Positions 1 through 64,000 of a stretch of DNA of 64,000 nt are shown piece by piece. Positions within the stretch are counted from its first letter, which is position 1. The number at the start of each line of letters is the position of its first letter. The notes under the pieces were generated by a model. It was not told the origin of the DNA and did no database searches. It was given only the letters and a program-made list of their open reading frames with translations. Position numbers and translations under genes: made by a program. The stretch comes from Cohnella sp. OV330 (GTDB lineage Bacteria > Bacillota > Bacilli > Paenibacillales > Paenibacillaceae), in assembly GCF_900112065.1 (NCBI RefSeq), contig NZ_FOKE01000011.1:213219-277218 (forward strand). Reading direction: 5' to 3'.

Positions 1-1
1 G

Positions 2-715
2 GTGACGGAGGGGCAGGCGGTATTCGAGACGGAGCAGGGGAGCTTCAGGCTGAGCCGGGGAGATATGCTGTTCATGCCGAGGGGCCTCGAACGGAGCGCA
101 TCCAATTCGCCCGAGGAGCCGCATGAGATGTTCGTCGCGCATTTTCAATATGAGGGAGAGGGTGAAGGCCTGCCGCTGTTGACTGTGCCGCAGGCGCGCG
201 TCGCGAGGCCCCATAACTACGACTACGTGCGCAACCGCTTCGCCGCACTCGTCCAATACTGGCTTCGGCAGTCGCCTTGCCGGCCGGCGCTTTGCCATGC
301 CGCGCTGCTGGAGCTGCTCGCGCTGTTCGCGGAGGCGTCCGAATCCGCGGCCTCCCAAGGCGCCGCCGCGGGTCTCGTCTATCGGCTGGAGGCGTACATG
401 CTGCTCCATTACCGCAGGACGATCGCTGTCGGCGAGCTCGCCGCCCATGTTGGGAAGACGCCGAACTACGTCAGCGCGCTGTACCGCCAATCGACGGGCC
501 GTACGCTGACTGACTACATGCAGCAGATCCGGATCGCGTCCGCCTGCGACCTGCTCCTGACCTCGCAGATGAACGTCAGAGAGATCTCGGATTACCTGGG
601 CTTTTGCGAGCAGTCGTATTTTAACAAGGTGTTCAAAAAAATAACCGGCACCCTGCCCTCCGCATACGTGCGGCACAAGGTGAACCGGTCGGAGACGGAA
701 GGCGCCGGCGATTAG
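2..715 (+). CDS. AraC-family transcriptional regulator, 5' partial
   Basis: One-component regulator with an N-terminal cupin-like sensor and a C-terminal double helix-turn-helix. The window starts inside the gene: the first residues already lie in a cupin strand (FRLSRGDMLFMPRG), so the N-terminus is missing and the GTG at base 2 is probably not the real start. Helix-turn-helix 1 is near residues 140-160 (ELAAHVGKTPNYVSALYRQ) and helix-turn-helix 2 near 188-208 (NVREISDYLGFCEQSYFNK), the usual AraC arrangement. The stop overlaps by 4 bp the end of the convergent Gln-rich gene. Such proteins commonly control sugar uptake in Paenibacillaceae, but the target lies outside the window and cannot be named. 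Confidence 0.85.
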   Translation: MTEGQAVFETEQGSFRLSRGDMLFMPRGLERSASNSPEEPHEMFVAHFQYEGEGEGLPLLTVPQARVARPHNYDYVRNRFAALVQYWLRQSPCRPALCHAALLELLALFAEASESAASQGAAAGLVYRLEAYMLLHYRRTIAVGELAAHVGKTPNYVSALYRQSTGRTLTDYMQQIRIASACDLLLTSQMNVREISDYLGFCEQSYFNKVFKKITGTLPSAYVRHKVNRSETEGAGD

Positions 716-1137
716 GCCTTGGTCAGCGCTTTGATCGTCTCATTCTGGGATTGCTGCATTTGCTGCAGCATTTGCTGAATTTGCTGGATCATCTGCTGCA
801 TCTGCTGCTGCATCTGTTCTTGTTGTTGCTGCTGCGCCGATGCTGCCTCTTCATTCTTTTTCGCGGCTTCATCCGCTTTCTTCTGCGCTGCTTGATCCGA
901 TTGCTTTTTCAGCGTTTCTGCGTCCTGAACGAGCTTTCCGACCTGCGCCTGCTGCTGTTGCACTTGCTTCAGCGCGCCTTGCCCCGCCAGATTCTGCTGC
1001 CAGATCGTATTGCTCGTCGAATTTCCTAGCGCGTCGTTGATCGCCTTATAGGCGTCGCTGCTCATCATAAGACCGATCCCGCCCGCCAAACCCGCTACGA
1101 AGATCCCCGCTGCCTTCAATACCGTCTTCTTGTTCAT
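712..1137 (-). CDS. Small membrane-anchored Gln-rich coiled-coil protein
   Basis: Not a family I can name. The ATG at 1137 is preceded by GGGAGGGG at good spacing, giving 141 aa; longer in-frame extensions lack a ribosome binding site. Residues 5-27 form a hydrophobic, Ala/Gly-rich segment, probably a membrane anchor or uncleaved signal. The middle is a charged Ala/Lys/Gln helix, and the last 40 residues are almost pure Gln/Met/Ile in a heptad-like pattern (QQMQQMIQQIQQMLQQMQQ), which predicts a strong coiled coil. The overall shape is a short anchor plus a long extracytoplasmic or cytoplasmic helix. It is convergent with the AraC gene. Confidence 0.7.
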   Translation of the reverse strand: MNKKTVLKAAGIFVAGLAGGIGLMMSSDAYKAINDALGNSTSNTIWQQNLAGQGALKQVQQQQAQVGKLVQDAETLKKQSDQAAQKKADEAAKKNEEAASAQQQQQEQMQQQMQQMIQQIQQMLQQMQQSQNETIKALTKA

Positions 1138-1344
1138 TTTAATAACCCCTCCCGGTTGAATTCCTGTGACTTCATCATACTCGATATGCGGGAAGGGTTC
1201 TGTAACGCAGACTACATTCTGGAAATTTTTTTTTGTCCGCTTGTACCGCCTGCAGTCGACGTGCGGCGCCATGCGGTTCGATATTCGCCTCGCAATCCGA
1301 TAAAATAAAACAGAAGTACATCATTCGGAAACGAGGTCTCGATA

Positions 1345-2214
1345 TTGGGAAGCGGAAAAAAACAGTCTGTCGTCTTAAGAAAAGCGCTGCGAGGATTAGC
1401 CGTCATCATCGGCGCATTCATAACGGCTTATGGTCTTGAAGCGGTGCTGATTCCGAACAACGTATCCGACGGCGGCGTGACCGGTCTCAGCATCGTAGGA
1501 TCGGAGCTGATCGAACTGCCGCTGGGTCTGTTGATCGCGGTTCTGAACATTCCGTTTATTTTTCTCGGCTACAAGCAGATCGGAAAAAGCTTCGCCATCA
1601 ACTCGGTGCTGGGCATTGCGTCGCTGGCCATCGGCACGATTACGATGCATCATATCAAACCCATTCTGGAAGGGGATACGCTGCTGGTCACCGTCGTCGG
1701 CGGCATCATTATCGGCTTTGGCATGGGTCTGGCCTTGCGCAACGGCGGCGCGCTGGACGGGATCGACATGCTGGCGGTGCTGCTGTCCCGCAAGCTGCCT
1801 TTCGGCACAAGCGACCTGATCCTGTTCCTGAATGCGTTCGTGTTTATCGTCGTCTCGACCGTCTTCGGTCTGCAGGGCGCGATCATGTCGGGCATCGCCT
1901 ACTACATCGCCTCCAAAGTAATCCATATCGTCGAAGAAGGCTTAAGCGGCGCCAAGACGTTCAAGATCATCTCCAAGCACCCCGAAACCATGGTCGAGAC
2001 GATCCGCGATCGCTTGGGGCGCGGCGCCACCTACAATGTCGTAGAAGGCGGTTACTCGAACGAACAGTTTAAAGAAATCACCTGCGTCATCAACCGATTG
2101 GAAGAAAGCAAAATGAAAGAAATCATCTACGAAATCGACCCGAGCGCATTCGTCATGGTCTACGACGTGGCCGAGGTCAAGGGCGGCAACTTCAAGAAGC
2201 ACGATATCCACTAA
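1345..2214 (+). CDS. YitT family membrane protein (DUF2179)
   Basis: Multi-pass membrane protein of 289 aa, the usual length for the YitT family. Five to six hydrophobic segments cover about residues 10-190 (for example GLLIAVLNIPFIFLGYKQI and VTVVGGIIIGFGMGLALRNG). A soluble C-terminal DUF2179 domain follows at about 215-280 (ITCVINRLEESKMKEIIYEI). The start is a TTG at 1345 with an upstream GAGG; no better ATG exists. Family members are conserved in Firmicutes, but their transport substrate is unknown. The gene stands alone with its own terminator. Confidence 0.88.
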   Translation: MGSGKKQSVVLRKALRGLAVIIGAFITAYGLEAVLIPNNVSDGGVTGLSIVGSELIELPLGLLIAVLNIPFIFLGYKQIGKSFAINSVLGIASLAIGTITMHHIKPILEGDTLLVTVVGGIIIGFGMGLALRNGGALDGIDMLAVLLSRKLPFGTSDLILFLNAFVFIVVSTVFGLQGAIMSGIAYYIASKVIHIVEEGLSGAKTFKIISKHPETMVETIRDRLGRGATYNVVEGGYSNEQFKEITCVINRLEESKMKEIIYEIDPSAFVMVYDVAEVKGGNFKKHDIH

Positions 2215-2225
2215 ATGACTTTAAA

Positions 2226-2268
2226 AAGAAACCGTCAGAGCGGATCGCGGATCGCCTTGACGGTTTTT
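2226..2268 (+). terminator. Rho-independent terminator after the YitT gene
   Basis: Arms AACCGTCA and TGACGGTT enclose a GC-rich loop and are followed by a run of T, 12 bp after the YitT stop codon. Confidence 0.8.
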
Positions 2269-2291
2269 CGTTTCGCATACAGCATGGTCCT

Positions 2292-2470
2292 GCTCCTGTA
2301 ACCGCGCTTTTCTCGCTTGCAGCACGCTCCGGCGCCGTCGTCGCTTCTGTAACGTTGCTTTTCTCTCATGCAGCGGCGGTCTTCTCCTGTAACCGCGCTA
2401 TTCTCGCTAACAGCACGCTCCCGCGCCATCGTCGCTTCTGTAACGTTGCTTTTCTCGCTTGCTGCAGCGG
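2292..2470. repeat. Short tandem array, CTGTAAC...TTCTCGCTTGCAG units
   Basis: Four related ~30-bp units start with CTGTAAC at 2296, 2347, 2387 and 2438 (spacings 51, 40 and 51). Each continues through GCTTTTCTCGCTTGCAG or a close variant. The array fills most of the 384-bp gap between the YitT terminator and the next terminator; no gene is seen there. Confidence 0.7.
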
Positions 2471-2534
2471 TCATGCCAAATCCAACCTGCGAGGCGAACT
2501 TTCTAAAGCTAGTGTAGTTTAATTTGCGTTCTGC

Positions 2535-2579
2535 TAAAAAAGGGATGAAGCAGACAACGCCGCTTCATCCCTTTTTTTT
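2535..2579 (-). terminator. Terminator of the beta-helix lipoprotein gene
   Basis: Near-perfect 10-bp stem (GGGATGAAGC / GCTTCATCCC), with A-tract on the left and T-tract on the right, so it may act in both directions. It lies just downstream of the minus-strand gene ending at 2599. Confidence 0.9.
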
Positions 2580-2598
2580 GTACCGTATATAAGGCCTT

Positions 2599-4860
2599 TT
2601 AAGTGCTGGCGCCGGTTGTGCTGGCGGAGCTGCCGCTCGAACCGCTTGTACCGTTCGTGCCGGTCGTGTCAGTGCCGGTCGTGTCAGTGCCGGTCGTGCC
2701 GTCGGTCGTGCCCGGACGACCCATGCCCCGGCCGCCTCCGAAGCCGCCGCGACCGCCGCCCATGCCGCCCATCTCGCCGCCGGTCGTGATGCCCGACTCG
2801 TTCACGTACGTCGTCTTGTCGCCGAGCTCGAACGTGACGACCTTGGTCGTGCCGGCCGTGCCGCCGCCGGTATAGAGGCCGTCCTTCGGCGTGCCGCCGG
2901 ACGTGCCGCCCGTCGAGATCGTGTAGCTCTCGCCGGATTTCAGATCAGGAGAGGAGTAGACGAGCGTCTGGAACGGCTTGATCGGGGCGAAGGTCGCGAC
3001 CGCATTGCCCGCGCTGTCCGTCAGCGTGACCAGGGTGCCCGCATCAAGCGTGCTCGGGAACGTCATGAGCAGCGATACCTGCTTCGAGTCCTCGGACGGC
3101 GCTTGCGCCATGCCCGCTGCGCCGGCCGCGATCAGCGTGCCGCCCGATTGCTCGAACGTGCCGTCGTAATCCAGCGGACCGTTGCCTGCGTTGGTCGGGC
3201 CGTTGACGATCGCCGTGCCGCCGGTCATAACGGCCGAGCCGTTGGAATCGAGGCCGTCACCGCCCGCATCCACGTAGATGTAGCCGCCGGATATCGTTAG
3301 CAGCGCCTGCTCGGTGCCCGCGGATGCATTGACGCCGTCGTCGCTGGACGTGACGTGCGTCTCGCCGCCCGCGATCGCGATGCTCGCGCTCTCGATGCCT
3401 TCGTAGCTCTTGGCGATATCGATCGTGCCGTCCGAGATGGTGAGCGTCGCGTCGCCGTGAATGCCGTCGTCTCCGCTCTGCAGGCTGAACGTGCCGCCCA
3501 AGATGCCGACGTTGGCATTGCCGTGGATCGCGTCGTCCGCCGCATCCACGGCGAACGTGCCGCCTGCGACGGCGATGTCGCCCCCAGCCTTCAGTCCCTT
3601 GGCGCTCGTCGATTCGGTCTCTTCAGACGACGCCGCAGTCGTCTCATCCGCGTCGTTCCCGCTCTTATCGATTGAACCCGAAGCCGTATCGCTCGAAGCC
3701 GCCGCGCCGGAAGCCGTCGAGTCCGAAGCCGTCGCGCTATCCGAAGGCGCCGCTTGCGCCGAATCCGTCACGCCGCTCGAGCCTGGTCCTTGGCCGTCCG
3801 TCGGCGGCTGTCCGTCGGCCGGCATTTGCCCGTCCACAGGCATCTGCGGCATTTCGACGTCCGTGCCCTGCCAATCGGGACGCCCGCCGCCGAAACCGCC
3901 GCCCATGCCGCCCGGCCCATTCTCCGTATGCACGATGGTCGAAGCCGCCGCGCCGCCGCCCGTCACGATGTCGAACGTGCCGTCCGCCACTAGGAGTGCC
4001 GTCTCCGCTTGAATTCCGTCGTTCACGGACGTGATCTTGAACGTGCCGTTCGCGATCGCGACGAAGCCCTTGTCCGCGTCCTTGTCGTTGGTCGACTTGA
4101 TGCCGTCGCCGCCCGCGTCGATCGTGATGTCGCCGTCCTGGATCGCGACGAGATCCTTGCCGATCAATCCGTCGTCCGCCGACTTGACCGCGATCGTGCC
4201 GCTCACGATTTTCAGATCGTCCTTGGCGGCGATGCCGTCGTTCGCGTTGCCGGCGACGGTCAGCTTGCCGGTGCCGTTAATCGTCAGATCGTCCTTGCTG
4301 AACAGCGCGGCCGTCGGCGCTTCTTCGGAGGTATCCGCGTAGGTCGCGCCGTCCGTCACCGCGTTCTCCGTGCCGTCGGCGAGCGTCACGACCGTCTTGT
4401 CGGCCGATTTGACGTAGATGGCGGAGCCGTTCTTGTTCGTGATGTCGGCGCCGTTCAGCACGAGGCGCACGACGTCGCCGTCTCCGGCCTCGACGACGAT
4501 CTGCCCGTCGTCCAGCGTGCCGCTCAGCACGTACGTGCCCGCCGCCGCGATCTTGACCGCGCCGCCCTGAGCCGTCGCGCCCGATCCGGTCACGGTCGCC
4601 GCGCCGCCGTCCAGCGCGATCGTCGTCGCTCCGTCCGCCGACCACGTCGCAGTCGTGTCTGACTCATCAAACGTCACTTTGTCGTCCAGATTCACGCTGG
4701 CCAGCGTGATCGGCGTACCCGATGACGCGGCGGACGCCGTCTGGACCGTGCTCGCGGACGCGGCGCCGGCCGCATCCGACGACTTTGCGCTACAGCCTGC
4801 GGCCAGCATGGCGGCGAGGAGCGCGACGGCGATTGCTTTTGCTTGATGCGAATGTTTCAT
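2599..4860 (-). CDS. Cthe_2159-type carbohydrate-binding beta-helix lipoprotein
   Basis: Predicted surface lipoprotein of 753 aa. The signal peptide ends in a lipobox (AAMLAAGC, Cys 23). Residues ~60-610 are a long series of short Gly/Asp-rich beta turns (for example GDGDVVRLVLNGADITNKNG, DDGIHG and DDGVNAS). This is the pattern of the carbohydrate-binding domain family founded on Clostridium thermocellum Cthe_2159, which binds acidic sugars and cellulose. A Pro/Gly/Gln linker lies near 330-365, and the C-terminus is a Gly/Thr low-complexity tail with GTDTT repeats. RBS AGAGGGAA precedes the ATG. It lies immediately downstream of the DUF4956 and VTC polymerase genes on the same strand. Ligand specificity is not evident. 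Confidence 0.82.
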   Translation of the reverse strand: MKHSHQAKAIAVALLAAMLAAGCSAKSSDAAGAASASTVQTASAASSGTPITLASVNLDDKVTFDESDTTATWSADGATTIALDGGAATVTGSGATAQGGAVKIAAAGTYVLSGTLDDGQIVVEAGDGDVVRLVLNGADITNKNGSAIYVKSADKTVVTLADGTENAVTDGATYADTSEEAPTAALFSKDDLTINGTGKLTVAGNANDGIAAKDDLKIVSGTIAVKSADDGLIGKDLVAIQDGDITIDAGGDGIKSTNDKDADKGFVAIANGTFKITSVNDGIQAETALLVADGTFDIVTGGGAAASTIVHTENGPGGMGGGFGGGRPDWQGTDVEMPQMPVDGQMPADGQPPTDGQGPGSSGVTDSAQAAPSDSATASDSTASGAAASSDTASGSIDKSGNDADETTAASSEETESTSAKGLKAGGDIAVAGGTFAVDAADDAIHGNANVGILGGTFSLQSGDDGIHGDATLTISDGTIDIAKSYEGIESASIAIAGGETHVTSSDDGVNASAGTEQALLTISGGYIYVDAGGDGLDSNGSAVMTGGTAIVNGPTNAGNGPLDYDGTFEQSGGTLIAAGAAGMAQAPSEDSKQVSLLMTFPSTLDAGTLVTLTDSAGNAVATFAPIKPFQTLVYSSPDLKSGESYTISTGGTSGGTPKDGLYTGGGTAGTTKVVTFELGDKTTYVNESGITTGGEMGGMGGGRGGFGGGRGMGRPGTTDGTTGTDTTGTDTTGTNGTSGSSGSSASTTGAST

Positions 4861-4925
4861 AGGATTCCCTCTTCTCGGTTAGGATGATGCTGCGTATCGT
4901 CTTGCGCTTTAATCGAACCAATCGA

Positions 4926-5606
4926 TCAATACTCCTGCACGACCGGGTTCATCGTGAGCGTGATATCCAGATTGCCGTTGCGCGTCCTTACCGCGTCGAG
5001 CAACTCCTTCTGACTGGTCTGCGGCCCGATCTGGACCGCATACACGAGCTCGTACAGACTGCCAAGCTCCGTCGTACGCACCTTCTTCAGCTCGTAGCCG
5101 ACGCCGAATTTCCGGAAGATTTCGTCGAACGCTTCTTCATAGCCCAAATTCTCGGGAATCGTGACCTTCAGCAGCTTGGTCTGCGCTCTGTTCGCGCCGA
5201 AGCCCACCGCCTTGAGCACGAACATCAGGATGCACAGGCACACCGTGAACAGCGCCGCGTAGCCATAAGCGCCGACGCCGCAGGCCAGGCCCGCCGCCAT
5301 CGAGAACAGCACGTAGGAGATGTCCTTCGAGTCGCCCGGCGCGCTTCGGAACCGGATGATCGAGAAGGCGCCCGCCAGGCTGAACGCCCGGGCGATGTTG
5401 CTGCCGATCAGGAGGATGATGATGGCGACGATCGTCGGCAGGACCATCATCGTGAGCGTGAAGCTCGGGGAGTAAGCGACTTGCGTTTTCATATAAGTAA
5501 GGCTGATGATGCCTCCCAGCAGGATGGCGATGCCGAAGGTGAGCAGCGCATGCGTCAAAGTCAGCTCCGCATCCGCGGCCACCGTGCTGAATATCGAGTC
5601 GATCAT
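4926..5606 (-). CDS. DUF4956 membrane protein
   Basis: 226 aa with three to four hydrophobic segments in the N-terminal half (ALLTFGIAILLGGIISLTYM; LTMMVLPTIVAIIILLIGSN; YGYAALFTVCLCILMFVLKA). A soluble C-terminal alpha/beta portion of about 90 residues follows. It matches the DUF4956 layout, a family usually encoded beside VTC-domain polymerases. The ATG overlaps the stop of the upstream VTC gene by 4 bp (ATGA), so translation is probably coupled. A role as membrane partner or export channel for the polymer made by the VTC protein is an inference from this pairing. Confidence 0.82.
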   Translation of the reverse strand: MIDSIFSTVAADAELTLTHALLTFGIAILLGGIISLTYMKTQVAYSPSFTLTMMVLPTIVAIIILLIGSNIARAFSLAGAFSIIRFRSAPGDSKDISYVLFSMAAGLACGVGAYGYAALFTVCLCILMFVLKAVGFGANRAQTKLLKVTIPENLGYEEAFDEIFRKFGVGYELKKVRTTELGSLYELVYAVQIGPQTSQKELLDAVRTRNGNLDITLTMNPVVQEY

Positions 5607-6409
5607 AGCAAAAATCTCTCCCTTTCCATTTGCGTCCGTTCCATCGCGTTGACGTCAACCCCGCCGGCGCCAGCCGCGTACAGCTCCGGCACTTTGCCTG
5701 CGTAGCGGATCGACTTCTTGTACTCGTTGCCGTACTTGCTGAAGCCCGTCCGGTACATCGACAGCTCCGACAGCAGCCTCGACAGCCATACCGGCACCGT
5801 CTTCTCCGCCTTCACTTCCATGAGCCACTGGCCCTTCTCCATCAGCTGCTCGCCGTGGTCTCCAGCCTCCAGAGCCAGGTCATGCCGCCGCGACCGGATG
5901 TTCGTATCGAACGTGATCCGCAGATCCCGGCCGTCCTTCGCGAACATAGCGATCCGGTCGTACGCCAGATACGTCATCGGCACCAGCTCGTACCGCGACA
6001 GGAAGTACTCGATCTCCGCGATGACCTGCTTGTTCATCCCCTCGCGGAAGGCCGGCGGCCGGCCCGTCCGGACGAATTCGTACGCTTCGCCAAGCCTCAG
6101 CGACGTCCGGCGCTTGTTCACGAGGCCGAACACCTTCTTTTTCAGCTCCAGGTACACCTTCGCGTCCGGCTCCGGCACGCCGTAAGCCCGGATCCGCAGC
6201 TTTTCCCGATACTTCGGTTTCGAGAGGCTCGCGCGGATCAGCGTGTGCTGCGGGGTATCGTAATAAAGGTTGCTGATCGAGTAAAACTTGTCGTCCTTGT
6301 TGTACGCGTCGAGGTTCATGTATGCCGTCAGGCGGTTGTAGATGCCGTAGAAGGCTTTCGTGTCCATCAGGTATTTGTTCTCGTAGCGGTTGAAAACTTC
6401 GATCGCCAT
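5603..6409 (-). CDS. VTC-domain polyphosphate polymerase
   Basis: 268 aa, a single VTC/tunnel-fold (CYTH-related) domain. In characterised relatives this domain makes inorganic polyphosphate from nucleoside triphosphate. Features include the N-terminal RYENKYLM, paired basic strands (KPKYREKLRIRAYG), an acidic/basic strand (VYLELKKKVFGLVNKRR) and the C-terminal SKYGNEYKKSIRY, giving the alternating Lys/Arg/Glu pattern of the catalytic tunnel. The ATG at 6409 is chosen because AAGGAAGGGAG precedes it; an upstream in-frame ATG at 6454 lacks such a site. First gene of a three-gene minus-strand operon, divergent from the two-component system at 6613. Confidence 0.85.
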   Translation of the reverse strand: MAIEVFNRYENKYLMDTKAFYGIYNRLTAYMNLDAYNKDDKFYSISNLYYDTPQHTLIRASLSKPKYREKLRIRAYGVPEPDAKVYLELKKKVFGLVNKRRTSLRLGEAYEFVRTGRPPAFREGMNKQVIAEIEYFLSRYELVPMTYLAYDRIAMFAKDGRDLRITFDTNIRSRRHDLALEAGDHGEQLMEKGQWLMEVKAEKTVPVWLSRLLSELSMYRTGFSKYGNEYKKSIRYAGKVPELYAAGAGGVDVNAMERTQMERERFLL

Positions 6410-6612
6410 GCGCCCGCGCTCCCTTCCTTGTCGGCGACTGCCTCGCCCTTCCATGACTCAAGCTTAGCGGGGGAACCTTTAACGAATCTTAAATTGTAAA
6501 CGCAGTGTAAAAACTTATTGTCCGGCGCGCCGCAGTGGTACGATTAAGGTTGATTAAAGGTTTTCTCCCTACAATTAAGGGCAAGACGATAGACGAAGGG
6601 GTTCGGACGACC

Positions 6613-7293
6613 ATGAGGATACTCATCGTAGAAGACGAGGTGCATCTGGCGGAGGCGCTCTCGCAGATTCTTCGCAAAAACCACTATTCCGTAGACACCG
6701 TGCACGACGGACAGTCGGGGCTGGACAACGCGATGAGCGGCATCTACGACCTGCTGCTGCTCGATATCATGCTTCCTGAAATGGACGGGATCGAGGTGCT
6801 GCGGACGCTCCGCGAGCAAGGCGTGCAGACGCCCGTCATCATGCTCACCGCCAAAGGCGAGACCGACGACAAGATCGCGGGGCTCGACTACGGGGCGGAC
6901 GACTATATCGCGAAACCGTTCGTCACGGGCGAGCTGCTGGCGCGGATCCGGGCAGCGCTGCGGCGCAAGGGCGAGGCCGTCATCCCGGACGACGGGCTGC
7001 GGTTCGGCGATCTCGAGCTCAACGCGTCGACGCTCAAGCTGTCGTGCAAGGGCAAGGAGCTGAAGCTGATCTTGAAGGAAAGCGAGCTGCTGGAGCTGCT
7101 GATCTCGCGCCGGCAGGCGGTGACGAGCAAGGAGCAGATCATCGAGAAGCTGTGGGGCTTCGACTCGGACGCGGAGCACAACAACGTGGAGGTCTACATC
7201 TCCTTTTTGCGAAAAAAACTGACCTTCCTGAACGCGTCGGCGCGCATAAGCACGATACGGGGCGTCGGGTACGTACTGGAGGCGGCGGACTGA
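6613..7293 (+). CDS. OmpR/PhoB-family response regulator
   Basis: 226 aa. The receiver domain occupies residues 1-115, with acidic pocket E7/D8, phospho-acceptor D51 (LLLLDIMLPEMDG), T/S switch in MLTAKGE and Lys in AKPF. A winged-helix DNA-binding domain follows at about 130-225 and ends with STIRGVGYVLE. The ATG at 6613 is chosen as it begins the receiver (MRILIVEDE), with AAGGGG upstream; an in-frame extension to 6535 has no domain content. It overlaps the kinase gene by one base. Divergence from the polyphosphate-polymerase operon suggests it may control that operon, which is an inference. Confidence 0.93.
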   Translation: MRILIVEDEVHLAEALSQILRKNHYSVDTVHDGQSGLDNAMSGIYDLLLLDIMLPEMDGIEVLRTLREQGVQTPVIMLTAKGETDDKIAGLDYGADDYIAKPFVTGELLARIRAALRRKGEAVIPDDGLRFGDLELNASTLKLSCKGKELKLILKESELLELLISRRQAVTSKEQIIEKLWGFDSDAEHNNVEVYISFLRKKLTFLNASARISTIRGVGYVLEAAD

Positions 7294-8579
7294 TGTTCAA
7301 CCGGCTGCGCAATCGGTTTCTCCTTATGAACATGGTCATCATCACGATCATCATGCTCGTGGCCTTCGCTTCTATCTATATCATCACGTACCAGAACACC
7401 AAGCGGGACATCGACATGGAGCTGCACCGCGTCGCGGACTTCTACCATAAAGGCGACGCCATGAACGGGGGCAAGCAGCGGCAGGGACAGGACGGCAGCC
7501 GGCCTCCGCAGCAGATGGCCGACGGCGGCATGGGTCCATTCGCGGAGCGCTCCGTATCCTTCGCCTTGCGGACGGACGCGTCGTGGAACCTGGTCTCCAC
7601 GGACTCCCGCTACGACATGGACGACGAATTTTATGCCGCGGTGCTGAAAAAGGCGAAGGGGGATCCCGTGGACAGCGGACGCTTCACGCTGAGCGACACG
7701 CGTTGGGCGTACAGCGTGGAGCCCGGTCCGTCAGGATATACGGTCTCCTATATGGACATGACCGCCCAACAGAAGATCCTCACGAATCTCGTGTATACCT
7801 TCTCGGCGGTCGCGCTCGTCATGCTGGCGGTTATCTACGGCACGAGCCGTTACTTCGCGGGACGCTCGATCGCGCCGGTACGGGACGCCTTCGACAAGCA
7901 GAAGCGGTTCATCGCCGACGCCTCCCACGAGCTCAAGACGCCGCTCGCCGTCATCAACACCAACGCCGACGTGCTGCTCGCCAACGAGGGCGATACGATC
8001 GCCTCTCAAGCGAAGTGGCTGCATCATATCAAGTCGGAGACCGAGCGCATGAAGACGCTGACCAACGATCTGTTGTATCTGACCGAGATGGAGGATGCCC
8101 GCGCGCGGACGATCTTCGTGCCGTTCGACGTCAGCGACGCCGTGGAAGGCGTCCTCCTGACGATGGAGGCCGTCATCTTCGAGCAGGATCTCGCGCTCGC
8201 GTACGACGTCGAGCCCGGCCTGACCGCCGTCGGCAGCGCCGAGCAGCTCAAGCAGGTCGTCATGATCCTGCTGGACAACGCGGTCAAGTACAACGAGCCC
8301 AAGGGCGAGATCTCGCTGACGCTCAAGAAGCAGCATCACCAGATCCAGCTCGCGGTCTCGAACACCGGCGCGGGCATTCCCGCGGAGCACGTGGACCGCA
8401 TTTTCGACCGCTTCTACCGTGCCGACGCCTCGCGTTCGCGCAAGCAGGGCGGCTACGGCCTCGGCCTCGCCATCGCCAAGTCGATCGTCGAGCAGCATCG
8501 CGGCCGGATCTCCGCCAAGAGCGCGCCCGGCGAGCGGACGACGTTCACGGTGACGCTCCCGCTCGAAGCAAAAAAATAA
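7293..8579 (+). CDS. Sensor histidine kinase, EnvZ/PhoR-like
   Basis: 428 aa. TM1 is about residues 9-32, followed by an extracellular segment of ~130 residues rich in Gln/Gly/Asp at 55-80, and TM2 at about 163-185. A short linker leads to the HisKA box with phospho-acceptor H212 (FIADASHELKTPL). The HATPase shows an N box (LLDNAVKYNE), G1 (NTGAGIP), F box (FDRFYRAD) and G2 (GYGLGLAIA). The ATG is inside the preceding stop (TGATG), so translation is coupled to the response regulator. No full HAMP is apparent. The signal is unknown. Confidence 0.93.
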   Translation: MFNRLRNRFLLMNMVIITIIMLVAFASIYIITYQNTKRDIDMELHRVADFYHKGDAMNGGKQRQGQDGSRPPQQMADGGMGPFAERSVSFALRTDASWNLVSTDSRYDMDDEFYAAVLKKAKGDPVDSGRFTLSDTRWAYSVEPGPSGYTVSYMDMTAQQKILTNLVYTFSAVALVMLAVIYGTSRYFAGRSIAPVRDAFDKQKRFIADASHELKTPLAVINTNADVLLANEGDTIASQAKWLHHIKSETERMKTLTNDLLYLTEMEDARARTIFVPFDVSDAVEGVLLTMEAVIFEQDLALAYDVEPGLTAVGSAEQLKQVVMILLDNAVKYNEPKGEISLTLKKQHHQIQLAVSNTGAGIPAEHVDRIFDRFYRADASRSRKQGGYGLGLAIAKSIVEQHRGRISAKSAPGERTTFTVTLPLEAKK

Positions 8580-8625
8580 GCCTGCCGCTAGGAGATTCGC
8601 GGGGCTTTGTCGAATCTTGCACGTT

Positions 8626-11600
8626 ATGACACTTATGACACGTAAACCGTTATCCACTCGTCAATATATCGCCGTCGCCGCGCTGTTCTTCGCCCTCCTC
8701 TTTGGACTTAGATGGTCCTGGACGCATCTCTTCTTCCCGATCGAGCATCCCGTCATCGAAGACGGCGTGCTCGATCTGCGCGGCGTCGATCTGGAAGCCT
8801 CGCCGCCGTTCGCGCTGGACGGCGAGTGGCTTTTTTACCCTTCCCGCCTCCTCTCCGAGGAAGAAGCCAGGGCGGAGACGTACGAGTCCCGTCCTATTCG
8901 GGTGCCTGGAGACTGGCGACGCGCACTGGACGCCCATGAGGGAGCGCCCTCCTACGGCTACGGCACCTACAGGCTGCGCATTCTGACCGATCCGCTGAAG
9001 AAGCCGGTCACGGCGTGGCTCAGCCGCGTCCAGTCCGTATCCCGCGTGTCGATGAACGGATTTACGGAGGGAACGATCGGCCGGGTCGGTACGACCAAAG
9101 ACGCCTATTTGCCGAAGAGCATCTCCTTTACCTCGACCTACGATGCAACCGGCGCGACGGAGATCGACTTGCTCGTGCAGGTGTCCAACTTCGAACAGCC
9201 CTTTGAGGGAGGCTTCACCCGCTCCGTCATATTCGGCGCGCAGTCTTCGATCGACTATATCAGGTGGTATTCGATCGGCTTTCAGATGATCACCTTCGTC
9301 GTCCTGCTGCTCCACGGCTTATACGCCTTCACGCTGTATATGCTCAACCGTCGCAATCCCACGTTCCTGCTCTTCAGCCTGCTCACGTTCGCCGCCGGCC
9401 TGACCGTGACTTCGGATCACGACAACTTGCTTCTGCTCTGGCTGAATTTCGACTTCGCCTGGGGACTCAAGATTCGGCTGCTCTCCTACATGTGGCTGTC
9501 TTATCTGATCCTCCAGCTTTACAAACGGTTCCTTCCGGAGCCCCCATGGAAGACCGGCTCCCGTGTCTTTACCGCCGCGCTGTGCGCCTACACGGCGTTC
9601 ATCGCGATCGCTCCGTCCCCTTGGGTATACGCTTCTCGGCATTATCACGTATTCGGCGCCTTCTATCTCGTGCCGTTCGCGAGGATGGCCTGGCTCATCG
9701 GCCGGATGTACGCTCGCAAGCGCAACGACGAAGGCTCCGTGTTCCTTATGGCCGCGGGCTTGGCCGTGCTGTCGAGCGTCGTCTGGGGCATCATCGGCTT
9801 CACGCCCATGTACTATCCGATCGACGTCATCGTGGCGATCATCGGCTTCTCGTCCTACTGGTTCCAGGTCTACTTCCGCAACGCGAGGGAGAACGCGCAG
9901 CTTAACGAACGCCTGCGGGCCGCCGACAAGCTCAAGGACGAGTTCCTCGCCAATACGTCGCACGAGCTGCGCACGCCGCTGCACGGCATCATGAACATCG
10001 CGGAAACCGTGATGGCCAAGGAGCGCGGCCGGCTCAGCGAGGGCGCGTTGAAGGATATGGACCTGCTCGTCGGCGTCAGCCGCCGCATGTCGCATCTGCT
10101 GAACGACCTGCTGGACGTCGCCAGGCTGCAGGACGGCGGGGTCAAGCTGCGGATCGCGCCGATGCGCATCCAGTCGATCGTGCCGGGCGTGCTGGACATG
10201 CTGAGCTTTCTCGCGGAGAGCAAGACCGTACGGCTGCGGTCGGACATTCCGGACACGCTGCCGGCAGTCCTCGCGGACGAGCAGCGCATCGTGCAAATTC
10301 TATATAATTTGCTGCACAACGCGGTCAAGTTCACCGACGAAGGCGTCGTCTCCGTGACCGCTGAACTGCGGGACGGACGCGTCTTCGTCTCGGTGTCCGA
10401 CACCGGCAGCGGCATGGACCAGGAGACGCAGGACCGCGTCTTCCGGCGTTACGAGCAGGGTGCCGGCGACCATGGCGACGGCATCGGGCTCGGCCTCAGC
10501 ATCTCCAGGCAGCTCGCGGAGCTGCACGGGGGCACGCTGTCGGTGCGGTCGGCGCCGGGCAGCGGATCGGTGTTTTCGATTGATCTGCCGCTAGGCTCGG
10601 CAGCTTCCCTCTCCGAGACGGCCGCGGCGCTGCCCGCCTCCGTGCCATTCGCGACGGCCTCCTTCTCGGAGGCGGGCGCAGAGACGTCGGCTGCGCGAGC
10701 GGACGACGAAGCGGCGGCGACGGTCTCTTCGGAGATCGCTGCTTCGGAGAGCCTCGCTTCGGAGATCCTCGCTTCGGAGACCGCCGCCTCGGAGGTTGCT
10801 GCCTCAGACATTGCCGCGGCGCTGTACCTGCCTCCGGAAGGCCGCGCGCGGATTCTCGCAGTCGACGACGATCCGGTGAACCTGAATGTCCTTGCCGGCA
10901 TCCTCTCGAGCGAGCCCTACGACGTCTCGTTCGCCCACGCCGCGCCGGAAGCCCTCGCCATGCTGGGCGAACGGCGGTGGGATCTGCTCATCGCGGACGT
11001 GATGATGCCGCGCATGTCCGGTTACGAACTGACCCGACAGGCGAGAGAGCGCTACGATATGTCGGAGCTCCCCATTCTTCTCCTGACCGCGCGCAGCCAG
11101 CCTTCGGACATCTATGCGGGCTTCAAGGCGGGGGCGAGCGACTACGTCGCCAAGCCGGTGGATGCGACGGAGCTGCGGTACCGCATCCGCGCCCTTGTCG
11201 CGCTTAAGCGCTCCGCCAGCGAGCGGCTGCGAATGGAGGCCGCGTATCTGCAAGCCCAGATCCGGCCGCACTTCGTCGTTAATACGCTCAATTCCATGAT
11301 CTCTCTGGGGGAGACCGATCCCGACCGCATGCGCGAGCTGGGACATGCCTTTGCCTCGTTCCTCCGCATGAGCTTCGACTCGATCAATACCGGGGAGATG
11401 GTCGTGCTGTCCCATGAGATCGGGCTGACCGAAGCCTATCTGTTCATCGAGCGCGAACGCTTCGGGGACAGGCTGAAGGTCAGCTGGGAGACGGAGCCCG
11501 GCCTCGAGCCGCTCGTCCCGCCGCTGTCGATTCAGCCGCTCGTGGAGAATGCCGTCAAGCATGGCGTATTGAAGCAGAGCGGGGGCGGCGCCGTGCGCAT

Positions 11601-11847
11601 CCGCATCCTGCGGGCCGACGGCCGGGTCCGCATCGAAGTCGGAGACGACGGCGTCGGCATGACCGACGAACAGGCGAAGCGCGCCCTGACGCAGCCTGCC
11701 TCCGCCGGACGCGGCGTCGGGTTGTACAACACGAACCGCCGGCTAAAGCGCCTGTACGGCGAAGGTCTTCGCATCGTCAGCCAGCCGGGCCAAGGCACGA
11801 CGGTTTCGTTCGACCTCCCCGACCGAAAGGCGCATGGAAATCGATAG
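8626..11847 (+). CDS. Giant hybrid sensor: 7TMR-DISM, HisKA/HATPase, receiver, LytS-type kinase
   Basis: About 1073 aa. An extracellular jelly-roll domain follows TM1 (7TMR-DISMED2-like: PIRVPGDWRR, GYGTYRLRI). Next come a 7TM region at ~210-420, then HisKA with His near 449 ([15 protein letters not shown]) and a HATPase. A linker of repeated Ser-Glu-x-Ala units comes next, then a receiver with Asp near 794 (LLIADVMMPRMSG), and a second kinase module of the His_kinase/LytS type (QIRPHFVVNTLNS; ENAVKHGVL). There is no DNA-binding output domain. The start is uncertain: TTG 8617, ATG 8626 and ATG 8635 are all in frame and none has a clear ribosome binding site. It lies 40-50 bp after the kinase gene, so it may be co-transcribed. 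Confidence 0.88.
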   Translation: MTLMTRKPLSTRQYIAVAALFFALLFGLRWSWTHLFFPIEHPVIEDGVLDLRGVDLEASPPFALDGEWLFYPSRLLSEEEARAETYESRPIRVPGDWRRALDAHEGAPSYGYGTYRLRILTDPLKKPVTAWLSRVQSVSRVSMNGFTEGTIGRVGTTKDAYLPKSISFTSTYDATGATEIDLLVQVSNFEQPFEGGFTRSVIFGAQSSIDYIRWYSIGFQMITFVVLLLHGLYAFTLYMLNRRNPTFLLFSLLTFAAGLTVTSDHDNLLLLWLNFDFAWGLKIRLLSYMWLSYLILQLYKRFLPEPPWKTGSRVFTAALCAYTAFIAIAPSPWVYASRHYHVFGAFYLVPFARMAWLIGRMYARKRNDEGSVFLMAAGLAVLSSVVWGIIGFTPMYYPIDVIVAIIGFSSYWFQVYFRNARENAQLNERLRAADKLKDEFLANTSHELRTPLHGIMNIAETVMAKERGRLSEGALKDMDLLVGVSRRMSHLLNDLLDVARLQDGGVKLRIAPMRIQSIVPGVLDMLSFLAESKTVRLRSDIPDTLPAVLADEQRIVQILYNLLHNAVKFTDEGVVSVTAELRDGRVFVSVSDTGSGMDQETQDRVFRRYEQGAGDHGDGIGLGLSISRQLAELHGGTLSVRSAPGSGSVFSIDLPLGSAASLSETAAALPASVPFATASFSEAGAETSAARADDEAAATVSSEIAASESLASEILASETAASEVAASDIAAALYLPPEGRARILAVDDDPVNLNVLAGILSSEPYDVSFAHAAPEALAMLGERRWDLLIADVMMPRMSGYELTRQARERYDMSELPILLLTARSQPSDIYAGFKAGASDYVAKPVDATELRYRIRALVALKRSASERLRMEAAYLQAQIRPHFVVNTLNSMISLGETDPDRMRELGHAFASFLRMSFDSINTGEMVVLSHEIGLTEAYLFIERERFGDRLKVSWETEPGLEPLVPPLSIQPLVENAVKHGVLKQSGGGAVRIRILRADGRVRIEVGDDGVGMTDEQAKRALTQPASAGRGVGLYNTNRRLKRLYGEGLRIVSQPGQGTTVSFDLPDRKAHGNR

Positions 11848-11913
11848 CGGGAGACGCTCGGGCGTCGGTTTGTCGCGGAGAGATGCGGTTTTATCGCATT
11901 CCGCGGCGCTCGA

Positions 11914-12133
11914 GAGGGTACCGATAAGCGCCATTAGACACTATCGCCGCCTCCGCGGCCCGCGAGAGGGTACCGATAAGCGCCATCAGACACTATCGCC
12001 GCCTCCGTGGCCCTCAAGAGGATACCGATAAGCGCCATCAGACACTATCGCCTGTTCCGCGGCCCTCAAGGAGGTACCGAGAAGCGCCGTTAGCACACTA
12101 TCGCCGCCTCCGAGGCGCGCACGAAAGTGCCGA
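11914..12133. repeat. Tandem 52-bp repeat array (TACCGATAAGCGCCAT core)
   Basis: TACCGATAAGCGCCAT or a close variant starts at 11919, 11971, 12023 and 12075, and a partial copy starts at 12128. The period is 52, 52, 52 and 53 bp. Each unit also holds GACACTATCGCC, so CGATA and TATCG bracket a 25-bp imperfect palindrome. No coding frame follows the period. It occupies the first part of the 635-bp gap between 11848 and 12482. Confidence 0.85.
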
Positions 12134-12214
12134 TAAGCGCAAACGGGCATTGCCGCCGGCCGGTTTTTGTCAATTTTTTTGCAGGGCGATTGCCCCAGTT
12201 AAAGTTTGCCACGG

Positions 12215-12391
12215 AGATACACGTTTTTACCGCACAACACGGCTCCGAACGATAGTTGTTCACGACGTTGTGCGGCACTGCCGCACAACTCCGCCTTTTA
12301 TGACAGTTTGCCATGGAGTTATGCGGTATCATCGCACAACGGCGCCCTGAGCGACGGATTACCTCGGAGTTATGCGATACTTTCGCACAAC
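12215..12391. repeat. Tandem array of 23-bp palindromes, 51-bp period
   Basis: Four 23-bp imperfect palindromes of the form GTTRTGCG(N7)CGCACAAC start near 12216, 12267, 12318 and 12369, exactly 51 bp apart. The copy at 12267-12289 is a perfect palindrome with 11-bp arms around one central base. It lies directly beside the 52-bp array and upstream, on the minus strand, of nothing but the BI-1 terminator. It is too regular for chance, and it is not a CRISPR because the units are short and the spacers are themselves similar. Confidence 0.85.
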
Positions 12392-12420
12392 GGCGAACCA
12401 CCGCCCCCAACCCGCTCAAC

Positions 12421-12453
12421 GAAAAAAGCCCGTGCCCCTGGCACGAGCTTTCT
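12421..12453 (-). terminator. Terminator of the Bax-inhibitor-1 family gene
   Basis: Minus-strand stem GCTCGTGCC / GGCACGGGC, followed by a T-run, 30 bp beyond the stop at 12483. Confidence 0.88.
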
Positions 12454-12482
12454 GCTTGCTTTCCCATCCTGCGTCCGAGCTT

Positions 12483-13217
12483 CTAATCCCGGCTCCGAAT
12501 CTTCGCCAGCAGCCTGACGATCTCCAGGTACAGCCACACCAGCGTCACCAGCAGTCCGAACGCGCCGTACCACTCCATGTACTTCGGCGCGCCTTGACGG
12601 GCGCCGTTCTCGATGAAGTCGAAGTCCAGCACGAGGTTCAGCGCCGCGATGACGACGATGAAGGCGGAGATGCCGATGCCGAGCGGGGTGCTGTCGTGCA
12701 GGTACGGCACCGTCACGCCGAACATGCCGAGCACCCAGCTCAGCAGGTACACGATCGCGATGCCGGCCGTCGCCGCGAACACGCCGAGCTTGAAGTTCTC
12801 GGTCGCCTTGATCAGCCGCGTCTTGTAAGCAAGCAGCAGCGCGACGAAGATCCCCATCGTCAGCAGCGCAGCCTGGAGCGTGATGCCGTCGTAGTAAGAT
12901 TCGTAATTCGCCGATATCGCGCCCAGGAAGACACCCTCCGCCACCGCGTAGACCGGCGCGAGATACGGCGCAGTCTTCGGCGCGAAGCTGATGACGAGCG
13001 CCAGCACGAATCCGAGGATCGCTCCGCCGACCGCGAACGGAATGACGTTGCCGCCGTCGAAGTAGTTGTTCCAGGCGACGAAGGCGCCTGCCATCAGCAG
13101 GACGAGCATGATGAACGCTTTGTTCACCGTGCCGTCGATCGTCATCGTATCCCGGCCGTAAGCCTGGCCCTGCCTTTCAAATGACTTGTCGTTCAATGTT
13201 GGATTGCCGCTGCGCAT
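12483..13217 (-). CDS. Bax inhibitor-1 (BI-1/YccA) family membrane protein
   Basis: 244 aa with seven closely spaced hydrophobic helices between about residues 28 and 238 (for example AFIMLVLLMAGAFVAWNNYF and FAVGGAILGFVLALVISFAP), the BI-1 fold that includes pH-sensitive calcium-leak proteins such as B. subtilis YetJ. The ATG at 13217 follows a TTG at 13220; GGAGGG upstream gives 10-base spacing to the ATG. A monocistronic gene with its own terminator. A role in ion homeostasis is inferred from the family only. Confidence 0.88.
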   Translation of the reverse strand: MRSGNPTLNDKSFERQGQAYGRDTMTIDGTVNKAFIMLVLLMAGAFVAWNNYFDGGNVIPFAVGGAILGFVLALVISFAPKTAPYLAPVYAVAEGVFLGAISANYESYYDGITLQAALLTMGIFVALLLAYKTRLIKATENFKLGVFAATAGIAIVYLLSWVLGMFGVTVPYLHDSTPLGIGISAFIVVIAALNLVLDFDFIENGARQGAPKYMEWYGAFGLLVTLVWLYLEIVRLLAKIRSRD

Positions 13218-13309
13218 CAAGTGCGATCCCTCCGCTTCGATTTGCGAAGATTATATCATGGCTTGCCCCACGCCTACCATTAAATTCCACGGTTATTCCA
13301 CGTGGAACA

Positions 13310-14953
13310 TCAAGCGCTCGCGCCGCCGACCTCGGCCAGTCGCACCGCGTCCCTCCCGCCTTGCTTGGCGGCGTACAGCGCCAGGTCCGCCTGCTTCAGC
13401 AGCCGCTTGAGCTTGGTCCCTGCATCCGCGCCGGCCCCTTCGACCGCATCCGTCCGCGCGCCGTCCGCCAGTCTCTCCATCGACGCGATGCCGAAGCTCG
13501 CCGTCATCCGCAGCTCGCCGCCCGGCACGTCCAAGGCCTGCGCCGCGAGCTCGCGCCGGATGCGATGCGCCGCGGACTCCGCTCGCGCCGCGGTCAAGCC
13601 GGGCAGCGCGATGACGAACTCTTCGCCGCCGTACCGCGCGAGCAGATCCTCCGTCCGCAGCGCGCGCCGGCAGAGATCCGCGATATGGAGCAGCGCCTGG
13701 TCGCCGACATCGTGCCCGTACGTATCGTTGATGCGCTTGAAGTGGTCGATGTCGAAAAGAATGACGGCCATCGGCTCGCCGGCGCTCTCGGCCTCGCTTA
13801 GCATCGACGTGCCCAGACTCATGAAGCGCGCCCGGTTGTAGACGCCCGTCAGGCCGTCGTAATAAGCCATCTGGCGCAGCTGCTCCTGCAGCTGCACCCG
13901 CTGCGTGATATCGATCAGGACGATAAGCTTGCCCGCCTCCAGCCCGCCACGGTTGCGCACGATCGACGTACGTACCTGGTAATGGTACGACCGGTCCTCC
14001 ACCGTCCACGGGATCTCCTGGATATCCGCGCCGTCCGAAGCCTTGGCCATCGCTTCGCCCCCCGCATCCCGGGACAGGAGCGCGGCGTCCGTATGCTGCC
14101 GCCAGAGCCGGTCCAGCCGATGCCCGATGTCAGGCGCCGCCAGCTCGGGGATGATCGTCGCGGCTGCCGCGTTGTAGTCCACCAGCCGGTCCTCCATGTC
14201 GAGCACGAGGACGCCGTCGCGCATGCTCTCGAACAAATTGTCCCGGGCGATCGGCACGACGTGGAACAGGCCTCGGGACGCGAGCGCCCACATATAAGCC
14301 GCGGAAGTCACCGTCATGATGACGGGAATCGGGTCCACGCCGTCCGGCGTCACGCCCCCGAGGTAGAAGAAGTCGCCGACGAGGGGGAGGAGCAGTCCGA
14401 TCAGCAGCGTGACGAGCTGGAAGCGGTACGTCTTCTTGCGCCGCCACTGGACGAGCAGCAGCACGACGCCGCCGATCATGCAGCCGAAGGTATAGGCGCC
14501 CGCGATGAGATACCAGGGTCCCGCGACCAGATCCGCCTTGGGGGTGAGCGTGTCCGGGCGCAGCACGATATCCCGGTAATAAAGGTGATGCGCCTCGTTC
14601 GTCATGACGAGGATCAGGGTGATCGCGGGCACGATGAAGAGGCTGATGCGCAGCGAGCGCTTCAAATACTTTTCCATGCCGAGGAAGTACATGATCAGGA
14701 GCAGGTTAAGCGGCGGCAGGAACGGCATGCCCAGGTACTGAATCTTGATCCAGAGGATAATCTCCTCGAGGGAGCCCGCGGCCAGCTCCAGCGCGGATCC
14801 GAATGTATAGATGGCCGACATCAGGCTGAAGGCGACGAACGTCCTTACCATGGACACCTTCGAGCGGCCCGACAGCGCGTAAATGCCCATGAGCACGTTG
14901 ATGACGCCGGCCGTGATGATTAGCGTTAGTATGGCGGAATAGGGGGTTCCCAT
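13310..14953 (-). CDS. Membrane diguanylate cyclase: 7TM sensor, PAS, GGDEF
   Basis: 547 aa. The N-terminal ~220 residues are the seven-helix 'histidine kinase N-terminal 7TM' sensor. A PAS-like domain follows at about 235-350 (FESMRDGVLVLDMEDRLVDY), then a short coil and a GGDEF domain at ~380-540. The active-site loop is GGEEF near residues 442-446 (RYGGEEFVIALPG), so cyclic-di-GMP synthesis is expected. No RxxD inhibitory site was recognised. GGAG precedes the ATG. Divergent from thrC, with 184 bp between the two starts. Confidence 0.9.
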   Translation of the reverse strand: MGTPYSAILTLIITAGVINVLMGIYALSGRSKVSMVRTFVAFSLMSAIYTFGSALELAAGSLEEIILWIKIQYLGMPFLPPLNLLLIMYFLGMEKYLKRSLRISLFIVPAITLILVMTNEAHHLYYRDIVLRPDTLTPKADLVAGPWYLIAGAYTFGCMIGGVVLLLVQWRRKKTYRFQLVTLLIGLLLPLVGDFFYLGGVTPDGVDPIPVIMTVTSAAYMWALASRGLFHVVPIARDNLFESMRDGVLVLDMEDRLVDYNAAAATIIPELAAPDIGHRLDRLWRQHTDAALLSRDAGGEAMAKASDGADIQEIPWTVEDRSYHYQVRTSIVRNRGGLEAGKLIVLIDITQRVQLQEQLRQMAYYDGLTGVYNRARFMSLGTSMLSEAESAGEPMAVILFDIDHFKRINDTYGHDVGDQALLHIADLCRRALRTEDLLARYGGEEFVIALPGLTAARAESAAHRIRRELAAQALDVPGGELRMTASFGIASMERLADGARTDAVEGAGADAGTKLKRLLKQADLALYAAKQGGRDAVRLAEVGGASA

Positions 14954-15075
14954 AGATGATCGACTCCGTTAGCTCTTTGTTCGCCCGCCCTGCCCGGTTC
15001 CCGGCGACGCGCATGGTCTGTCCAATTGATCGTATCATAAATACGTCGAATCTTGCGACGAGGTTCGATACATTG

Positions 15076-15104
15076 TGGGCATTGCCCCTCTTTTTTGATA
15101 CAAT
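15076..15104 (+). promoter_or_regulatory. Candidate sigma-A promoter of thrC
   Basis: TGGGCA (15076) and TACAAT (15099) are spaced by 17 bp; each box matches the consensus at four or five positions. Transcription would begin near 15111, about 27 bp before the thrC ATG. Confidence 0.4.
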
Positions 15105-15137
15105 AGACCAAACATTCACACGGATAAGGGGATCGAG

Positions 15138-16526
15138 ATGGAATATATCAGCACCCGGGGCCAGGTGGCTCCCCTTGGCTTTATCGACGCGATTCTGATG
15201 GGACTGGCGGACGACGGCGGCCTGCTCGTGCCTATGGCTGTGCCGCAAGTGGACGCCGCGACGCTGCAGGCATGGGGCAAGCTCACCTACGCGGAGCTGG
15301 CGCTCGAGATCTTCACCTTATATATCGGAGACGAGATCCCGAAGGACGAGCTGCAGCGGCTGGTCGAGGACAGCTACGGCACGTTCCGCGACGCCGACGT
15401 GACGCCGGTGCGCCGGATCAACAACGGGCTGTACGTGCTCGAGCTGTTCCACGGCCCTACCTTCGCCTTCAAGGATATCGCGCTGCAGTTCCTCGGCAAT
15501 CTGTACGCGTACGTGTCGAAGCAGACGAATTCGATCATCCACATCCTCGGCGCGACCTCGGGCGATACGGGCGCATCGGCGATCGAAGGTGTGCGCGGCA
15601 AAGAAGGCATCCGCATCTGCATCCTTCATCCGTCGGGCAAAGTGAGCAAGGTGCAGGAGCTGCAGATGACGACCGTGGACGACGCCAACGTGCTGAACCT
15701 GGCCGTGGACGGCACGTTCGACGACTGCCAGCGCATCATCAAGGAGCTGTTCGCCGACGTCGCGTTCAAGCACAAGTATCATCTGCGCGCCATCAACTCG
15801 ATCAATATCGCGCGCATCCTGGCGCAGACCGTCTATTATTTCTACGCATACCTTCAGCTCGCCCAGCAAGGGCAGTCCGAGCGCATGAACTTCAGCGTCC
15901 CGACGGGCAACTTCGGCGACATCTTCGCGGGCTATCTGGCCAAGCGCATGGGACTGCCGATCGGCAAGCTCATCCTCGCGACCAACGAGAACAACATCCT
16001 CGAGCGCTTCGTGAACGAAGGCGTGTATCAGCCCGGCGAGTTCCGCGGCACGCACAGCCCGTCGATGGACATCCAGGTGGCGAGCAACTTCGAGCGCTAC
16101 CTGTATTACCTGTACGGAGAGGATCCCGTCGAAGTCTCCCGCCTCATGGGGCAGTTCACGACCGAAGGCAGCATCGTCATCCCTTCCGACCGGATCGGCC
16201 AAGTGCAAGCCGACTTCGCCGCCTACGGCGTCAAGAACGACGAGTGCCTCGATACGATCGGCGACTACTTCGCCAAGTACGACTATCTCCTCGATCCGCA
16301 TACGGCCTGCGGCGTCGCGGCGAGCGATCGCCTGACCGAAGAAGGCGAGGTCACGGTGGCGCTCTCCACGGCCCACCCGGCCAAGTTCGACGAGTCGATC
16401 CGCCTGCGCGGCATCGAGCAGACGTATCCGGAGCAGATCGGCGCGCTGTTCGGCAAGCCGCAGCACCAAAAGCAGGTCGGCGGCTCGAACGCGGCGATCA
16501 AGGCCGAGCTGGAGCGGTTTTTCTAA
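15138..16526 (+). CDS. thrC: Threonine synthase
   Basis: Pyridoxal-phosphate enzyme converting O-phosphohomoserine to threonine in the cytosol. 462 aa, the long (~460 aa) class of threonine synthases. The N-terminus YISTRGQVAPLGF is typical, the PLP lysine is K112 in GPTFAFKDIALQ, and the phosphate-binding SGDTGASAIEG lies nearby. The ATG has AAGGGGATCGAG just upstream. A single gene with its own terminator; hom and thrB are not adjacent, so the pathway is split in this genome. Confidence 0.95.
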   Translation: MEYISTRGQVAPLGFIDAILMGLADDGGLLVPMAVPQVDAATLQAWGKLTYAELALEIFTLYIGDEIPKDELQRLVEDSYGTFRDADVTPVRRINNGLYVLELFHGPTFAFKDIALQFLGNLYAYVSKQTNSIIHILGATSGDTGASAIEGVRGKEGIRICILHPSGKVSKVQELQMTTVDDANVLNLAVDGTFDDCQRIIKELFADVAFKHKYHLRAINSINIARILAQTVYYFYAYLQLAQQGQSERMNFSVPTGNFGDIFAGYLAKRMGLPIGKLILATNENNILERFVNEGVYQPGEFRGTHSPSMDIQVASNFERYLYYLYGEDPVEVSRLMGQFTTEGSIVIPSDRIGQVQADFAAYGVKNDECLDTIGDYFAKYDYLLDPHTACGVAASDRLTEEGEVTVALSTAHPAKFDESIRLRGIEQTYPEQIGALFGKPQHQKQVGGSNAAIKAELERFF

Positions 16527-16563
16527 CATAAGGATCGGGATCTCGATATGAAATGAACGACGG

Positions 16564-16611
16564 ATGGACCCTGCTGCGCTTCGGCGAAGCGTCGGGGTCC
16601 GTCTTTTTTAT
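16564..16611 (+). terminator. Terminator of thrC
   Basis: Long stem built on GGACCC / GGGTCC with inner GCTTCG / CGAAGC, followed by TCTTTTTT. Confidence 0.88.
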
Positions 16612-16709
16612 TCTCAGGAAGCGTTCAGCGAGGGTTCACGGGAGATTCAGGCAAGCGGGCTATGATGGATTCAAGAACGATAACAACATCTACCTTAGGA
16701 GGATCTACC

Positions 16710-17624
16710 ATGATGAATCCGAAGAAGCATAAGAAGCTCGCCGTCACCTCCCTTGCCCTCGCCGTCGCCGTATTCGGCAGCGCCGTCTCCGTAGGCAGCG
16801 CGTTCGCCGCCACGACGAAGACGACCGCTAAGACCGCGCAGACTCAATCGGCGACCTCGACCGCGCAGTCCACGCAGGTTAAAGGCGACGGACATCACAG
16901 AGGCGGCGGCTTCAGAGCCGGCTGGAACAGCGCGGAGCTCGCCGCGCTGCTGAACCTGACCGAGGACGAGCTCAAGACGCAGCTTGCGGCCGGCAAGACG
17001 CTGTCCGATATCGCCTCTGCGCAGGGCGTCGACGCGCAGAAGGTGCAGGACCTGATCCTCTCGGCGATGACCGCGCAGCTGGACAGCCGTCTGGCGGACG
17101 GCAAGATCACGCAGACGCAGTATGACGAGCAGAAGGCGACCCTCGCCGACCGGGCGGCGGATGCGCTGACCGGCGCCTTCTCCGGCAAGGGCGGCGGCAA
17201 AGGCGGGCAAGGCGGGTTTGGGGGCGGACGCGGTGGCTTCGGCGGTCTCGACCTGAAGGACAACGCCGATATCGCCTCCCTGCTTGGGCTGACGACGGAC
17301 GAGCTGTCCACGCAGCTTGAAGCCGGCAAGTCGCTCTCGGACTTGGCCGGAGAAAAGGGCGTCGCCGTCGATACGGTCACGGCCAAAGTCGTCACGCTTC
17401 TCGCGGCGGCGCTCGACCAGCGTCTCGCGGACGGCAAAATCACGCAGACGGCGTACGACGCTCAGAAGGCCAAACTCGCCGACCAGGCGACCCGGATCGT
17501 GAGCCGTACGTTCACCGGCCACGACGGCGCCCATGGCAAGGGCGGCAAGGCTCGGTCGGACGCTGCCGCTTCCGACGCTGCTTCCGGCACCTCGGCTTCC
17601 GCAACGGCTACGACCGAAGGCTAA
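16710..17624 (+). CDS. Secreted protein with a duplicated ~75-residue domain
   Basis: 304 aa. A cleavable signal peptide spans residues 1-35 (LALAVAVFGSAVSVGSAFAA). Two homologous copies of a helical domain lie at about 72-155 and 185-265: ELKTQLAAGKTLSDIA...LADGKITQTQYDEQKA and ELSTQLEAGKSLSDLA...LADGKITQTAYDAQKA. They are joined by a Gly-rich linker (GKGGGKGGQGG and FGGGRGG). The tail is Ala/Ser/Thr-rich. RBS TAGGAGGA lies before ATGATG. The domain resembles small secreted helical repeats common in Paenibacillus; no function is known to me. The gene has its own terminator. Confidence 0.8.
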   Translation: MMNPKKHKKLAVTSLALAVAVFGSAVSVGSAFAATTKTTAKTAQTQSATSTAQSTQVKGDGHHRGGGFRAGWNSAELAALLNLTEDELKTQLAAGKTLSDIASAQGVDAQKVQDLILSAMTAQLDSRLADGKITQTQYDEQKATLADRAADALTGAFSGKGGGKGGQGGFGGGRGGFGGLDLKDNADIASLLGLTTDELSTQLEAGKSLSDLAGEKGVAVDTVTAKVVTLLAAALDQRLADGKITQTAYDAQKAKLADQATRIVSRTFTGHDGAHGKGGKARSDAAASDAASGTSASATATTEG

Positions 17625-17632
17625 CAAACTTC

Positions 17633-17683
17633 GTGCCATCCTGCAAAAATACATCATTCAAAGCCAGGATGGCGGGTTTTTAC
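17633..17683 (+). terminator. Terminator of the duplicated-domain secreted protein gene
   Basis: GCCATCCT and AGGATGGC arms 26 bases apart, followed by GGGTTTTT, 9 bp after the stop. Confidence 0.75.
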
Positions 17684-17686
17684 GAT

Positions 17687-17772
17687 CTATCGCGCAAATG
17701 TGCGTGGTAGCACGCCTCTTTGAGCGAGATCCAGCGTGTTTTAGGAGGAAATCCTGCACATTTGCGCGATAG
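17687..17772. repeat. Long inverted repeat in intergenic DNA
   Basis: CTATCGCGCAAATGTGC at 17687-17703 is the exact reverse complement of 17756-17772: a perfect 17-bp arm pair 52 bp apart. The inner loop has a second, weaker pair (AGCACGC / GCGTGTT). There is no T-run and no ORF. It could be a hairpin RNA, a protein-binding cruciform or a miniature element. The rest of the 17625-18040 gap holds only the flanking terminators; 17773-17954 shows nothing recognisable. Confidence 0.7.
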
Positions 17773-17954
17773 GCGGAACGACGAGAGGTTATTGATCTCT
17801 GTCGTGTAGTTTTGCTCGATAGATGGTCAGGATTTGAAGCATGCGGATGCTCGCGGCCGTTCCCGAACTTGAGGCGGACCTCGGCGAAAATTCGGAAGCC
17901 GGCGTCCTGCCACTTTAATAGACTAGTTTCGTTCACACCACCCCCTGCACATAG

Positions 17955-17998
17955 AGGAAACCGCCCTGTCCGACGTCGCGTCGGGAGGGCGGTTTTGA
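17955..17998 (-). terminator. Terminator of the germination receptor operon
   Basis: AAACCGCCCT / AGGGCGGTTT arms with inner GTCC / GGAC, 43 bp beyond the GerC stop at 18041. Confidence 0.85.
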
Positions 17999-18040
17999 CT
18001 TATTAAGCGCCGAATCTAATGCCCGATCTATTGCCGAGTC

Positions 18041-19159
18041 TCATTTAACGGAGCCTTCGTCGGCAAAACCGACGCTGACGCGGACCTTCACTTCCGACTG
18101 CCCGAACGCTTCGCCCCAATTCTCCTTGACCTGTTTGAACCGCTTGTAGTGATGCGCCCTCGCATAGATGCCGAACCCGACCGGGTCGACCTTTTTGCGC
18201 TGCAGCTTGGCGATCAACGCCTCGAACTTGTCGCGAAGCTCCTCCGCGCATGCGGCCTCCGCTCCCCCCTGGTGGTCGTCAAGATCCAACCCGGACAGCT
18301 TCTCCACGACGCTAGCCGAAAAGCGAAGGTTTACGAAGAATCGAAAGCGCCCTCCCGCATACGCGGAATCGATCTTCACCTTCACCCGCTCCGTCGCGAT
18401 GCTAACCCAATCCTCATTCGCCGTGGATCCGGTCAGACTGGACGGCATGCGCAAAGAAAAACCGACGGACTGCCTCGCGTTTTTCTGCAAGATCCGCAGC
18501 AGAACCGTCTCCGGCATGCTCAGCATGTCGACATACCGGCCCTTGTGATCTAGCAGCGACGTCCCGTCGATCATCGCATCCTGCTTAATCGACATTTCGG
18601 TCAGGAAGGGCGTCTGACCCTCCTCGTTCATCTGTCTGTGCAACTCCTGCAGCGTCGTGTCGACCGTCTCCGAACGCTCGGACGCTGACTTGATCATGCC
18701 CATCAGCATGAGAGGGAGAATCGGCTGGTTCGGCGAATGGTAGTAGAACAGCTGGTCGAGCGTACCGTCGAATACGACTACCCTTGGCGTGATCGGATTT
18801 CTTCCATCCCTGAAATAAATGTCCATGTAACGGAACCAGTCGGGGGTCTCCTGCACGAAGCGTTTCGACAATGCGATTACCTTGATCTTCCTGCCATTGA
18901 AGGTGCCGACCGTAAAGGCGTCCAGCTTGCCCCGCCCCTCGCGCTGCGTATTCGCGACGACCTTGAGCTCCTGACTCTTCTTCTCGGCCTTGCTGAACAC
19001 CGGGATGGACGTATAGCTCATCGTCCGATGATCTTCCGTGATGTCGACGCCCGCGACGAGGGACAGCGAAGCATCCTCCAAGTCGACCCGGTCGAAGCAG
19101 CCTGTCAGCGGCCCGAGCGATAGCAGAGATATACCCAGCGCATGCACAATCCGCTTCAC
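18041..19159 (-). CDS. Spore germination protein GerC-type lipoprotein
   Basis: 372 aa. The start is the GTG at 19159 (GGAGG upstream), which overlaps the GerB stop by 4 bp and gives a signal peptide ending in the lipobox GPLTGC. The mature part is a Ger(x)C family protein (DRVDLEDASLSLVAGVDIT; C-terminal YARAHHYKRFKQVKENWGE). In Bacillus the C subunit sits on the outer face of the inner spore membrane as the lipoprotein part of nutrient germinant receptors. Last gene of the A-B-C operon. Confidence 0.93.
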   Translation of the reverse strand: MKRIVHALGISLLSLGPLTGCFDRVDLEDASLSLVAGVDITEDHRTMSYTSIPVFSKAEKKSQELKVVANTQREGRGKLDAFTVGTFNGRKIKVIALSKRFVQETPDWFRYMDIYFRDGRNPITPRVVVFDGTLDQLFYYHSPNQPILPLMLMGMIKSASERSETVDTTLQELHRQMNEEGQTPFLTEMSIKQDAMIDGTSLLDHKGRYVDMLSMPETVLLRILQKNARQSVGFSLRMPSSLTGSTANEDWVSIATERVKVKIDSAYAGGRFRFFVNLRFSASVVEKLSGLDLDDHQGGAEAACAEELRDKFEALIAKLQRKKVDPVGFGIYARAHHYKRFKQVKENWGEAFGQSEVKVRVSVGFADEGSVK

Positions 19160-20262
19160 GACAGCCTCCGCCGTCCGCGAATCGCGTCGTACAGCAGTAG
19201 ATAGCCCAGGAGCAGCACTGGAGCCGCATATTCGATGGCCATGCCGAATTTTGCGAGCCAATCCCCCATCTCATAAGTGACGTTGAAGCTTGGAACGTAA
19301 AAGTAGGAAAACACGGCCGTTCCGGCCAATAGGATTCTCAAAAAGATCCGATGATCCGCCCGCCCGGCCAGCCAGCTCATGCAAAAAGAGGAGAGCAGGA
19401 AGAGCGGAATCCAGGACATCGAAAAAATAAACAGATAGAGCACGATAAACAAGCCCTCCACCTGTTCGAGAAAAGGGAGCTCGACGGCTTTCAGCATATA
19501 AATCGACAGCTGATTGATCTTCGTAATCTCGCCCGGGCTGAAAAAAGCGAAGCTCAGCAGCGTGATGAATAGGTAGGCAAGCAGCGTGATCAGCTGCGAG
19601 CAGCATACGCCGAGCGCCGCCTTTTCTTTGTTTTTGAGAAAAGGGTAGAGAAAGGCGGTCGCGCCGAAGCCGAGAAAGTAGAAAAACGTGCTCGGCACGG
19701 CGGTCAGAACCGGCCGCCATCCTTCAGGCAGCACGGGCAGCAAATAAAGCCAATGCGTATGCCCCCACACGACCATGAAGACAAGCGGGATCCACAGCGA
19801 CAGCCCCATCGAGACCTCCGCATAACGTCCGACGATGCGAATGCCGCCGCGCGCGACGACATACGCGGGGATAAGAAGCATAATCAGCGTCATGTAGGCC
19901 GGCGTTTCCTGCAAGATGCGGGCTTTGATGACGCGCGTCGAATAGACGATGCCGCCATAGGCGAAGTAGAGAAAGTACGCGGACAAGACGATCGCCGCCG
20001 CCCGGCCGACCCACTTGCCCGCATACTTGGCGAGCAGCTCGAGAATCGTCCCGTCGGGCATCTTCTTCATGACCTGCACGATGACCAGATTCGCAGCCGT
20101 CGTCGTCAACGAACCGAAAATCAGGGTGATCCACCCGCTGTTCCCCGCGCCATTGTACAGAACTTGGGGAATCTCGATGAACCCGTAGCTAATGGCTATG
20201 CCGCTAATAATAAAAATAAACTGCATCGTCGTGATCTCATTGAAGGCGTACTTCTTCATCAT
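19156..20262 (-). CDS. Spore germination protein GerB-type permease
   Basis: 368 aa, about ten transmembrane helices from the N-terminus (TTMQFIFIISGIAISYGFIE) to the C-terminus, of the amino acid/polyamine/organocation permease fold used by GerB subunits to bind germinants. The start at the first of two ATGs (20262) overlaps the GerA stop (ATGA), after AAAGGAGACGG; the second ATG at 20259 has better spacing and cannot be excluded. A longer upstream frame lies entirely within GerA and is rejected. Confidence 0.93.
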   Translation of the reverse strand: MMKKYAFNEITTMQFIFIISGIAISYGFIEIPQVLYNGAGNSGWITLIFGSLTTTAANLVIVQVMKKMPDGTILELLAKYAGKWVGRAAAIVLSAYFLYFAYGGIVYSTRVIKARILQETPAYMTLIMLLIPAYVVARGGIRIVGRYAEVSMGLSLWIPLVFMVVWGHTHWLYLLPVLPEGWRPVLTAVPSTFFYFLGFGATAFLYPFLKNKEKAALGVCCSQLITLLAYLFITLLSFAFFSPGEITKINQLSIYMLKAVELPFLEQVEGLFIVLYLFIFSMSWIPLFLLSSFCMSWLAGRADHRIFLRILLAGTAVFSYFYVPSFNVTYEMGDWLAKFGMAIEYAAPVLLLGYLLLYDAIRGRRRLS

Positions 20263-21800
20263 CCGTCTCCTTTCGGACGATTGTCTCCTTGCCTGCGGGT
20301 CTGGATCGGATGCGCGCCTACCGGGCGGCGCGTCAGCTTCCAGAGCGGGCTGCGCACGACGGTATCCCGCCAATCGGAAAATCGCATCGGCGCGAACGGC
20401 GTGCTGAACGGCGTGCCGAGCGTCTCTAGGGAAATCATGTGGCCGACGAGAATCATCAAGCCGACCAGCAGCCCGAATATACCGAACAAGGAGGCGGCCA
20501 CCATGAAAGAAAAGCGGATGATACGAACGGCGGCCACCATATCCAGGTTAGGCAGAATAAACGAGGAGATGGCGGTGAATGCGACGACGACGACCATGAT
20601 ATTGCTGATTAGGCCGGCCTGCACGATCGCCTGCCCGATGACGATGCCGCCGACGATGCCGACGGTCTGGCCGATCGGCGACGGCAGCCTGACGCCCGCT
20701 TCGCGGATCATCTCGAGCGTCAGCTCCATGAAGGCCGCTTCGATGAACGGGGCGAACGGCACGGTCCCCCGGTACGTGCCGATCGTGATCAGGAGCTTGA
20801 TCGGGACGAGCTCGAAGTTGAACGACGTGACCGCGATATAGAAGGCAGGCAGGGAAATCGATATAAAAAACGCAAGGAAGCGGAGCATGCGGATAAAGGT
20901 CGCGATGGACCAGCGCGTGCTGTAGTCGTCGATATTTTGAAAGAACGTGACGAAAGAAGACGGGCCGATCAGCACGGTCGGAGAACGGTCCACGAGTACG
21001 ACGAATCGTCCCTGAGCGATCTGCGAGACTGCCGCATCGGGTCGCTCGGTGATCATCAGTTGGGGAAAAGGCGAGTACGGATTGTCCTCGATCAGCTCGG
21101 CCAGCTCGCCCGTGTTGATGATAAGATCGATGTCCAGCCGCCCGATCCGGTCCTCCAGCTCCCGGAGAATATCCGGATTGGCGACGTCCTCCAGATAAGC
21201 GATCGACACTTGCGTATTTCCCCGACGCCCGACATTGAAATTTTTAAACTTCAGCTCCCGGTTCGGCAGATAGCGGCGGATCATCGCGATATTCTGTTCG
21301 ATCGTCTCGACGAAGCCTTGCTGCGCGCCCCGCAGCGACGTCTCCATCTTGGGATCGGTCGGATTCCGCTGGGGCCAGCCGCCCGTGCGCATGACGATCG
21401 CCTCGTCCGAGCCCTCGACCAGGAGTACGCTGCTTCCCTTCAGGACGGCGACGGTCAGATCGTTCCAGCCGTAGATTCGAATCATGCGACCGATCTCGAT
21501 CGGTATTTCTCCGCTTATTCCCGTCTGCATGAGAAGCGGCCTTATGATACTGGTATTGATATCGATCTTGTCGGTCAGTCCGTCGATGTAGACCAATGCG
21601 GCATCTTGGCCCGTTGCCCGGATATGGAGACGCCGCACGGTCAGATCCAGCGTGTCGGGGAAAAGCTCGCTCAGCTTGTCCAGATTCGAACGCAGATCGG
21701 TCGCGAACGGCTCGTCGGGAAGCGCTTGGCTCCCTGGATTTCCGCTTGGCCGTTGGGACTTTCGCTTGTGTTTGCCGCCGAACAGAGACAGGATTCCCAC
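20259..21800 (-). CDS. Spore germination protein GerA-type subunit
   Basis: 513 aa GerA/SpoVAF family protein. The N-terminal soluble region spans about 1-290 (DLTVRRLHIRATGQDAALVY; GRMIRIYGWNDLTVAVLKGS), and five to six transmembrane helices lie between about 290 and 470 (TVGIVGGIVIGQAIVQAGL; FSMVAASLFGIFGLLVGLM). The GTG at 21800 is chosen because GAGGGG precedes it by 7-8 bases; frames extending to 21905 lack a signal. First gene of the germination receptor operon; in sporulating bacilli such operons are sigma-G dependent, though I did not resolve a promoter. Confidence 0.93.
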   Translation of the reverse strand: MGILSLFGGKHKRKSQRPSGNPGSQALPDEPFATDLRSNLDKLSELFPDTLDLTVRRLHIRATGQDAALVYIDGLTDKIDINTSIIRPLLMQTGISGEIPIEIGRMIRIYGWNDLTVAVLKGSSVLLVEGSDEAIVMRTGGWPQRNPTDPKMETSLRGAQQGFVETIEQNIAMIRRYLPNRELKFKNFNVGRRGNTQVSIAYLEDVANPDILRELEDRIGRLDIDLIINTGELAELIEDNPYSPFPQLMITERPDAAVSQIAQGRFVVLVDRSPTVLIGPSSFVTFFQNIDDYSTRWSIATFIRMLRFLAFFISISLPAFYIAVTSFNFELVPIKLLITIGTYRGTVPFAPFIEAAFMELTLEMIREAGVRLPSPIGQTVGIVGGIVIGQAIVQAGLISNIMVVVVAFTAISSFILPNLDMVAAVRIIRFSFMVAASLFGIFGLLVGLMILVGHMISLETLGTPFSTPFAPMRFSDWRDTVVRSPLWKLTRRPVGAHPIQTRRQGDNRPKGDG

Positions 21801-21940
21801 CGCGATCACCCCTCGCCCAAGATTCGATTCGCCGCCGCGCTTTTGCCCGCGGTCTTCTAAAAGGGTAGGATATCCAGAAACAAGGAAAGTAGTCGGCGGA
21901 GCCAAGCAAGGAATGAGCGGAAAAAGACCGCGGACAAACG

Positions 21941-21980
21941 AAAAAACCGCCGGACGCGCAAGACGCGCGCTCCGGCGGCA
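21941..21980 (-). terminator. Terminator of the effector-binding protein gene
   Basis: CCGCCGG / CCGGCGG arms with an inner GCGCG stem and, on the minus strand, TTTTTT after the stem. It lies 55 bp past the stop at 22035. Confidence 0.88.
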
Positions 21981-22034
21981 ACAGGCCGCAAGCGGAAACG
22001 AGAAGCGGGTATACCGCTCGCTATTCGCTGGCCG

Positions 22035-22574
22035 TCAAGAGATCGGGATGAGAATCGTGAAGGCAGGGTTCGGATCGTGCGAATCCTGCGCCATCGGGTA
22101 CAGCTCGATATGCGTGAATTCGCCGCCCGCCGCCTTGTAGCCTTGCTTCTCGATCCAGGCGTACATATTGCTATAGGACAGGCCGATGGACTGCCCTTTC
22201 TTATGCTCGTATTTGGCGCAGGTCAGCGCGGGCACCTCGATGCGGATCATGTCTCCCGGCACCGCGGCGCCTTCCGGCACCTCCACGGCGGCGTAATGCA
22301 AGAAGCCTTCCTTAACCACATGGGACGAGAGGCCAAGCAAAATATCGGGCTGCGTCAACTTTGGAATCTTGTCCAGCTGCCTCTTTAACTCGTCCTGAAG
22401 ATCCCGGATTTCGCCCGCCTCCGCGCCTGCGAACGTTCCTTCCCACTTCAACCCGACGGCCTCGAAGCCCGGCATCTCGTAGAGGACGATGTCTCCTGCG
22501 GATGCCTCCGTGTCCGCGGCGCGACCGGCTTCATCCAATTTTAGATTCAGGTTCATCTGCTCGTGCTGCGACAT
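22035..22574 (-). CDS. GyrI-like / AraC-effector-binding domain protein
   Basis: 179 aa. A short acidic N-terminus is followed by one SOUL/GyrI-like effector-binding fold at about residues 28-178 (VLYEMPGFEAVGLKWEGTF; YAAVEVPEGAAVPGDM; YAWIEKQGYKAAGGEFTHIE), the module that binds small hydrophobic ligands in BmrR/Rob-type regulators and stand-alone proteins such as SbmC. No DNA-binding domain is present. The ATG at 22574 follows AAAGGAGCTGAG. The ligand is unknown. Confidence 0.82.
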   Translation of the reverse strand: MSQHEQMNLNLKLDEAGRAADTEASAGDIVLYEMPGFEAVGLKWEGTFAGAEAGEIRDLQDELKRQLDKIPKLTQPDILLGLSSHVVKEGFLHYAAVEVPEGAAVPGDMIRIEVPALTCAKYEHKKGQSIGLSYSNMYAWIEKQGYKAAGGEFTHIELYPMAQDSHDPNPAFTILIPIS

Positions 22575-22739
22575 GGAACTCAGCTCCTTTGCTTTTATGA
22601 TGAGCATGCGCGCCCCTCTTCCTCGGCTCGGGTGCCCGATGGCCGGCTGCGGAGACGCGCGATCGCAATCGTTCGTCTAATCCCTTACCTGCAAATCGCG
22701 GGTTTGAACCCTTATAGTCTATCGAAGAATGCTCCCTCT

Positions 22740-23990
22740 CTACTTCGCTTCTACGAAAAAATCCGCCCAACGGGTAGCCGAAAGCCCGCTCTCCGGGAAG
22801 GGAATATACGCAGGGCTATTGATCGCGATCCAGTAGGAGCCCGCTTCCTTAAGCGTGATCGAGCCGCTGAACGCGCCGTCCTTGATCGCGATGTCCTGCT
22901 TGCCCACCGTCTCGTACACCTGGTGAGCAAATCCAGAGCCTTGCGGCGCGTACTTCTGAATGACGACCGTCACCTCGTCGAAGCCGAGGTTATGCGGGTC
23001 GTTGACCTTGCCGGCTACGGCGATCGGCGTCCCCGCCTTCGTCTCGACGAAGCCCGACGTCGGCGCCTCGACGGTCAGGTAGCTCTGCGCTTCCTCCGTG
23101 AGGTTGACCGGCACGGTGCTCGGATCGTCGACGTGGCGGACGACCTTGAACTCCGGGCCGCTCGAGCCGACAGGGGCAGCCTGCAAAAGGTTGATGCCCG
23201 GATGGAGCTGCGCAGTGAATCGGATCCGATTGTACAGGTTGCCGTCGATCTCGATATCCTTGGCGACGACCTGGCTGCCGTCCGAGCCGCCCGCCCAGGA
23301 GCCTGCTCTGGTCGAGGCCATCAGCTGCGGCGCGTACAGCTCCTTGCGGTACAGCACGGTGAACGTCGTCTCCGCTTCGTTCGTATCCCAGGAAGCCCGC
23401 ATGACCTGCGCCGGCTTTTCGCTCCACTTCCAGACGACCTGGCCGTCGGCCGTCGCCGCCGACAGACCGAGCCAAGTCAGCGCTTTCACCGGCACATAGG
23501 CGACGCCGTCCTGGAGGAACGGCTTGGGCGCTGTATAGTATTCGGCCGGCAGCATGTTCCCTTCGCCGTCGTAGACGCGGTCCGAGCCGATGCGGAAGTT
23601 CAGCTCCGTCAGGCCCGGATTGATCTTGGCATTCGCCGTGACGCGCAACTGCTTCAACTTCGGGTCCCAGGCGATCGCCGATACTGCGCCGGATTGGCTG
23701 AGCGTGCGCAGCGCCACGTAGACGCGGCCGTCCTTGAGGACCGGCTTCGCAGTCGCCACCGCCTTGCCGTCGAGCGTGGCGCCCGAGCCGTTCAGCTTGA
23801 TCTTCATCTCGTGCCGGACCAGGTCGAGCCTGGCGACATCCGGCGCGGGATCAACGACCAAAACCGGCGTAACTTCATTCGCAGCTTGCGTATCCGCGTC
23901 CGCTGCCGCTGCCGGCGAGATCGCGCTGGCAGTGAATACGGCGAATGCCGCCGTTACCATGAGCAAGCTTCTTTTTACGATAGTAGACAT
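22740..23990 (-). CDS. Secreted stalk-domain (copper amine oxidase N-terminal-like) protein
   Basis: 416 aa. Signal peptide at residues 1-28 (LLMVTAAFAVFTASAISPAA AAA region). Two stalk-type beta domains follow, near 50-115 (ATAKPVLKDGRVYVALRTLS; WDPKLKQLRVTA) and 135-180 (KPFLQDGVAYVPVKALTWLG), each with the DGRVYVPLR-like signature of the copper amine oxidase N-terminal family. The C-terminal half is beta-rich, possibly bacterial Ig-like. Proteins of this type decorate Paenibacillus cell walls. The ATG at 23990 is preferred because AGAGGAGG is 7 bases upstream; the ATG at 23996 is too close to it. Confidence 0.85.
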   Translation of the reverse strand: MSTIVKRSLLMVTAAFAVFTASAISPAAAADADTQAANEVTPVLVVDPAPDVARLDLVRHEMKIKLNGSGATLDGKAVATAKPVLKDGRVYVALRTLSQSGAVSAIAWDPKLKQLRVTANAKINPGLTELNFRIGSDRVYDGEGNMLPAEYYTAPKPFLQDGVAYVPVKALTWLGLSAATADGQVVWKWSEKPAQVMRASWDTNEAETTFTVLYRKELYAPQLMASTRAGSWAGGSDGSQVVAKDIEIDGNLYNRIRFTAQLHPGINLLQAAPVGSSGPEFKVVRHVDDPSTVPVNLTEEAQSYLTVEAPTSGFVETKAGTPIAVAGKVNDPHNLGFDEVTVVIQKYAPQGSGFAHQVYETVGKQDIAIKDGAFSGSITLKEAGSYWIAINSPAYIPFPESGLSATRWADFFVEAK

Positions 23991-24296
23991 AAACATTCCT
24001 CCTCTTCTTGATCTGCCTGCCTACGTGCGCATTCAAGTCTATGACTCATTCGGCGACGGACCGATCGGCGCTAGCAGGATGTATTCGCGTCTCATAACCC
24101 GCTCCCCAAATTTCCGCATCCCTACTCCGCCGGTCGATGAATGCGCATGCTTTCGACTATAAGGACGCGACACGTTGGTTAAAGTTGCAAAATGGTATGC
24201 GTAGTTAGGCGTGCATCGCTTGCCTTTCAGGTCTGCGTACCAAAGATCGATTGCTTGATATCCCATGCCAGGACAGCTGGGACAGCCTGAAACGGC
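23991..24296. other. Intergenic stretch without a recognised feature
   Basis: About 300 bp upstream of the stalk-protein gene. It should hold that gene's promoter, but I could not choose one. A minus-strand frame at 24039-24266 has no ribosome binding site and no recognisable domain, so it is not annotated. Confidence 0.5.
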
Positions 24297-24345
24297 AAAG
24301 GACCGTGCGGCATCACTCGCCGACGCGGTCCTTTACTATTTTGCT
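24297..24345 (-). terminator. Candidate terminator downstream of ywbE
   Basis: AAAGGACCG / CGGTCCTTT arms with an inner CGGC / GCCG pair; short T-runs on both sides, so direction is not certain. Confidence 0.55.
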
Positions 24346-24370
24346 TGAAGCTGCGAAGCCGTCTCCAGCA

Positions 24371-24435
24371 CGTTTTAACGGTATCCCCTTCGATCAGGAA
24401 TCAACCTCCTGAGCGAAGGGGATATCCTTCAAACG
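24371..24435. repeat. Dispersed 30-bp repeat, inverted pair (REPIN-like)
   Basis: A plus-orientation copy at 24371-24400 (CGTTTTAACGGTATCCCCTT, then CGATCAGGAA) faces a minus-orientation copy at 24407-24435. Only 6 bp separate them, so transcripts could form a ~29-bp hairpin. It lies between the ywbE stop and the terminator candidate. Confidence 0.88.
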
Positions 24436-24455
24436 CGCTGCAGCTCCCTCGACGC

Positions 24456-24665
24456 TTACTCCCCTTCGGTCAGAATCGCCTGAACTCTGCCGACCTGACC
24501 ATCCTGGAGCCTCACTTTGATGCCGTGCGGATGCGTGGCCGAATTGGTCAACAGATCCTTCACGATGCCTCGTGTCAGCTTCCCCGTACGCTGATCCTGC
24601 TTCAATACGATATCCACCGTCAGTCCGGGCTTGACGTCGCTGCGGTTCCGCCCGCTGCCTGCCAT
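24456..24665 (-). CDS. ywbE: YwbE family protein (DUF2196)
   Basis: 69 aa, a small basic protein with the full-length YwbE pattern: VKPGLTVDIVLKQDQRTGKL, then TRGIVKDLLTNSATHPHGIK and a closing VRLQDGQVGRVQAIL. This is a small beta-barrel-like (KOW-like) fold of unknown function, conserved across bacteria. RBS AGGAAGGA precedes the ATG. It is flanked downstream by the repeat pair at 24371-24435. Confidence 0.88.
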   Translation of the reverse strand: MAGSGRNRSDVKPGLTVDIVLKQDQRTGKLTRGIVKDLLTNSATHPHGIKVRLQDGQVGRVQAILTEGE

Positions 24666-24831
24666 ATACGCTCATTCCTTCCTGTACCAAGCACATCTGT
24701 GGCTGCCTGTTCTCGCTTTGTCCGACCCTTTCATCATATCAAGACGGCGAGCCCGGTGCATCTTCGTGGACATGGACTAGCTGAAGTGTCTCCGCAATGA
24801 TACAATATGTATCTAAAGGAGGCACTCTGTT

Positions 24832-25152
24832 ATGTTACTGACTGCCCGCGGCAGCGCACGGAACCCGTATCTGCTCCTGGTACTTTCCGTATTCGATGCG
24901 CTGGCGACGGATTCCGGCATTCGACTGCAGTTGGTCCAAGAAGCGAATCCGATCGCGAAGGCGTTGTACGAATCCCACGTCCTCCTTTTCTACGGCTACA
25001 AGACCCTCCTGCCGCTTCTCCTGCTGCTCTTGCTCCGTCATACGCCCGAGCGTCCGATCGTTCGTGTCGGGACCTCGCTCGCTACCGCTTTGTACGCAGT
25101 CGTCGCTATCTATCACGTCATCTGGATCGGGGTCGCCGCGGCAACCCCCTAA
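24832..25152 (+). CDS. DUF5658-like small membrane protein
   Basis: 106 aa with three hydrophobic segments (LLLVLSVFDALATDSGIRLQ; LLPLLLLLLLRH; ATALYAVVAIYHVIWIGV). A polar N-terminal motif FDALAT...ANPIAKAL is typical of the DUF5658 family, whose function is unknown. Start ATG after AAAGGAGG. Monocistronic; no terminator recognised in the 86 bp before the next gene. Confidence 0.75.
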   Translation: MLLTARGSARNPYLLLVLSVFDALATDSGIRLQLVQEANPIAKALYESHVLLFYGYKTLLPLLLLLLLRHTPERPIVRVGTSLATALYAVVAIYHVIWIGVAAATP

Positions 25153-25238
25153 ACTTGGTCGTTACGATACACGCCTTCTCTTGCGGCTGCAGCGTTCAAG
25201 CGATACGATACGTGTAAGGCCAGGGAGGCGATATCGCG

Positions 25239-25613
25239 ATGCAAGAGCAGCCTGTAAAAGTTTATAACACCGCCGTCGAGGCGACGCTCGAAGTCATCGG
25301 CGGCAAGTGGAAGCCGGTCATCCTCTTCTACCTCACCTTCGGCAAGCGGCGCAACGGCGAATTGATGCGGCTTATCCCTTCGATTACGCAAAAGGTTCTA
25401 TCGCAGCAGTTGTCCGAATTAGTGGCAGACGGCGTAGTCTCGCGCATCGTTTACAACGAGGTGCCGCCCAAGGTCGAATATGAGTTGACGCCTTACGGCC
25501 GGAGCTTGAGAGATTTGCTTCATCTCATGTGCAAATGGGGCGACGCGCATATCGAGCGTTCCTACGGCGACCGTGGACGCGTGCTGTTCGAGCCGCCGCA
25601 GGACGCCGATTGA
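25239..25613 (+). CDS. HxlR-family winged-helix regulator
   Basis: 124 aa, single HxlR winged helix: ATLEVIGGKWKPVILFYLT opening, recognition region PSITQKVLSQQLSELVADG, and wing VPPKVEYELTPYGRSL. The usual N-terminal Cys of redox-sensing HxlR proteins is absent, so the sensing mode is not clear. GGGAGG lies upstream of the ATG. Convergent with the SDR gene at 25670; HxlR genes often control a neighbouring reductase, which makes the SDR a plausible target. Confidence 0.9.
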   Translation: MQEQPVKVYNTAVEATLEVIGGKWKPVILFYLTFGKRRNGELMRLIPSITQKVLSQQLSELVADGVVSRIVYNEVPPKVEYELTPYGRSLRDLLHLMCKWGDAHIERSYGDRGRVLFEPPQDAD

Positions 25614-25621
25614 ACGAACGA

Positions 25622-25654
25622 AGCCGGCCCCGCCAGTAACGGCGAAGCCGGCCT
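25622..25654. terminator. Hairpin between the convergent HxlR and SDR genes
   Basis: GCCGGC at both ends with inner GCC / GGC; no clear T-run, so termination is only suggested by position. Confidence 0.4.
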
Positions 25655-25669
25655 CGTCATGCGCCTGGA

Positions 25670-26740
25670 TCAAGGAATGACCTTGCGCAGGCGCAGGTCC
25701 TCGAAGATCCCCATGAACATCTCTTCGGTGTCTATGAATTCATGGAATCCGAAGCGGCGCGCTTTCGTGCCGTCGGCAAAGAAATCGTAATCCCACGAAA
25801 AAACGAAATCCCCGAACCGCCAGGATGAGACATCGTCGTAACTGTTCGGCATGAGGTCGTATTTCTCGACCATCGCATCCCACAGCGGCGCCTTGTCCGC
25901 CATCACGGTCTCTAAAGACATCTGAAGCGGAGGCGCGGTCTCGAGCCCGAAGTTCGCCGCAATCTTCGGCCATAGCTCGTTCCAGCGAAAGAGGTCGCCG
26001 TTCGCGATGTTAAAAGCCTGGTTCGCGCAGCGCGGATCGGTCGCCGCCCATACTGTCGCCCTGGCCAGCAGGCCGGCGTCGGTCATTTCCAGCAGGCTGC
26101 CGTATGCGCCAGGCTTGCCCGGGAAGCGCAGCGGCAGCCCCAGCTCCTTGGATATCGCGGCATAGATCGCGATGACCATCGCGAGGTTCATCGGGTTGCC
26201 GGTCGCATAGCCGGCTACGACGGAGGGCCGCAGCGCGGACCAAGTCCACGTAGAGCCAGGCTGCCTCCGCTCGAGGAACTGCTGCTGGTCGACGTTGAAC
26301 TCCGGCGGCATATGACCGGCATCCGTCTCGCGCGCGGGCGTCTTGAACGGACCGAGGTGCGCGCCGTAGACCTTGTAGCCTTGCATCAAGCTGATATGCC
26401 GGAGGCCCGGCGCGATCGGCTCGACAGCGTCCACCGTATGGACGAGCATCGCCAGATTCGGCTGGACGAGCTCGGCCCAGCTCGGACGATCCTGATAGGC
26501 CGCATAGAAAATATGCGTGATATCGGTCAGCCCGCCCAGCTTGTCGCGCGTATCCGCCTCGTCTAGCAGATCGGCCGCCACGTAGCGGATGCGACCGGTA
26601 TTTTCGCCACCGCGCCGCGATATGCCGACGATGTCCCATTCAGGCAGCGTCGCCAGATAATCGATCAGGTTCCGCCCGATCACGCCGTTCGCGCCGATCA
26701 CCAATGCCGTTTTGCGGACTTCCGTATTCGTATCATTCAT
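25670..26740 (-). CDS. Atypical short-chain dehydrogenase/reductase, PRISE-like
   Basis: 356 aa, extended SDR with the NAD(P) loop GANGVIG at about residue 15. The pattern resembles the progesterone-5-beta-reductase/iridoid-synthase (PRISE) family: YAAYQDRPSW, LMQGYKVYGAHLGPF (the family's TGxKHYxGP region), then PRETD-like PARETDAGHMPPEFN, WSALRPSVVAGY and C-terminal RFGFHEFIDTEEMF. Such enzymes reduce activated C=C bonds of enones. The ATG at 26740 is chosen over 26746 by spacing to GAGGAGG. Substrate unknown. Confidence 0.82.
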   Translation of the reverse strand: MNDTNTEVRKTALVIGANGVIGRNLIDYLATLPEWDIVGISRRGGENTGRIRYVAADLLDEADTRDKLGGLTDITHIFYAAYQDRPSWAELVQPNLAMLVHTVDAVEPIAPGLRHISLMQGYKVYGAHLGPFKTPARETDAGHMPPEFNVDQQQFLERRQPGSTWTWSALRPSVVAGYATGNPMNLAMVIAIYAAISKELGLPLRFPGKPGAYGSLLEMTDAGLLARATVWAATDPRCANQAFNIANGDLFRWNELWPKIAANFGLETAPPLQMSLETVMADKAPLWDAMVEKYDLMPNSYDDVSSWRFGDFVFSWDYDFFADGTKARRFGFHEFIDTEEMFMGIFEDLRLRKVIP

Positions 26741-26864
26741 GCTCATCTTCCTCCTCGCTTCGGTTGAACCCATTGTGCGGCAAAGGAGGAGAAGTGAACA
26801 GTACGCACCTTCAAGTCATCTAGTTACTTCCAAGTAATAAAAGCGTCGCGACGCTGTCCAAGCG

Positions 26865-27167
26865 CTACTCCGCCGCCCCTACGTCATGCTGTCCGATGAT
26901 CAGCGTAATCGGTTCCAAGTATGCGCGAAGCGCGCTCTTCTCTCCCGTCGTATCCACTTCGATATCGACAACCTTGCTGCTCACCGTGCGTTCTTCCCGG
27001 CGGTCGTATACGACTTCGAACTCTCTCAAGCCGAGCGGGTACGTGACGACCGACCAGCCGATCGCCAGCGAGCCGGGCACGTCCACCGCATGGGAGAAGT
27101 CGACGCGCGTCAACAACTCCTCGTTCATGTCTACGATCGTCACCTGCTGCAAAATTTCCGTCTTCAT
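26865..27167 (-). CDS. Conserved-looking hypothetical protein, ~100 aa
   Basis: No family recognised. The ATG at 27167 follows AAAAGGGGATAACGAA. The 100-residue product is soluble, acidic and rich in beta-branched residues (VVTYPLGLREFEVVYDRREE; VVDIEVDTTGEKSALRAYLE), with no signal peptide or transmembrane helix. It reads like a compact single-domain alpha/beta or all-beta protein. Confidence 0.6.
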   Translation of the reverse strand: MKTEILQQVTIVDMNEELLTRVDFSHAVDVPGSLAIGWSVVTYPLGLREFEVVYDRREERTVSSKVVDIEVDTTGEKSALRAYLEPITLIIGQHDVGAAE

Positions 27168-27321
27168 TTCGTTATCCCCTTTTGCGAATAATGGAAAAAA
27201 ATATATTCTTAGCGCCGTCGGCACGGACAAAAGCGTCCTACGGCTTTTATCGGCGATTCCATGCTACATTTGTGAGTCATTCAATCGTTTGATAAGAACG
27301 GCAAGATTCAGCTGAAGAAAA

Positions 27322-27366
27322 AACAAAAAAACGCCTCGCGCACGTTTTCGTACGCGAAGCGTTTCG
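27322..27366 (-). terminator. Terminator of the DEAD-box helicase gene
   Basis: Strong minus-strand stem AAACGCTTCGCG / CGCGAGGCGTTT with a GTACG-type inner pair, then a T-run. Confidence 0.9.
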
Positions 27367-27380
27367 CTGCTTGTCAGGCT

Positions 27381-29387
27381 TTATTTGCGGCCTTTCGGCG
27401 AACGCGAAGGCGCTTTGCCGCGGCCCGCTCCGCCGCCCGGAGCGCCGCCGAAGCCGCCCCGCCCGCCGGTAGACGGCTTGCGTCCGCCGTCCCGCGAGCC
27501 TCCGGCCTGGGGCCTGCCGCCGCTGCGTCCGCCGGACGGCCGCTCGCTGCCGCGGGCGAAGCTGCCCGCGCCGCCGCTGCTTGAGCCGGCGCCGAAGCTG
27601 CGCTCGCCGCGGCCCGACGATGCGCGGTCGCCGCCGCGCTTAGGCCGCTCTGCCGGCGCGCCTGGCTTGCCGGCGCGCTCGGCCCTGCCGCCCAGCGCGG
27701 ATGCGCCGGCGTAGCGGCCCTCGCCCGCGCTGCTGCCGCCGCTGCGCGGCCCGCGGCCCGGCGCCGCCTGCGGCCTGCCGGCGCCGGCTTCGCGGCGGCC
27801 ATTGCCCGGGCCGCCCGCGCCCGGCCTGCGGCGCTGAGCCTGCGGCTCCGCCGCGCGCTCTTCGGGAGCCGGGGCGAAGTACTCGCCCTGCTCCCACCAC
27901 TTGGCGGCGCGCTCCTCGCCTGCGCCGCCACCGGCACCTGCGTCGCGTCCGCCGCGCGCAGGTACGCCCTTGCCGCGGCCGGCGCCTGCGTTCGCGGCGC
28001 CGCCGCGCAGACCCCGCTCCGCGGTACCGCGACCGCCGAGCGCCGCTGCGCTATCGCCGCGCGCCCCGCGCACGACGCCGCCGCGTACCGCGCCGCGGCC
28101 TTCGCCCCGCGCGCCGCGATCGTCTCCGCGGCTCTCGCCGCGGCGCCCGCCTCCGGCGCCTCGCGTCGCGCCGCTGCGCGATCCAGCGCCCGCTGCGCCC
28201 GCGCGCTTGCCGAATGCGCCAGGCGTCCGCGTCTTCACCGTCGCCGAGCCTTCGGCAGCCACGCTGCCGCCGGCCTCGCCGATCTTGCGCCGCTCGATGA
28301 ACATGCCGATGCCGTCTTCGATCACGCCCAGGTCCCCGCGGTCCTTGGGCGAGACGAACGTGATCGCCATGCCCGACTCGCCCGCACGGCCCGTCCGGCC
28401 GATGCGGTGGATATAGCTCTCCGCGTCCTGCGGCACGTCGTAGTTATATACGTGCGTCACGCCTTCGACGTCAAGCCCGCGCGCCGCGATGTCCGTCGCC
28501 ACCAGAATCTGCAGCTTCGCCTCGCGGAACTTCCGCATGACCTGCTCCCGCTTCGCCTGCGACAAATCCCCGTGCAGCTCGTCGCTGCTGTAGCCCATCG
28601 CCTGCAGCGCTTCGTTCAGCGTGCTCGCGCGCCGCTTCGTCCGGCAGAAGACCATGCCGAGGTAAGGCTGGGTCTCCTCGATCATCGCCACCAGCGCTGC
28701 CTGCTTGGCCCGGTCCGTCGTCTCGATGACGAGCTGCGCCGTATCCTTGACCGTCACCTGCTTCGCCTTGACCGTCACTTCCTGCGGGTCCCGCAGATAG
28801 CGGCCGGCCAGATTCCGGATCTTGTCCGGTATCGTCGCCGAGAAGAGCATCGTCTGCCTGTCCTTCGGCGTCTTGGACATGATCTCCTCGACCTCGCCGA
28901 GAAAGCCCATGTGCAGCATCTGGTCGGCTTCGTCGAGCACCATCATGCGCACGTTGGACAGCCTGACCGTCTCGCGCCGCATATGATCGAGCAGCCGGCC
29001 CGGCGTCGCCACGATCATGTGCATGTTGCCTTCCAGCTTGTGCAGCTGCGCCTCGACGTCCTGGCCGCCGTAGACTGCCAGCACGCGCACGCCCTCATAG
29101 ACTGGCAGCAGCTTCTTGATCTCCGCCGTAATCTGGATCGCGAGCTCGCGCGTCGGCGTCACGATCAACCCTTGCAGATACGGCACCTCCGGCTTGATCC
29201 GCTCCAGCATCGGCAGCACGAACGCGAGCGTTTTGCCCGTACCGGTCTGCGCCTGGCTGATGACGTCCTTGCCCGTCAGGGCGACCGGGATCGTCTGCGC
29301 CTGCACCGGCGTCGGCTGCTTGATGCCCAAGCTATGCAATAATTCGGATGCGCGCGCCGCCACACCCAATGGTCCAAACTCTGCCAC
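27381..29387 (-). CDS. DEAD-box RNA helicase with long Gly/Arg/Ala tail
   Basis: 668 aa ATP-dependent RNA helicase. All core motifs are visible: Q motif region [39 protein letters not shown], and C-terminal ARGLD and HRIGRTGR. The helicase core ends near residue 365. The remaining ~290 residues are low-complexity Gly/Arg/Ala/Ser with many RGG/RGE-type elements, giving a basic disordered RNA-binding tail. This is far longer than in CshA-like enzymes. Likely role: cold-stress RNA remodelling, mRNA decay or ribosome assembly. The tail's high GC exceeds the surrounding sequence. Confidence 0.92.
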
Positions 29388-29515
29388 AATAGCACCTCAT
29401 TTATATTCGCGGACCGCTGTCCGCGCATTCGTACTCCTATCCTACCACATTAATTGTCGATTTCCGCATTTCGGCCCGCCCTTTATTTCCATGGCGCCGT
29501 CTCCTTATTTTACCC

Positions 29516-29583
29516 ATTTGAACGGTATCCCCTTCGATCAGGATGCATCTTTCTTCCTGACGGAAGGGGATATCGTTCAAATG
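29516..29583. repeat. Dispersed 30-bp repeat, inverted pair (REPIN-like)
   Basis: A plus copy at 29516-29544 (TTGAACGGTATCCCCTTCG) and a minus copy at 29554-29583 are separated by 9 bp. Outer bases also pair (CATTTGAACG / CGTTCAAATG). It lies upstream of the helicase gene. Confidence 0.88.
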
Positions 29584-29633
29584 CGTTCGAATGCCGTCTA
29601 ATCTGCTTAAACCCTCTTGTAACGGGCTTCCTC

Positions 29634-29662
29634 TCCTGACGGAAGGGGATACCGTTAAAACG
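29634..29662 (-). repeat. Dispersed 30-bp repeat, single copy
   Basis: TCCTGACGGAAGGGGATACC followed by GTTAAAACG: a minus-orientation copy 50 bp from the inverted pair, just outside the uppP terminator. Together these explain most of the 331-bp gap 29388-29718. Confidence 0.85.
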
Positions 29663-29670
29663 GTCTACGC

Positions 29671-29713
29671 ATTAAAAACGGCTGCGCCGGACAATGCCCG
29701 GCCAGCCGTATTT
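29671..29713 (-). terminator. Terminator of uppP
   Basis: ACGGCTG / CAGCCGT arms with inner CCGG / CCGG pairing; on the minus strand it ends in a T-run. Confidence 0.8.
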
Positions 29714-29718
29714 ATTAG

Positions 29719-30594
29719 TTACAGCCAGATTACCAGCGCCAGCACGACGGCCAGCACGATCCGGTAGATGGCGAACGGTACGAGCTTGATCCGGTTGATC
29801 AGGTTCAGGAAGAACCGGATCGCCACCAGCGCGACCAAGAACGCTGCGACGAAGCCTGCGATGTAAAACGGTAGCATGTCGGCCGTAATGTACTGGTAGT
29901 TCTTGAGCAGCGTGATGAGGCTCGCGCCTGCCATGATCGGTACGGCCATGATAAAGGTGAAGTCGGCCGCAGCACGGTGGCTGAGTCCGAGCAAAACGCC
30001 GCCCGAGATCGTCGAGCCGGACCGCGAGAAGCCCGGCCACAGCGAGAAGCACTGAATAAGGCCGATTAGAAGCGCCTGTCTATAGGTAATCTGGTCAACC
30101 GTATTCGCCGTCGGACGCTTCGGCGCCAGCCGATCCGCGCCGATCATGAGGATCGCGCCCAGGACGAGGCCGACGAGCACCGTCTCGGTGGAAAAGAGGT
30201 GTTCCTCGATCGTATCGTCGAACAGGAAGCCCAGGATGCCCGCCGGGATGAGTCCGACGATGACCTGCATCAGCTTCAGCCGGCCGGTGCCTGTACCGCT
30301 CCATTCTCCCGTCCCCTCATGCTCCGCTTCGATGCGCGCGTCTTTGCCCTTGAGTTTCCGAAGTCCGAGCAAGTCCATGAACCGCCGCCAGAACAGCACG
30401 ACGACCGCCAGAATCGAGCCGAGCTGGATGACGACCTTGAATGCGACCGCCGCGTCCGAGCCGAGGAAGTCCTCCGTCTTGAGCCACAGATCGTCGACGA
30501 TGATCATGTGACCGGTAGAAGAGACGGGCGCGAATTCCGTGACGCCTTCGACGATGCCGATGATGATGCCTTTTAGAATTTCCAGGAATGACAT
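29719..30594 (-). CDS. uppP: Undecaprenyl-diphosphatase (BacA/UppP)
   Basis: 291 aa integral membrane phosphatase that recycles undecaprenyl diphosphate to the monophosphate carrier for wall synthesis and confers basal bacitracin resistance. Family motifs: EGVTEFAPVSSTGHMI (catalytic Glu-rich box and PVSSxGH) near residues 15-30, and LWPGFSRSGSTISGG (PGxSRSG box) near 180. About eight transmembrane helices. The hydrophilic loop at ~75-95 (KGKDARIEAEHEGTGEWSG) is longer than usual. Monocistronic. Confidence 0.95.
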   Translation of the reverse strand: MSFLEILKGIIIGIVEGVTEFAPVSSTGHMIIVDDLWLKTEDFLGSDAAVAFKVVIQLGSILAVVVLFWRRFMDLLGLRKLKGKDARIEAEHEGTGEWSGTGTGRLKLMQVIVGLIPAGILGFLFDDTIEEHLFSTETVLVGLVLGAILMIGADRLAPKRPTANTVDQITYRQALLIGLIQCFSLWPGFSRSGSTISGGVLLGLSHRAAADFTFIMAVPIMAGASLITLLKNYQYITADMLPFYIAGFVAAFLVALVAIRFFLNLINRIKLVPFAIYRIVLAVVLALVIWL

Positions 30595-30752
30595 ATGTAC
30601 GCTCTACTCCCTTTCCCGATTCCGATTTCCTATGGTCTAGTTTATAGGGAATGAAGGGTCCTTGTCTAATGGACTGGGGCCCAGGCTTCCGCTACTATAG
30701 TACCCTTCGGGGAAGGATTCGAGCGCGACCATGCGATCTTTTGCTTCGCAGG

Positions 30753-31292
30753 TCAGGCAAAAAACGTCTGGGGATACTTCAGCTCCCCGTACTTCTCCTT
30801 GCGCGTCGCCGCGAGACGGGCCAGCTCGCCTTCTGCCAGCTCCAGCACCATGAACACGTCGTCCGGCACGTCGAACTGCATCAGGACAAAACCGCTATCT
30901 ACCGCAGGCTTGAAGCCGAACCGCGGGTAGTAGGACGGATGGCCGATGAGGAAAATAAGCTTGTGGCCAAGCCGCTCCGCCCGGCGGATGCCTTCCCGGA
31001 TCAGCTCGCCCCCGATGCCGCGTCCCTGCGCGTCAGGCAGCACGCCGATCGGCGCCAGCACGAGCGTGTCCGTCGCGTCTTGGCCGTCCACAAGCTCCGC
31101 TTTGCTGATCAGCATATGGCCGACGATCCGGCCGTCCGACTCCGCCACGAGCGACAGCTCGGGCACGAAACCGGCGGACTCGCGTATGCGGTCCGCGAGC
31201 CGGCTCTCGTCCTCCCGCCCGCCGAAGGCGGCCAAGTGGACCTCCCTGACCGCTTCGATATCCTCATTCGTTTCCGTGCGAATATTCGTCAT
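30753..31292 (-). CDS. GNAT-family N-acetyltransferase
   Basis: 179 aa YhbS-like GNAT. The acetyl-CoA pyrophosphate loop is QGRGIGG (PIGVLPDAQGRGIGGELI), preceded by the beta strand DTLVLAPIGVLP and followed by LIFLIGHPSYYPRFGFKPA, a signature of this subgroup. GGGGAGAG lies upstream of the ATG. It starts only 18 bp after the bmrD-like stop on the same strand, so it is probably the last gene of that export operon. Substrate unknown. Confidence 0.88.
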   Translation of the reverse strand: MTNIRTETNEDIEAVREVHLAAFGGREDESRLADRIRESAGFVPELSLVAESDGRIVGHMLISKAELVDGQDATDTLVLAPIGVLPDAQGRGIGGELIREGIRRAERLGHKLIFLIGHPSYYPRFGFKPAVDSGFVLMQFDVPDDVFMVLELAEGELARLAATRKEKYGELKYPQTFFA

Positions 31293-31310
31293 TCCGTTTC
31301 TCTCCCCGCT

Positions 31311-33359
31311 TTATTTAGCCGCCGCTTCCGTCGCTTCGACGTCGGCATGCTCGACTGCAGCGCCGCCTTGCAGCTGGTACATCGCATAGTATTTACCCTG
31401 CAGCCGCATTAGACGCTCATGATCGCCGCGCTCGACGATGACGCCGTGGTCCAGCACGAGGATCTGATCGGCCTGACGGATCGTGGACAGCCGGTGGGCA
31501 ATGACGAACGTCGTCCGGCCTTTCTTGAGTACGTCAAGCGCCGCCTGGATGATGGCTTCGGTCTCGGTGTCGATGCTGGCCGTCGCCTCGTCTAGGATCA
31601 GAATCGCCGGATCGTAAGCCAGCGCCCTGGCGAAGGAAATCAGCTGCCGCTGGCCCGCGGACAGCGTCGCGCCCTTCTCGATGACGGGCTCGTCGAGCCC
31701 GCCGGGCAAGCTCATGAACATGTCGTAAGCGCCGACGTCGCGCAGCGCCTGCTCGACCCGCTCCCGCGTGATCGCGGGGTTGCCAAGGCTCACATTCGAC
31801 GCGATCGTTCCCGTGAACAAGAACGGATCCTGCAGTACGATGCCCATATGCGTACGCAGTTGCTGCTTCGGGATATCGCGGACGTCTACGCCGTCCACCT
31901 TAATGCTGCCCTCTTCGATATCGTAGAAACGAAATAGCAGGTTCAGGATCGAGCTCTTGCCGGAGCCTGTATGTCCGACGAGCGCGACCGTCTCGCCCTG
32001 GCGGGCGTGGAAGTTCACGTCCTTGAGCACGTTCTCGCCCTTCTTGTAGGCGAACGTCACATGCTCGAAGCGGACGTCGCCGCCGCTGCGAGGCGCGGTG
32101 CCTTGCTCGACTGGGATGCCCGGTTCGTCCAGCAGCTCGAATACGCGGGACGCGGATACTCTTGCCGTCTCCAGGTTGGAGAGCTGGTTGACGATGCCGA
32201 CGATCGGCTGGAACATCCGGTTCATGTAGTCGATGAACGCGTACAGCACGCCGACCGTGACCGCGCTGCTGAGCGATCCGCCCCAGAACATCCAGAGGAC
32301 GGCCAGGAAGATCAGATTGCGCACGACGTTCACGAGATTGTGGGAGGTAATCGAGTTCAGACTGACCAGCTTCGTCTGGTGATTGAAGTAGTCCTCGTTG
32401 AGCTCGTCGAACTCTTTGGCCATCTTCTTCTGTCTGCCGAACGCCTGGATGATCGTCATCCCTTGGATGGACTCGTTGATCATGCCGTTGATATCGCTTA
32501 GTTTGGCGCGGATCACGTTGTTCAGCTTGCCCGCATACTTGCGGTAAAGGACGATCCAGATCGCCAACATCGGTATGAGCGGCAGGGCGATGAGCGCGAG
32601 GCTCGTGTCGAGCAGGAACAGCGCCCCCAGGATCGCGGTCATGTAGACGATGCCCGAGAAAAAGTTCGCCAGCACCGCCACGAACAATTCGCGCACGGCT
32701 TCGGTGTCGTTGGTTATACGCGAGACGACCTTGCCCGCAGGCAGGTTGTCGAAGTACTGCACCGGCAAGCGATGCGTATGCGCGAATACGTCCTCGCGCA
32801 TGCGCTGCACGATGCGGTTCGCCGACGTCTGCAGCAGCAGCTTCTGCCCGTAGGTGAACGCCGCGGCGAGCAGCAGCAGCCCGAAGTACGCGGCAGCCAG
32901 CTGCAGCAGCATCGGCACCTCCGGCTTGTAGAACTGGTACAATTCGGCTTTCGTCAGTTTGGTGGCCGCATATTGCGCGCTGCGGCCGTCCTTGGCGGTC
33001 ACGGTCATCGTGCCGTCCGTGACCGAACGCGCGCCGTCGAACGCCAAGTCGCTGTCGACCCAGTAGTAGCTGCGCTTCTCCTGGAGCACGCGCTTGGCCA
33101 GAGCCGGGCTGCGGTCCGCGTCTGCCGGCAGATGGTCGTTTCTCACGTACCAGTTACCTCGGTAGGAGACCGCGTCGCTTTGCTTGGCCTGAACCTGGTA
33201 CCAGGTTTTCTCGATGCCCAGAATGTTCTGGTCGATCATCCGCTTGGCCAGCATCGGTCCGAGCAGCTCGGCGCACACCGCCAACGCCAGCATCACCAGC
33301 GCCCAGATGATCGTTTTTTTATACAGCAGTGCGTAGCGGTATAAACGCTTGCCTGTCAT
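31311..33359 (-). CDS. bmrD: ABC exporter half-transporter, BmrD/YheH-like
   Basis: 682 aa. Six-helix exporter domain plus nucleotide-binding domain. Between TM1 and TM2 is a ~110-residue extracellular insertion (residues ~45-150), as in BmrD of B. subtilis. The NBD has Walker A GHTGSGKSS, signature LSAGQRQL, Walker B ILILDEATASID with catalytic Glu, and H-loop IAHRLST. The signature has Ala in place of the first Gly. With the upstream BmrC-like protein it would form a heterodimeric multidrug exporter. It starts 77 bp after the bmrC stop. Confidence 0.9.
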   Translation of the reverse strand: MTGKRLYRYALLYKKTIIWALVMLALAVCAELLGPMLAKRMIDQNILGIEKTWYQVQAKQSDAVSYRGNWYVRNDHLPADADRSPALAKRVLQEKRSYYWVDSDLAFDGARSVTDGTMTVTAKDGRSAQYAATKLTKAELYQFYKPEVPMLLQLAAAYFGLLLLAAAFTYGQKLLLQTSANRIVQRMREDVFAHTHRLPVQYFDNLPAGKVVSRITNDTEAVRELFVAVLANFFSGIVYMTAILGALFLLDTSLALIALPLIPMLAIWIVLYRKYAGKLNNVIRAKLSDINGMINESIQGMTIIQAFGRQKKMAKEFDELNEDYFNHQTKLVSLNSITSHNLVNVVRNLIFLAVLWMFWGGSLSSAVTVGVLYAFIDYMNRMFQPIVGIVNQLSNLETARVSASRVFELLDEPGIPVEQGTAPRSGGDVRFEHVTFAYKKGENVLKDVNFHARQGETVALVGHTGSGKSSILNLLFRFYDIEEGSIKVDGVDVRDIPKQQLRTHMGIVLQDPFLFTGTIASNVSLGNPAITRERVEQALRDVGAYDMFMSLPGGLDEPVIEKGATLSAGQRQLISFARALAYDPAILILDEATASIDTETEAIIQAALDVLKKGRTTFVIAHRLSTIRQADQILVLDHGVIVERGDHERLMRLQGKYYAMYQLQGGAAVEHADVEATEAAAK

Positions 33360-33436
33360 GATTGGTCACCTTCATTTCTTTCTCTTCTCTTCGCTTCGTT
33401 AAGGACGACTAGGATGGCTTGCGCGAATATCGGCGC

Positions 33437-35182
33437 TTAACCCTCGACGATCGCTTCGAGCTGCTGCCGATCGTACTGTTCCTTGTACCAGCCGCCGTGC
33501 GCCAGCAGCTCTTCATGCGTGCCTCGCTCGACGACATAGCCTTCGTCCAGGACGAGGATGAGGTCCGCATGCTGAACCGCGGACAGCCGGTGCGTCGCGA
33601 TGAGCGTCGTCTTGCCGGCCCGCTCCGTGCGGATGCCTTCGATGATCTCGGCCTCGGTCCGCGCATCGACGGCGGACAGCGCGTCGTCCAGCATGAGGAT
33701 CTCCGGATCGGCGATCATCGCCCGGGCGATGCTCACGCGCTGCTTCTGCCCGCCGGACAGCGCCACGCCTTTCTCGCCGACCAGCGTCTCAAGCCCGTCT
33801 GGCAGGAAGGCGATGTCCTTGGCGAAAGAGGCCCGGACGAGCGCATGCTGCAGCTGTTCCGGCGTGGCCTCTTCTTGACCGAACAAGATATTTTCGCGTA
33901 TCGTCCGGGAAAACAGGATCGGGTTCTGCGGCACGTAGCCAACCCAGGCGAGCAGACGGTCGATGCCGATGTCTTGGATCGGCACGCCGGAGATCGACAC
34001 TTCCCCGCTGCCCGCGGGATACTCCCGAAGCAGTTGCTTGAGCAGCGTCGTCTTGCCGCTGCCCGTGCGCCCGACGATGCCGAGCGTCTGGCCGCGCTTC
34101 AGCTCGAAGCCGACGTCGATCAGATTGTCTACCGCCGAAGACGGATAGCGGAAGGTCACTGCCTTGAACGCGAGCGTCTCCGGCGCCTTCACCTCGGCGA
34201 GCCGCTGCGGGTCCTGGACGTCCGGCACATAACCGAGCGTCTCGTTGACCCGGTCGAGCGAAGCGTTGCCGCGCTGCATAATGTTGATCAGTTCGCCGAT
34301 GGCGAACATCGGCCAGATCAGCATCCCGAGGAAGATGTTAAAGGACACGAGCTCTCCGAGCGTGATCTCGCTCCGAAAAACCAGATATCCGCCGTAGCAC
34401 ACGCCGATAATATAGCTGAGTCCGATCAGAATCTTATTCGTCGGCTCGAACAGCGCGTCGATGCGGGCGACGGCGATATTGCGATCAAGCACTTCGTTCG
34501 TCTTCTCGTGAAACCGCGCCTCGTCCGCCTTTTCCTGAACGTAGGCGCGAATGACGCGAACGCCCGTCACCGATTCGAGCACCTGGTCGTTCAGCTCGCC
34601 GAACGAATCCTGCGCCTTCATGAAGCGGTCGTGAATCTTGCCGCCGAAGTGCTTCATCGCCAGCGCGATGAGCGGCAGCGGCAGCATCGCCGCGAGCGTC
34701 AGCTTCCAGTTGATCATTCCCGCCATCATGAACAGGATCGTGACCATGAAGATGGATGAATCGATCAGCGTCAGGATACCGAAGCCGGCCGTGTTCGAGA
34801 TGGCCCACAAATCGTTCGTCGCGCGCGCCATCAGGTCGCCCGTCCGATTGCGCTCGTAAAACGTCGGCGTCATTCGCAGCAGATGACGGATCAGCTTCGT
34901 ACGAAGCAGCCGTTCAAGCACCATCGAGCCTCCGAAAAGCTGATACATCCACACGTAGTTGATGCAGTAGCCGACGATCGTCAGCCCGAGCCATAGCATG
35001 ACGATGTGGTAGAAATCGCCCTGCGACATCGTCCCCTGCTGGATCCCGTCGATCGTGTTGCCGAGCAGCTTGGGAGGCACGATGTCGACGATGCCCGCGA
35101 TGGCGAGCAGCACGACCGCGATCGTATACCTTTTCCAATGCGCTCTGAAAAACCATTTTAACTTGATAAGTACGCTAAGCAT
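33437..35182 (-). CDS. bmrC: ABC exporter half-transporter, BmrC/YheI-like
   Basis: 581 aa. Six-helix exporter domain, then NBD with Walker A GRTGSGKTT, signature LSGGQKQR, Walker B ILMLDDALSAVD and H-loop ATHRLSA. The residue after Walker B is Asp rather than catalytic Glu: the degenerate site expected of BmrC in a BmrC/BmrD heterodimer, where only one ATP site is fully active. The ATG at 35182 follows AGAGAGGG. Preceded by a leader peptide and attenuator hairpin at 35306-35442, again as in the bmrB-bmrC-bmrD operon. Confidence 0.9.
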   Translation of the reverse strand: MLSVLIKLKWFFRAHWKRYTIAVVLLAIAGIVDIVPPKLLGNTIDGIQQGTMSQGDFYHIVMLWLGLTIVGYCINYVWMYQLFGGSMVLERLLRTKLIRHLLRMTPTFYERNRTGDLMARATNDLWAISNTAGFGILTLIDSSIFMVTILFMMAGMINWKLTLAAMLPLPLIALAMKHFGGKIHDRFMKAQDSFGELNDQVLESVTGVRVIRAYVQEKADEARFHEKTNEVLDRNIAVARIDALFEPTNKILIGLSYIIGVCYGGYLVFRSEITLGELVSFNIFLGMLIWPMFAIGELINIMQRGNASLDRVNETLGYVPDVQDPQRLAEVKAPETLAFKAVTFRYPSSAVDNLIDVGFELKRGQTLGIVGRTGSGKTTLLKQLLREYPAGSGEVSISGVPIQDIGIDRLLAWVGYVPQNPILFSRTIRENILFGQEEATPEQLQHALVRASFAKDIAFLPDGLETLVGEKGVALSGGQKQRVSIARAMIADPEILMLDDALSAVDARTEAEIIEGIRTERAGKTTLIATHRLSAVQHADLILVLDEGYVVERGTHEELLAHGGWYKEQYDRQQLEAIVEG

Positions 35183-35305
35183 TTTTTCCCTCTCTTCTGT
35201 TCCCGATCGCATCCAAGCATGCAAAAAGGCGCACCGCCCGTAAGCGATACGCCTATTCTATGCATTCGGTCCCGGTTTTCGAACATTCGTTCGTTCCGGG
35301 GCGAA

Positions 35306-35352
35306 TAAGAAAGGGCGCACGATTACGGATACGTAATCGCGCGCCCTTGATA
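35306..35352 (-). promoter_or_regulatory. Attenuator hairpin between leader peptide and bmrC
   Basis: A very stable stem: GGGCGC / GCGCCC outer arms with GATTACG / CGTAATC inner arms and a short loop. On the minus strand it is followed by TTTCTT. It lies 13 bp after the leader-peptide stop and 124 bp before bmrC, where a conditional terminator would sit. Confidence 0.75.
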
Positions 35353-35364
35353 TCCATCGTTGGA

Positions 35365-35442
35365 TTAAACGGGCTTTAACGGATTACGTTCGCTTCCAAA
35401 GGCAGCAACGACGGCAGCTGGAACAATCATGAATGTACGCAT
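35365..35442 (-). CDS. BmrB-like leader peptide, 25 aa
   Basis: A short ORF starting ATG at 35442, 10 bases after a strong GGGAGG, and encoding MRTFMIVPAAVVAAFGSERN plus PLKPV, then TAA. A promoter-like pair lies 50-80 bp upstream and a strong hairpin follows 13 bp downstream. In B. subtilis the bmrCD exporter is controlled by ribosome stalling on the BmrB leader peptide, which prevents formation of a terminator when translation inhibitors are present. By position and architecture this is the equivalent. Sequence homology to BmrB was not checked. Confidence 0.75.
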   Translation of the reverse strand: MRTFMIVPAAVVAAFGSERNPLKPV

Positions 35443-35490
35443 CGAACGCAATCCTCCCTTCCAATTGTGAAATGTATTTGACACTTTGCC

Positions 35491-35520
35491 ACTTTACCAT
35501 CGGCCCACTGAAGCTGTCAA
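35491..35520 (-). promoter_or_regulatory. Candidate sigma-A promoter of the leader-bmrCD operon
   Basis: Minus strand: perfect -35 TTGACA (35515-35520), 18-bp spacer, -10 TAAAGT (35491-35496). Transcription would start about 40 bp upstream of the leader ATG. The rest of the 35521-35648 gap has no other recognised feature. Confidence 0.65.
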
Positions 35521-35648
35521 TGGGGTATTCGGAAAATTATGGGTCGTCTCCGCCCGTCCTCACGCTTGAAGCGTCCGGTTCAAAGGGTATAACTGAAGTA
35601 TATACACCGCGGGCTTGCTCGCGGATTTGAACGAAAGGCGGCGCCCTT

Positions 35649-36356
35649 ATGGGGTTTATACTCGTCTACATACTGATCGTGTTTCTTGTCATCGAGATTT
35701 CCGCCATCCTTATGCGCGCGACGGGGCTCGAGCATCCCATCGCGCGTTTTCAGGTCGTCTCGCTCCTGACCGGCACCGGCTTCACGACCAGGGAGTCCGA
35801 GCTGATCCTGGGACACCCGGTGCGCAGAAGGATCGGCATCTTCTTGATTCTGTTCGGGGCTTTCTCGCTCGCCGTCATGATCTCCTGCGTCAGCGCCATC
35901 ATCGCCCCCGCTTTTCATTTGTACCCGCTGTCGCTGGCGTCCGGCGCGCTCGTTCTCGTTTACCTCGCTCTCCGCATACCCGCTGTGACCAAGCAGCTGG
36001 AGAAGCGAATGAGCGGCGCCTTCCGTCAATCCTTCGCGATTCACGAGCTCGCGATTCAGGAGGTGCTATACTTAGAGAAGGAAGATGCCTTCATCGACAT
36101 TCCGATCGGCGAGGCGTCGCCCGCCATCGGCCGTACGATCAAGGATTTGTGCGACAGGTTGCCGGACGTGAATATCCTCTTGATCAAGCGCGGCACCATC
36201 GCGATCCGCGATCGCCGCATGGAAACGCCGCTTGAGGCGGGAGACGTGCTGTACGTATACGGGAGCATGAGACAGATCAAGCGCTCGTTCGGCGCCGAAC
36301 TTGAAGCGAAGAAGGTCATGGAACGCGACGAAAGGCAGGCGGTCTCACCTTTATGA
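35649..36356 (+). CDS. Membrane protein with C-terminal TrkA-C domain
   Basis: 235 aa. Two to three transmembrane segments (ILVYILIVFLVIEISAIL; IFLILFGAFSLAVMISCVSA; PLSLASGALVLVYLALRIP) flank a conserved-looking loop (LLTGTGFTTRESELI). A TrkA-C (RCK-C) domain follows at about residues 145-222 (FIDIPIGEASPAIGRTIKDL; LEAGDVLYVYGSMRQIKR). TrkA-C domains bind small ligands such as cyclic-di-AMP and gate cation transporters. The stop overlaps the ATG of the CorA-like gene (ATGA), so the two are translationally coupled. An ion-channel regulatory role is inferred. Confidence 0.8.
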   Translation: MGFILVYILIVFLVIEISAILMRATGLEHPIARFQVVSLLTGTGFTTRESELILGHPVRRRIGIFLILFGAFSLAVMISCVSAIIAPAFHLYPLSLASGALVLVYLALRIPAVTKQLEKRMSGAFRQSFAIHELAIQEVLYLEKEDAFIDIPIGEASPAIGRTIKDLCDRLPDVNILLIKRGTIAIRDRRMETPLEAGDVLYVYGSMRQIKRSFGAELEAKKVMERDERQAVSPL

Positions 36357-37822
36357 AGAAAGAGAACCATAGCGTGGTACAGCCGTTTCATCGCGGGGAC
36401 GAATCGGATCGGCCGATTCGGGAAGCGCACTTTCAATTTCTGTTTCCCTTCTCCCTGACGACCGATTGCCACAAAGACGTGAAAAACACGCTGGAACGGG
36501 AAGGCTTCACGCCCTTTCGGCTGAGCGCGCTGGAGCTGGAACAGGCATTTTACGGACCGAAGCATCGCGTGTCGCACCGCGATATGGAGCGTTATTACCT
36601 GCCGTTCACGAACCATGTCCTATTTCCTTCGGAAGACAACGAGGAAAGCTTTCAGCGCATGAGCAAAGCATTGGGCACGACGGCCGTGCTCCGAACGCGC
36701 TATTTCGATGCGCCGTTCGTCCTGCATGCCGTAGACGTCGTGCTTTGCCCGTTCGACACCGGCTTCATTACGCTTCGCGTCCAGCTGCTCAAGGAGAATA
36801 TAACCTTGACGGAGGCGATCGAATTCGCCGACCGTCTCCGCGCGCTCCAGGACGCCCACAGCGAGGACCGCGCCGCGAGTGTCGAGTACGAAGGCGAGTG
36901 CTATAAAGAGGTCCAGGATTTCATCTTCCAAGCCATCGTGCCTCATATGGTCGAACATCTCGACCGCACGCCGATGGATGGCGCGTACTTCGAAGAATTG
37001 CCTTACCTGATCGACGAGCGTATGTACGTCATGGCGAGCTATTCCTTTCCCGAAAATACGGAGATAACGCTCCTCGATCGCTATCGCGCTTCCAGGCTAG
37101 ACGGACTAGACGACAACGGCAATCCCTATATTAGCGCCTATTATATGCCCTACATCGAGGAATACTGCCGAAGCACCGGCCTCGAGCGGTGGGCGCCGTA
37201 TGCCTACTACCAGACCGACGAGAGCTGCTTCTGCTGCCTGAACAACCTGCCTGAGCGCAAATCGGACGCCATCGTCAACAAAATGTACGGCGAATATTAT
37301 TACGGCCTGCTGCTGAATCTTTTTCACCGCATCGTCCTGTTGAAGCTGTCGAACGCCTATTCCCGCGTCCAGATGGAACGAGATTCGGAGAAGACTGAGC
37401 TGCTCATCCGCGACATCACCACATTCTCGGCCAAGTACAACTTCCTCGAGGTGGTCTCGCAATCCCAGGGGCGGGAGATCTTCCTCCAACTGCGCAGGAT
37501 GTATGGCAACGACGAGCTGTTCGAGGATGTGAAGCAGACCCTTACCGATCTGTTCAAATATCAAGAAAACGCCAACTCGCGCCGCTCCAGCTACTTGCTG
37601 ACCGTCCTCACCATTTACACCGTCATCAGCGGGATCTACGGCATGAACCAGGTGATCGAGGATCTGAAAAATCCGATCAAATGGAGCAAAATGTCCGGCT
37701 ATTCGCCATTCGAATGGATCGCGCTCGCCGTCACCTGCAGCGGCCTGCTCGTCGCGTTCCTCCTCACCGGCAACATCTTGTGGAAGTGGGGCCGGGAGCT
37801 GCTCAAGCGGTTCAAAAGCTGA
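36353..37822 (+). CDS. Divergent CorA-superfamily-like membrane protein
   Basis: 489 aa. A long soluble N-terminal region (~430 residues) ends in an extended helix, then two transmembrane helices. TM1 (SYLLTVLTIYTVISGIYGMN) finishes in YGMN, the hallmark of CorA/Mrs2 magnesium channels, and TM2 is EWIALAVTCSGLLVAFLLTG. A short basic tail follows. The preceding helix also has the CorA-like order NxRRSSYLLTVLTIY. The N-terminus has no similarity I recognise and carries a C-F-C-C cluster (ESCFCCLNN). Probably a divalent cation channel regulated with the coupled TrkA-C protein; assignment rests on the C-terminus only. Confidence 0.65.
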   Translation: MKKENHSVVQPFHRGDESDRPIREAHFQFLFPFSLTTDCHKDVKNTLEREGFTPFRLSALELEQAFYGPKHRVSHRDMERYYLPFTNHVLFPSEDNEESFQRMSKALGTTAVLRTRYFDAPFVLHAVDVVLCPFDTGFITLRVQLLKENITLTEAIEFADRLRALQDAHSEDRAASVEYEGECYKEVQDFIFQAIVPHMVEHLDRTPMDGAYFEELPYLIDERMYVMASYSFPENTEITLLDRYRASRLDGLDDNGNPYISAYYMPYIEEYCRSTGLERWAPYAYYQTDESCFCCLNNLPERKSDAIVNKMYGEYYYGLLLNLFHRIVLLKLSNAYSRVQMERDSEKTELLIRDITTFSAKYNFLEVVSQSQGREIFLQLRRMYGNDELFEDVKQTLTDLFKYQENANSRRSSYLLTVLTIYTVISGIYGMNQVIEDLKNPIKWSKMSGYSPFEWIALAVTCSGLLVAFLLTGNILWKWGRELLKRFKS

Positions 37823-37831
37823 TGTCGCGCT

Positions 37832-37863
37832 GTCGTCGGGCACGCACGTGTATGCCCGACGAC
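37832..37863 (+). terminator. Strong hairpin after the CorA-like gene
   Basis: Perfect 11-bp arms GTCGTCGGGCA / TGCCCGACGAC, 10 bp after the stop codon. There is no T-run, so it may act as an RNA-stabilising hairpin or weak terminator. Confidence 0.55.
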
Positions 37864-37968
37864 TTCACATATCGCCATAGATAGGTGAGGGCACGAGCCG
37901 GGGCCCTAACCCTCTTCGCCGGTTTGCGCAAGTGAGGCCGCGGGTCGGGAAGACCACCCCTCTTCACC

Positions 37969-39211
37969 CGTTTTAACGATATCCCCTTCGCTCAGGAAGC
38001 GAACGAAAGTACGTAACTTAAGCATAGGCGGTTGAGCGGAGCTTCGTGCATACGGTTATTCGTGCGCTATCCTCCGCATATACCGCCGTTTCTTGAACGA
38101 TTGACACGGTTGCATATATCGCGAGGCGCTTATGAAGCGATTTTTTGACGCGATTTTGCATGCTTGCGACCCCATTTGATCGGTTGGATGCCGCCTCTCT
38201 TTCCAACCAAATCTCGGTATATAATCGTATTCGTCATGCCGCACAAACCGATCAATTCGATCATCGTATCGCTTCGGAACATACGGCGGAAACAAAACTC
38301 GTCAAGATACGCCTGCAAATGCTTCGGGCCGATCCCTCCGAACGTCCGGGCCAGCCACCTGACGGCTTCGTTCCATATCGCATGCAGCGCCGAACGTTCT
38401 CTCCGATTGCGGCGATCAAAGACCTTGATCTCGTGAGATTCGTCCCCCGCAAGGATTGCATGATTCTGCAAAAAACGTTCCAATTCGCACGAATCATTGG
38501 GACTGCCGGCGGCGGATTCCATCCGCTTGATCTTCAAACGCGTCATGGTGCCGGACGACTCGACTACAGAAGCGCCGACGATCACGGGATGCGCCCTATG
38601 CTCGGCCTCCGCGCCCATGCTGCTAAAACGACGGCTGTATTCGTATGCGTAAAACTCCCCAAGCACCTGTAGCTGTCCTTGCAGCGGGAGCTCCCGGTCC
38701 CATTGTTCGATGGCATAACGAAGCTTGTGATTCATCAGCCACGCGGTCTTGTAAGTGACCTGAATAAGCTCGGACAACAGCGTGGCGCTGATGCCGATCT
38801 GCATGAGATACATCGCCTGAAACCACTTGAAGAGCGGCGTGCGCGTGCCTTCAAGTACCGTGCCTGCCGTGAGCGAAGTCTGGTGCCTGCAGGACATGCA
38901 CTCGAACAACCGGCGTCCCCTTGATGAAACGTTGTAATGGTGCGGATGCAAACAACGGGGACATTTGTACCCGTTCGGCCATTTCGCCATAAAGAGGGCG
39001 CCCTCGCAGTCTTCCTCGCTATAAACCGGCATCCCGTCTCCAATCGAATATCGGCTTCCGCCCATGGCCTACACCTCGCTATAAGGGAACATTTGTTCTT
39101 ATTATAGCAAAAAATGGTTAACTTAGCTACTGTTTTTTTGCTTTTCGGTGCGGGTACCGATCCTTGCGAAGCGAGCGTCGTCTCCTGATCGAAGGGGATA
39201 TCTTTAAAACG
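37969..39211 (-). mobile_element. IS1595-like element bounded by dispersed-repeat copies
   Basis: The transposase gene is bracketed by a plus-orientation copy of the dispersed repeat at 37969-37998 (CGTTTTAACGATATCCCCTT CGCTCAGGAA) and an opposite copy at 39183-39211; the two match as inverted ends over ~29 bp with about two differences. This makes a 1.24-kb unit of the size of a simple IS. No 8-bp target duplication is visible outside the ends. The bounds are an inference: the same repeat also occurs many times without a transposase. Confidence 0.55.
38130..39065 (-). CDS. IS1595 (ISXO2)-like transposase, apparently degenerate catalytic site
   Basis: 311 aa. The transposase-associated zinc ribbon spans residues ~20-75, with Cys35, Cys38, Cys56 and Cys59 (KCPRC...FECMSC) followed by RHQTSLTAGTVLEGTRTPLF, diagnostic of the IS1595 family. 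Helical region TAWLMNHKLRYAI follows. The C-terminal family end is clear (GIGPKHLQAYLDEFCFRRMF). Where relatives have the first catalytic Asp (VDETY-like) this protein has VLGEFYAY at 134-141. It may therefore be inactive or domesticated, although the frame is intact at nearly family length. GAGGTG lies upstream of the ATG. Confidence 0.82.
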   Translation of the reverse strand: MGGSRYSIGDGMPVYSEEDCEGALFMAKWPNGYKCPRCLHPHHYNVSSRGRRLFECMSCRHQTSLTAGTVLEGTRTPLFKWFQAMYLMQIGISATLLSELIQVTYKTAWLMNHKLRYAIEQWDRELPLQGQLQVLGEFYAYEYSRRFSSMGAEAEHRAHPVIVGASVVESSGTMTRLKIKRMESAAGSPNDSCELERFLQNHAILAGDESHEIKVFDRRNRRERSALHAIWNEAVRWLARTFGGIGPKHLQAYLDEFCFRRMFRSDTMIELIGLCGMTNTIIYRDLVGKRGGIQPIKWGRKHAKSRQKIAS

Positions 39212-39304
39212 TGTCGGGCAAGCCATCGTTCCTGAGTAAAGGGGATATCGTTAAAATGTATGCACAAGCCATCGTTCCTGACTGAAGGGGATATCGTTAA
39301 AACG
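39183..39304 (-). repeat. Dispersed 30-bp repeat, three direct copies, 46-bp period
   Basis: Minus-orientation copies at 39183-39211, 39229-39258 and 39275-39304 begin exactly 46 bp apart; the intervening bases (GTGTCGGGCAAGCCATCG and variants) are also repeated. They sit directly upstream of the transposase gene. Between them and the start of the transposase gene (39066-39182) there is only an AT-rich promoter-like stretch. Confidence 0.88.
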
Positions 39305-39370
39305 TGTCGGAGAGTAGACTCAGGCCGATGGAGATCCAGCGGACATTGGAGCGGAAAGCAGCAGGGACAT

Positions 39371-39420
39371 AAAAAAGAGAACGCCGAAACGCCCCCTGAG
39401 GAGCGTCTTGCGTTCTCTAA
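39371..39420 (-). terminator. Terminator after the CxxH/CxxC-htrA genes
   Basis: AGAGAACGC / GCGTTCTCT arms and a long inner stem; the minus strand continues into TTTTTT. Confidence 0.88.
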
Positions 39421-39444
39421 ACGGCGGAGCTTCGGCAGCCTCGT

Positions 39445-39612
39445 TCAGACGACGAGAAAGTGTACCGGCTCCTTGCAATATTCGCAGTGCTGCGGCGGAT
39501 CCCAGGCGGAGAACTTGGTCTCCTGCAAATTGACGAGATCGGGCGCATCCTCGTATTCGTCGACGAAGGTGTCGATCGCGAGCTCTACGTGTTCTTTACA
39601 TACGCAATACAT
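39445..39612 (-). CDS. CxxH/CxxC small protein (BA_5709 family)
   Basis: 55 aa: MYCVCKEHVELAIDTFVDEY at the start and QHCEYCKEPVHFLVV at the end. The Cys-x-x-x-His and Cys-x-x-Cys pairs (C5, H8, C43, C46) form a probable small zinc site. This family is known from Bacillus genomes, where it lies next to the HtrA gene at the end of the WalRK locus, exactly as here. The ATG at 39612 is preceded by GAGGAAGGA. It begins 41 bp after the htrA stop and shares its terminator. Function unknown. Confidence 0.85.
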   Translation of the reverse strand: MYCVCKEHVELAIDTFVDEYEDAPDLVNLQETKFSAWDPPQHCEYCKEPVHFLVV

Positions 39613-39653
39613 GATGAGATGTCCTTCCTCTTGCCGAAGATCGGCTCATGTGG

Positions 39654-40958
39654 TTAGCCGTCGTTCTCGGTCTTCTCGACGAGCTTCACGCTGAGCTCGC
39701 CCTTCTTCCCGTCACGATAGTAGGTGATATCTAGCGTATCCCCGATCTTGGTCTTCGTATACAAGAACTTGCGCAAATCGAGGGTGCTGCTGATCGGCTG
39801 GCCGTCGAGCGCTACGATGATATCGTTAAAGGCAAGACCCGCCGCCTTAGCCGGGCCGACGGCTTCGAGGACGACTACGCCGTCCGTCACGCCGTCCGGT
39901 ACGACGAGCTCTTCGCCCGTCGGAACATCGTCGTCGTCGCCGTTCGAGTCGGGCGTAGCTTCGGCGTCGTCGGATGGCGCCTCATCCTCCGAGTTGGCGC
40001 TATTGTCCAGATAGATGGACAGATCCATCGAGTAGACGCCCAGATAAGGACGCATGATTTTGCCGTGCTCCATCAATTGGTCGACGATCGGCATGGCATC
40101 GTCGATCGGGATCGAAAATCCGATGCCCTCTACGCTCGTGTCCGCAACCTTCATGCTGTTGATGCCGACCACTTGACCGTTCAGGTTGACCAGCGCGCCG
40201 CCGCTATTGCCCGGATTGATCGGCGCCGAGATCTGGATGACCTCTTCCTCCCAATCGTAGACGCCGTCCTGGTTAAGGGAGATAGGCACCGTCGTCTTCA
40301 GATTGGAGACGATGCCGTTAGAGAGCGAGTCGCTGAACCCCAGCGGATTGCCGACCGCGATGACGGTCTCGCCCTTGCGCAGCTTGCCCGAATCCCCGAT
40401 ATCGGCGACTTGATTGATCCCCTTGTCGTCCGTCTCAAGGACGGCCAGATCGGTGATGGTATCCTTGCCTACGACGGTCGCCGTCTTTTTGGTGCCGTTC
40501 GACAGTACGATCTGAAGCTTCACGCTGTCTGCGATGACGTGGGCGTTCGTGATCATATAGGCCTTCCCTTTTTGCTTCAGGAAGATCACGCCGGAGCCCA
40601 AGCTGGTGCCTTCTTGGATCGCTGCCTCGTTGTTCGCGGACCCGCCTTGCGTCTGATTGATGACGCTCACGACGACGGGACCGACCTTGGCGGCGGCGGA
40701 GATGATCCGCTCATTCGTGTCGTAACCGCCGGTGACGCTGGAAGATATAGCCGGCGCCGCGGCGCCGCTTTTCGGACGGTCGACGGTCAGATAAAAAAGG
40801 GATGCAACCAGCACGGAGCTGGCCAGCGAAGAGACGAGCGCTATTTTCAAAGCGGAGTTCTGGCGGCCCCAACGGCTCGGCCGGTTCCAGGAGCCGGACG
40901 GCTCCCGGCTGCTCCGCTTTACTTTGGTAGAGTAAAAATCGTCTTTGAAAAAGCCCAT
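39654..40958 (-). CDS. HtrA/DegP-like membrane-anchored serine protease
   Basis: 434 aa. A cytoplasmic N-terminus of ~38 residues, a single TM helix at about 39-58, a trypsin-like protease domain at about 85-300, and one PDZ domain at about 365-425. The catalytic triad is visible: H140 (TNAHVIAD), D170 (ITDLAVLE), S252 (NPGNSGGAL). An acidic Asp/Glu/Ser linker (~325-350) precedes the PDZ. This is the YyxA/HtrC position at the end of the WalRK locus; it degrades misfolded proteins outside the membrane. Confidence 0.92.
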   Translation of the reverse strand: MGFFKDDFYSTKVKRSSREPSGSWNRPSRWGRQNSALKIALVSSLASSVLVASLFYLTVDRPKSGAAAPAISSSVTGGYDTNERIISAAAKVGPVVVSVINQTQGGSANNEAAIQEGTSLGSGVIFLKQKGKAYMITNAHVIADSVKLQIVLSNGTKKTATVVGKDTITDLAVLETDDKGINQVADIGDSGKLRKGETVIAVGNPLGFSDSLSNGIVSNLKTTVPISLNQDGVYDWEEEVIQISAPINPGNSGGALVNLNGQVVGINSMKVADTSVEGIGFSIPIDDAMPIVDQLMEHGKIMRPYLGVYSMDLSIYLDNSANSEDEAPSDDAEATPDSNGDDDDVPTGEELVVPDGVTDGVVVLEAVGPAKAAGLAFNDIIVALDGQPISSTLDLRKFLYTKTKIGDTLDITYYRDGKKGELSVKLVEKTENDG

Positions 40959-41102
40959 GAGACGCCTCCCTCGCTGACCGAATAAAAGCCAAGAAAAATG
41001 GAATGTACGGCGAGCGATTTGACTAAAATAGTAATAGATTCACAGATCCATAGCAAGCAAACCGACGACAAATCCCATTGGTAATGCAAGGAGGACAAGC
41101 GC

Positions 41103-41300
41103 GTGAAACCCACGTCTCCCCATTGGTCGTTCGTAGACTTCGCGGCGCAGCTCGCCGATCTGAAGGACGACCGTTATCGCCAGCTGCTGGCGCTTACCAC
41201 GCTGATCGAAGTGCTGGTCGATAAAGGCATCGTCACCGCAGAGGAACTGCGCCTGAAGTCGGAAGAGATGGAAGAAGAGCTGGAACGCCATCTGCTCTGA
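41103..41300 (+). CDS. Small helical protein of unknown function, 65 aa
   Basis: GTG start at 41103 after a strong AAGGAGG. The product is all-helical and acidic at the C-terminus (QLLALTTLIEVLVDKGIVTA, then EELRLKSEEMEEELERHLL), with the helix-turn pattern seen in small cation-site or subunit proteins; I cannot name a family with confidence. It is the only plus-strand gene inside the wal region, divergent from htrA with 144 bp between. Confidence 0.65.
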   Translation: MKPTSPHWSFVDFAAQLADLKDDRYRQLLALTTLIEVLVDKGIVTAEELRLKSEEMEEELERHLL

Positions 41301-41305
41301 CGGAC

Positions 41306-42112
41306 TTAGGCCTTCACCAGATCCCAAGCCGTAGGCCGGTCCGCATACGTATCGCACAAGGCGAACTCGTGCTTCTGGTAGAAAACGCCGTTATCTTCTA
41401 ATACGGTATTCACCGTAAGCTTCGCTAAATCCATCAAATTGTGCTCCTGGCTCAAATGAGCGAGGTACACGCGTTTGGTGCGGCCTTCGGATACGAGCCG
41501 GCATAGCGTATCGCCGGCCGCTTCGTTCGACAGATGGCCCATGTCGCCGAGGATGCGGCGTTTGATATTCCAAGGATATCGGCCCATCCGGAGCATGTTG
41601 ATATCGTGGTTGGCCTCCAGCACGAGTACGTCCGACTCCAGCAGTTGACTCATGACCTTGTCGCTGACATAGCCCAGATCGGTGGCCAGCGTCAGCTTTG
41701 CGCCGTCGGACCGGAAGCAATAGCCCACCGGCTCTTCCGCATCGTGCGAGATGGCGTACGATTCGATTCGCAGATCGAACAGCTCCATCACGCCGCCTGT
41801 GGGCAGCACCTTGCGTTGTTCGTCCGGCAGCTCGCCCACGTGCTTGTTCATAGCGCCCCACGTCTTCTCGTTCGCATAGACGGGGAGGCCGTATTTGCGG
41901 GCAAATGCGCCCAGTCCTTTAATATGGTCAGAATGCTCGTGCGTCACGAAGATGGCGTCCAGCTCGCTGCCCGACACCTCGCGCTCCTGCATGAGCGATT
42001 CGATTTTTTTGCCGCTTAGACCGGCATCGATGAGCACCGTCGCCGCGCTTGAGGACACGACGGTCGCGTTGCCCGTCGATCCGCTGGACAGCACCGTGAA
42101 GCGAAGTCCCAT
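41306..42112 (-). CDS. walJ: WalJ/YycJ-type metallo-beta-lactamase-fold hydrolase
   Basis: 268 aa. Metallo-beta-lactamase fold with the binuclear site THEHSDHIKG at ~58-67, the later ligand Asp in TLATDLGY and His in the C-terminal HLSQEH. The start MGLRFTVLSSGSTGNATVV is typical of the YycJ family of exonuclease-like hydrolases, linked in Bacilli to coordination of wall metabolism, replication and mismatch repair. Follows walI on the same strand with a 136-bp gap. Confidence 0.93.
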   Translation of the reverse strand: MGLRFTVLSSGSTGNATVVSSSAATVLIDAGLSGKKIESLMQEREVSGSELDAIFVTHEHSDHIKGLGAFARKYGLPVYANEKTWGAMNKHVGELPDEQRKVLPTGGVMELFDLRIESYAISHDAEEPVGYCFRSDGAKLTLATDLGYVSDKVMSQLLESDVLVLEANHDINMLRMGRYPWNIKRRILGDMGHLSNEAAGDTLCRLVSEGRTKRVYLAHLSQEHNLMDLAKLTVNTVLEDNGVFYQKHEFALCDTYADRPTAWDLVKA

Positions 42113-42248
42113 AAGCTTTGTTTCCCTTCTCTCTTCTCTCCGGCAAGGCTATATGTCTCTCTAAGGATCTTTATAGTCGCGCACTCTATTTTATTCTATC
42201 AGATTAGAGCCCTTCAGCGTTAATTACTTCATGTCGCGCTCGCGAATT

Positions 42249-43019
42249 TTACGGTACAGAGAGCGGTTCGAGCGAAGTTTCTTTGTCCGTGGAAACTTCG
42301 CCGCTGGCCGCGTTGACGTAAAATACGCCTCCGTCTTCAAGCAGGATACGCCAGGAAGGCGCGGCGACCTGCGTATCGGAGTTGAAGATGCCTTGCCCGT
42401 GATAACCGAGCTGCACTTCCTTGACGGCGGCGCCTGCCGGCAAGTACTTTTTGAGGATCAGGCTCGTGAGCGCCTGAGTCGCCGGCAGCACCTTCTGGTC
42501 CGGCCCGCCCTCGGACGGCAGCGTCTCGATCAGGTCCTGGCTGTATCCCTGAATTTTCTGCTCGCTGTAGTAGAGGATCAGCTTGGCGTCGAAGAGAGGC
42601 AGGCCCTCCACCGTGCGATTGAATGCGTACTCGCCTTCCCCGGCGCTGCCGTAATAATCGAATTGATATCTCGTTAGATCGGGAATGACTTCCCCCAGCG
42701 CCTGCTGCAGCTCCTTGTTGTTGAACACGATGCGCGTCTCCCGGGGCGGCTCGATCGCGATCCGCTGATCGCCTGCGGTACCGGCGGGCACCTGCTGCTT
42801 GTACGTGATATCGCGCAGGCTCGGCGTATCCGTCGGAATCTTGGCCTCGATGCGGATGTTCTTCTCCTGCATGATCTGCCTGGCCTCGGCGGGCAGGGAG
42901 GTCCAGTCGACCGTCGAGTCGATTCTCTCCCGCCACTCAAGCCAAAGCTGATAACCGAGCACGATGTTCAGCGCAAAAAAAGCGACGATGAGAACGGTCT
43001 TCGCTCTTCCCCAGTCCAC
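42249..43019 (-). CDS. walI: WalI (YycI) regulator of WalK
   Basis: 256 aa. A single N-terminal TM anchor (TVLIVAFFALNIVLGYQLWL) and an extracellular beta-rich domain. With WalH it restrains the WalK kinase in B. subtilis by membrane contacts. The GTG at 43019 (VDWGRAKT) is chosen because GGAGGGGGGAG precedes it. The extension to 43106 would overlap walH by 46 bp and lacks a ribosome binding site; with this start the overlap with the walH end disappears, leaving 41 bp. Confidence 0.9.
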   Translation of the reverse strand: MDWGRAKTVLIVAFFALNIVLGYQLWLEWRERIDSTVDWTSLPAEARQIMQEKNIRIEAKIPTDTPSLRDITYKQQVPAGTAGDQRIAIEPPRETRIVFNNKELQQALGEVIPDLTRYQFDYYGSAGEGEYAFNRTVEGLPLFDAKLILYYSEQKIQGYSQDLIETLPSEGGPDQKVLPATQALTSLILKKYLPAGAAVKEVQLGYHGQGIFNSDTQVAAPSWRILLEDGGVFYVNAASGEVSTDKETSLEPLSVP

Positions 43020-43060
43020 CTTCGCTCCCCCCTCCTCGAAAATTTGCTTTGTCGTTCGGA

Positions 43061-44356
43061 TCAGACGGCGAAGCGAACTTCGCCGTCTGACGTGCGTATC
43101 GCCCATACCGGCTCCAACACCAGTCTATCCTGCGCTAATGTCGTACGGTAAGCCGGGAATAGCGACTCGACCTGCTGCCCGCCTGCCGCTTGGCGGACCT
43201 TAACCAACAGCTGGTTGCCCGAAATCAGGCTGTACGGCTGCGCAGCTCCGACCTTGTCCCCCAGTACGAGCAGGGACCGCTCATAAGAGCTGACGAAGCC
43301 TTGCTGCACGGCGAGCTGCATATAACCGAATCTAAACTCTCCTTCGGAGAGGAGCGGCACGTCGCCGTAATATTGCTGGAAGCGGATCGAAGGATCCGCG
43401 TCGTTCGACTCGTTCGAGCCGGGCGCCTGCGTCAGACGAAATGAGCCGTTCCAGCCGCCGTGCTGGTTGACGAACTGAACGGCCGAAGTGATGTTCTCGG
43501 CGGGATCGTCCCGCCCCTCGGCCCGCGCGACGGGGTCTTTGAAGGACAGCCAGCCGCCTCCTTGCTCCACCTTGAGTCCTCGCTTCGTGTCCGCATAGAT
43601 CTGCGCGCCGTCCTGACTGTCCTGGATCATGCGCGTCGTCGTCGGGTCGTTGAACAGATTGCGCTGCATCTGATCGGCCGTGTATTTGGTGAAGCTCACC
43701 TCAAAGCGGCTCAGCGCGAGTGATCGGTCCGGCACGTACACGCCGTTGGCCCAGTAACTGAAAGGCTTCCAATACTGACCGAATCCGACGCTCTGTTCGA
43801 CGTCCTGGGCGGTCAGGTCGACTTGGGCGGCTTCGTACACCTGGGTGCCTTCGGCGTTCAGGAAGAAGCTGCGCACCTCACCGCTGTCCGGACGGGCGAA
43901 GATCCAGATCCGGTCGACCGCTCCTTCGGCGAGGAGCGCTTCGCCGTCGATGCCTTTGAACGCACGCTGGAGCATCGAGAAGGGAATATCGCGCCCGAAG
44001 CGGATCTCGATGCCCTCGTCCTGCTTGCGCACCTGCTCCCAGTCGATCGCGCTCGCCTCGGCTCGCTGGAAGCCTTTGAACTCGCGGCTTGACAGCTTAT
44101 CCAGCACCATCCCGTAGAAGGTGTCGTGCGGATAGAAAACCGTATGCTTGTCCTGTCCCATATGAATGACGAGCGATTCGGGGAAGAGCAGGTTCTCGAC
44201 CTTCTCTTCGGGTCCCAGCTCTTCGGTCTTGACATAGTCCTGTTCGGTCTTCACCTGCGTCTCCAGGTTCGGCATGCTGTAGGCGAGAAAATAGCTCTGT
44301 ACGAGACTGAGGACGACGAGCAGCGCGAGCGCGACGGATTTGACTTTATCGATCAA
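43061..44356 (-). CDS. walH: WalH (YycH) regulator of WalK
   Basis: 431 aa. N-terminal TM helix (SVALALLVVLSLVQSYFLAY) followed by a large extracellular two-domain region (YycH fold), beginning LETQVKTEQDYVKTEELGPE with the family-like VENLLFPESLVIH. Works with WalI to control WalK at the division septum. The ATG overlaps the walK stop by 4 bp, giving translational coupling. Confidence 0.92.
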   Translation of the reverse strand: MIDKVKSVALALLVVLSLVQSYFLAYSMPNLETQVKTEQDYVKTEELGPEEKVENLLFPESLVIHMGQDKHTVFYPHDTFYGMVLDKLSSREFKGFQRAEASAIDWEQVRKQDEGIEIRFGRDIPFSMLQRAFKGIDGEALLAEGAVDRIWIFARPDSGEVRSFFLNAEGTQVYEAAQVDLTAQDVEQSVGFGQYWKPFSYWANGVYVPDRSLALSRFEVSFTKYTADQMQRNLFNDPTTTRMIQDSQDGAQIYADTKRGLKVEQGGGWLSFKDPVARAEGRDDPAENITSAVQFVNQHGGWNGSFRLTQAPGSNESNDADPSIRFQQYYGDVPLLSEGEFRFGYMQLAVQQGFVSSYERSLLVLGDKVGAAQPYSLISGNQLLVKVRQAAGGQQVESLFPAYRTTLAQDRLVLEPVWAIRTSDGEVRFAV

Positions 44357-46185
44357 GCGTACTCACTTCCTTCCTGCACCATCGGAAGCGTGACCGTCAC
44401 GGTCGTGCCGACCCCCGGCTCGGAATCGAGGAGAATGCTGCCGCCGTTGGCGCGGACGATTTCCCGGGCAATCGAGAGGCCGAGCCCCGTACCGCCCATA
44501 TTGCGCGAGCGCGCCTTGTCCACGCGGTAGAAACGGTCGAAAATATGCGCCAGATCCTTCTTCGGAATCCCGATGCCCGTGTCGCGCACGGAAACCGAGA
44601 GCTGACCCGACTCGGTCGGTCCCGCGGTCAAACGCACCGAACCGCCATCAAGGGTGTACTTGATCGCGTTGGACACGATGTTGTCGAGTACTTGGTCGAT
44701 GCCGTCGCGATCGATCCATACTTTGGCCAGGTTCGGATCGACCTCGACCTTGACCGTGATCGCCTTCTGCCGCAGCTGCAGCGAAAAGCGGTCGACGACG
44801 TCTTCCATCATCTCGCCGACGTCGGTCATCTGGCGACGAAGCTGCGCCTGCTTGGAGTCGAAGCGCGACAGATGGAGCAGGTCGTTGACGAGGCGGATCA
44901 TGCGCTCCGTCTCGCTTCGGATGACGCCGACGAAGCGCTCCGCGAGCGGCGGCTCGGCGAGCGCGCCGTCGTCGAGCGCCTCGGTGTAGCTTTTAATCGT
45001 CGTGAGCGGCGTGCGCAGCTCGTGCGAGACGTTCGCGACGAACTCGCGCCGCGAGTTGTCGAGCTTCTCGGCCTCGGTGACGTCGTGAAGCACGGCGATG
45101 ACGCCGACCACGCCCTTATCTCTTCGGCGGATCGGCGTGAGCGACGCGCGGAATACAAGCTCTTCCTCGCTGACGGCCTGCATCCGGGAGATGAGGCGAG
45201 TCGACTCCTTGCCCTCGAGCGTGCCGGCGATAGCGGCCTTGTCGATGGCCAGGCATTCGGACAGCGTCATCCCTTCGATCGTCTCCTGCTCGAGCATCGC
45301 CCGGGCGCGTCGATTGGCGACGATGACCCGCCCGATCTCGTCCGTGGCGAGCACGCCGTCGTTCATGTTCGAGAGAATCGAGGAGAGCTTCTCGTTTTCC
45401 TCTTCGTTGATGGACAGCGCTTCGCTGAGCCGCTCGGTCATCTCGTTGAACGCCGCGCTGAGCTGTCCGATCTCGTCATTGCCCAAGATCGGCACCCGCT
45501 CGTCGAAGCGGCCTTCGGCTACGGCGGCGACCTGCAGCGTGAGCGCCTTGATCGGAGACGTAATCGTGCCCGACAACAAGATGCCGAGCACCGCCGTCAA
45601 GCCTAGCGCGAGCAGCATTCCCGAGACGAAGATACGGTTGATCCGCTCCACTGTATTGTACAGATCGGACATGGCGGCGACGACGTAGACGGCGCCGATC
45701 ACCCTGTCGCCGCTTAGAATCGGCTTGGCGATGACCTTTTTGCGGATATGATCCTCGTCGATCAGCTCGCCGGTATTGTCGCTGATGCCCTGAAGCGAGC
45801 GGCTCACGAGGAGCGACGTGTTTTTGCGTCCGATGTAGCTCTGGTGCGACTCTAGCGATGTCGAGAGCACGCGTCCGCTGGCGTCTAGCACCTGCGTCTC
45901 CGTGCCGTTCTGGCTGAAGAGGCTGCCCACCAGCTGATTGAGCGACTCGATGGCTTCGTCTGAGCGGTTGCCCTCGCTGTCCTGCTTGGCGAATTCGCCC
46001 GAGCCGAGCAGGACAGCGAGCAGCTGCGCCTGCCTATTGATATCCGAAGTGAAGCTATCGATGAGCGACTTCTTCATCGTGCTGATAAAGTAAACGCCGA
46101 TCAGCTGCACCGCGATGAGAATGAGCAGAAGCACCATCATGATCAGCTTCGCCTGAATCGTGCGCAGCGGCGCGAACAGCTTCAT
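44353..46185 (-). CDS. walK: WalK essential sensor histidine kinase
   Basis: 610 aa. TM1 at about 10-32, an extracellular PAS-like sensor of ~150 residues, TM2 at about 185-207, HAMP ([20 protein letters not shown]), a cytoplasmic PAS (~260-370), HisKA with H388 ([19 protein letters not shown]) and HATPase with N box [11 protein letters not shown] and GLGLSIARE. The sole essential two-component sensor of low-GC Gram-positives, adjusting autolysin expression to wall synthesis. Start overlaps walR by 4 bp. Confidence 0.96.
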
Positions 46186-46922
46186 CCCCCGTACCCGCCC
46201 GCCATCTTGGGACTGCGCATCAGATAGCCGAGACCTCTGCGAGTCATGATCAGCTCAGGCTTGCTTGGATCGTCCTCGAGCTTCTCTCTGAGCCGCCGGA
46301 TCGTCACGTCCACCGTCCGCACGTCGCCGAAGTACTCGAAGCCCCAGACGGCCTGGAGCAGATGCTCCCGCGTCATGACCTTGCCGCTGTTGCGCGCTAG
46401 ATAATGCACGAGCTCGAACTCGCGATGCGTCAGGTCCAGCGGCTGGCCGTTCTTGTAAACGACGTACATATCCGTATCGATAAAAAGATTGAACAGCTTG
46501 AGGCCCTGCCGCTCCGGCTCCGCCTCCTGCTCGGCGCCCCCGCGGGGCTCGTCCAGCTTGCGCTGGCGGCGCAGATGCGCCTTGACGCGCGCGAGCAGTT
46601 CTCGCGTGCCGAACGGCTTGGTGACGTAGTCGTCCGCGCCCAGCTCGAGACCCAGCACCTTGTCCAGCTCGGTATCCTTGGCCGTCAGCATGATGATCGG
46701 CGTCGACAGCCGGCTGCGAACCTCGCGGCAGACATCCATCCCGTCCTTGACCGGCAGCATCAGATCGAGGAGGATCAGGTCCGGATCGTGCTCGAACGCG
46801 AGCTGCACGGCCTCCCCGCCGTCGAAGGCGCAGATGACCTCGTAGCCCTCTTTTTCCAGGTTGAACTTCAATATATCGGCGATCGGCCGCTCGTCGTCCA
46901 CGACCAGAATTTTGCCCGGCAT
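46182..46922 (-). CDS. walR: WalR essential response regulator
   Basis: 246 aa OmpR-family regulator. Receiver phospho-acceptor D53 ([14 protein letters not shown]), acidic D9/D10, switch Thr in MLTAKD and Lys in TKPF. The winged helix ends RRGLGYLM. The interdomain linker carries an acidic insertion ([16 protein letters not shown]) longer than in B. subtilis WalR. First gene of walR-walK-walH-walI-walJ; binding targets include wall hydrolase genes such as M23 peptidases, of which one lies just upstream. Confidence 0.96.
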
Positions 46923-47018
46923 GCGCTGGCCTCCGTATCCCTATCCCGCTTCCTCGGAACTTTATCGTCCGGCGGCTATGATTAGCCTTATTTTAACATA
47001 CCCTAGGTTTCTGCCCAA

Positions 47019-47060
47019 CAGAGAACGCCCTCCGAAAGCGCGTTTCGAAGGGCGTTTGCA
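47019..47060 (-). terminator. Terminator between the M23 peptidase gene and walR
   Basis: AACGCCCT / AGGGCGTT arms with an inner TTCG-type pair, 14 bp beyond the M23 stop. The T-run is short, so some read-through into walR is possible. Confidence 0.7.
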
Positions 47061-47071
47061 TGGGTAAATGT

Positions 47072-48634
47072 TTACAAATAATCCGCAGGGTTCTTCAGCT
47101 TGCCGTTCAAGTAGACTTCGAAGTGCAGATGCGTACCGAAGGAATGACCTGTATTGCCCATCACGCCGATGGCTTCGCCCTGTTCGACGACTTGGCCGAC
47201 CTTGACGTTAATCTTGCTCAGATGACCGTACAGCGTCTTGTAGCCGTTGTTATGATTGATAATGATGGCGTTGCCGTAGCCGCTCATGCTGTCGTCCGCG
47301 AGCTCGACGACGCCGTTGTCCGCAGCCTTCACGCTGCTTGAACCGACCATGTCGAAGCCTTTGTGCAGCCTTCCCCATCGCTTGCCGTAGTAGCTCGTGA
47401 TTCTGTGGCCCGCTACCGGCCAGATGAAGTTGCCCGAACCTTCGCTCGGCGTCACCTTCGTGCCCTTCAGCATGACGGTCGAGAGGGCAGGCGTCACCAC
47501 CTTGGTCGACACCTGCTCTTCTTCGATGACGAGCCCATTGCGCCGAAGCAGCTTATAGGTGACGATTCGCTTGCCGTCGGACCCGGGTCTGACGATCTTC
47601 GATATGCCTGCCTTGAGCTCGTCCGTCTGACGAATCTCGAGCGGCGCGTCGACCGCTTCCGTCTGCGTCACCGTTTCTTCCGAACGGACGTTCAGGAGCG
47701 GCTCTTGGACCGTCAGATTCAGCTGATCGCCGATCTTGATCTTGTCTTCTTCGATCCAAGGATTGTTCTGATAAATGAGATCCTCTGACACCTGCTGCTC
47801 GTCCGCGATGCAACCGATGCAATCGCCGGCCTTCACCGTATAGACGCGCTGCACGGTATGTCCCGCGATCAGCCGCTTGACGAGCGCTTCGTCGTCCTCG
47901 ATCTGGCTGGCGTCGATCTCCGTCAGCTCCGCGATCGCGACCTTCTCCTCGAAAGTCGCGCTGTCGTCGGCCGCAGGCGCTTGCTCCTTCGCCTTGCCCG
48001 ACGCGGCGGCTTGTCCGCTGCCTGCTGCCGGGAGCTCGTCGCCGGTCGCCGACGCCTGAGCGCTGAAGGAGAGCGACTGCACTTCCTTGGCGACCGGCTT
48101 CTTCGCGTTTTTCGCGGCCGCTGCTGCAGGCGCCGGCGCATAGTGCGCCTTGATCTGCTCCAGCACGCGCTCCGCCGTCTCTTTGTCCCGCACGACCGCG
48201 ATCGCCTTGCCGTCGACCATCAGCTTGACGCCGGTCGGATGCGTCTTCAGCGCATCGCCGACCTGGGCGGCCACGGCCGCGTCGTCCAGCTTTTTGCCGT
48301 AGGCCTCGGCATCCTTGTAGGTGACCTGCCCTTCATCGAGCTCGTACAAAATATCGCCGCCCGCCTGGGCCAGCTGGGCTGCCTTCGCGGCGACGCTGCG
48401 CTCGATGGCGCTTCGGTCGCCGACGTCCCCGACATACTCGCCGCCGATCCATACTTCCGAATAAGACAACGTATGGGCCTCGATATGCTGCTTGACGAGT
48501 ACCGTGCCTCCGCCTGCCGCGACGACCGCCGCGCATACGGCGATCGCGGTCTTGCGTCCCGCCCGGCGCTTGATCCAGACGGCCGCTCCCTTGACGGCTC
48601 CCGCAATTCGCTTGCTTCTGCTGCCGTTATTCAT
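47072..48634 (-). CDS. M23 peptidoglycan endopeptidase with LysM and G5 domains
   Basis: 520 aa. N-terminal TM/signal segment at about 28-47, a helical region with an Ala-rich linker at 165-215, LysM near 255-300 (VYTVKAGDCIGCIADEQQVS), a G5 domain near 305-380, then a C-terminal M23 domain with metal ligands in LHKGFDMVG (HxxxD) and THLHFEVY (HxH). Cleaves peptide cross-links of the wall. The location immediately upstream of walR fits a WalRK-controlled wall hydrolase. RBS AAGGAG before the ATG. Unusual CIGC inside the LysM. Confidence 0.93.
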   Translation of the reverse strand: MNNGSRSKRIAGAVKGAAVWIKRRAGRKTAIAVCAAVVAAGGGTVLVKQHIEAHTLSYSEVWIGGEYVGDVGDRSAIERSVAAKAAQLAQAGGDILYELDEGQVTYKDAEAYGKKLDDAAVAAQVGDALKTHPTGVKLMVDGKAIAVVRDKETAERVLEQIKAHYAPAPAAAAAKNAKKPVAKEVQSLSFSAQASATGDELPAAGSGQAAASGKAKEQAPAADDSATFEEKVAIAELTEIDASQIEDDEALVKRLIAGHTVQRVYTVKAGDCIGCIADEQQVSEDLIYQNNPWIEEDKIKIGDQLNLTVQEPLLNVRSEETVTQTEAVDAPLEIRQTDELKAGISKIVRPGSDGKRIVTYKLLRRNGLVIEEEQVSTKVVTPALSTVMLKGTKVTPSEGSGNFIWPVAGHRITSYYGKRWGRLHKGFDMVGSSSVKAADNGVVELADDSMSGYGNAIIINHNNGYKTLYGHLSKINVKVGQVVEQGEAIGVMGNTGHSFGTHLHFEVYLNGKLKNPADYL

Positions 48635-48758
48635 AGATAACTCCTTGATCGCTATGTAAGATGGATTGCCGCTTTACAAAAAGCGACATCTTCAACACTG
48701 TAGCATAGCGTCTATCGGGCTATCAATGAAACGGCGCTTAGAATTCTCTCATCTAAAA

Positions 48759-49526
48759 CTACTGCGCCTGCGGTACCTTCAGCGCCTCCATCATCGTCGC
48801 ATACTCTTCGTCGCTCAATATGGGCTTCAGCAGCGCCTCCATCTGGGGCACCTCTTCGTCGGTCAAGCCATTGCGAATCAGCCCGGTCAGTTGGGCCAGC
48901 TGATCGCCTGTCAGCTTGCTGACGACGACGGAATAGATCTGCTGCTTCTCCTCGTCCGTGAGCCCGGATACCGCCGAGGCGCCTTCATCGCCGTTCCACA
49001 CGGGGACTGCCCCGTCGCCCTGCAAGCCGCCCTCGCCCGTCTCGCCCGGCGAACCTGCCGCTTGCCCGTTCGTCACCGATCCGCTCGGCTCCGGTCCCGG
49101 CTCGGGCGACGGCACGCTCTCCGCATCGCTGCCTGGCGTAGGCGTAGCCGCTCCGCTCCCGGCCGCCGCATCCGTATCCGGTGAGGGTGAGGCTGAGGCT
49201 GACGCGCTCTTCTCATCCTTTCCCGCTTCCGCATCGGCATCAGGTGACTCCGTCGCCTCCGGCGTGCCGACCGCCTGCTCGTCGGCGTCGCTTCCTGTTG
49301 AATCCTTCGTTTCCCCTTGCGCCGCGTTCTTCTCGCCGTCCGCTCCCCACAGCTTGCCCCACACGCCGCTCATCGCGAACGGCTGCTCATCCAGCGTAAT
49401 GCCGTAATCCGCCAGCGCCGTCTGCACGTAGCTCGTCACGATATATCCCGTCGTCCAGATGCTCAAGAAGCTGACGAGCAGCGCCGCTCCGATTAATTGA
49501 CCCGCCCAGCCGATCCATTTCCACAT
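48759..49526 (-). CDS. Hypothetical membrane-anchored protein with acidic Ser/Pro linker
   Basis: 255 aa. The ATG at 49526 follows AGGAGGGCG; the longer frame to 49589 has no such signal. TM helix at about 5-28, a short conserved-looking stretch (TGYIVTSYVQTALADYGITL), then a ~125-residue Ser/Ala/Asp/Glu/Pro low-complexity linker and a C-terminal helical domain (LTDEEKQQIYSVVVSKLTGD). The helical region repeats LTDEE. No family recognised. It precedes the M23 peptidase on the same strand by 124 bp, so a wall-related role is possible. Confidence 0.75.
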   Translation of the reverse strand: MWKWIGWAGQLIGAALLVSFLSIWTTGYIVTSYVQTALADYGITLDEQPFAMSGVWGKLWGADGEKNAAQGETKDSTGSDADEQAVGTPEATESPDADAEAGKDEKSASASASPSPDTDAAAGSGAATPTPGSDAESVPSPEPGPEPSGSVTNGQAAGSPGETGEGGLQGDGAVPVWNGDEGASAVSGLTDEEKQQIYSVVVSKLTGDQLAQLTGLIRNGLTDEEVPQMEALLKPILSDEEYATMMEALKVPQAQ

Positions 49527-49623
49527 GATGCGCCCTCCTACTCTATGAAGTTCCATAGCATCAGTATGGGCAATCAGCAGGAATGACATTCCGTCCGGGA
49601 TAAATAATGATAGCGTGGTGACG

Positions 49624-49740
49624 CGTTTGAACAGTATCCCTTTCGGTCAGGAATCGTCCTTTCGCAGCGTTTGAACGGTATCCCCTTCGGTCAGGAATAT
49701 CGCCTTCTGCACGTTTTAACGATATCCCCTTCGATCAGAA
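49624..49740 (+). repeat. Dispersed 30-bp repeat, three direct copies, 44-bp period
   Basis: Plus-orientation copies start at 49624, 49668 and 49712, exactly 44 bp apart (TATCCCCTTCGGTCAGGAA and variants). They fill the gap upstream of the hypothetical gene starting at 49526. Confidence 0.88.
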
Positions 49741-49792
49741 ACTCAGGCAACTAGATCCGGCTTACGTCGGATTCGATGGATATCCGGATTTA

Positions 49793-49843
49793 CAAAAAAA
49801 ACCCCTCTGTCAGCAACGGAAGCCCGTATCCTGACCGAAGGGG
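49793..49843 (-). terminator. Terminator of the GntR-ABC operon, built from a repeat copy
   Basis: Minus strand: CCCCTTCGGTCAG pairs with CTGACAGAGGGG and is followed by eight or nine T. The first arm is the core of the repeat copy at 49828-49857. Confidence 0.75.
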
Positions 49844-49857
49844 ATATCCTTCAAACG
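49828..49857 (-). repeat. Dispersed 30-bp repeat, single minus-orientation copy
   Basis: TCCTGACCGAAGGGGATATC then CTTCAAACG. It lies 40 bp beyond the stop of the ABC permease gene and supplies one arm of that operon's terminator. Confidence 0.85.
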
Positions 49858-49896
49858 GCGTAAAATGGCGATATAGCCCGTAATCGCAACCTAGTC

Positions 49897-50961
49897 TTAG
49901 TACTTGAACCGCATACGCAGTAGATTGCGGATGCCAAGCGCGCTCAGCGCGCAGCCCAGCACGAAGCCGATATCGTAACCGAACTGATCGCCGGCGCTGA
50001 GTCTGAACAGCTCCGTACCGAGCATGCCCGCCACCATGGACGCGCAGATGACGAAGCCGTACCGCAGGACCGTCTCTCCTCTTTTGAAAACCATGAGCTT
50101 GCCGTTGTTCTCCGTCGGATTGCGACTGTACGCGAGCAGGCCCAACCCGGCGCTCACGATCGTAAGCCCAATCAGGAAAATCGCTTTGACCCACGTAATC
50201 GCCAGGTACTGTGCCGAGGCATAACCAAAAAAGTTGAGCCATATACGGATACGGTCCCCCCACAGCATCGGCGAGTAAGAGTCGTAGCCGCCCTGTCGCG
50301 ACATATAAATCCCGTGCGCCTGCAGGGAGGCGTCCAGCAGCTCGACGAACACGATCGGGAGCGCGGCCAGCACCCAGGTGAGGATCGTCTGGGAGGCGAC
50401 GCTGCCTGTCACCGTGCCGATGAAGAGCGCGCAGGAATAACCGGCCAGCACGACGAGCAGCGAATAGCCGAATTGAACGGCGAAGTAGTCCGCGCGAAAA
50501 TAATGCGAAGCTGGCGAGGCCGCCATTACGACGGCGTCGATGAGCGTATTCAGCAGCAGCGATCCTCCAAACAGCGAAGCGCCGAGCAGCCATTTGGCGG
50601 CAAAGATGCGTCCGCGCGAGTAAGGTAGCGAGAACAACAGCTCTTGCGAGCCATTGCGCCGCTCGACGCCGATCTGTACGAGCGCCAGTACGAACGCCGC
50701 CAGTAAAAGCCACAACCGGCCGGCGACTTCATGATTGCCGTTATCGTATACGTATCGGTACAGATCGCCGTGAGCGGAGGCGTTCCTCTGAAAACGACCA
50801 ATCATACCCGCGCTCTGTTCGCTCCACAGCCACTCGTTCATGCGCGGCAGCCCCAGCGTCAGAAAGTGCACGATCGGCACCGCGAAAATGAACAGACGCG
50901 CTTGCGCGTATTCTCTGCCGAGCAGCGGTCGCATGCCGTACCACAAAGACTTAGTTCGCAT
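49897..50961 (-). CDS. ABC transporter permease of a GntR-ABC operon
   Basis: 354 aa with six or more hydrophobic helices (LFIFAVPIVHFLTLGLPRMN; LWLLLAAFVLALVQIGVERR; LLVVLAGYSCALFIGTVTGS; AIFLIGLTIVSAGLGLLAYS), the layout of ABC-2-type permeases in YtrA/YtrB-like operons. Overlaps the ATPase gene stop by 11 bp. Likely exports or resists a wall-active compound, but no substrate is evident. Confidence 0.85.
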   Translation of the reverse strand: MRTKSLWYGMRPLLGREYAQARLFIFAVPIVHFLTLGLPRMNEWLWSEQSAGMIGRFQRNASAHGDLYRYVYDNGNHEVAGRLWLLLAAFVLALVQIGVERRNGSQELLFSLPYSRGRIFAAKWLLGASLFGGSLLLNTLIDAVVMAASPASHYFRADYFAVQFGYSLLVVLAGYSCALFIGTVTGSVASQTILTWVLAALPIVFVELLDASLQAHGIYMSRQGGYDSYSPMLWGDRIRIWLNFFGYASAQYLAITWVKAIFLIGLTIVSAGLGLLAYSRNPTENNGKLMVFKRGETVLRYGFVICASMVAGMLGTELFRLSAGDQFGYDIGFVLGCALSALGIRNLLRMRFKY

Positions 50962-51835
50962 ACGTCTCGCCTCCCAGCTTCCAAACGTACAGATCCTCCA
51001 GCCGGACGGGCAGGGGTTCGACCAGCAGCGGATTCATCGACTCGAGCTCCGCCGCCGCCGTGCTCCCGGAGGCGACGTTCAGCAGCAGCGTGTAGACGCG
51101 TCCGATATGATCGAGCACCCGGACGTCGGCGGAATTCAGCCATGCTGCCGGCGCATCTCCTTGGAAAACGACTTGAAGCTTCGATACAATGCCTTCGGCA
51201 GCGCTCTCGGATGCATGCGTCTCGACGGTGCCCGATCGCAGGATCCATATCGCATCCGTCATCCGTTCAAGCTCCTCCAGCAGATGCGAGGAAACGACGA
51301 GGGACATGCCGTCCGCGGCAGCTTCCATCAGCAGGGTCAGCACCTGCTTTTTGGCGATCGGATCGATCCCGTTGGTCGGTTCATCCAGAAGCACGAGCCT
51401 CGCGCGCGTCGACAGGCCGAGTGCCGTGCTGAACATCATCCGCATCCCTTTCGAGAAATGACGAATGTTGCGGTCGAGCGGCAGGCCAAACCGGTTCATC
51501 GTATCCTTGAAATAGACGGGATCGAAGCGCGGATAGATCTGACCGAACATATAGGCGGCTCCCCAGCCCGTATAGCCGTACCATGCCTCCGGGGTGTCCG
51601 GGATGAACACCAGCTCGCGCTTCGCTTCCGGCTCCCGATGGATTGACCGGTCCTCGAACAACACTTCGCCGCCATCCGGGTCGAGGATGCCCGACATGAT
51701 TTTAAGAAGCGTCGTCTTGCCTGCGCCGTTCCGTCCGATCAAGCCGGCCACCTTGCCCGCCTCCAGCTCGAAGCCCACCTCCGTCAACACGGGCTTGCCG
51801 TCAATCCTTTTGCTTAGATGGCGCGCCTTCAGCAT
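50951..51835 (-). CDS. ABC transporter ATP-binding protein
   Basis: 294 aa with Walker A GRNGAGKTT, signature-like HFSKGMRMM, Walker B RLVLLDEPTNGID and H-loop VVSSHLLEE, followed by a ~70-residue C-terminal extension. The signature lacks the canonical Ser-Gly-Gly (FSKGM instead), common in this ABC-2 subgroup. RBS GGGAGGG sits inside the end of the GntR gene, which it overlaps by 35 bp. Pairs with the permease at 49897. Confidence 0.9.
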   Translation of the reverse strand: MLKARHLSKRIDGKPVLTEVGFELEAGKVAGLIGRNGAGKTTLLKIMSGILDPDGGEVLFEDRSIHREPEAKRELVFIPDTPEAWYGYTGWGAAYMFGQIYPRFDPVYFKDTMNRFGLPLDRNIRHFSKGMRMMFSTALGLSTRARLVLLDEPTNGIDPIAKKQVLTLLMEAAADGMSLVVSSHLLEELERMTDAIWILRSGTVETHASESAAEGIVSKLQVVFQGDAPAAWLNSADVRVLDHIGRVYTLLLNVASGSTAAAELESMNPLLVEPLPVRLEDLYVWKLGGETYAN

Positions 51836-52226
51836 CGGATTCCCTCCCCTTGCCGTATTCCTTGATTTCTTCCTGCAGCCAAGCGAGCAGCTTGTCGCTA
51901 TCGACGCCCAAGTGGTGAGCCTCGACCGCGATCCGGCGCAGTTCGTCCCTTAGACGCAGCAGCCGCTCCCGCTCCATGCCAGGCTCCTCCGCGGCCTTCG
52001 TCACGAATGCGCCTTTTCCCCGCAGCGACACGATGACCCCTTGTCGCTCGAGCTCTTGGTACGACTTGGCCACCGTATTGTGGTTGACGAGCAGCGTCGC
52101 CGACAGCTCCCGTACCGAGGGGATCCGATCGCCTTCCGCCAGCCCTCCCTTCGCGATCAGCGCTTTGAAGTTCTGCACGATCTGCTCGTAGATCGGCGTC
52201 GGACTCCTCTCATCGATTCGTATCAT
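51801..52226 (-). CDS. GntR-family repressor, YtrA-like
   Basis: 141 aa. The winged helix spans residues 8-75 (PTPIYEQIVQNFKALIAKGG; GDRIPSVRELSATLLVNHNT; SYQELERQGVIVSLRGKGAF), followed by a short helical tail without a large effector domain: the YtrA subfamily, which represses the ABC operon it heads. First gene of a three-gene operon. Confidence 0.92.
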   Translation of the reverse strand: MIRIDERSPTPIYEQIVQNFKALIAKGGLAEGDRIPSVRELSATLLVNHNTVAKSYQELERQGVIVSLRGKGAFVTKAAEEPGMERERLLRLRDELRRIAVEAHHLGVDSDKLLAWLQEEIKEYGKGRESDAEGAPSKQKD

Positions 52227-52317
52227 AAGGCAAGCGGGTCAGCTCCTTTTATGTGTACCACTTTAACTAGTACACATTATACAATTTAAGGGATTCCCAT
52301 GTAAACCATTTTTCGGA

Positions 52318-52367
52318 AATAAAAAAGCTCCCCCGCCGATCCGCGAGGGAGGGCAAGAGAGCTTGAG
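52318..52367 (-). terminator. Terminator of purA
   Basis: AAGCTC / GAGCTT outer arms with GC-rich inner pairing and a T-run on the minus strand, 35 bp beyond the purA stop. Confidence 0.75.
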
Positions 52368-52401
52368 ATAATCTAAGGTCTATGGGTAGCTATGCTTTCG
52401 A

Positions 52402-53688
52402 TTAAGCGTAGATCTCCGTAACTTGGTTCGTCTGCTCGCGGTTGCGGCCGACGGAGAAGATCGCGATCGGGATGCCGGTCAGCTCGGAGACGCGCTGCAC
52501 GTAGCGGCGGGTGTTCTCCGGCAGATCGTCCAGCGTCTTGGCGCCGGTGATGTCTTCGCTCCAACCCGGAAGTTCCTCGTAGACGGCTTCGCACTCGGCG
52601 AGCATCTTGAGGTTGGCCGGATAGTGCTCGATGAGCTCGCCGCGATAGTTGTAGGCGGTGCAGATCTTCACCGTCTCAAGCCCGCTCAGGACGTCGAGCG
52701 AGTTGAGCGACAGGCCCGTGATGCCGCTCACGCGGCGGGCATGACGGACGACGACGCTGTCGAACCAGCCGACGCGGCGCGGACGGCCCGTGACGGTGCC
52801 GTATTCGTGGCCTTTGTCGCGAATCCAGTTGCCGAGATCGTCATGCAGCTCGGTCGGGAACGGACCGTCGCCGACGCGCGTCGTATAGGCCTTGGCCACG
52901 CCGATGACTTGCTGGATCTTGGACGGGCCGACGCCCGAGCCGATGCAGACGCCGCCCGCGGATGGATTCGAGCTCGTCACGAACGGATACGTGCCTTGGT
53001 CGATGTCGAGCATGACGCCCTGAGCGCCCTCGAACAGCACCTTTTGGCCGGCGTCGATCGCGTCGTTCAAGACGACGGACGTGTCGGTCACGAGCGGGCG
53101 CAGCTCTTCGGCGAGCTTCAGATACGTAGAGATGATCTCGTCGGCGTCCAGCTTGTCGCCGCCGTACATTTGCTCGATGACTTGGTTCTTCTCCGCTACG
53201 AGACGGCGCGTCTTGAGCGTGAACTCTTCGGCATCCATCAGGTCGGCGATGCGAATGCCGTTGCGGGCGGCCTTGTCCATGTAGCAAGGTCCGATGCCCT
53301 TGCGCGTCGTGCCGATCTTGTTGTCGGCCTTGCGGTCCTCTTCGAGCGCATCGAGCACGAGGTGGTACGGCATGATGACGTGCGCGCGGTCGCTGATGCG
53401 CAGGTTGTCCGTGCTGAAGCCATTGTCGCGGATATATTGGAGTTCTTCCACCAACGCGGCCGGATTGATAACCATGCCGTTGCCGATGACGCATACTTTG
53501 TTTTCGTTAAAAATGCCGGAAGGAATCATAGTCAGCTTATACTTTTTGTTTTGAATGAGGATCGTATGTCCGGCATTGTTGCCCCCCTGATAGCGGGCGA
53601 CGACGTCTGCCTTTTCCGCCAGGAAGTCCGTGATCTTGCCTTTGCCTTCGTCTCCCCACTGCGTTCCTACAACAACTACTGTAGACAA
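52402..53688 (-). CDS. purA: Adenylosuccinate synthetase
   Basis: 428 aa. First committed step of AMP synthesis from IMP, using GTP and aspartate. N-terminal [18 protein letters not shown] with the GDEGKGK loop, NNAGHT, and [11 protein letters not shown] are all diagnostic. The start is a TTG at 53688 with GGAGGG 7 bases upstream ([11 protein letters not shown]); a longer frame up to 53832 is non-homologous. The neighbourhood purA-dnaB-rplI is typical for Bacilli. No leader riboswitch seen in the 262-bp gap upstream. Confidence 0.97.
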
Positions 53689-53885
53689 TGCAATCCCTCC
53701 ATCCGGCGTATCGGCGCTTGGCCAGCCGGCATGATTAGTGCCGCCCGCACGGATGCGAGGATGCCGAGGGCGCCGACTTCGAGCGCACGCGACAACGCAC
53801 CGGGAAGAGTCCTCTCCCCCGATGGACGGCAAATGGCCGCTATCGCGGCATTGTCTAGTTTAGCAAGCTAAAGCGTTCAAGTCAA

Positions 53886-53934
53886 ATAAAAAAACCGAAC
53901 GATCCGGATGGGGTACCCGTGATCGTTCGGAAAT
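53886..53934 (-). terminator. Terminator of dnaB
   Basis: Ten-base arms CCGAACGATC / GATCGTTCGG, then TTTTTT on the minus strand. CGAAC/GTTCG motifs also look PurBox-like, but the T-run favours a terminator. Confidence 0.8.
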
Positions 53935-53950
53935 GTTCGGATTTTCGTCA

Positions 53951-55327
53951 TCAGGAAGCGCTGCCGACCATCGCTTCCCCGTGCGCCCGGTCCAGGCTGA
54001 CGAACTTGTTGAAGTTCTTCAGGAAGACGAGCTCTACGGTACCGACGGGCCCGTTACGCTGCTTGGCGATGATGATCTCGATGATGTTCTTTTTCTCGGT
54101 ATCGTGGTTGTAGTAGTCGTCCCGGTACAGGAACGCGACGATGTCGGCATCCTGCTCGATCGATCCCGATTCCCGAAGGTCGGACATCATCGGACGCTTG
54201 TCTTGCCGCTGCTCGACGCCCCGCGACAACTGCGACAGCGCGATGACCGGCACTTCGAGTTCCCGGGCGATCTGCTTGAGCGTACGCGAGATCTCGGAGA
54301 CTTCCTGCTGCCGGTTCTCCCCGGCTTTGCCGCGGCCCTGGATGAGCTGCAGGTAGTCGATCAGGATCATGCCGAGCCCCTTTTCCTTCTTGAGACGGCG
54401 GCATTTGGCCCGAAGCTCCGCTACCGTAATGCCCGGCGTATCGTCGATATATACTTGCGCCTCGGACAGCGAGCCGATCGCCATCGAGAGTTTTTCCCAG
54501 TCGTCGCCTTCGAGGAAGCCGGTCCGCATTCGTCCCGCGTCCACGTTGGATTCCGCGCAGATCATACGCTGGACGAGCTGCGCGGCCGACATCTCGAGAC
54601 TGAAGATCGCGACCGTCTCCTGCGCGCGCACCGCCACGTTCTGGGCGATGTTGAGCGCGAAGGCGGTCTTGCCGACCGAAGGACGGGCGGCGACGATGAT
54701 CAAGTCGTTGCGTTGGAAGCCGGACGTCATCTTGTCCAGGTCGATGAATCCGCTCGGGATGCCCGTGGTGCCGCCCTTGTGGTTGAACAGGAATTCGACC
54801 CGTTCGAACACGTCCATGAGCACGTCGCGGATGCTGATGAAGCCGTGCGCCGCGCGGCGGTTGGACAGCTCCATGATGCGCGCCTCGGCGTCGTTCAGCA
54901 GCGCCCCGACGTCGTCCTCTGAGGCGTAGCCGCTGGAGACGATCTGCGTCGCCGTGCGGATGAGCCGGCGAAGCATCGCCTTCTCCTCGACGATCTGCGC
55001 GTAGTAGTCCACGTTGGCTGCCGTCGGAACGGCGCTCGCCAGCTTGGCGAGATACGAGACGCTGCCGACTTCTTCCAGCTGGCCGCGGTCGCGCAATGTC
55101 GCGGTGATCGTGATGAGGTCCATCGGCTGATTGTCCTCGTTCAGGTCGACCATCGCCTCGAAGATCCGCTGATGCGCGACGCTATAGAAGTCCTCGGTGT
55201 TCAGCCGCTCCATCGCCGTGATGAGCGCTTCGGACTCGAGCAGGATCGCGCCGAGTACCGCCTGCTCCGCTTCGAGGTTCTGAGGCGGTACGCGATCGAA
55301 CGTCAGTTGATCGCCCCGTTCGCTCAT
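53951..55327 (-). CDS. dnaB: Replicative DNA helicase DnaB
   Basis: 458 aa hexameric replicative helicase (DnaC in B. subtilis naming). N-terminal helical domain (PPQNLEAEQAVLGAILLESE), linker helix, and RecA-type motor with Walker A ARPSVGKTAFAL, Walker B IDYLQLI and the arginine-finger region. GGAGTGACGGC directly precedes the ATG, 4 bp after the rplI stop. No intein. Confidence 0.97.
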   Translation of the reverse strand: MSERGDQLTFDRVPPQNLEAEQAVLGAILLESEALITAMERLNTEDFYSVAHQRIFEAMVDLNEDNQPMDLITITATLRDRGQLEEVGSVSYLAKLASAVPTAANVDYYAQIVEEKAMLRRLIRTATQIVSSGYASEDDVGALLNDAEARIMELSNRRAAHGFISIRDVLMDVFERVEFLFNHKGGTTGIPSGFIDLDKMTSGFQRNDLIIVAARPSVGKTAFALNIAQNVAVRAQETVAIFSLEMSAAQLVQRMICAESNVDAGRMRTGFLEGDDWEKLSMAIGSLSEAQVYIDDTPGITVAELRAKCRRLKKEKGLGMILIDYLQLIQGRGKAGENRQQEVSEISRTLKQIARELEVPVIALSQLSRGVEQRQDKRPMMSDLRESGSIEQDADIVAFLYRDDYYNHDTEKKNIIEIIIAKQRNGPVGTVELVFLKNFNKFVSLDRAHGEAMVGSAS

Positions 55328-55331
55328 GCCG

Positions 55332-55775
55332 TCACTCCTCCGAGACCTGCACGTTCAGCGTACCCTTGACGTCCGGGTACAGCTTGAGCGGCACCTGGGT
55401 GACGCCGAGCGTGCGGATCGGGTCGTCGAGCTCGATCTTGCGCTTGTCGATCGTGATCTTCTGCTTCTCGAGCGCTTCGGCGATCTGCTTGCTCGTGATG
55501 GCGCCGAACAGGCGTCCGCCTTCGCCGGCCTTCGCCTTGATGACGACGGTCATCTCGCCGAGCTTGGCCGCGAGCGCCTTCGCGTCTTCCTTCTCCTGCA
55601 TCTTTTTCTTGTCGACGGATGCCTGGATCTGATCGAGCGTCTTCTTGGCGCCGTCGGTCGCGATCTGCACGTAGCCCTTCGGCAGCAGGAAGTTGCGCGC
55701 ATAGCCCTCCGATACTTCCTTGACCTGGCCCTTCTTGCCTTGACCCTTCACGTCCTGCAGGAATATTACCTTCAT
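55332..55775 (-). CDS. rplI: Ribosomal protein bL9
   Basis: 147 aa. The N-terminal rRNA-binding domain starts MKVIFLQDVKGQGKKGQVKE and SEGYARNFLLPKGYV, then the long connecting helix (~42-75) and the C-terminal domain with GGRLFGAITSKQIAEAL. ATG overlaps the gdpP stop by 4 bp. Confidence 0.97.
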   Translation of the reverse strand: MKVIFLQDVKGQGKKGQVKEVSEGYARNFLLPKGYVQIATDGAKKTLDQIQASVDKKKMQEKEDAKALAAKLGEMTVVIKAKAGEGGRLFGAITSKQIAEALEKQKITIDKRKIELDDPIRTLGVTQVPLKLYPDVKGTLNVQVSEE

Positions 55776-57742
55776 TCGAAAAGACCCTCTTCCCCGTTAA
55801 TATCATTGAGCACTTTTTTAAGCTTCGACTCGACCTCCTGGACGGTGCCCTGCACCTGGCAGGCTGCGTTCGTCAGATGGCCGCCTCCGCCGAGACGCTC
55901 CATGACGACCTGCACGTTCATCTGCCCGAGCGACCGTGCGCTGACGCCTACCGTGCCGTCCGGACGCTGGGCGATGACGAACGATGCTTTGATGCCCGTC
56001 ATATTGAGCAGCGTATCCGCCGACTGTGCGATCAGCAGCTGCGGCACCGGCTTCGCCGGATCGGCGACCGCGATCGCGATATATTCCATATACGTCTCTG
56101 CGTTGCGGATGATCTCCGCTTTCTTGATGTATTCTTCCAGGTCTTCCTTGAGCATCTTCTGGATCAGCGCCGGATCGGCGCCGTTGCGGCGGAGGAACGA
56201 AGCCGCCTCGAACGTCCGCGAGCCGGTTCGCATCGCGAAGCTCTTGGTATCGACCGTGATGCCGGCTAGCAGCGCCGTCGCTTCGCGCACGTCCAGCACG
56301 ACCCGTTCGTGGATGTACTGGAGGAGCTCGGTCACCAGCTCGCAGGTGGAGGAAGCGTACGGCTCCATGTAGACGAGCACCGCATCCTCGATGAATTCCT
56401 CGCTGCGCCTGTGGTGGTCGACGATGACGATCCGATCCGTCTGCTGGAGCAGCTTGGGCTCGGCGACCATCGACGCCCGGTGGGTGTCGACGACGACCGC
56501 CAGCGAACGCTTGCCGGTGAGCTGCGAAGCCTGCTCGGGCGTGATGAAGCGGCGGATCAGCTTCTCGTCTTCCTTGAGCATATGCATCATCCGCTGAATC
56601 GCGGGATTCACGCCTTCGAGCACGATGAAGGCTTCCTTGCCGACGTGCTGCGCCGCCTTGAGCACTCCGATGGCCGCGCCGATCGAGTCCATATCGGGCA
56701 TTCGGTGGCCCATAATGATGATATGGTCGCTCTCCTTCATGAGATCGCGCAGCGCATGCGAGATGACGCGCGCGCGCACGCGGGTGCGCTTCTCCACGGC
56801 GTTGCTCTTGCCGCCGTAGAAGCTCTGCCGCTGGCCGAACTTGACCACTGCCTGGTCGCCGCCGCGGCCTAGCGCGATATCGAGGCTGCCCTGCGCCAGC
56901 TGGCCGAGCTCCGCGATGTTTTCCGCGCCCGAGGCGAAGCCGATTGACAGCGTCATCGGCAGCTTCAGGTTCATCGTGATCTCGCGCACTTCGTCGAGTA
57001 GCTCGAACCTGGATTGCTCCAGCAGCTTGAGCGCAGCTTGGTTCGCGATGACCATATATTTGTCCGACGACAGCCGTCGCAGGAACAAGCCGTACTTTTG
57101 CGCCCACTCGTTGATCTCGCCCGTCACTTTGGACAGCATGAGCGCCCGCTGCTGTTCGTCCATGCCCTGGGCGACTTCTTCGAGATTGTCCATCATCACG
57201 ATGCCGATGGCGAGCTTCTCGTCCTCGTACCGCTTCGAGAGCGTCCAGTGATCGGTCACGTCCGTGACGAACAGCATGCGCTCCGTCGGGCGGAACAAGA
57301 GCTCAAACACCCGGCCGTTCAGCGTCGTCTCCCAGCGGCCCAGCGTCTTATCCTTTTCCTTCGCTTGCTGGATGCCGGGGAACAGCTCCGACAGCGGCGC
57401 GCCGACGGCGGACGTTCGCTCCATGATGCTAGATATAAATCCGTTGTGCCATTCGACCTCGCGGTCTTCGTTATAGAGAATGATACCGAAAGGCAAGCCG
57501 CCGACGACTTCGGTGCCGACGCCTCGGATGCGGGAGGACAGCGTCAGCACGTAGTCGTTCCATTCCTTGCGAAAGGCCCGCTCGGCAAACAGCGAGAAGA
57601 CGCCGACGGCGCCCCCCGCCACCAAGGCGACGATCCCTAGCGGCCAATAGAACCAAGTAAGCGCGGCCGTGAGCAAGAAGATGAGAGCGAGCGCCCAGAC
57701 ATTGTGCATGCCGTGCCACCGCTGAACGAGAAATTTGGGCAT
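55772..57742 (-). CDS. gdpP: Cyclic-di-AMP phosphodiesterase GdpP
   Basis: 656 aa. Two N-terminal TM helices (residues ~10-55), a PAS-like domain, a degenerate GGDEF domain (~175-305), and DHH/DHHA1 phosphodiesterase modules from ~335, with HRMPDMDSIGAA and DHHRRSEEF as metal-binding motifs. Hydrolyses c-di-AMP to pApA and so controls potassium and osmotic balance. GGGGAG before the ATG. Part of the yybS-gdpP-rplI-dnaB unit. Confidence 0.95.
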   Translation of the reverse strand: MPKFLVQRWHGMHNVWALALIFLLTAALTWFYWPLGIVALVAGGAVGVFSLFAERAFRKEWNDYVLTLSSRIRGVGTEVVGGLPFGIILYNEDREVEWHNGFISSIMERTSAVGAPLSELFPGIQQAKEKDKTLGRWETTLNGRVFELLFRPTERMLFVTDVTDHWTLSKRYEDEKLAIGIVMMDNLEEVAQGMDEQQRALMLSKVTGEINEWAQKYGLFLRRLSSDKYMVIANQAALKLLEQSRFELLDEVREITMNLKLPMTLSIGFASGAENIAELGQLAQGSLDIALGRGGDQAVVKFGQRQSFYGGKSNAVEKRTRVRARVISHALRDLMKESDHIIIMGHRMPDMDSIGAAIGVLKAAQHVGKEAFIVLEGVNPAIQRMMHMLKEDEKLIRRFITPEQASQLTGKRSLAVVVDTHRASMVAEPKLLQQTDRIVIVDHHRRSEEFIEDAVLVYMEPYASSTCELVTELLQYIHERVVLDVREATALLAGITVDTKSFAMRTGSRTFEAASFLRRNGADPALIQKMLKEDLEEYIKKAEIIRNAETYMEYIAIAVADPAKPVPQLLIAQSADTLLNMTGIKASFVIAQRPDGTVGVSARSLGQMNVQVVMERLGGGGHLTNAACQVQGTVQEVESKLKKVLNDINGEEGLFE

Positions 57743-57757
57743 TGTGGCTTCGCTCCC

Positions 57758-58663
57758 CTACTTCTTGTCAAAATAACGGCGCAGCGGAAACGCCGTATCC
57801 AGCAGACCGATCAAATACAACGGTTGAACGAGAAACAGCGGGATCGCGATCAGAACGGGCACGACGTTCGACCACTTCTTCTGATGCGCCAGGTAAAAGA
57901 AGAATGCGAGCGCTTGGATGCGGAACAAGAAGTCCAGCACGGGCACGGCATTGTCCGACGCCACCGCCCAGAAGTTGGAGCTGTTCGCGGGCATGGTAAA
58001 CTGGATGATCCAGACAATCACGTACAGCAGCACCGTACTCTTGGGCAGCATCCAGCTGCGCATCGGCGTCAGCGCGGGCACGACGATGCCTGACCAAGCG
58101 AGCACCTTGCGGGAGATACCGTGCGTAATGATTGCCAGCAAAAACGAGCAAAGCATGAGCAGCATCGGCAGCAGACGTACGACGGCCTCGCCGAACGCCT
58201 GCGCGGTACCTGTCCAGTCTCCCGTCAGCATTTCGCTGGCCTGGAGCTCTTGAATGCGCTCGTCCAGGAAGGAGGCGAGCTGCGCGGTGAAGTCGATGTC
58301 GTACTGGATCGAAAACAGCGTAAGCTCCGTCACCAGCTGCGCGAGCAGGATGATGAAGCCGACCGTGACGACGGTTTTAGCGGCGGTCCGCTTTTTGTAT
58401 AAATGCCCCATGACGATCGAAGGCACGAGAAAGAAAAATCCGAACGTTAGCGCCAGCGCCCCGGAGCTGCCGAGGATAAGGAAAGCCAGCACGGCGATGC
58501 AAGCGATATGGACGGCAAACGAAACGGGCCGCAGCATCGTATAGAGCACGACCATCGGCGTCATCAACAGAAATATCGTAATACCGCTTAACGGGGTAGC
58601 GACGCTGAGCAGCATCAGCAGCGCCACGGCACTCCAGGCCAGTGACTTCAAGGCCGTGTTCAA
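57758..58663 (-). CDS. yybS: YybS family membrane protein (DUF2232)
   Basis: 301 aa with about eight hydrophobic helices (SLAWSAVALLMLLSVATPLS; LLPMLLMLCSFLLAIITHGI), typical DUF2232 layout. TTG start at 58663, nine bases after AGAGGTG. Conserved immediately upstream of gdpP in Bacilli; function unknown. Confidence 0.88.
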   Translation of the reverse strand: MNTALKSLAWSAVALLMLLSVATPLSGITIFLLMTPMVVLYTMLRPVSFAVHIACIAVLAFLILGSSGALALTFGFFFLVPSIVMGHLYKKRTAAKTVVTVGFIILLAQLVTELTLFSIQYDIDFTAQLASFLDERIQELQASEMLTGDWTGTAQAFGEAVVRLLPMLLMLCSFLLAIITHGISRKVLAWSGIVVPALTPMRSWMLPKSTVLLYVIVWIIQFTMPANSSNFWAVASDNAVPVLDFLFRIQALAFFFYLAHQKKWSNVVPVLIAIPLFLVQPLYLIGLLDTAFPLRRYFDKK

Positions 58664-58670
58664 CGAGTTT

Positions 58671-58982
58671 TCACCTCTTGCGAATGTGTTCTTCCAGCGC
58701 CGAGAGGTCGCGGTACTGATCCTCCAGCTGATGTCCCTCCTGCTTCAGGCGGCTAAGCTTGTCTTCGACCGCCTTGTCGAGGTCGCGGTAGGAGATGCCC
58801 AGCCGGCGGCCAAGGATATACGCGCTCGCGATGAGCCCGGACAGACTGTCCGTGATGCGCGCGGTGCTGCCTTCCCACATGGCCTTGAACAGACGGGATA
58901 CCTGGTCCAGCACCTCGCTCTTAAGCCATTCGATAGACCGGGCTCTCCCGGCGACATCCAGATTCTGATCGATTGAAGACAA
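58671..58982 (-). CDS. MazG-like family protein
   Basis: 103 aa. The TTG at 58982 has GGAGGGACACGAC directly upstream. The helical body RSIEWLKSEVLDQVSRLFKA and ILGRRLGISYRDLDKAVEDK resembles the small MazG-like/dCTP-pyrophosphatase-like family linked to YybS in Paenibacillaceae. The metal-binding ExxE is only partly recognisable, so activity is uncertain. The frame upstream of the TTG has no ribosome binding site. Gap of 7 bp to yybS. Confidence 0.8.
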   Translation of the reverse strand: MSSIDQNLDVAGRARSIEWLKSEVLDQVSRLFKAMWEGSTARITDSLSGLIASAYILGRRLGISYRDLDKAVEDKLSRLKQEGHQLEDQYRDLSALEEHIRKR

Positions 58983-59265
58983 GTCGTGTCCCTCCTCCGA
59001 AAAAATCCCTGTCTGACGGCTGCCGCGTGCGAATATCGCGCTAAAGCTGTATCCATCATTATAGCACATAAACTCGCCGCTCCCACAATGGCATTTGCTA
59101 GTCTAAGACGGCGCACATGCGGTCCCGGACCGCCGAATATTCCTTTCTTGCCAGGCTCTTGCCCTTCGCGAAAATCAAAAAGCCGCACCGGTTCAACCGC
59201 CGGTGCAGCTATATTTGGATACCGCTCTGCAGGAGCGAAGTCGGACTCGCCGTGCGAGGCCTTCG

Positions 59266-61299
59266 CTATCCCGGCCTGACGGCGGTCCAAGCATGCTGTC
59301 CGGTCTCGCGGACGTCCATGCCCAGCCGCTTCAGCACCGACAGCGGCACGTAGTCCCGGATGCCGATCGACAGCAGCTCGGCCTCGCCCTCGGGCCATGT
59401 CAGCCGGTGCCCGCGCTCCAGCATCAATTCGCCCGCTTCCGGCGCCTTTTTTGCTGCTGCGGCAGCCTCGGACCTTCCCGCCGGCACGGCTTGATCGGCT
59501 ACCGCCGTATCGCTGGCGCGAGATCCGTCTCCAACACCCGCCTCCGCCACGAACGTATGCGACCGCCCGTCCCAGCTCAGCGTATAGCCTAGCGCCTCCA
59601 GCACGCGAACGTCAGCGTAGGCCTCGCCGCGATAGGATACCGCCGGCACAGAAGTCCGCGACGGCGACGAGGCCAGTTCGAGCAAGCCCGCTCCCCTTGC
59701 CGGCACGCGGACAAATTCGCTGCGGATCGGCTTGCCGGCGCGCACGTTCTTGTGCAGCCCCTGACCGTCGAGCGCGATCCGGCCTCCGATCAGCACGTAG
59801 CGGATGCCCGCCGAAGGCAGCTCCGGCCGCTCGACCGTGGAACGGTCCCCGATTTTCCCGTAGTCGAAGATCACGATGTCCGCGTCCATCCCGCGCGCGA
59901 TCCGTCCCTTTTTCCGCAGGGCCGGCGCTTGCCGCTCGAGACGCTTGGCCGGCATTAACGACATCTTCGCCACGGCGTCCATGAGCGAGATAACGCGATG
60001 CTCTCGCGCGTATAAGCCGACGGTGCGAGCGAACGTGCCTGACGCGCGTGGATGGTTGTTGTTGCCCGGCTCCAGGATGGCGTCGCTGCCGATCATGACG
60101 AAGGGCGCGGCCAGCGAGTCCTCGATATCCTGCTCCGGGATGGCGTAGGCGACGGCGAGCTTCCCTTCCTTCTTGAACGTGCCGAACGTCGTCTCCGTCA
60201 GCCGCTCCGCCGTACCCGCGATCTGCAGGTCCTTATACGTGATCCTGAAGCGCTCCTGCCAGCCCTCGTCGAACCGCGCCGAGTTGAGATACGTTCCCCA
60301 ATAGTCGTACGGGTACGTGCATGCGGTGATGTCGAGCCCCTCCGCGCGCGCCTTCGCCAGCATATCGAGCGACCGCTTCATGGAGAACGTGCCGCCCGTG
60401 CTGTTGATGTGATCGACGTGCACGGAGGCGCCGGTTTCCCGGGCGTAACCGATGATCTCGTTCATCGCGTCGATGTTCGTGCCCGGCTCGGTCATGTCGG
60501 AGTATCTCGCGTGAAAATAGACCGGCACGTTGTACTTGTATGCGAGCCGCATGAGCGGCAGCACCTCTTCGGCGCCGATGCCCGGCACGTACTCCAGGCT
60601 GAACGAAATGCCGAGCACGCCGTCTTGCAGGGCCTGCTCCGCCTCGGAAGCAAGGCGCCGGGTCTGCGCGGCGGTCGCGGGCTGGTACAGGCCGATTCCC
60701 AGCTTGTTGCGCGCCTTCGTGTAGAAGAACGAAGCGCCATAGTGGAGCGGCGTCTCCGCGCGTTCGTAGTAGGGGTACCATTTGCGCGGCGCATCCGTGC
60801 CGCCGTGCATGGCGATGTTGGCCGTTACGCCGTCGGCGATCTTGTTCCAGACGCCCAGCGGGTTCGGGTCGTAGGACAGATTGTCGATGAAGCCTGGCGC
60901 GACCACGAGCCCGCGCGCGTCGATCGTCCGCCGCCCTTTGACCGGTCGGTCCGTAACCAGCGCGATACGGCCCTCTTCGATGGCGACGTTGATGCCTCTG
61001 CGGTCGAGCCCCGTCTCCGGATTAATCACTCTGCCGCCGACGATGACGGTGTCGTACACGCGAGCTAGCTCTGCTTCTGAGGGCTCGACAAGTACGGGTG
61101 CCGGCATCGCCCCGCTTGCTACGCTGGTCCCTCCGCGCTGGGCCGTCGCCGCTTTTTCCGGACGACTCAAAGAAGCGGCTTCCCGTGCCGGATACCCGAA
61201 CGGACTGCCGCTTCCTTTTACAGCCGCGACAGCGATCGATGCTGCCGTCAGGGCCGCGATCGAATAGCCGATCGCTTTCCATGTTTTCTTTTTATTCAT
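59266..61299 (-). CDS. Secreted amidohydrolase/D-aminoacylase-like protein with stalk domain
   Basis: 677 aa. The ATG at 61299 (MNKKKTWK) follows TTGGAGG. N-terminal signal/TM segment (AIGYSIAALTAASIAVAAV), an amidohydrolase domain at about 75-545 of the N-acyl-D-amino-acid deacylase type (YDTVIVGGRVINPETG; APGFIDNLSYDPNPLGVW; FHARYS; VDHINSTGG; MIGSDAILEPGN), and a C-terminal copper-amine-oxidase/stalk domain (~560-677). The usual HxH after PGFID is replaced by NLSYD, so the metal site is altered. It sits between the MazG-like and CBS genes, a place where relatives I know have none. Confidence 0.85.
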   Translation of the reverse strand: MNKKKTWKAIGYSIAALTAASIAVAAVKGSGSPFGYPAREAASLSRPEKAATAQRGGTSVASGAMPAPVLVEPSEAELARVYDTVIVGGRVINPETGLDRRGINVAIEEGRIALVTDRPVKGRRTIDARGLVVAPGFIDNLSYDPNPLGVWNKIADGVTANIAMHGGTDAPRKWYPYYERAETPLHYGASFFYTKARNKLGIGLYQPATAAQTRRLASEAEQALQDGVLGISFSLEYVPGIGAEEVLPLMRLAYKYNVPVYFHARYSDMTEPGTNIDAMNEIIGYARETGASVHVDHINSTGGTFSMKRSLDMLAKARAEGLDITACTYPYDYWGTYLNSARFDEGWQERFRITYKDLQIAGTAERLTETTFGTFKKEGKLAVAYAIPEQDIEDSLAAPFVMIGSDAILEPGNNNHPRASGTFARTVGLYAREHRVISLMDAVAKMSLMPAKRLERQAPALRKKGRIARGMDADIVIFDYGKIGDRSTVERPELPSAGIRYVLIGGRIALDGQGLHKNVRAGKPIRSEFVRVPARGAGLLELASSPSRTSVPAVSYRGEAYADVRVLEALGYTLSWDGRSHTFVAEAGVGDGSRASDTAVADQAVPAGRSEAAAAAKKAPEAGELMLERGHRLTWPEGEAELLSIGIRDYVPLSVLKRLGMDVRETGQHAWTAVRPG

Positions 61300-61363
61300 G
61301 CGGGATGCCTCCAAGGTAGCTTCGAATGGCGCCCGCTGCTTGCGATGCCATCCTTTTCCACCT

Positions 61364-61804
61364 TTAAGCTTCCCGTTTTACCTTTTTATCATCCGTGCCG
61401 TGTCCGATCAACGATCCGGCGCAATAATCGATGATATCGCTGCGACGAACGATGCCGATGAACGCGCTGGTATCGTCCACGACCGGGACGAAGTTCTGTC
61501 CTTTGGCGAGCGATATGAGATCTTCCATATTCGCATCGATTCGTACCGGCTTGTTCGTGGTCTGCAGAGGCACTTCCGATAATGGAATGCGAGCGGTTTG
61601 CTCGAATGATAGCCCTTCGCGATTTTTGAGATACCACAACAAATCGCCTTCCGTTACGGTCCCGACGTACTTCCCGTCCTCGCCGAGCACGGGCACGGCC
61701 GTATACCGATGGCGCTCCATCCGCTCGAGCGTCTGACGCAGCGTGGCGTTCGAAGGCAGGCATACGACCTCCTGCTTCGGCAGGAGGAAAAACGCGATAT
61801 TCAT
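61364..61804 (-). CDS. CBS-pair protein (CbpB/YkuL-like)
   Basis: 146 aa made of two CBS motifs (TLRQTLERMERHRYTAVPVL and SLAKGQNFVPVVDDTSAFIG) with a linker (GTVTEGDLLWYLKNREGLSF). Similar stand-alone CBS proteins bind adenine nucleotides or c-di-AMP and regulate stringent response or transport. GAGGAGAGG lies before the ATG. Confidence 0.85.
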   Translation of the reverse strand: MNIAFFLLPKQEVVCLPSNATLRQTLERMERHRYTAVPVLGEDGKYVGTVTEGDLLWYLKNREGLSFEQTARIPLSEVPLQTTNKPVRIDANMEDLISLAKGQNFVPVVDDTSAFIGIVRRSDIIDYCAGSLIGHGTDDKKVKREA

Positions 61805-61924
61805 TTGTTCCTCTCCTCTAGCGCGTTGCGATTCGAATCCAACCCATTATAACATGCGCCGCAGGCGGCCTCCAAGGCGATTAGAGAGAGCGCTTCCTCT
61901 TGCTTCCACGTGATTCGCGCGAAC

Positions 61925-61974
61925 GCAAAAAGGACCCCCGAGCCTCCGGGATACGGAGAAAAGGGGGTTCCTTC
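61925..61974 (-). terminator. Terminator of the rpsF-ssb-rpsR operon
   Basis: GGAACCCCC / GGGGGTCC arms with inner TCTCCGT / ACGGAG pairing and a T-run on the minus strand, 12 bp beyond the rpsR stop. Confidence 0.88.
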
Positions 61975-61985
61975 GTGAAGCCGAC

Positions 61986-62321
61986 TCAGTCGGTCGTGTA
62001 AGGCAGCAGCGCCATTTGGCGGGAGCGCTTGATCGCAACCGTCAGCATGCGTTGGTACTTCGCCTTCGTGCCCGTCACGCGGCGCGGCAGAATCTTGCCA
62101 CGCTCGGAGATGAACTTGCGAAGCAGGTCCAGATCCTTGTAGTCGACGTGCGTGATCTTGTTAACCGTGAAGTAGCAAACTTTGCGGCGCTTGTTGCGTC
62201 CGCGACGGAACTTGCGGGGCTCGCGTTGTTCGCGGTCGCCGCCTCCGCCGCCGGGTCCGCGGTTCTCGCGGGGCGTATAAGTGCGCTCTTCACGAGCGGC
62301 TGGTGCTTGTTGTTCGCTCAT
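61986..62321 (-). CDS. rpsR: Ribosomal protein bS18
   Basis: 111 aa: the normal ~75-residue S18 core ([40 protein letters not shown]) preceded by a Gly/Arg/Glu-rich extension of about 35 residues. GGAAGGACGG precedes the ATG. Confidence 0.96.
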
Positions 62322-62344
62322 TTATAGTACCGTCCTTCCCTGTC

Positions 62345-62887
62345 TTAGAATGGCAGATCATCGTCCGATATGTCGATCGGCTTGCCGTCGTCGGCGAATG
62401 GATCCGATTGATTGTTCCCGCCCTTTGATCCGGAACTGCGACTGCCGCCGGAGTTGCCTCCGCCGTAGCTGCCGCCGCCGCCATATCCTCCGCCGCTATT
62501 GCCGCCGCCATTGCCTCCGCCGTACTCGTCCCGTCCTTGCGATCCGCCTTCGCGGTTCGGCGATTCGAGGAAGCGTACGTTGTCTGCGATGACTTCGGTG
62601 ACATAGACGCGGCGACCTTCGTTGTTCTCGTAGTTGCGCACTTGAATGCGCCCCTCGACGGCGGCCAGACGGCCTTTCCGAAGGTAGTTCGCGCACGTCT
62701 CGGCCAGTTGGCGCCAAGTGACGACCGGGATGAAGTCCGCCTCGCGTTCGCGTTCGCCCCCGCCGGAATCGCGGGAGAACGGGCGGTCTACAGCCAGCGT
62801 AAATTGGGCTACGGCCACGCCTGCAGGCGTGTAGCGAAGCTCGGGATCTTTGGTTAAGCGTCCGATCAGAATAACACGGTTCAACAT
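62345..62887 (-). CDS. ssb: Single-stranded DNA-binding protein
   Basis: 180 aa. OB fold at residues 1-107 ([20 protein letters not shown]), then a Gly/Ser/Asn-rich flexible linker and the acidic tip DISDDDLPF that binds partner proteins. AGGAGGGG before the ATG. Middle gene of rpsF-ssb-rpsR. Confidence 0.97.
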
Positions 62888-62968
62888 CTTCGGTCCCCTC
62901 CTGCGAGTGACGACTTGAACGGCGTTAACCGCCGGGTATTGCGTGCTGTGCTGACTTAAGCGACTTCC

Positions 62969-63253
62969 TTAAGCGACATCGCGTACGACGATGTGACGAA
63001 TGACTTCGTCGGTGATCTTGAGTACGCGTTCCAGTTCGGTGACCACAGCCGGCTCGGCCGTGAAGTGAACCAGCACATACGTCCCGTCGCGGTGCTTGTT
63101 GATCTCGTAAGCGAGGCGCTTCTTGCCTTGTACCTCATGCTTCGTGAGCTCGCCGCCGTTCGCGATGATGCCCTGGAATTTCTCCGTGACAGCTTGAACG
63201 GACTCTTGGTCCGCGTCCGGACGAATGATGTACATCAACTCGTAGTTGCGCAT
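62969..63253 (-). CDS. rpsF: Ribosomal protein bS6
   Basis: 94 aa. MRNYELMYIIRPDADQESVQ and GKKRLAYEINKHRDGTYVLV are classic S6. AAAAGGAGG before the ATG. First gene of the operon; I did not recognise the S6:S18-binding mRNA motif in the short region upstream. Confidence 0.97.
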   Translation of the reverse strand: MRNYELMYIIRPDADQESVQAVTEKFQGIIANGGELTKHEVQGKKRLAYEINKHRDGTYVLVHFTAEPAVVTELERVLKITDEVIRHIVVRDVA

Positions 63254-63425
63254 CTTCGTTACCTCCTTTTGGTCTTTGGCCCCTCATTATTTATACCATG
63301 GAACCTGTCCACGGCTGAGGAGCAAGGAGTATGCCTTTTTATCGCATACCTGAATACTTTATCACATTGGCCCGCATACCGCAAGGTTTTTCCCGCAACA
63401 CTAAAGCCGGGAGGTGATCATCAAA

Positions 63426-63611
63426 ATGGGCGAACAAACGCAATTCGAGCCGGGCGATCGCGCGCCGAACAACGGTCATTACATGGAAGTGAGCGAGGAT
63501 GCTTTTCACATGAACATCGAGGATCCGAAACATGTCACGCTGGAGAAAGGCGAGCGGTTCCCGGAGACGACGAATCACAATCGCAAGTGGAAAAAGGTGA
63601 AACAATTTTAA
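63426..63611 (+). CDS. yjzC: YjzC family protein
   Basis: 61 aa with the family signature APNNGHYMEV and the closing KGERFPETTNHNRKWKKVK. The ATG at 63426 (MGEQTQFEPG) is preceded by GGGAGGTGATC at good spacing; a short upstream in-frame start at 63414 is not used. Small Firmicute protein of unknown function. Divergent from rpsF. Confidence 0.88.
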   Translation: MGEQTQFEPGDRAPNNGHYMEVSEDAFHMNIEDPKHVTLEKGERFPETTNHNRKWKKVKQF

Positions 63612-63623
63612 ACGGCGCGTATA

Positions 63624-63652
63624 TTGCCCCCCGTAGGCGGACATTCTAATTA
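63624..63652 (+). promoter_or_regulatory. Candidate promoter of the right-end RNA
   Basis: TTGCCC (63624), 17-bp spacer, TAATTA (63647); a weak match, but positioned 7 bp before the structured region and just after yjzC. Confidence 0.4.
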
Positions 63653-63658
63653 CCGGCG

Positions 63659-63901
63659 ACGAACAGAGAGGTGTTGGTTCCGTTGAACCTTTGCAGGCAA
63701 CAACCCGCAGGAGGAACGTCGAAGACGGAGTAGGAAGCGAGGGGTTGTGTCGCAGACATGGTCTTGCAATACACGTTATCGCGTTAGCGAGCCTTCAAGT
63801 AGCCGAAGCGCCGGGATGAACCGGCAACGTCACGTACGACATGGAAGTCCAGCTTCAACTAACGTCGCCCGGAGGACCCCGCAAGGGGTCTTTCGTCATT
63901 T
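63659..63901 (+). ncRNA. Candidate structured non-coding RNA, ~240 nt
   Basis: No ORF with a ribosome binding site. The stretch has several tight hairpins in series: GGTTC CGTT GAACC (63680 region), CGTC GAA GACG (63718 region), CGCGTTAGCG-type pairing, and GCCGG GATGAA CCGGC (63810-63826). It ends in a rho-independent terminator. Not recognised as tmRNA, RNase P RNA, 6S RNA, SRP RNA or a common riboswitch by motif. No downstream gene lies within the window, so a cis role cannot be judged. Confidence 0.55.
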
Positions 63902-63902
63902 T
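63873..63902 (+). terminator. Terminator closing the right-end RNA
   Basis: ACCCC GCAA GGGGT hairpin with a tetraloop, followed by CTTTCGTCATTTT. Confidence 0.8.
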
Positions 63903-64000
63903 AGGCGCTTGTCGCCGTCCCTCTGGCGGTTCGTAGCGCCGGTCTATCCAACAACCTTCGCCAGCTCGGTCTGTTCCTCCGCCCTGTCACTTGCGTGACC
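63903..64000. other. Right edge, no feature recognised
   Basis: Ninety-eight bases in which no frame, RNA or repeat could be supported. Confidence 0.4.

Follow-up and report, generated by a model that had tools for sequence, protein, structure and literature searches.

The segment from 63654 to 63895 on the forward strand of the window (the whole 64,000-nt stretch of DNA analysed here) is confirmed as an independent structured RNA gene with its own predicted promoter and terminator. The original prediction of an unclassified structured RNA of about 240 nt with these two elements is borne out by covariation across relatives and by the lack of an Rfam match at E≤10; its start at 63659 falls about 5 nt inside the closing stem P1. 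The predicted transcript has a length of about 240–245 nt. The RNA gene follows yjzC (63426–63611; Pfam PF14168, E = 1.2e-25), and the next recognised gene on its 3' side in this genome is a convergent tRNA-Ser gene. The identity of the RNA is well supported. As for its mechanism, we infer, and lean with some reservation towards, a forespore-specific structured RNA that would engage ribosomes via a mini-ORF and affect spore properties.

P1 pairs the inferred 5' end of the RNA (CGGCGACG, 63654–63661, forward strand) with a stretch abutting the terminator (CGTCGCC, 63863–63869, forward strand). It was analysed in alignment A2, which holds 52 sequences. From 110 full-length, non-redundant RNAs of ordinary length every second one was taken (55), and L015, L208 and L212 were then removed by hand. 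Among these 52 divergent sequences the seven pairs of P1 are 97.8% standard and show 61 two-sided changes, compared with 18.1 ± 4.0 after shuffling (none of 500 as high), and the covariation score is 0.507 versus at most 0.128 for slid partners, a control that limits but does not remove the bias towards P1 from setting the A2 sequence ends by a search for the P1 helix. The number of pairs with two-sided change and the number of further pair types were both within the shuffle range for P1. The covariation that had been suggested as a check among relatives is thus found in this stem. RNAalifold, unprompted, returned P1, a small hairpin at the start codon discussed below, and the terminator. The predicted GCAA-loop terminator is located at 63870–63895 (forward strand), has 11 pairs, was found by both a terminator scan and RNAalifold, and its stem likewise carries two-sided changes. 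The interior of the RNA is highly variable between genera. A further hairpin, GTGT..GCAGAC ATG GTCTTGC..ACAC (63747–63774, forward strand), was read by eye with its pairs uncounted; RNAalifold did not predict it from A2.

None of 200 dinucleotide shuffles folds as stably as the forward strand (z = −2.69), but the reverse strand comes close to it (z = −2.46, 4 of 200 shuffles as stable), and the terminator scan gave one site compared with 1.0 in shuffles. Fold energy and consensus scans alone therefore prove little. A chance structure is ruled out by the covariation of P1, and the RNA is accepted as real because its conservation is decisive.

By blastn, matches were found in 35 of 60 genomes, namely the window's own and 34 of 36 others of its genus, some of these same-genus matches spanning the terminator or a paralogue only; none of the 23 genomes of other families matched. 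The core GAGAGGTGTGGTTCCNTTG occurs in at least 120 stretches of named genomes, and among the 80 matches listed 78 are from Paenibacillus or Cohnella, one from a Bacillus sp. and one from Natronomonas. The last (L054) lacks a promoter and was rejected as a chance match. In its exact form the core is present in 227 of 295 genomes of the family, the window's own genome with its longer form not being one of these 227; the reversed core pattern, used as a control in the family genomes, was absent among the matches listed. A model of promoter and 5' part built from sequence only (R1) recovered both same-genus genomes missed by blastn and matched 27 of 36 chosen genomes (all but one of this set without the exact core), 266 of 296 genomes of the order, representing 34 of 48 genera, and 28 of 299 genomes of the class. 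Of these 28, 25 belong to the window's own family and three to family f58, where, as judged by eye, promoter, closing stem and terminator are all present in L249 and L252, which look like clear homologues, and L251 has both modules described below and the terminator with a weaker promoter and stem. A fourth f58 match, L250, was by eye a different gene that looks coding. On the minus strand of this locus (G662:C12) an ORF of 64 residues, translated by hand and without Pfam match, follows a sigma-G-type promoter and GAGAGGGGATGGTTCCGTTGAACG; it is apparently a coding gene with a start region similar to module M1.

For all site counts L032–L043 (most of which duplicate other loci, the site of L037 being otherwise unrepresented), L054, near-identical sites and sites too near the end of a locus were left out, which leaves 145 sites for the promoter count and 191 for the ORF set, 190 of them with a P1 helix. 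No match over the RNA was obtained with Rfam 15 at gathering scores in a search of the whole window, and none at E≤10 in a search of 63300–64000; the homologous RNAs gave none in 16 loci at gathering scores and none in 5 loci at E≤1. A known Rfam RNA is ruled out by these empty searches, and the failure to match the RNA to known ones in the original prediction holds even at E≤10. A literature search on noncoding or forespore RNA in Paenibacillus, S357 and Bvs196, with most subscription journals outside its scope, yielded no description of this RNA.

The surroundings of the gene vary. By simple tests, 62 of 183 sites are followed by a convergent tRNA-Ser gene and 22 are preceded by a yjzC-like frame. 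By eye, the upstream frame reads as rpsF in L055 and L073 and as YjzC in L062 and L068; on the downstream side L055, L068 and L096 have a DUF951 frame, Pfam having been run on the DUF951 of L055 and the YjzC of the window only. A tRNA is near the RNA in L029, L055, L068, L096 and L163, and copies with other neighbours are present in L031 and L067. Tandem or dispersed copies occur, with up to five R1 matches per genome. Every tandem copy in L064, L074 and L080 is preceded by a strict sigma-G-type promoter, and those in L081 by a looser one; about 4.3 kb separate a tandem pair of the RNA from a c-di-GMP-I riboswitch at 1017–1107 of L081. A second, paralogous RNA type occurs at other loci (L033–L038) in some genomes of the window's genus, with mini-ORFs such as MDHLVQGLQEELN (L026).

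Upstream of P1 a −35 element GTATA (63619–63623) and a −10 element CATTCTA (63642–63648) on the forward strand form the promoter GTATA-N18-CATTCTA (63619–63648). A first alignment shows GNATA, 17–18 nt and CANNNTA directly 5' of the closing stem, and the −10 element is also seen in alignment A1 (64 of 120 diverse sites). The strict pattern GNATR-N17/18-CANNNTA, the consensus of forespore sigma-G, was set down after inspection of the sites and fits 126 of 145 non-duplicate homologous sites versus 59 of 7,250 control windows; a looser form fits 142 of 145 versus 147 of 7,250. Controls were random 75-nt windows from the same loci. SASP genes are classical sigma-G targets, and a similar layout is seen at some of those in the same genome: in a scan that kept the best site of each gene and had no control, two of six (L195, L198) fit the strict pattern, L194 and L196 are one base off, and L197 and L199 do not fit. 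Hence, as judged by its sequence pattern, the promoter is of the forespore sigma-G type. The only sigma-70-like match in 62900–64000 (63597–63625) is at chance level (1 found, 0.6 expected), and a housekeeping promoter was rejected; the promoter of the original prediction is present, though as a sigma-G-type and not a housekeeping element.

A link to sporulation is also seen in the distribution. None of 14 listed genomes of genus g24 has an R1 match, and none of these genomes (about 99–100% complete) has a SASP gene, an absence that counts as one loss event and not as 14. The other 23 genomes of the SASP search each have at least two SASP genes. Since R1 matches are absent from at least 10 of these 23, the rule is one-way (no SASP, no RNA), and the RNA has therefore either diverged or become dispensable there. 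Genus g24, which lies inside a spore-forming family, is probably asporogenous.

Two modules are conserved within the RNA. Module M1 (GAGAGGTGTTGGTTCCGTTG, 63666–63685, forward strand) combines an SD-like GAGGTG with a TTG start and is one T longer than the usual core, so that in the window TTG follows after 9 nt instead of the 8 nt of the invariant core. Module M2 (GCGAGGGGTTGTGTCGCAGAC, 63737–63757, forward strand) contains an SD-like purine run, and a second short ORF could start at GTG 63747. The statement that there is no ORF with a ribosome-binding site proved wrong: GAGAGGTG-N9-TTG opens a mini-ORF of 16 codons plus stop (MNLCRQQPAGGTSKTE, 63683–63733, forward strand) whose length is conserved. 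A ribosome-binding site, a start codon and a bounded ORF, three features of a protein gene, are thus present.

The length of the mini-ORF is 8–22 codons in 92% of 91 non-redundant clusters, compared with 38% in shuffles (0 of 300 sets as high), with the clusters uncorrected for shared ancestry. No cluster has fewer than 8 codons (26% of shuffles) or more than 34 (20%), and the +1 and +2 frames, with 33% and 43% in the 8–22 range, resemble shuffles. Amino-acid conservation was not seen in codon-position and indel tests on 79 nearest pairs: substitutions on codon positions 1/2/3 number 106/114/123, and single-base events make up 24 of the 36 indels. A conserved peptide was rejected on these flat codon positions and frame-breaking indels. 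The unconstrained peptide had at first led to a reading of the RNA as purely noncoding, of which the part concerning translation was reversed by the length test. Since length is kept and sequence is free, translation with a stop near codon 16 seems to be selected, and the amino-acid sequence not. From the GTG of M2, ORFs of 9–24 codons were found in 64% of 77 clusters versus 40% in shuffles (0 of 300 sets); in the window this second ORF is open past the terminator. In 69 of 75 clusters the stop codon of the first ORF begins 12–42 nt upstream of the WTG of M2, and in the other 6 it follows that WTG. Of 190 RNAs, 151 have their best anti-SD site in M1, 25 have it in M2 and 14 outside both modules. 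The anti-SD energy of −12.4 is only mildly better than the −11.0 of shuffles, of which 24.5% are as good, and the SD-like stretch is as open as the rest of the RNA (0.38 versus 0.376). As a stand-alone argument, anti-SD binding is weak.

According to the reading we prefer, sigma-G RNA polymerase would synthesize the transcript of about 245 nt in the forespore, as its promoter suggests, and P1 closes the RNA against the terminator, as covariation shows. The ribosome-binding site and UUG near the 5' end would start a mini-ORF of about 16 codons, kept in length and free in sequence. Its stop is followed by M2, a second SD-like module, in some relatives perhaps with a coupled second mini-ORF. The RNA would then work by engagement of ribosomes, i.e. 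by loading, terminating and perhaps re-initiating, and not by a conserved peptide. By analogy with its probable Bacillus relative Bvs196/S357 and spore resistance, it may tune translation or spore composition during the onset of forespore dormancy. Against this reading speak the ordinary strength and openness of the SD-like stretch, the SASP-bearing genomes without R1 match and the second ORF that stays open in the window RNA.

A purely base-pairing forespore sRNA, with purine-rich GAGAGG and GGAGGG pairing with forespore mRNAs or a pyrimidine-rich sRNA and with an incidental ORF, is conceivable but rather unlikely. Bvs196, for instance, is reported in PMC9147052 to bind spo0A and sspN-tlp mRNA in vitro. 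In A1, moreover, the sequence of M1 is kept beyond SD and start codon, and all 191 sites have TTG, never AUG or GUG, most of them having been collected with a pattern that contains TTG. This invariance counts against a translated ORF because a plain start codon would not need it. Base pairing, however, leaves the length constraint on the mini-ORF without a reason. We regard it as unlikely that the transcript is an mRNA of the usual sigma-G kind, encoding a fast-evolving acidic micropeptide and stabilised by a structured 3' part. Such an mRNA would agree with the ribosome-binding site, TTG and kept length, with L250, where a similar start region precedes a longer ORF, and with an acidic bias of the peptides relative to shuffles (D/E 13.8% versus 8.9%, K/R 10.5% versus 16.3%), uncorrected for shared ancestry; yet the flat codon-position profile and the frame-breaking 1-nt indels argue against it, as does the conservation of P1 and M2 outside the ORF. 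A cis-regulatory leader or attenuator, which a short leader ORF followed by a terminator resembles, is highly improbable, and like a riboswitch it is rejected because the next recognised downstream gene is convergent; copies with other neighbours (L031, L067) also speak against it.

A length-conserved, sequence-free reading frame inside a structured RNA is unusual. The frame poses a sharp question, namely whether the spore needs the RNA, the peptide or translation itself. The RNA, conserved across most of an order of spore-forming bacteria, absent from a SASP-less genus and without Rfam match, could be deleted in cultured spore formers.

CsfG, a Bacillus forespore sRNA at ylbG-ylbH, resembles the window RNA in a sigma-G-type promoter, found in L304 and L306, but it is pyrimidine-rich and the window RNA is located elsewhere than at ylbG-ylbH. 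It is under sigma-F/G control as quoted in PMC9147052. Its pairing with GAGAGG of the window RNA would be pure speculation. A blastn search of CsfG from L304 and L306 against the window RNA and 191 homologous sites gave nothing at E≤1. In L306 the Rfam entry RF00516, 'ylbH leader', matches 1766–1886 on the strand opposite to the CsfG-like sRNA, whose sigma-G-type promoter lies at about 1949 on the minus strand; the Rfam entry may therefore represent the CsfG antisense strand.

Among known RNAs, a Bacillus forespore sRNA of the hit-ecsA locus, Bvs196/S357 (ncr1670), comes closest. S357 of B. subtilis has a homologue in B. velezensis, Bvs196, which PMC9147052 describes as a 294-nt RNA at hit-ecsA under sigma-F/G control and expressed only in the forespore; spores of the Bvs196 deletion strain are less resistant to heat and UV and more resistant to formaldehyde. 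PMC4410918 mentions S357 as affected by loss of Hfq in an earlier study. Common to both RNAs are a sigma-G-type promoter (recognised by its pattern in the window) and an own terminator. A module of Bvs196/S357, GAGGTGTNTGTYAAAGAC, resembles M2; loci of the Bvs196/S357 type in L291, L292 and L294 also have an M1-like GGGGATGGTNNNNTTGRAC. In contrast to the location at hit-ecsA and the repeated modules of Bvs196/S357, the window RNA lies between yjzC and tRNA-Ser and consists of one M1–M2 unit.

None of 30 HIT loci from the class, among them that of the window's own genome (L278), is matched by R1 at E≤5. A sigma-G promoter scan of HIT loci gave eight matches, three of which (L269, L270, L271) are followed by copies of the M2-like ATGAGGTGTNTGTYAAAGACA or close forms. 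A motif-pattern search matched 14 of 289 genomes of the class, L283 and L296 being clearly non-members. Among six pattern loci, five lie between a HIT frame and an EcsA-like ABC ATPase, and next to L292 the ATPase only is seen, with Pfam run on one HIT frame and one EcsA-like ATPase. Over nine RNAs of this kind, six of them chosen by motif, the M2 PSSM from Paenibacillales scored a sum of 70.6 versus 5.1 ± 10.0 (0 of 1000 shuffle sets). The remaining three, picked from the eight promoter matches (L287, L289, L291), scored 2.8, 13.7 and 7.6, with 20, 0 and 3 of 100 shuffles as good. M1 scored above shuffles only in L291–L294, and not in L284–L287 (genus g67).

It is likely that the window RNA and Bvs196/S357 are of common origin, and the window RNA is not filed as a Bvs196 member. 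The forespore RNAs that have been studied are few, and their mode of action is poorly understood, as stated in PMC9147052. Tentatively, S357 and the Paenibacillales branch might belong to a Bacilli-wide class of forespore RNAs with two ribosome-engaging modules and mini-ORFs translated for the sake of translation itself. In that case these RNAs could keep ribosomes back or retune them at the onset of spore dormancy.
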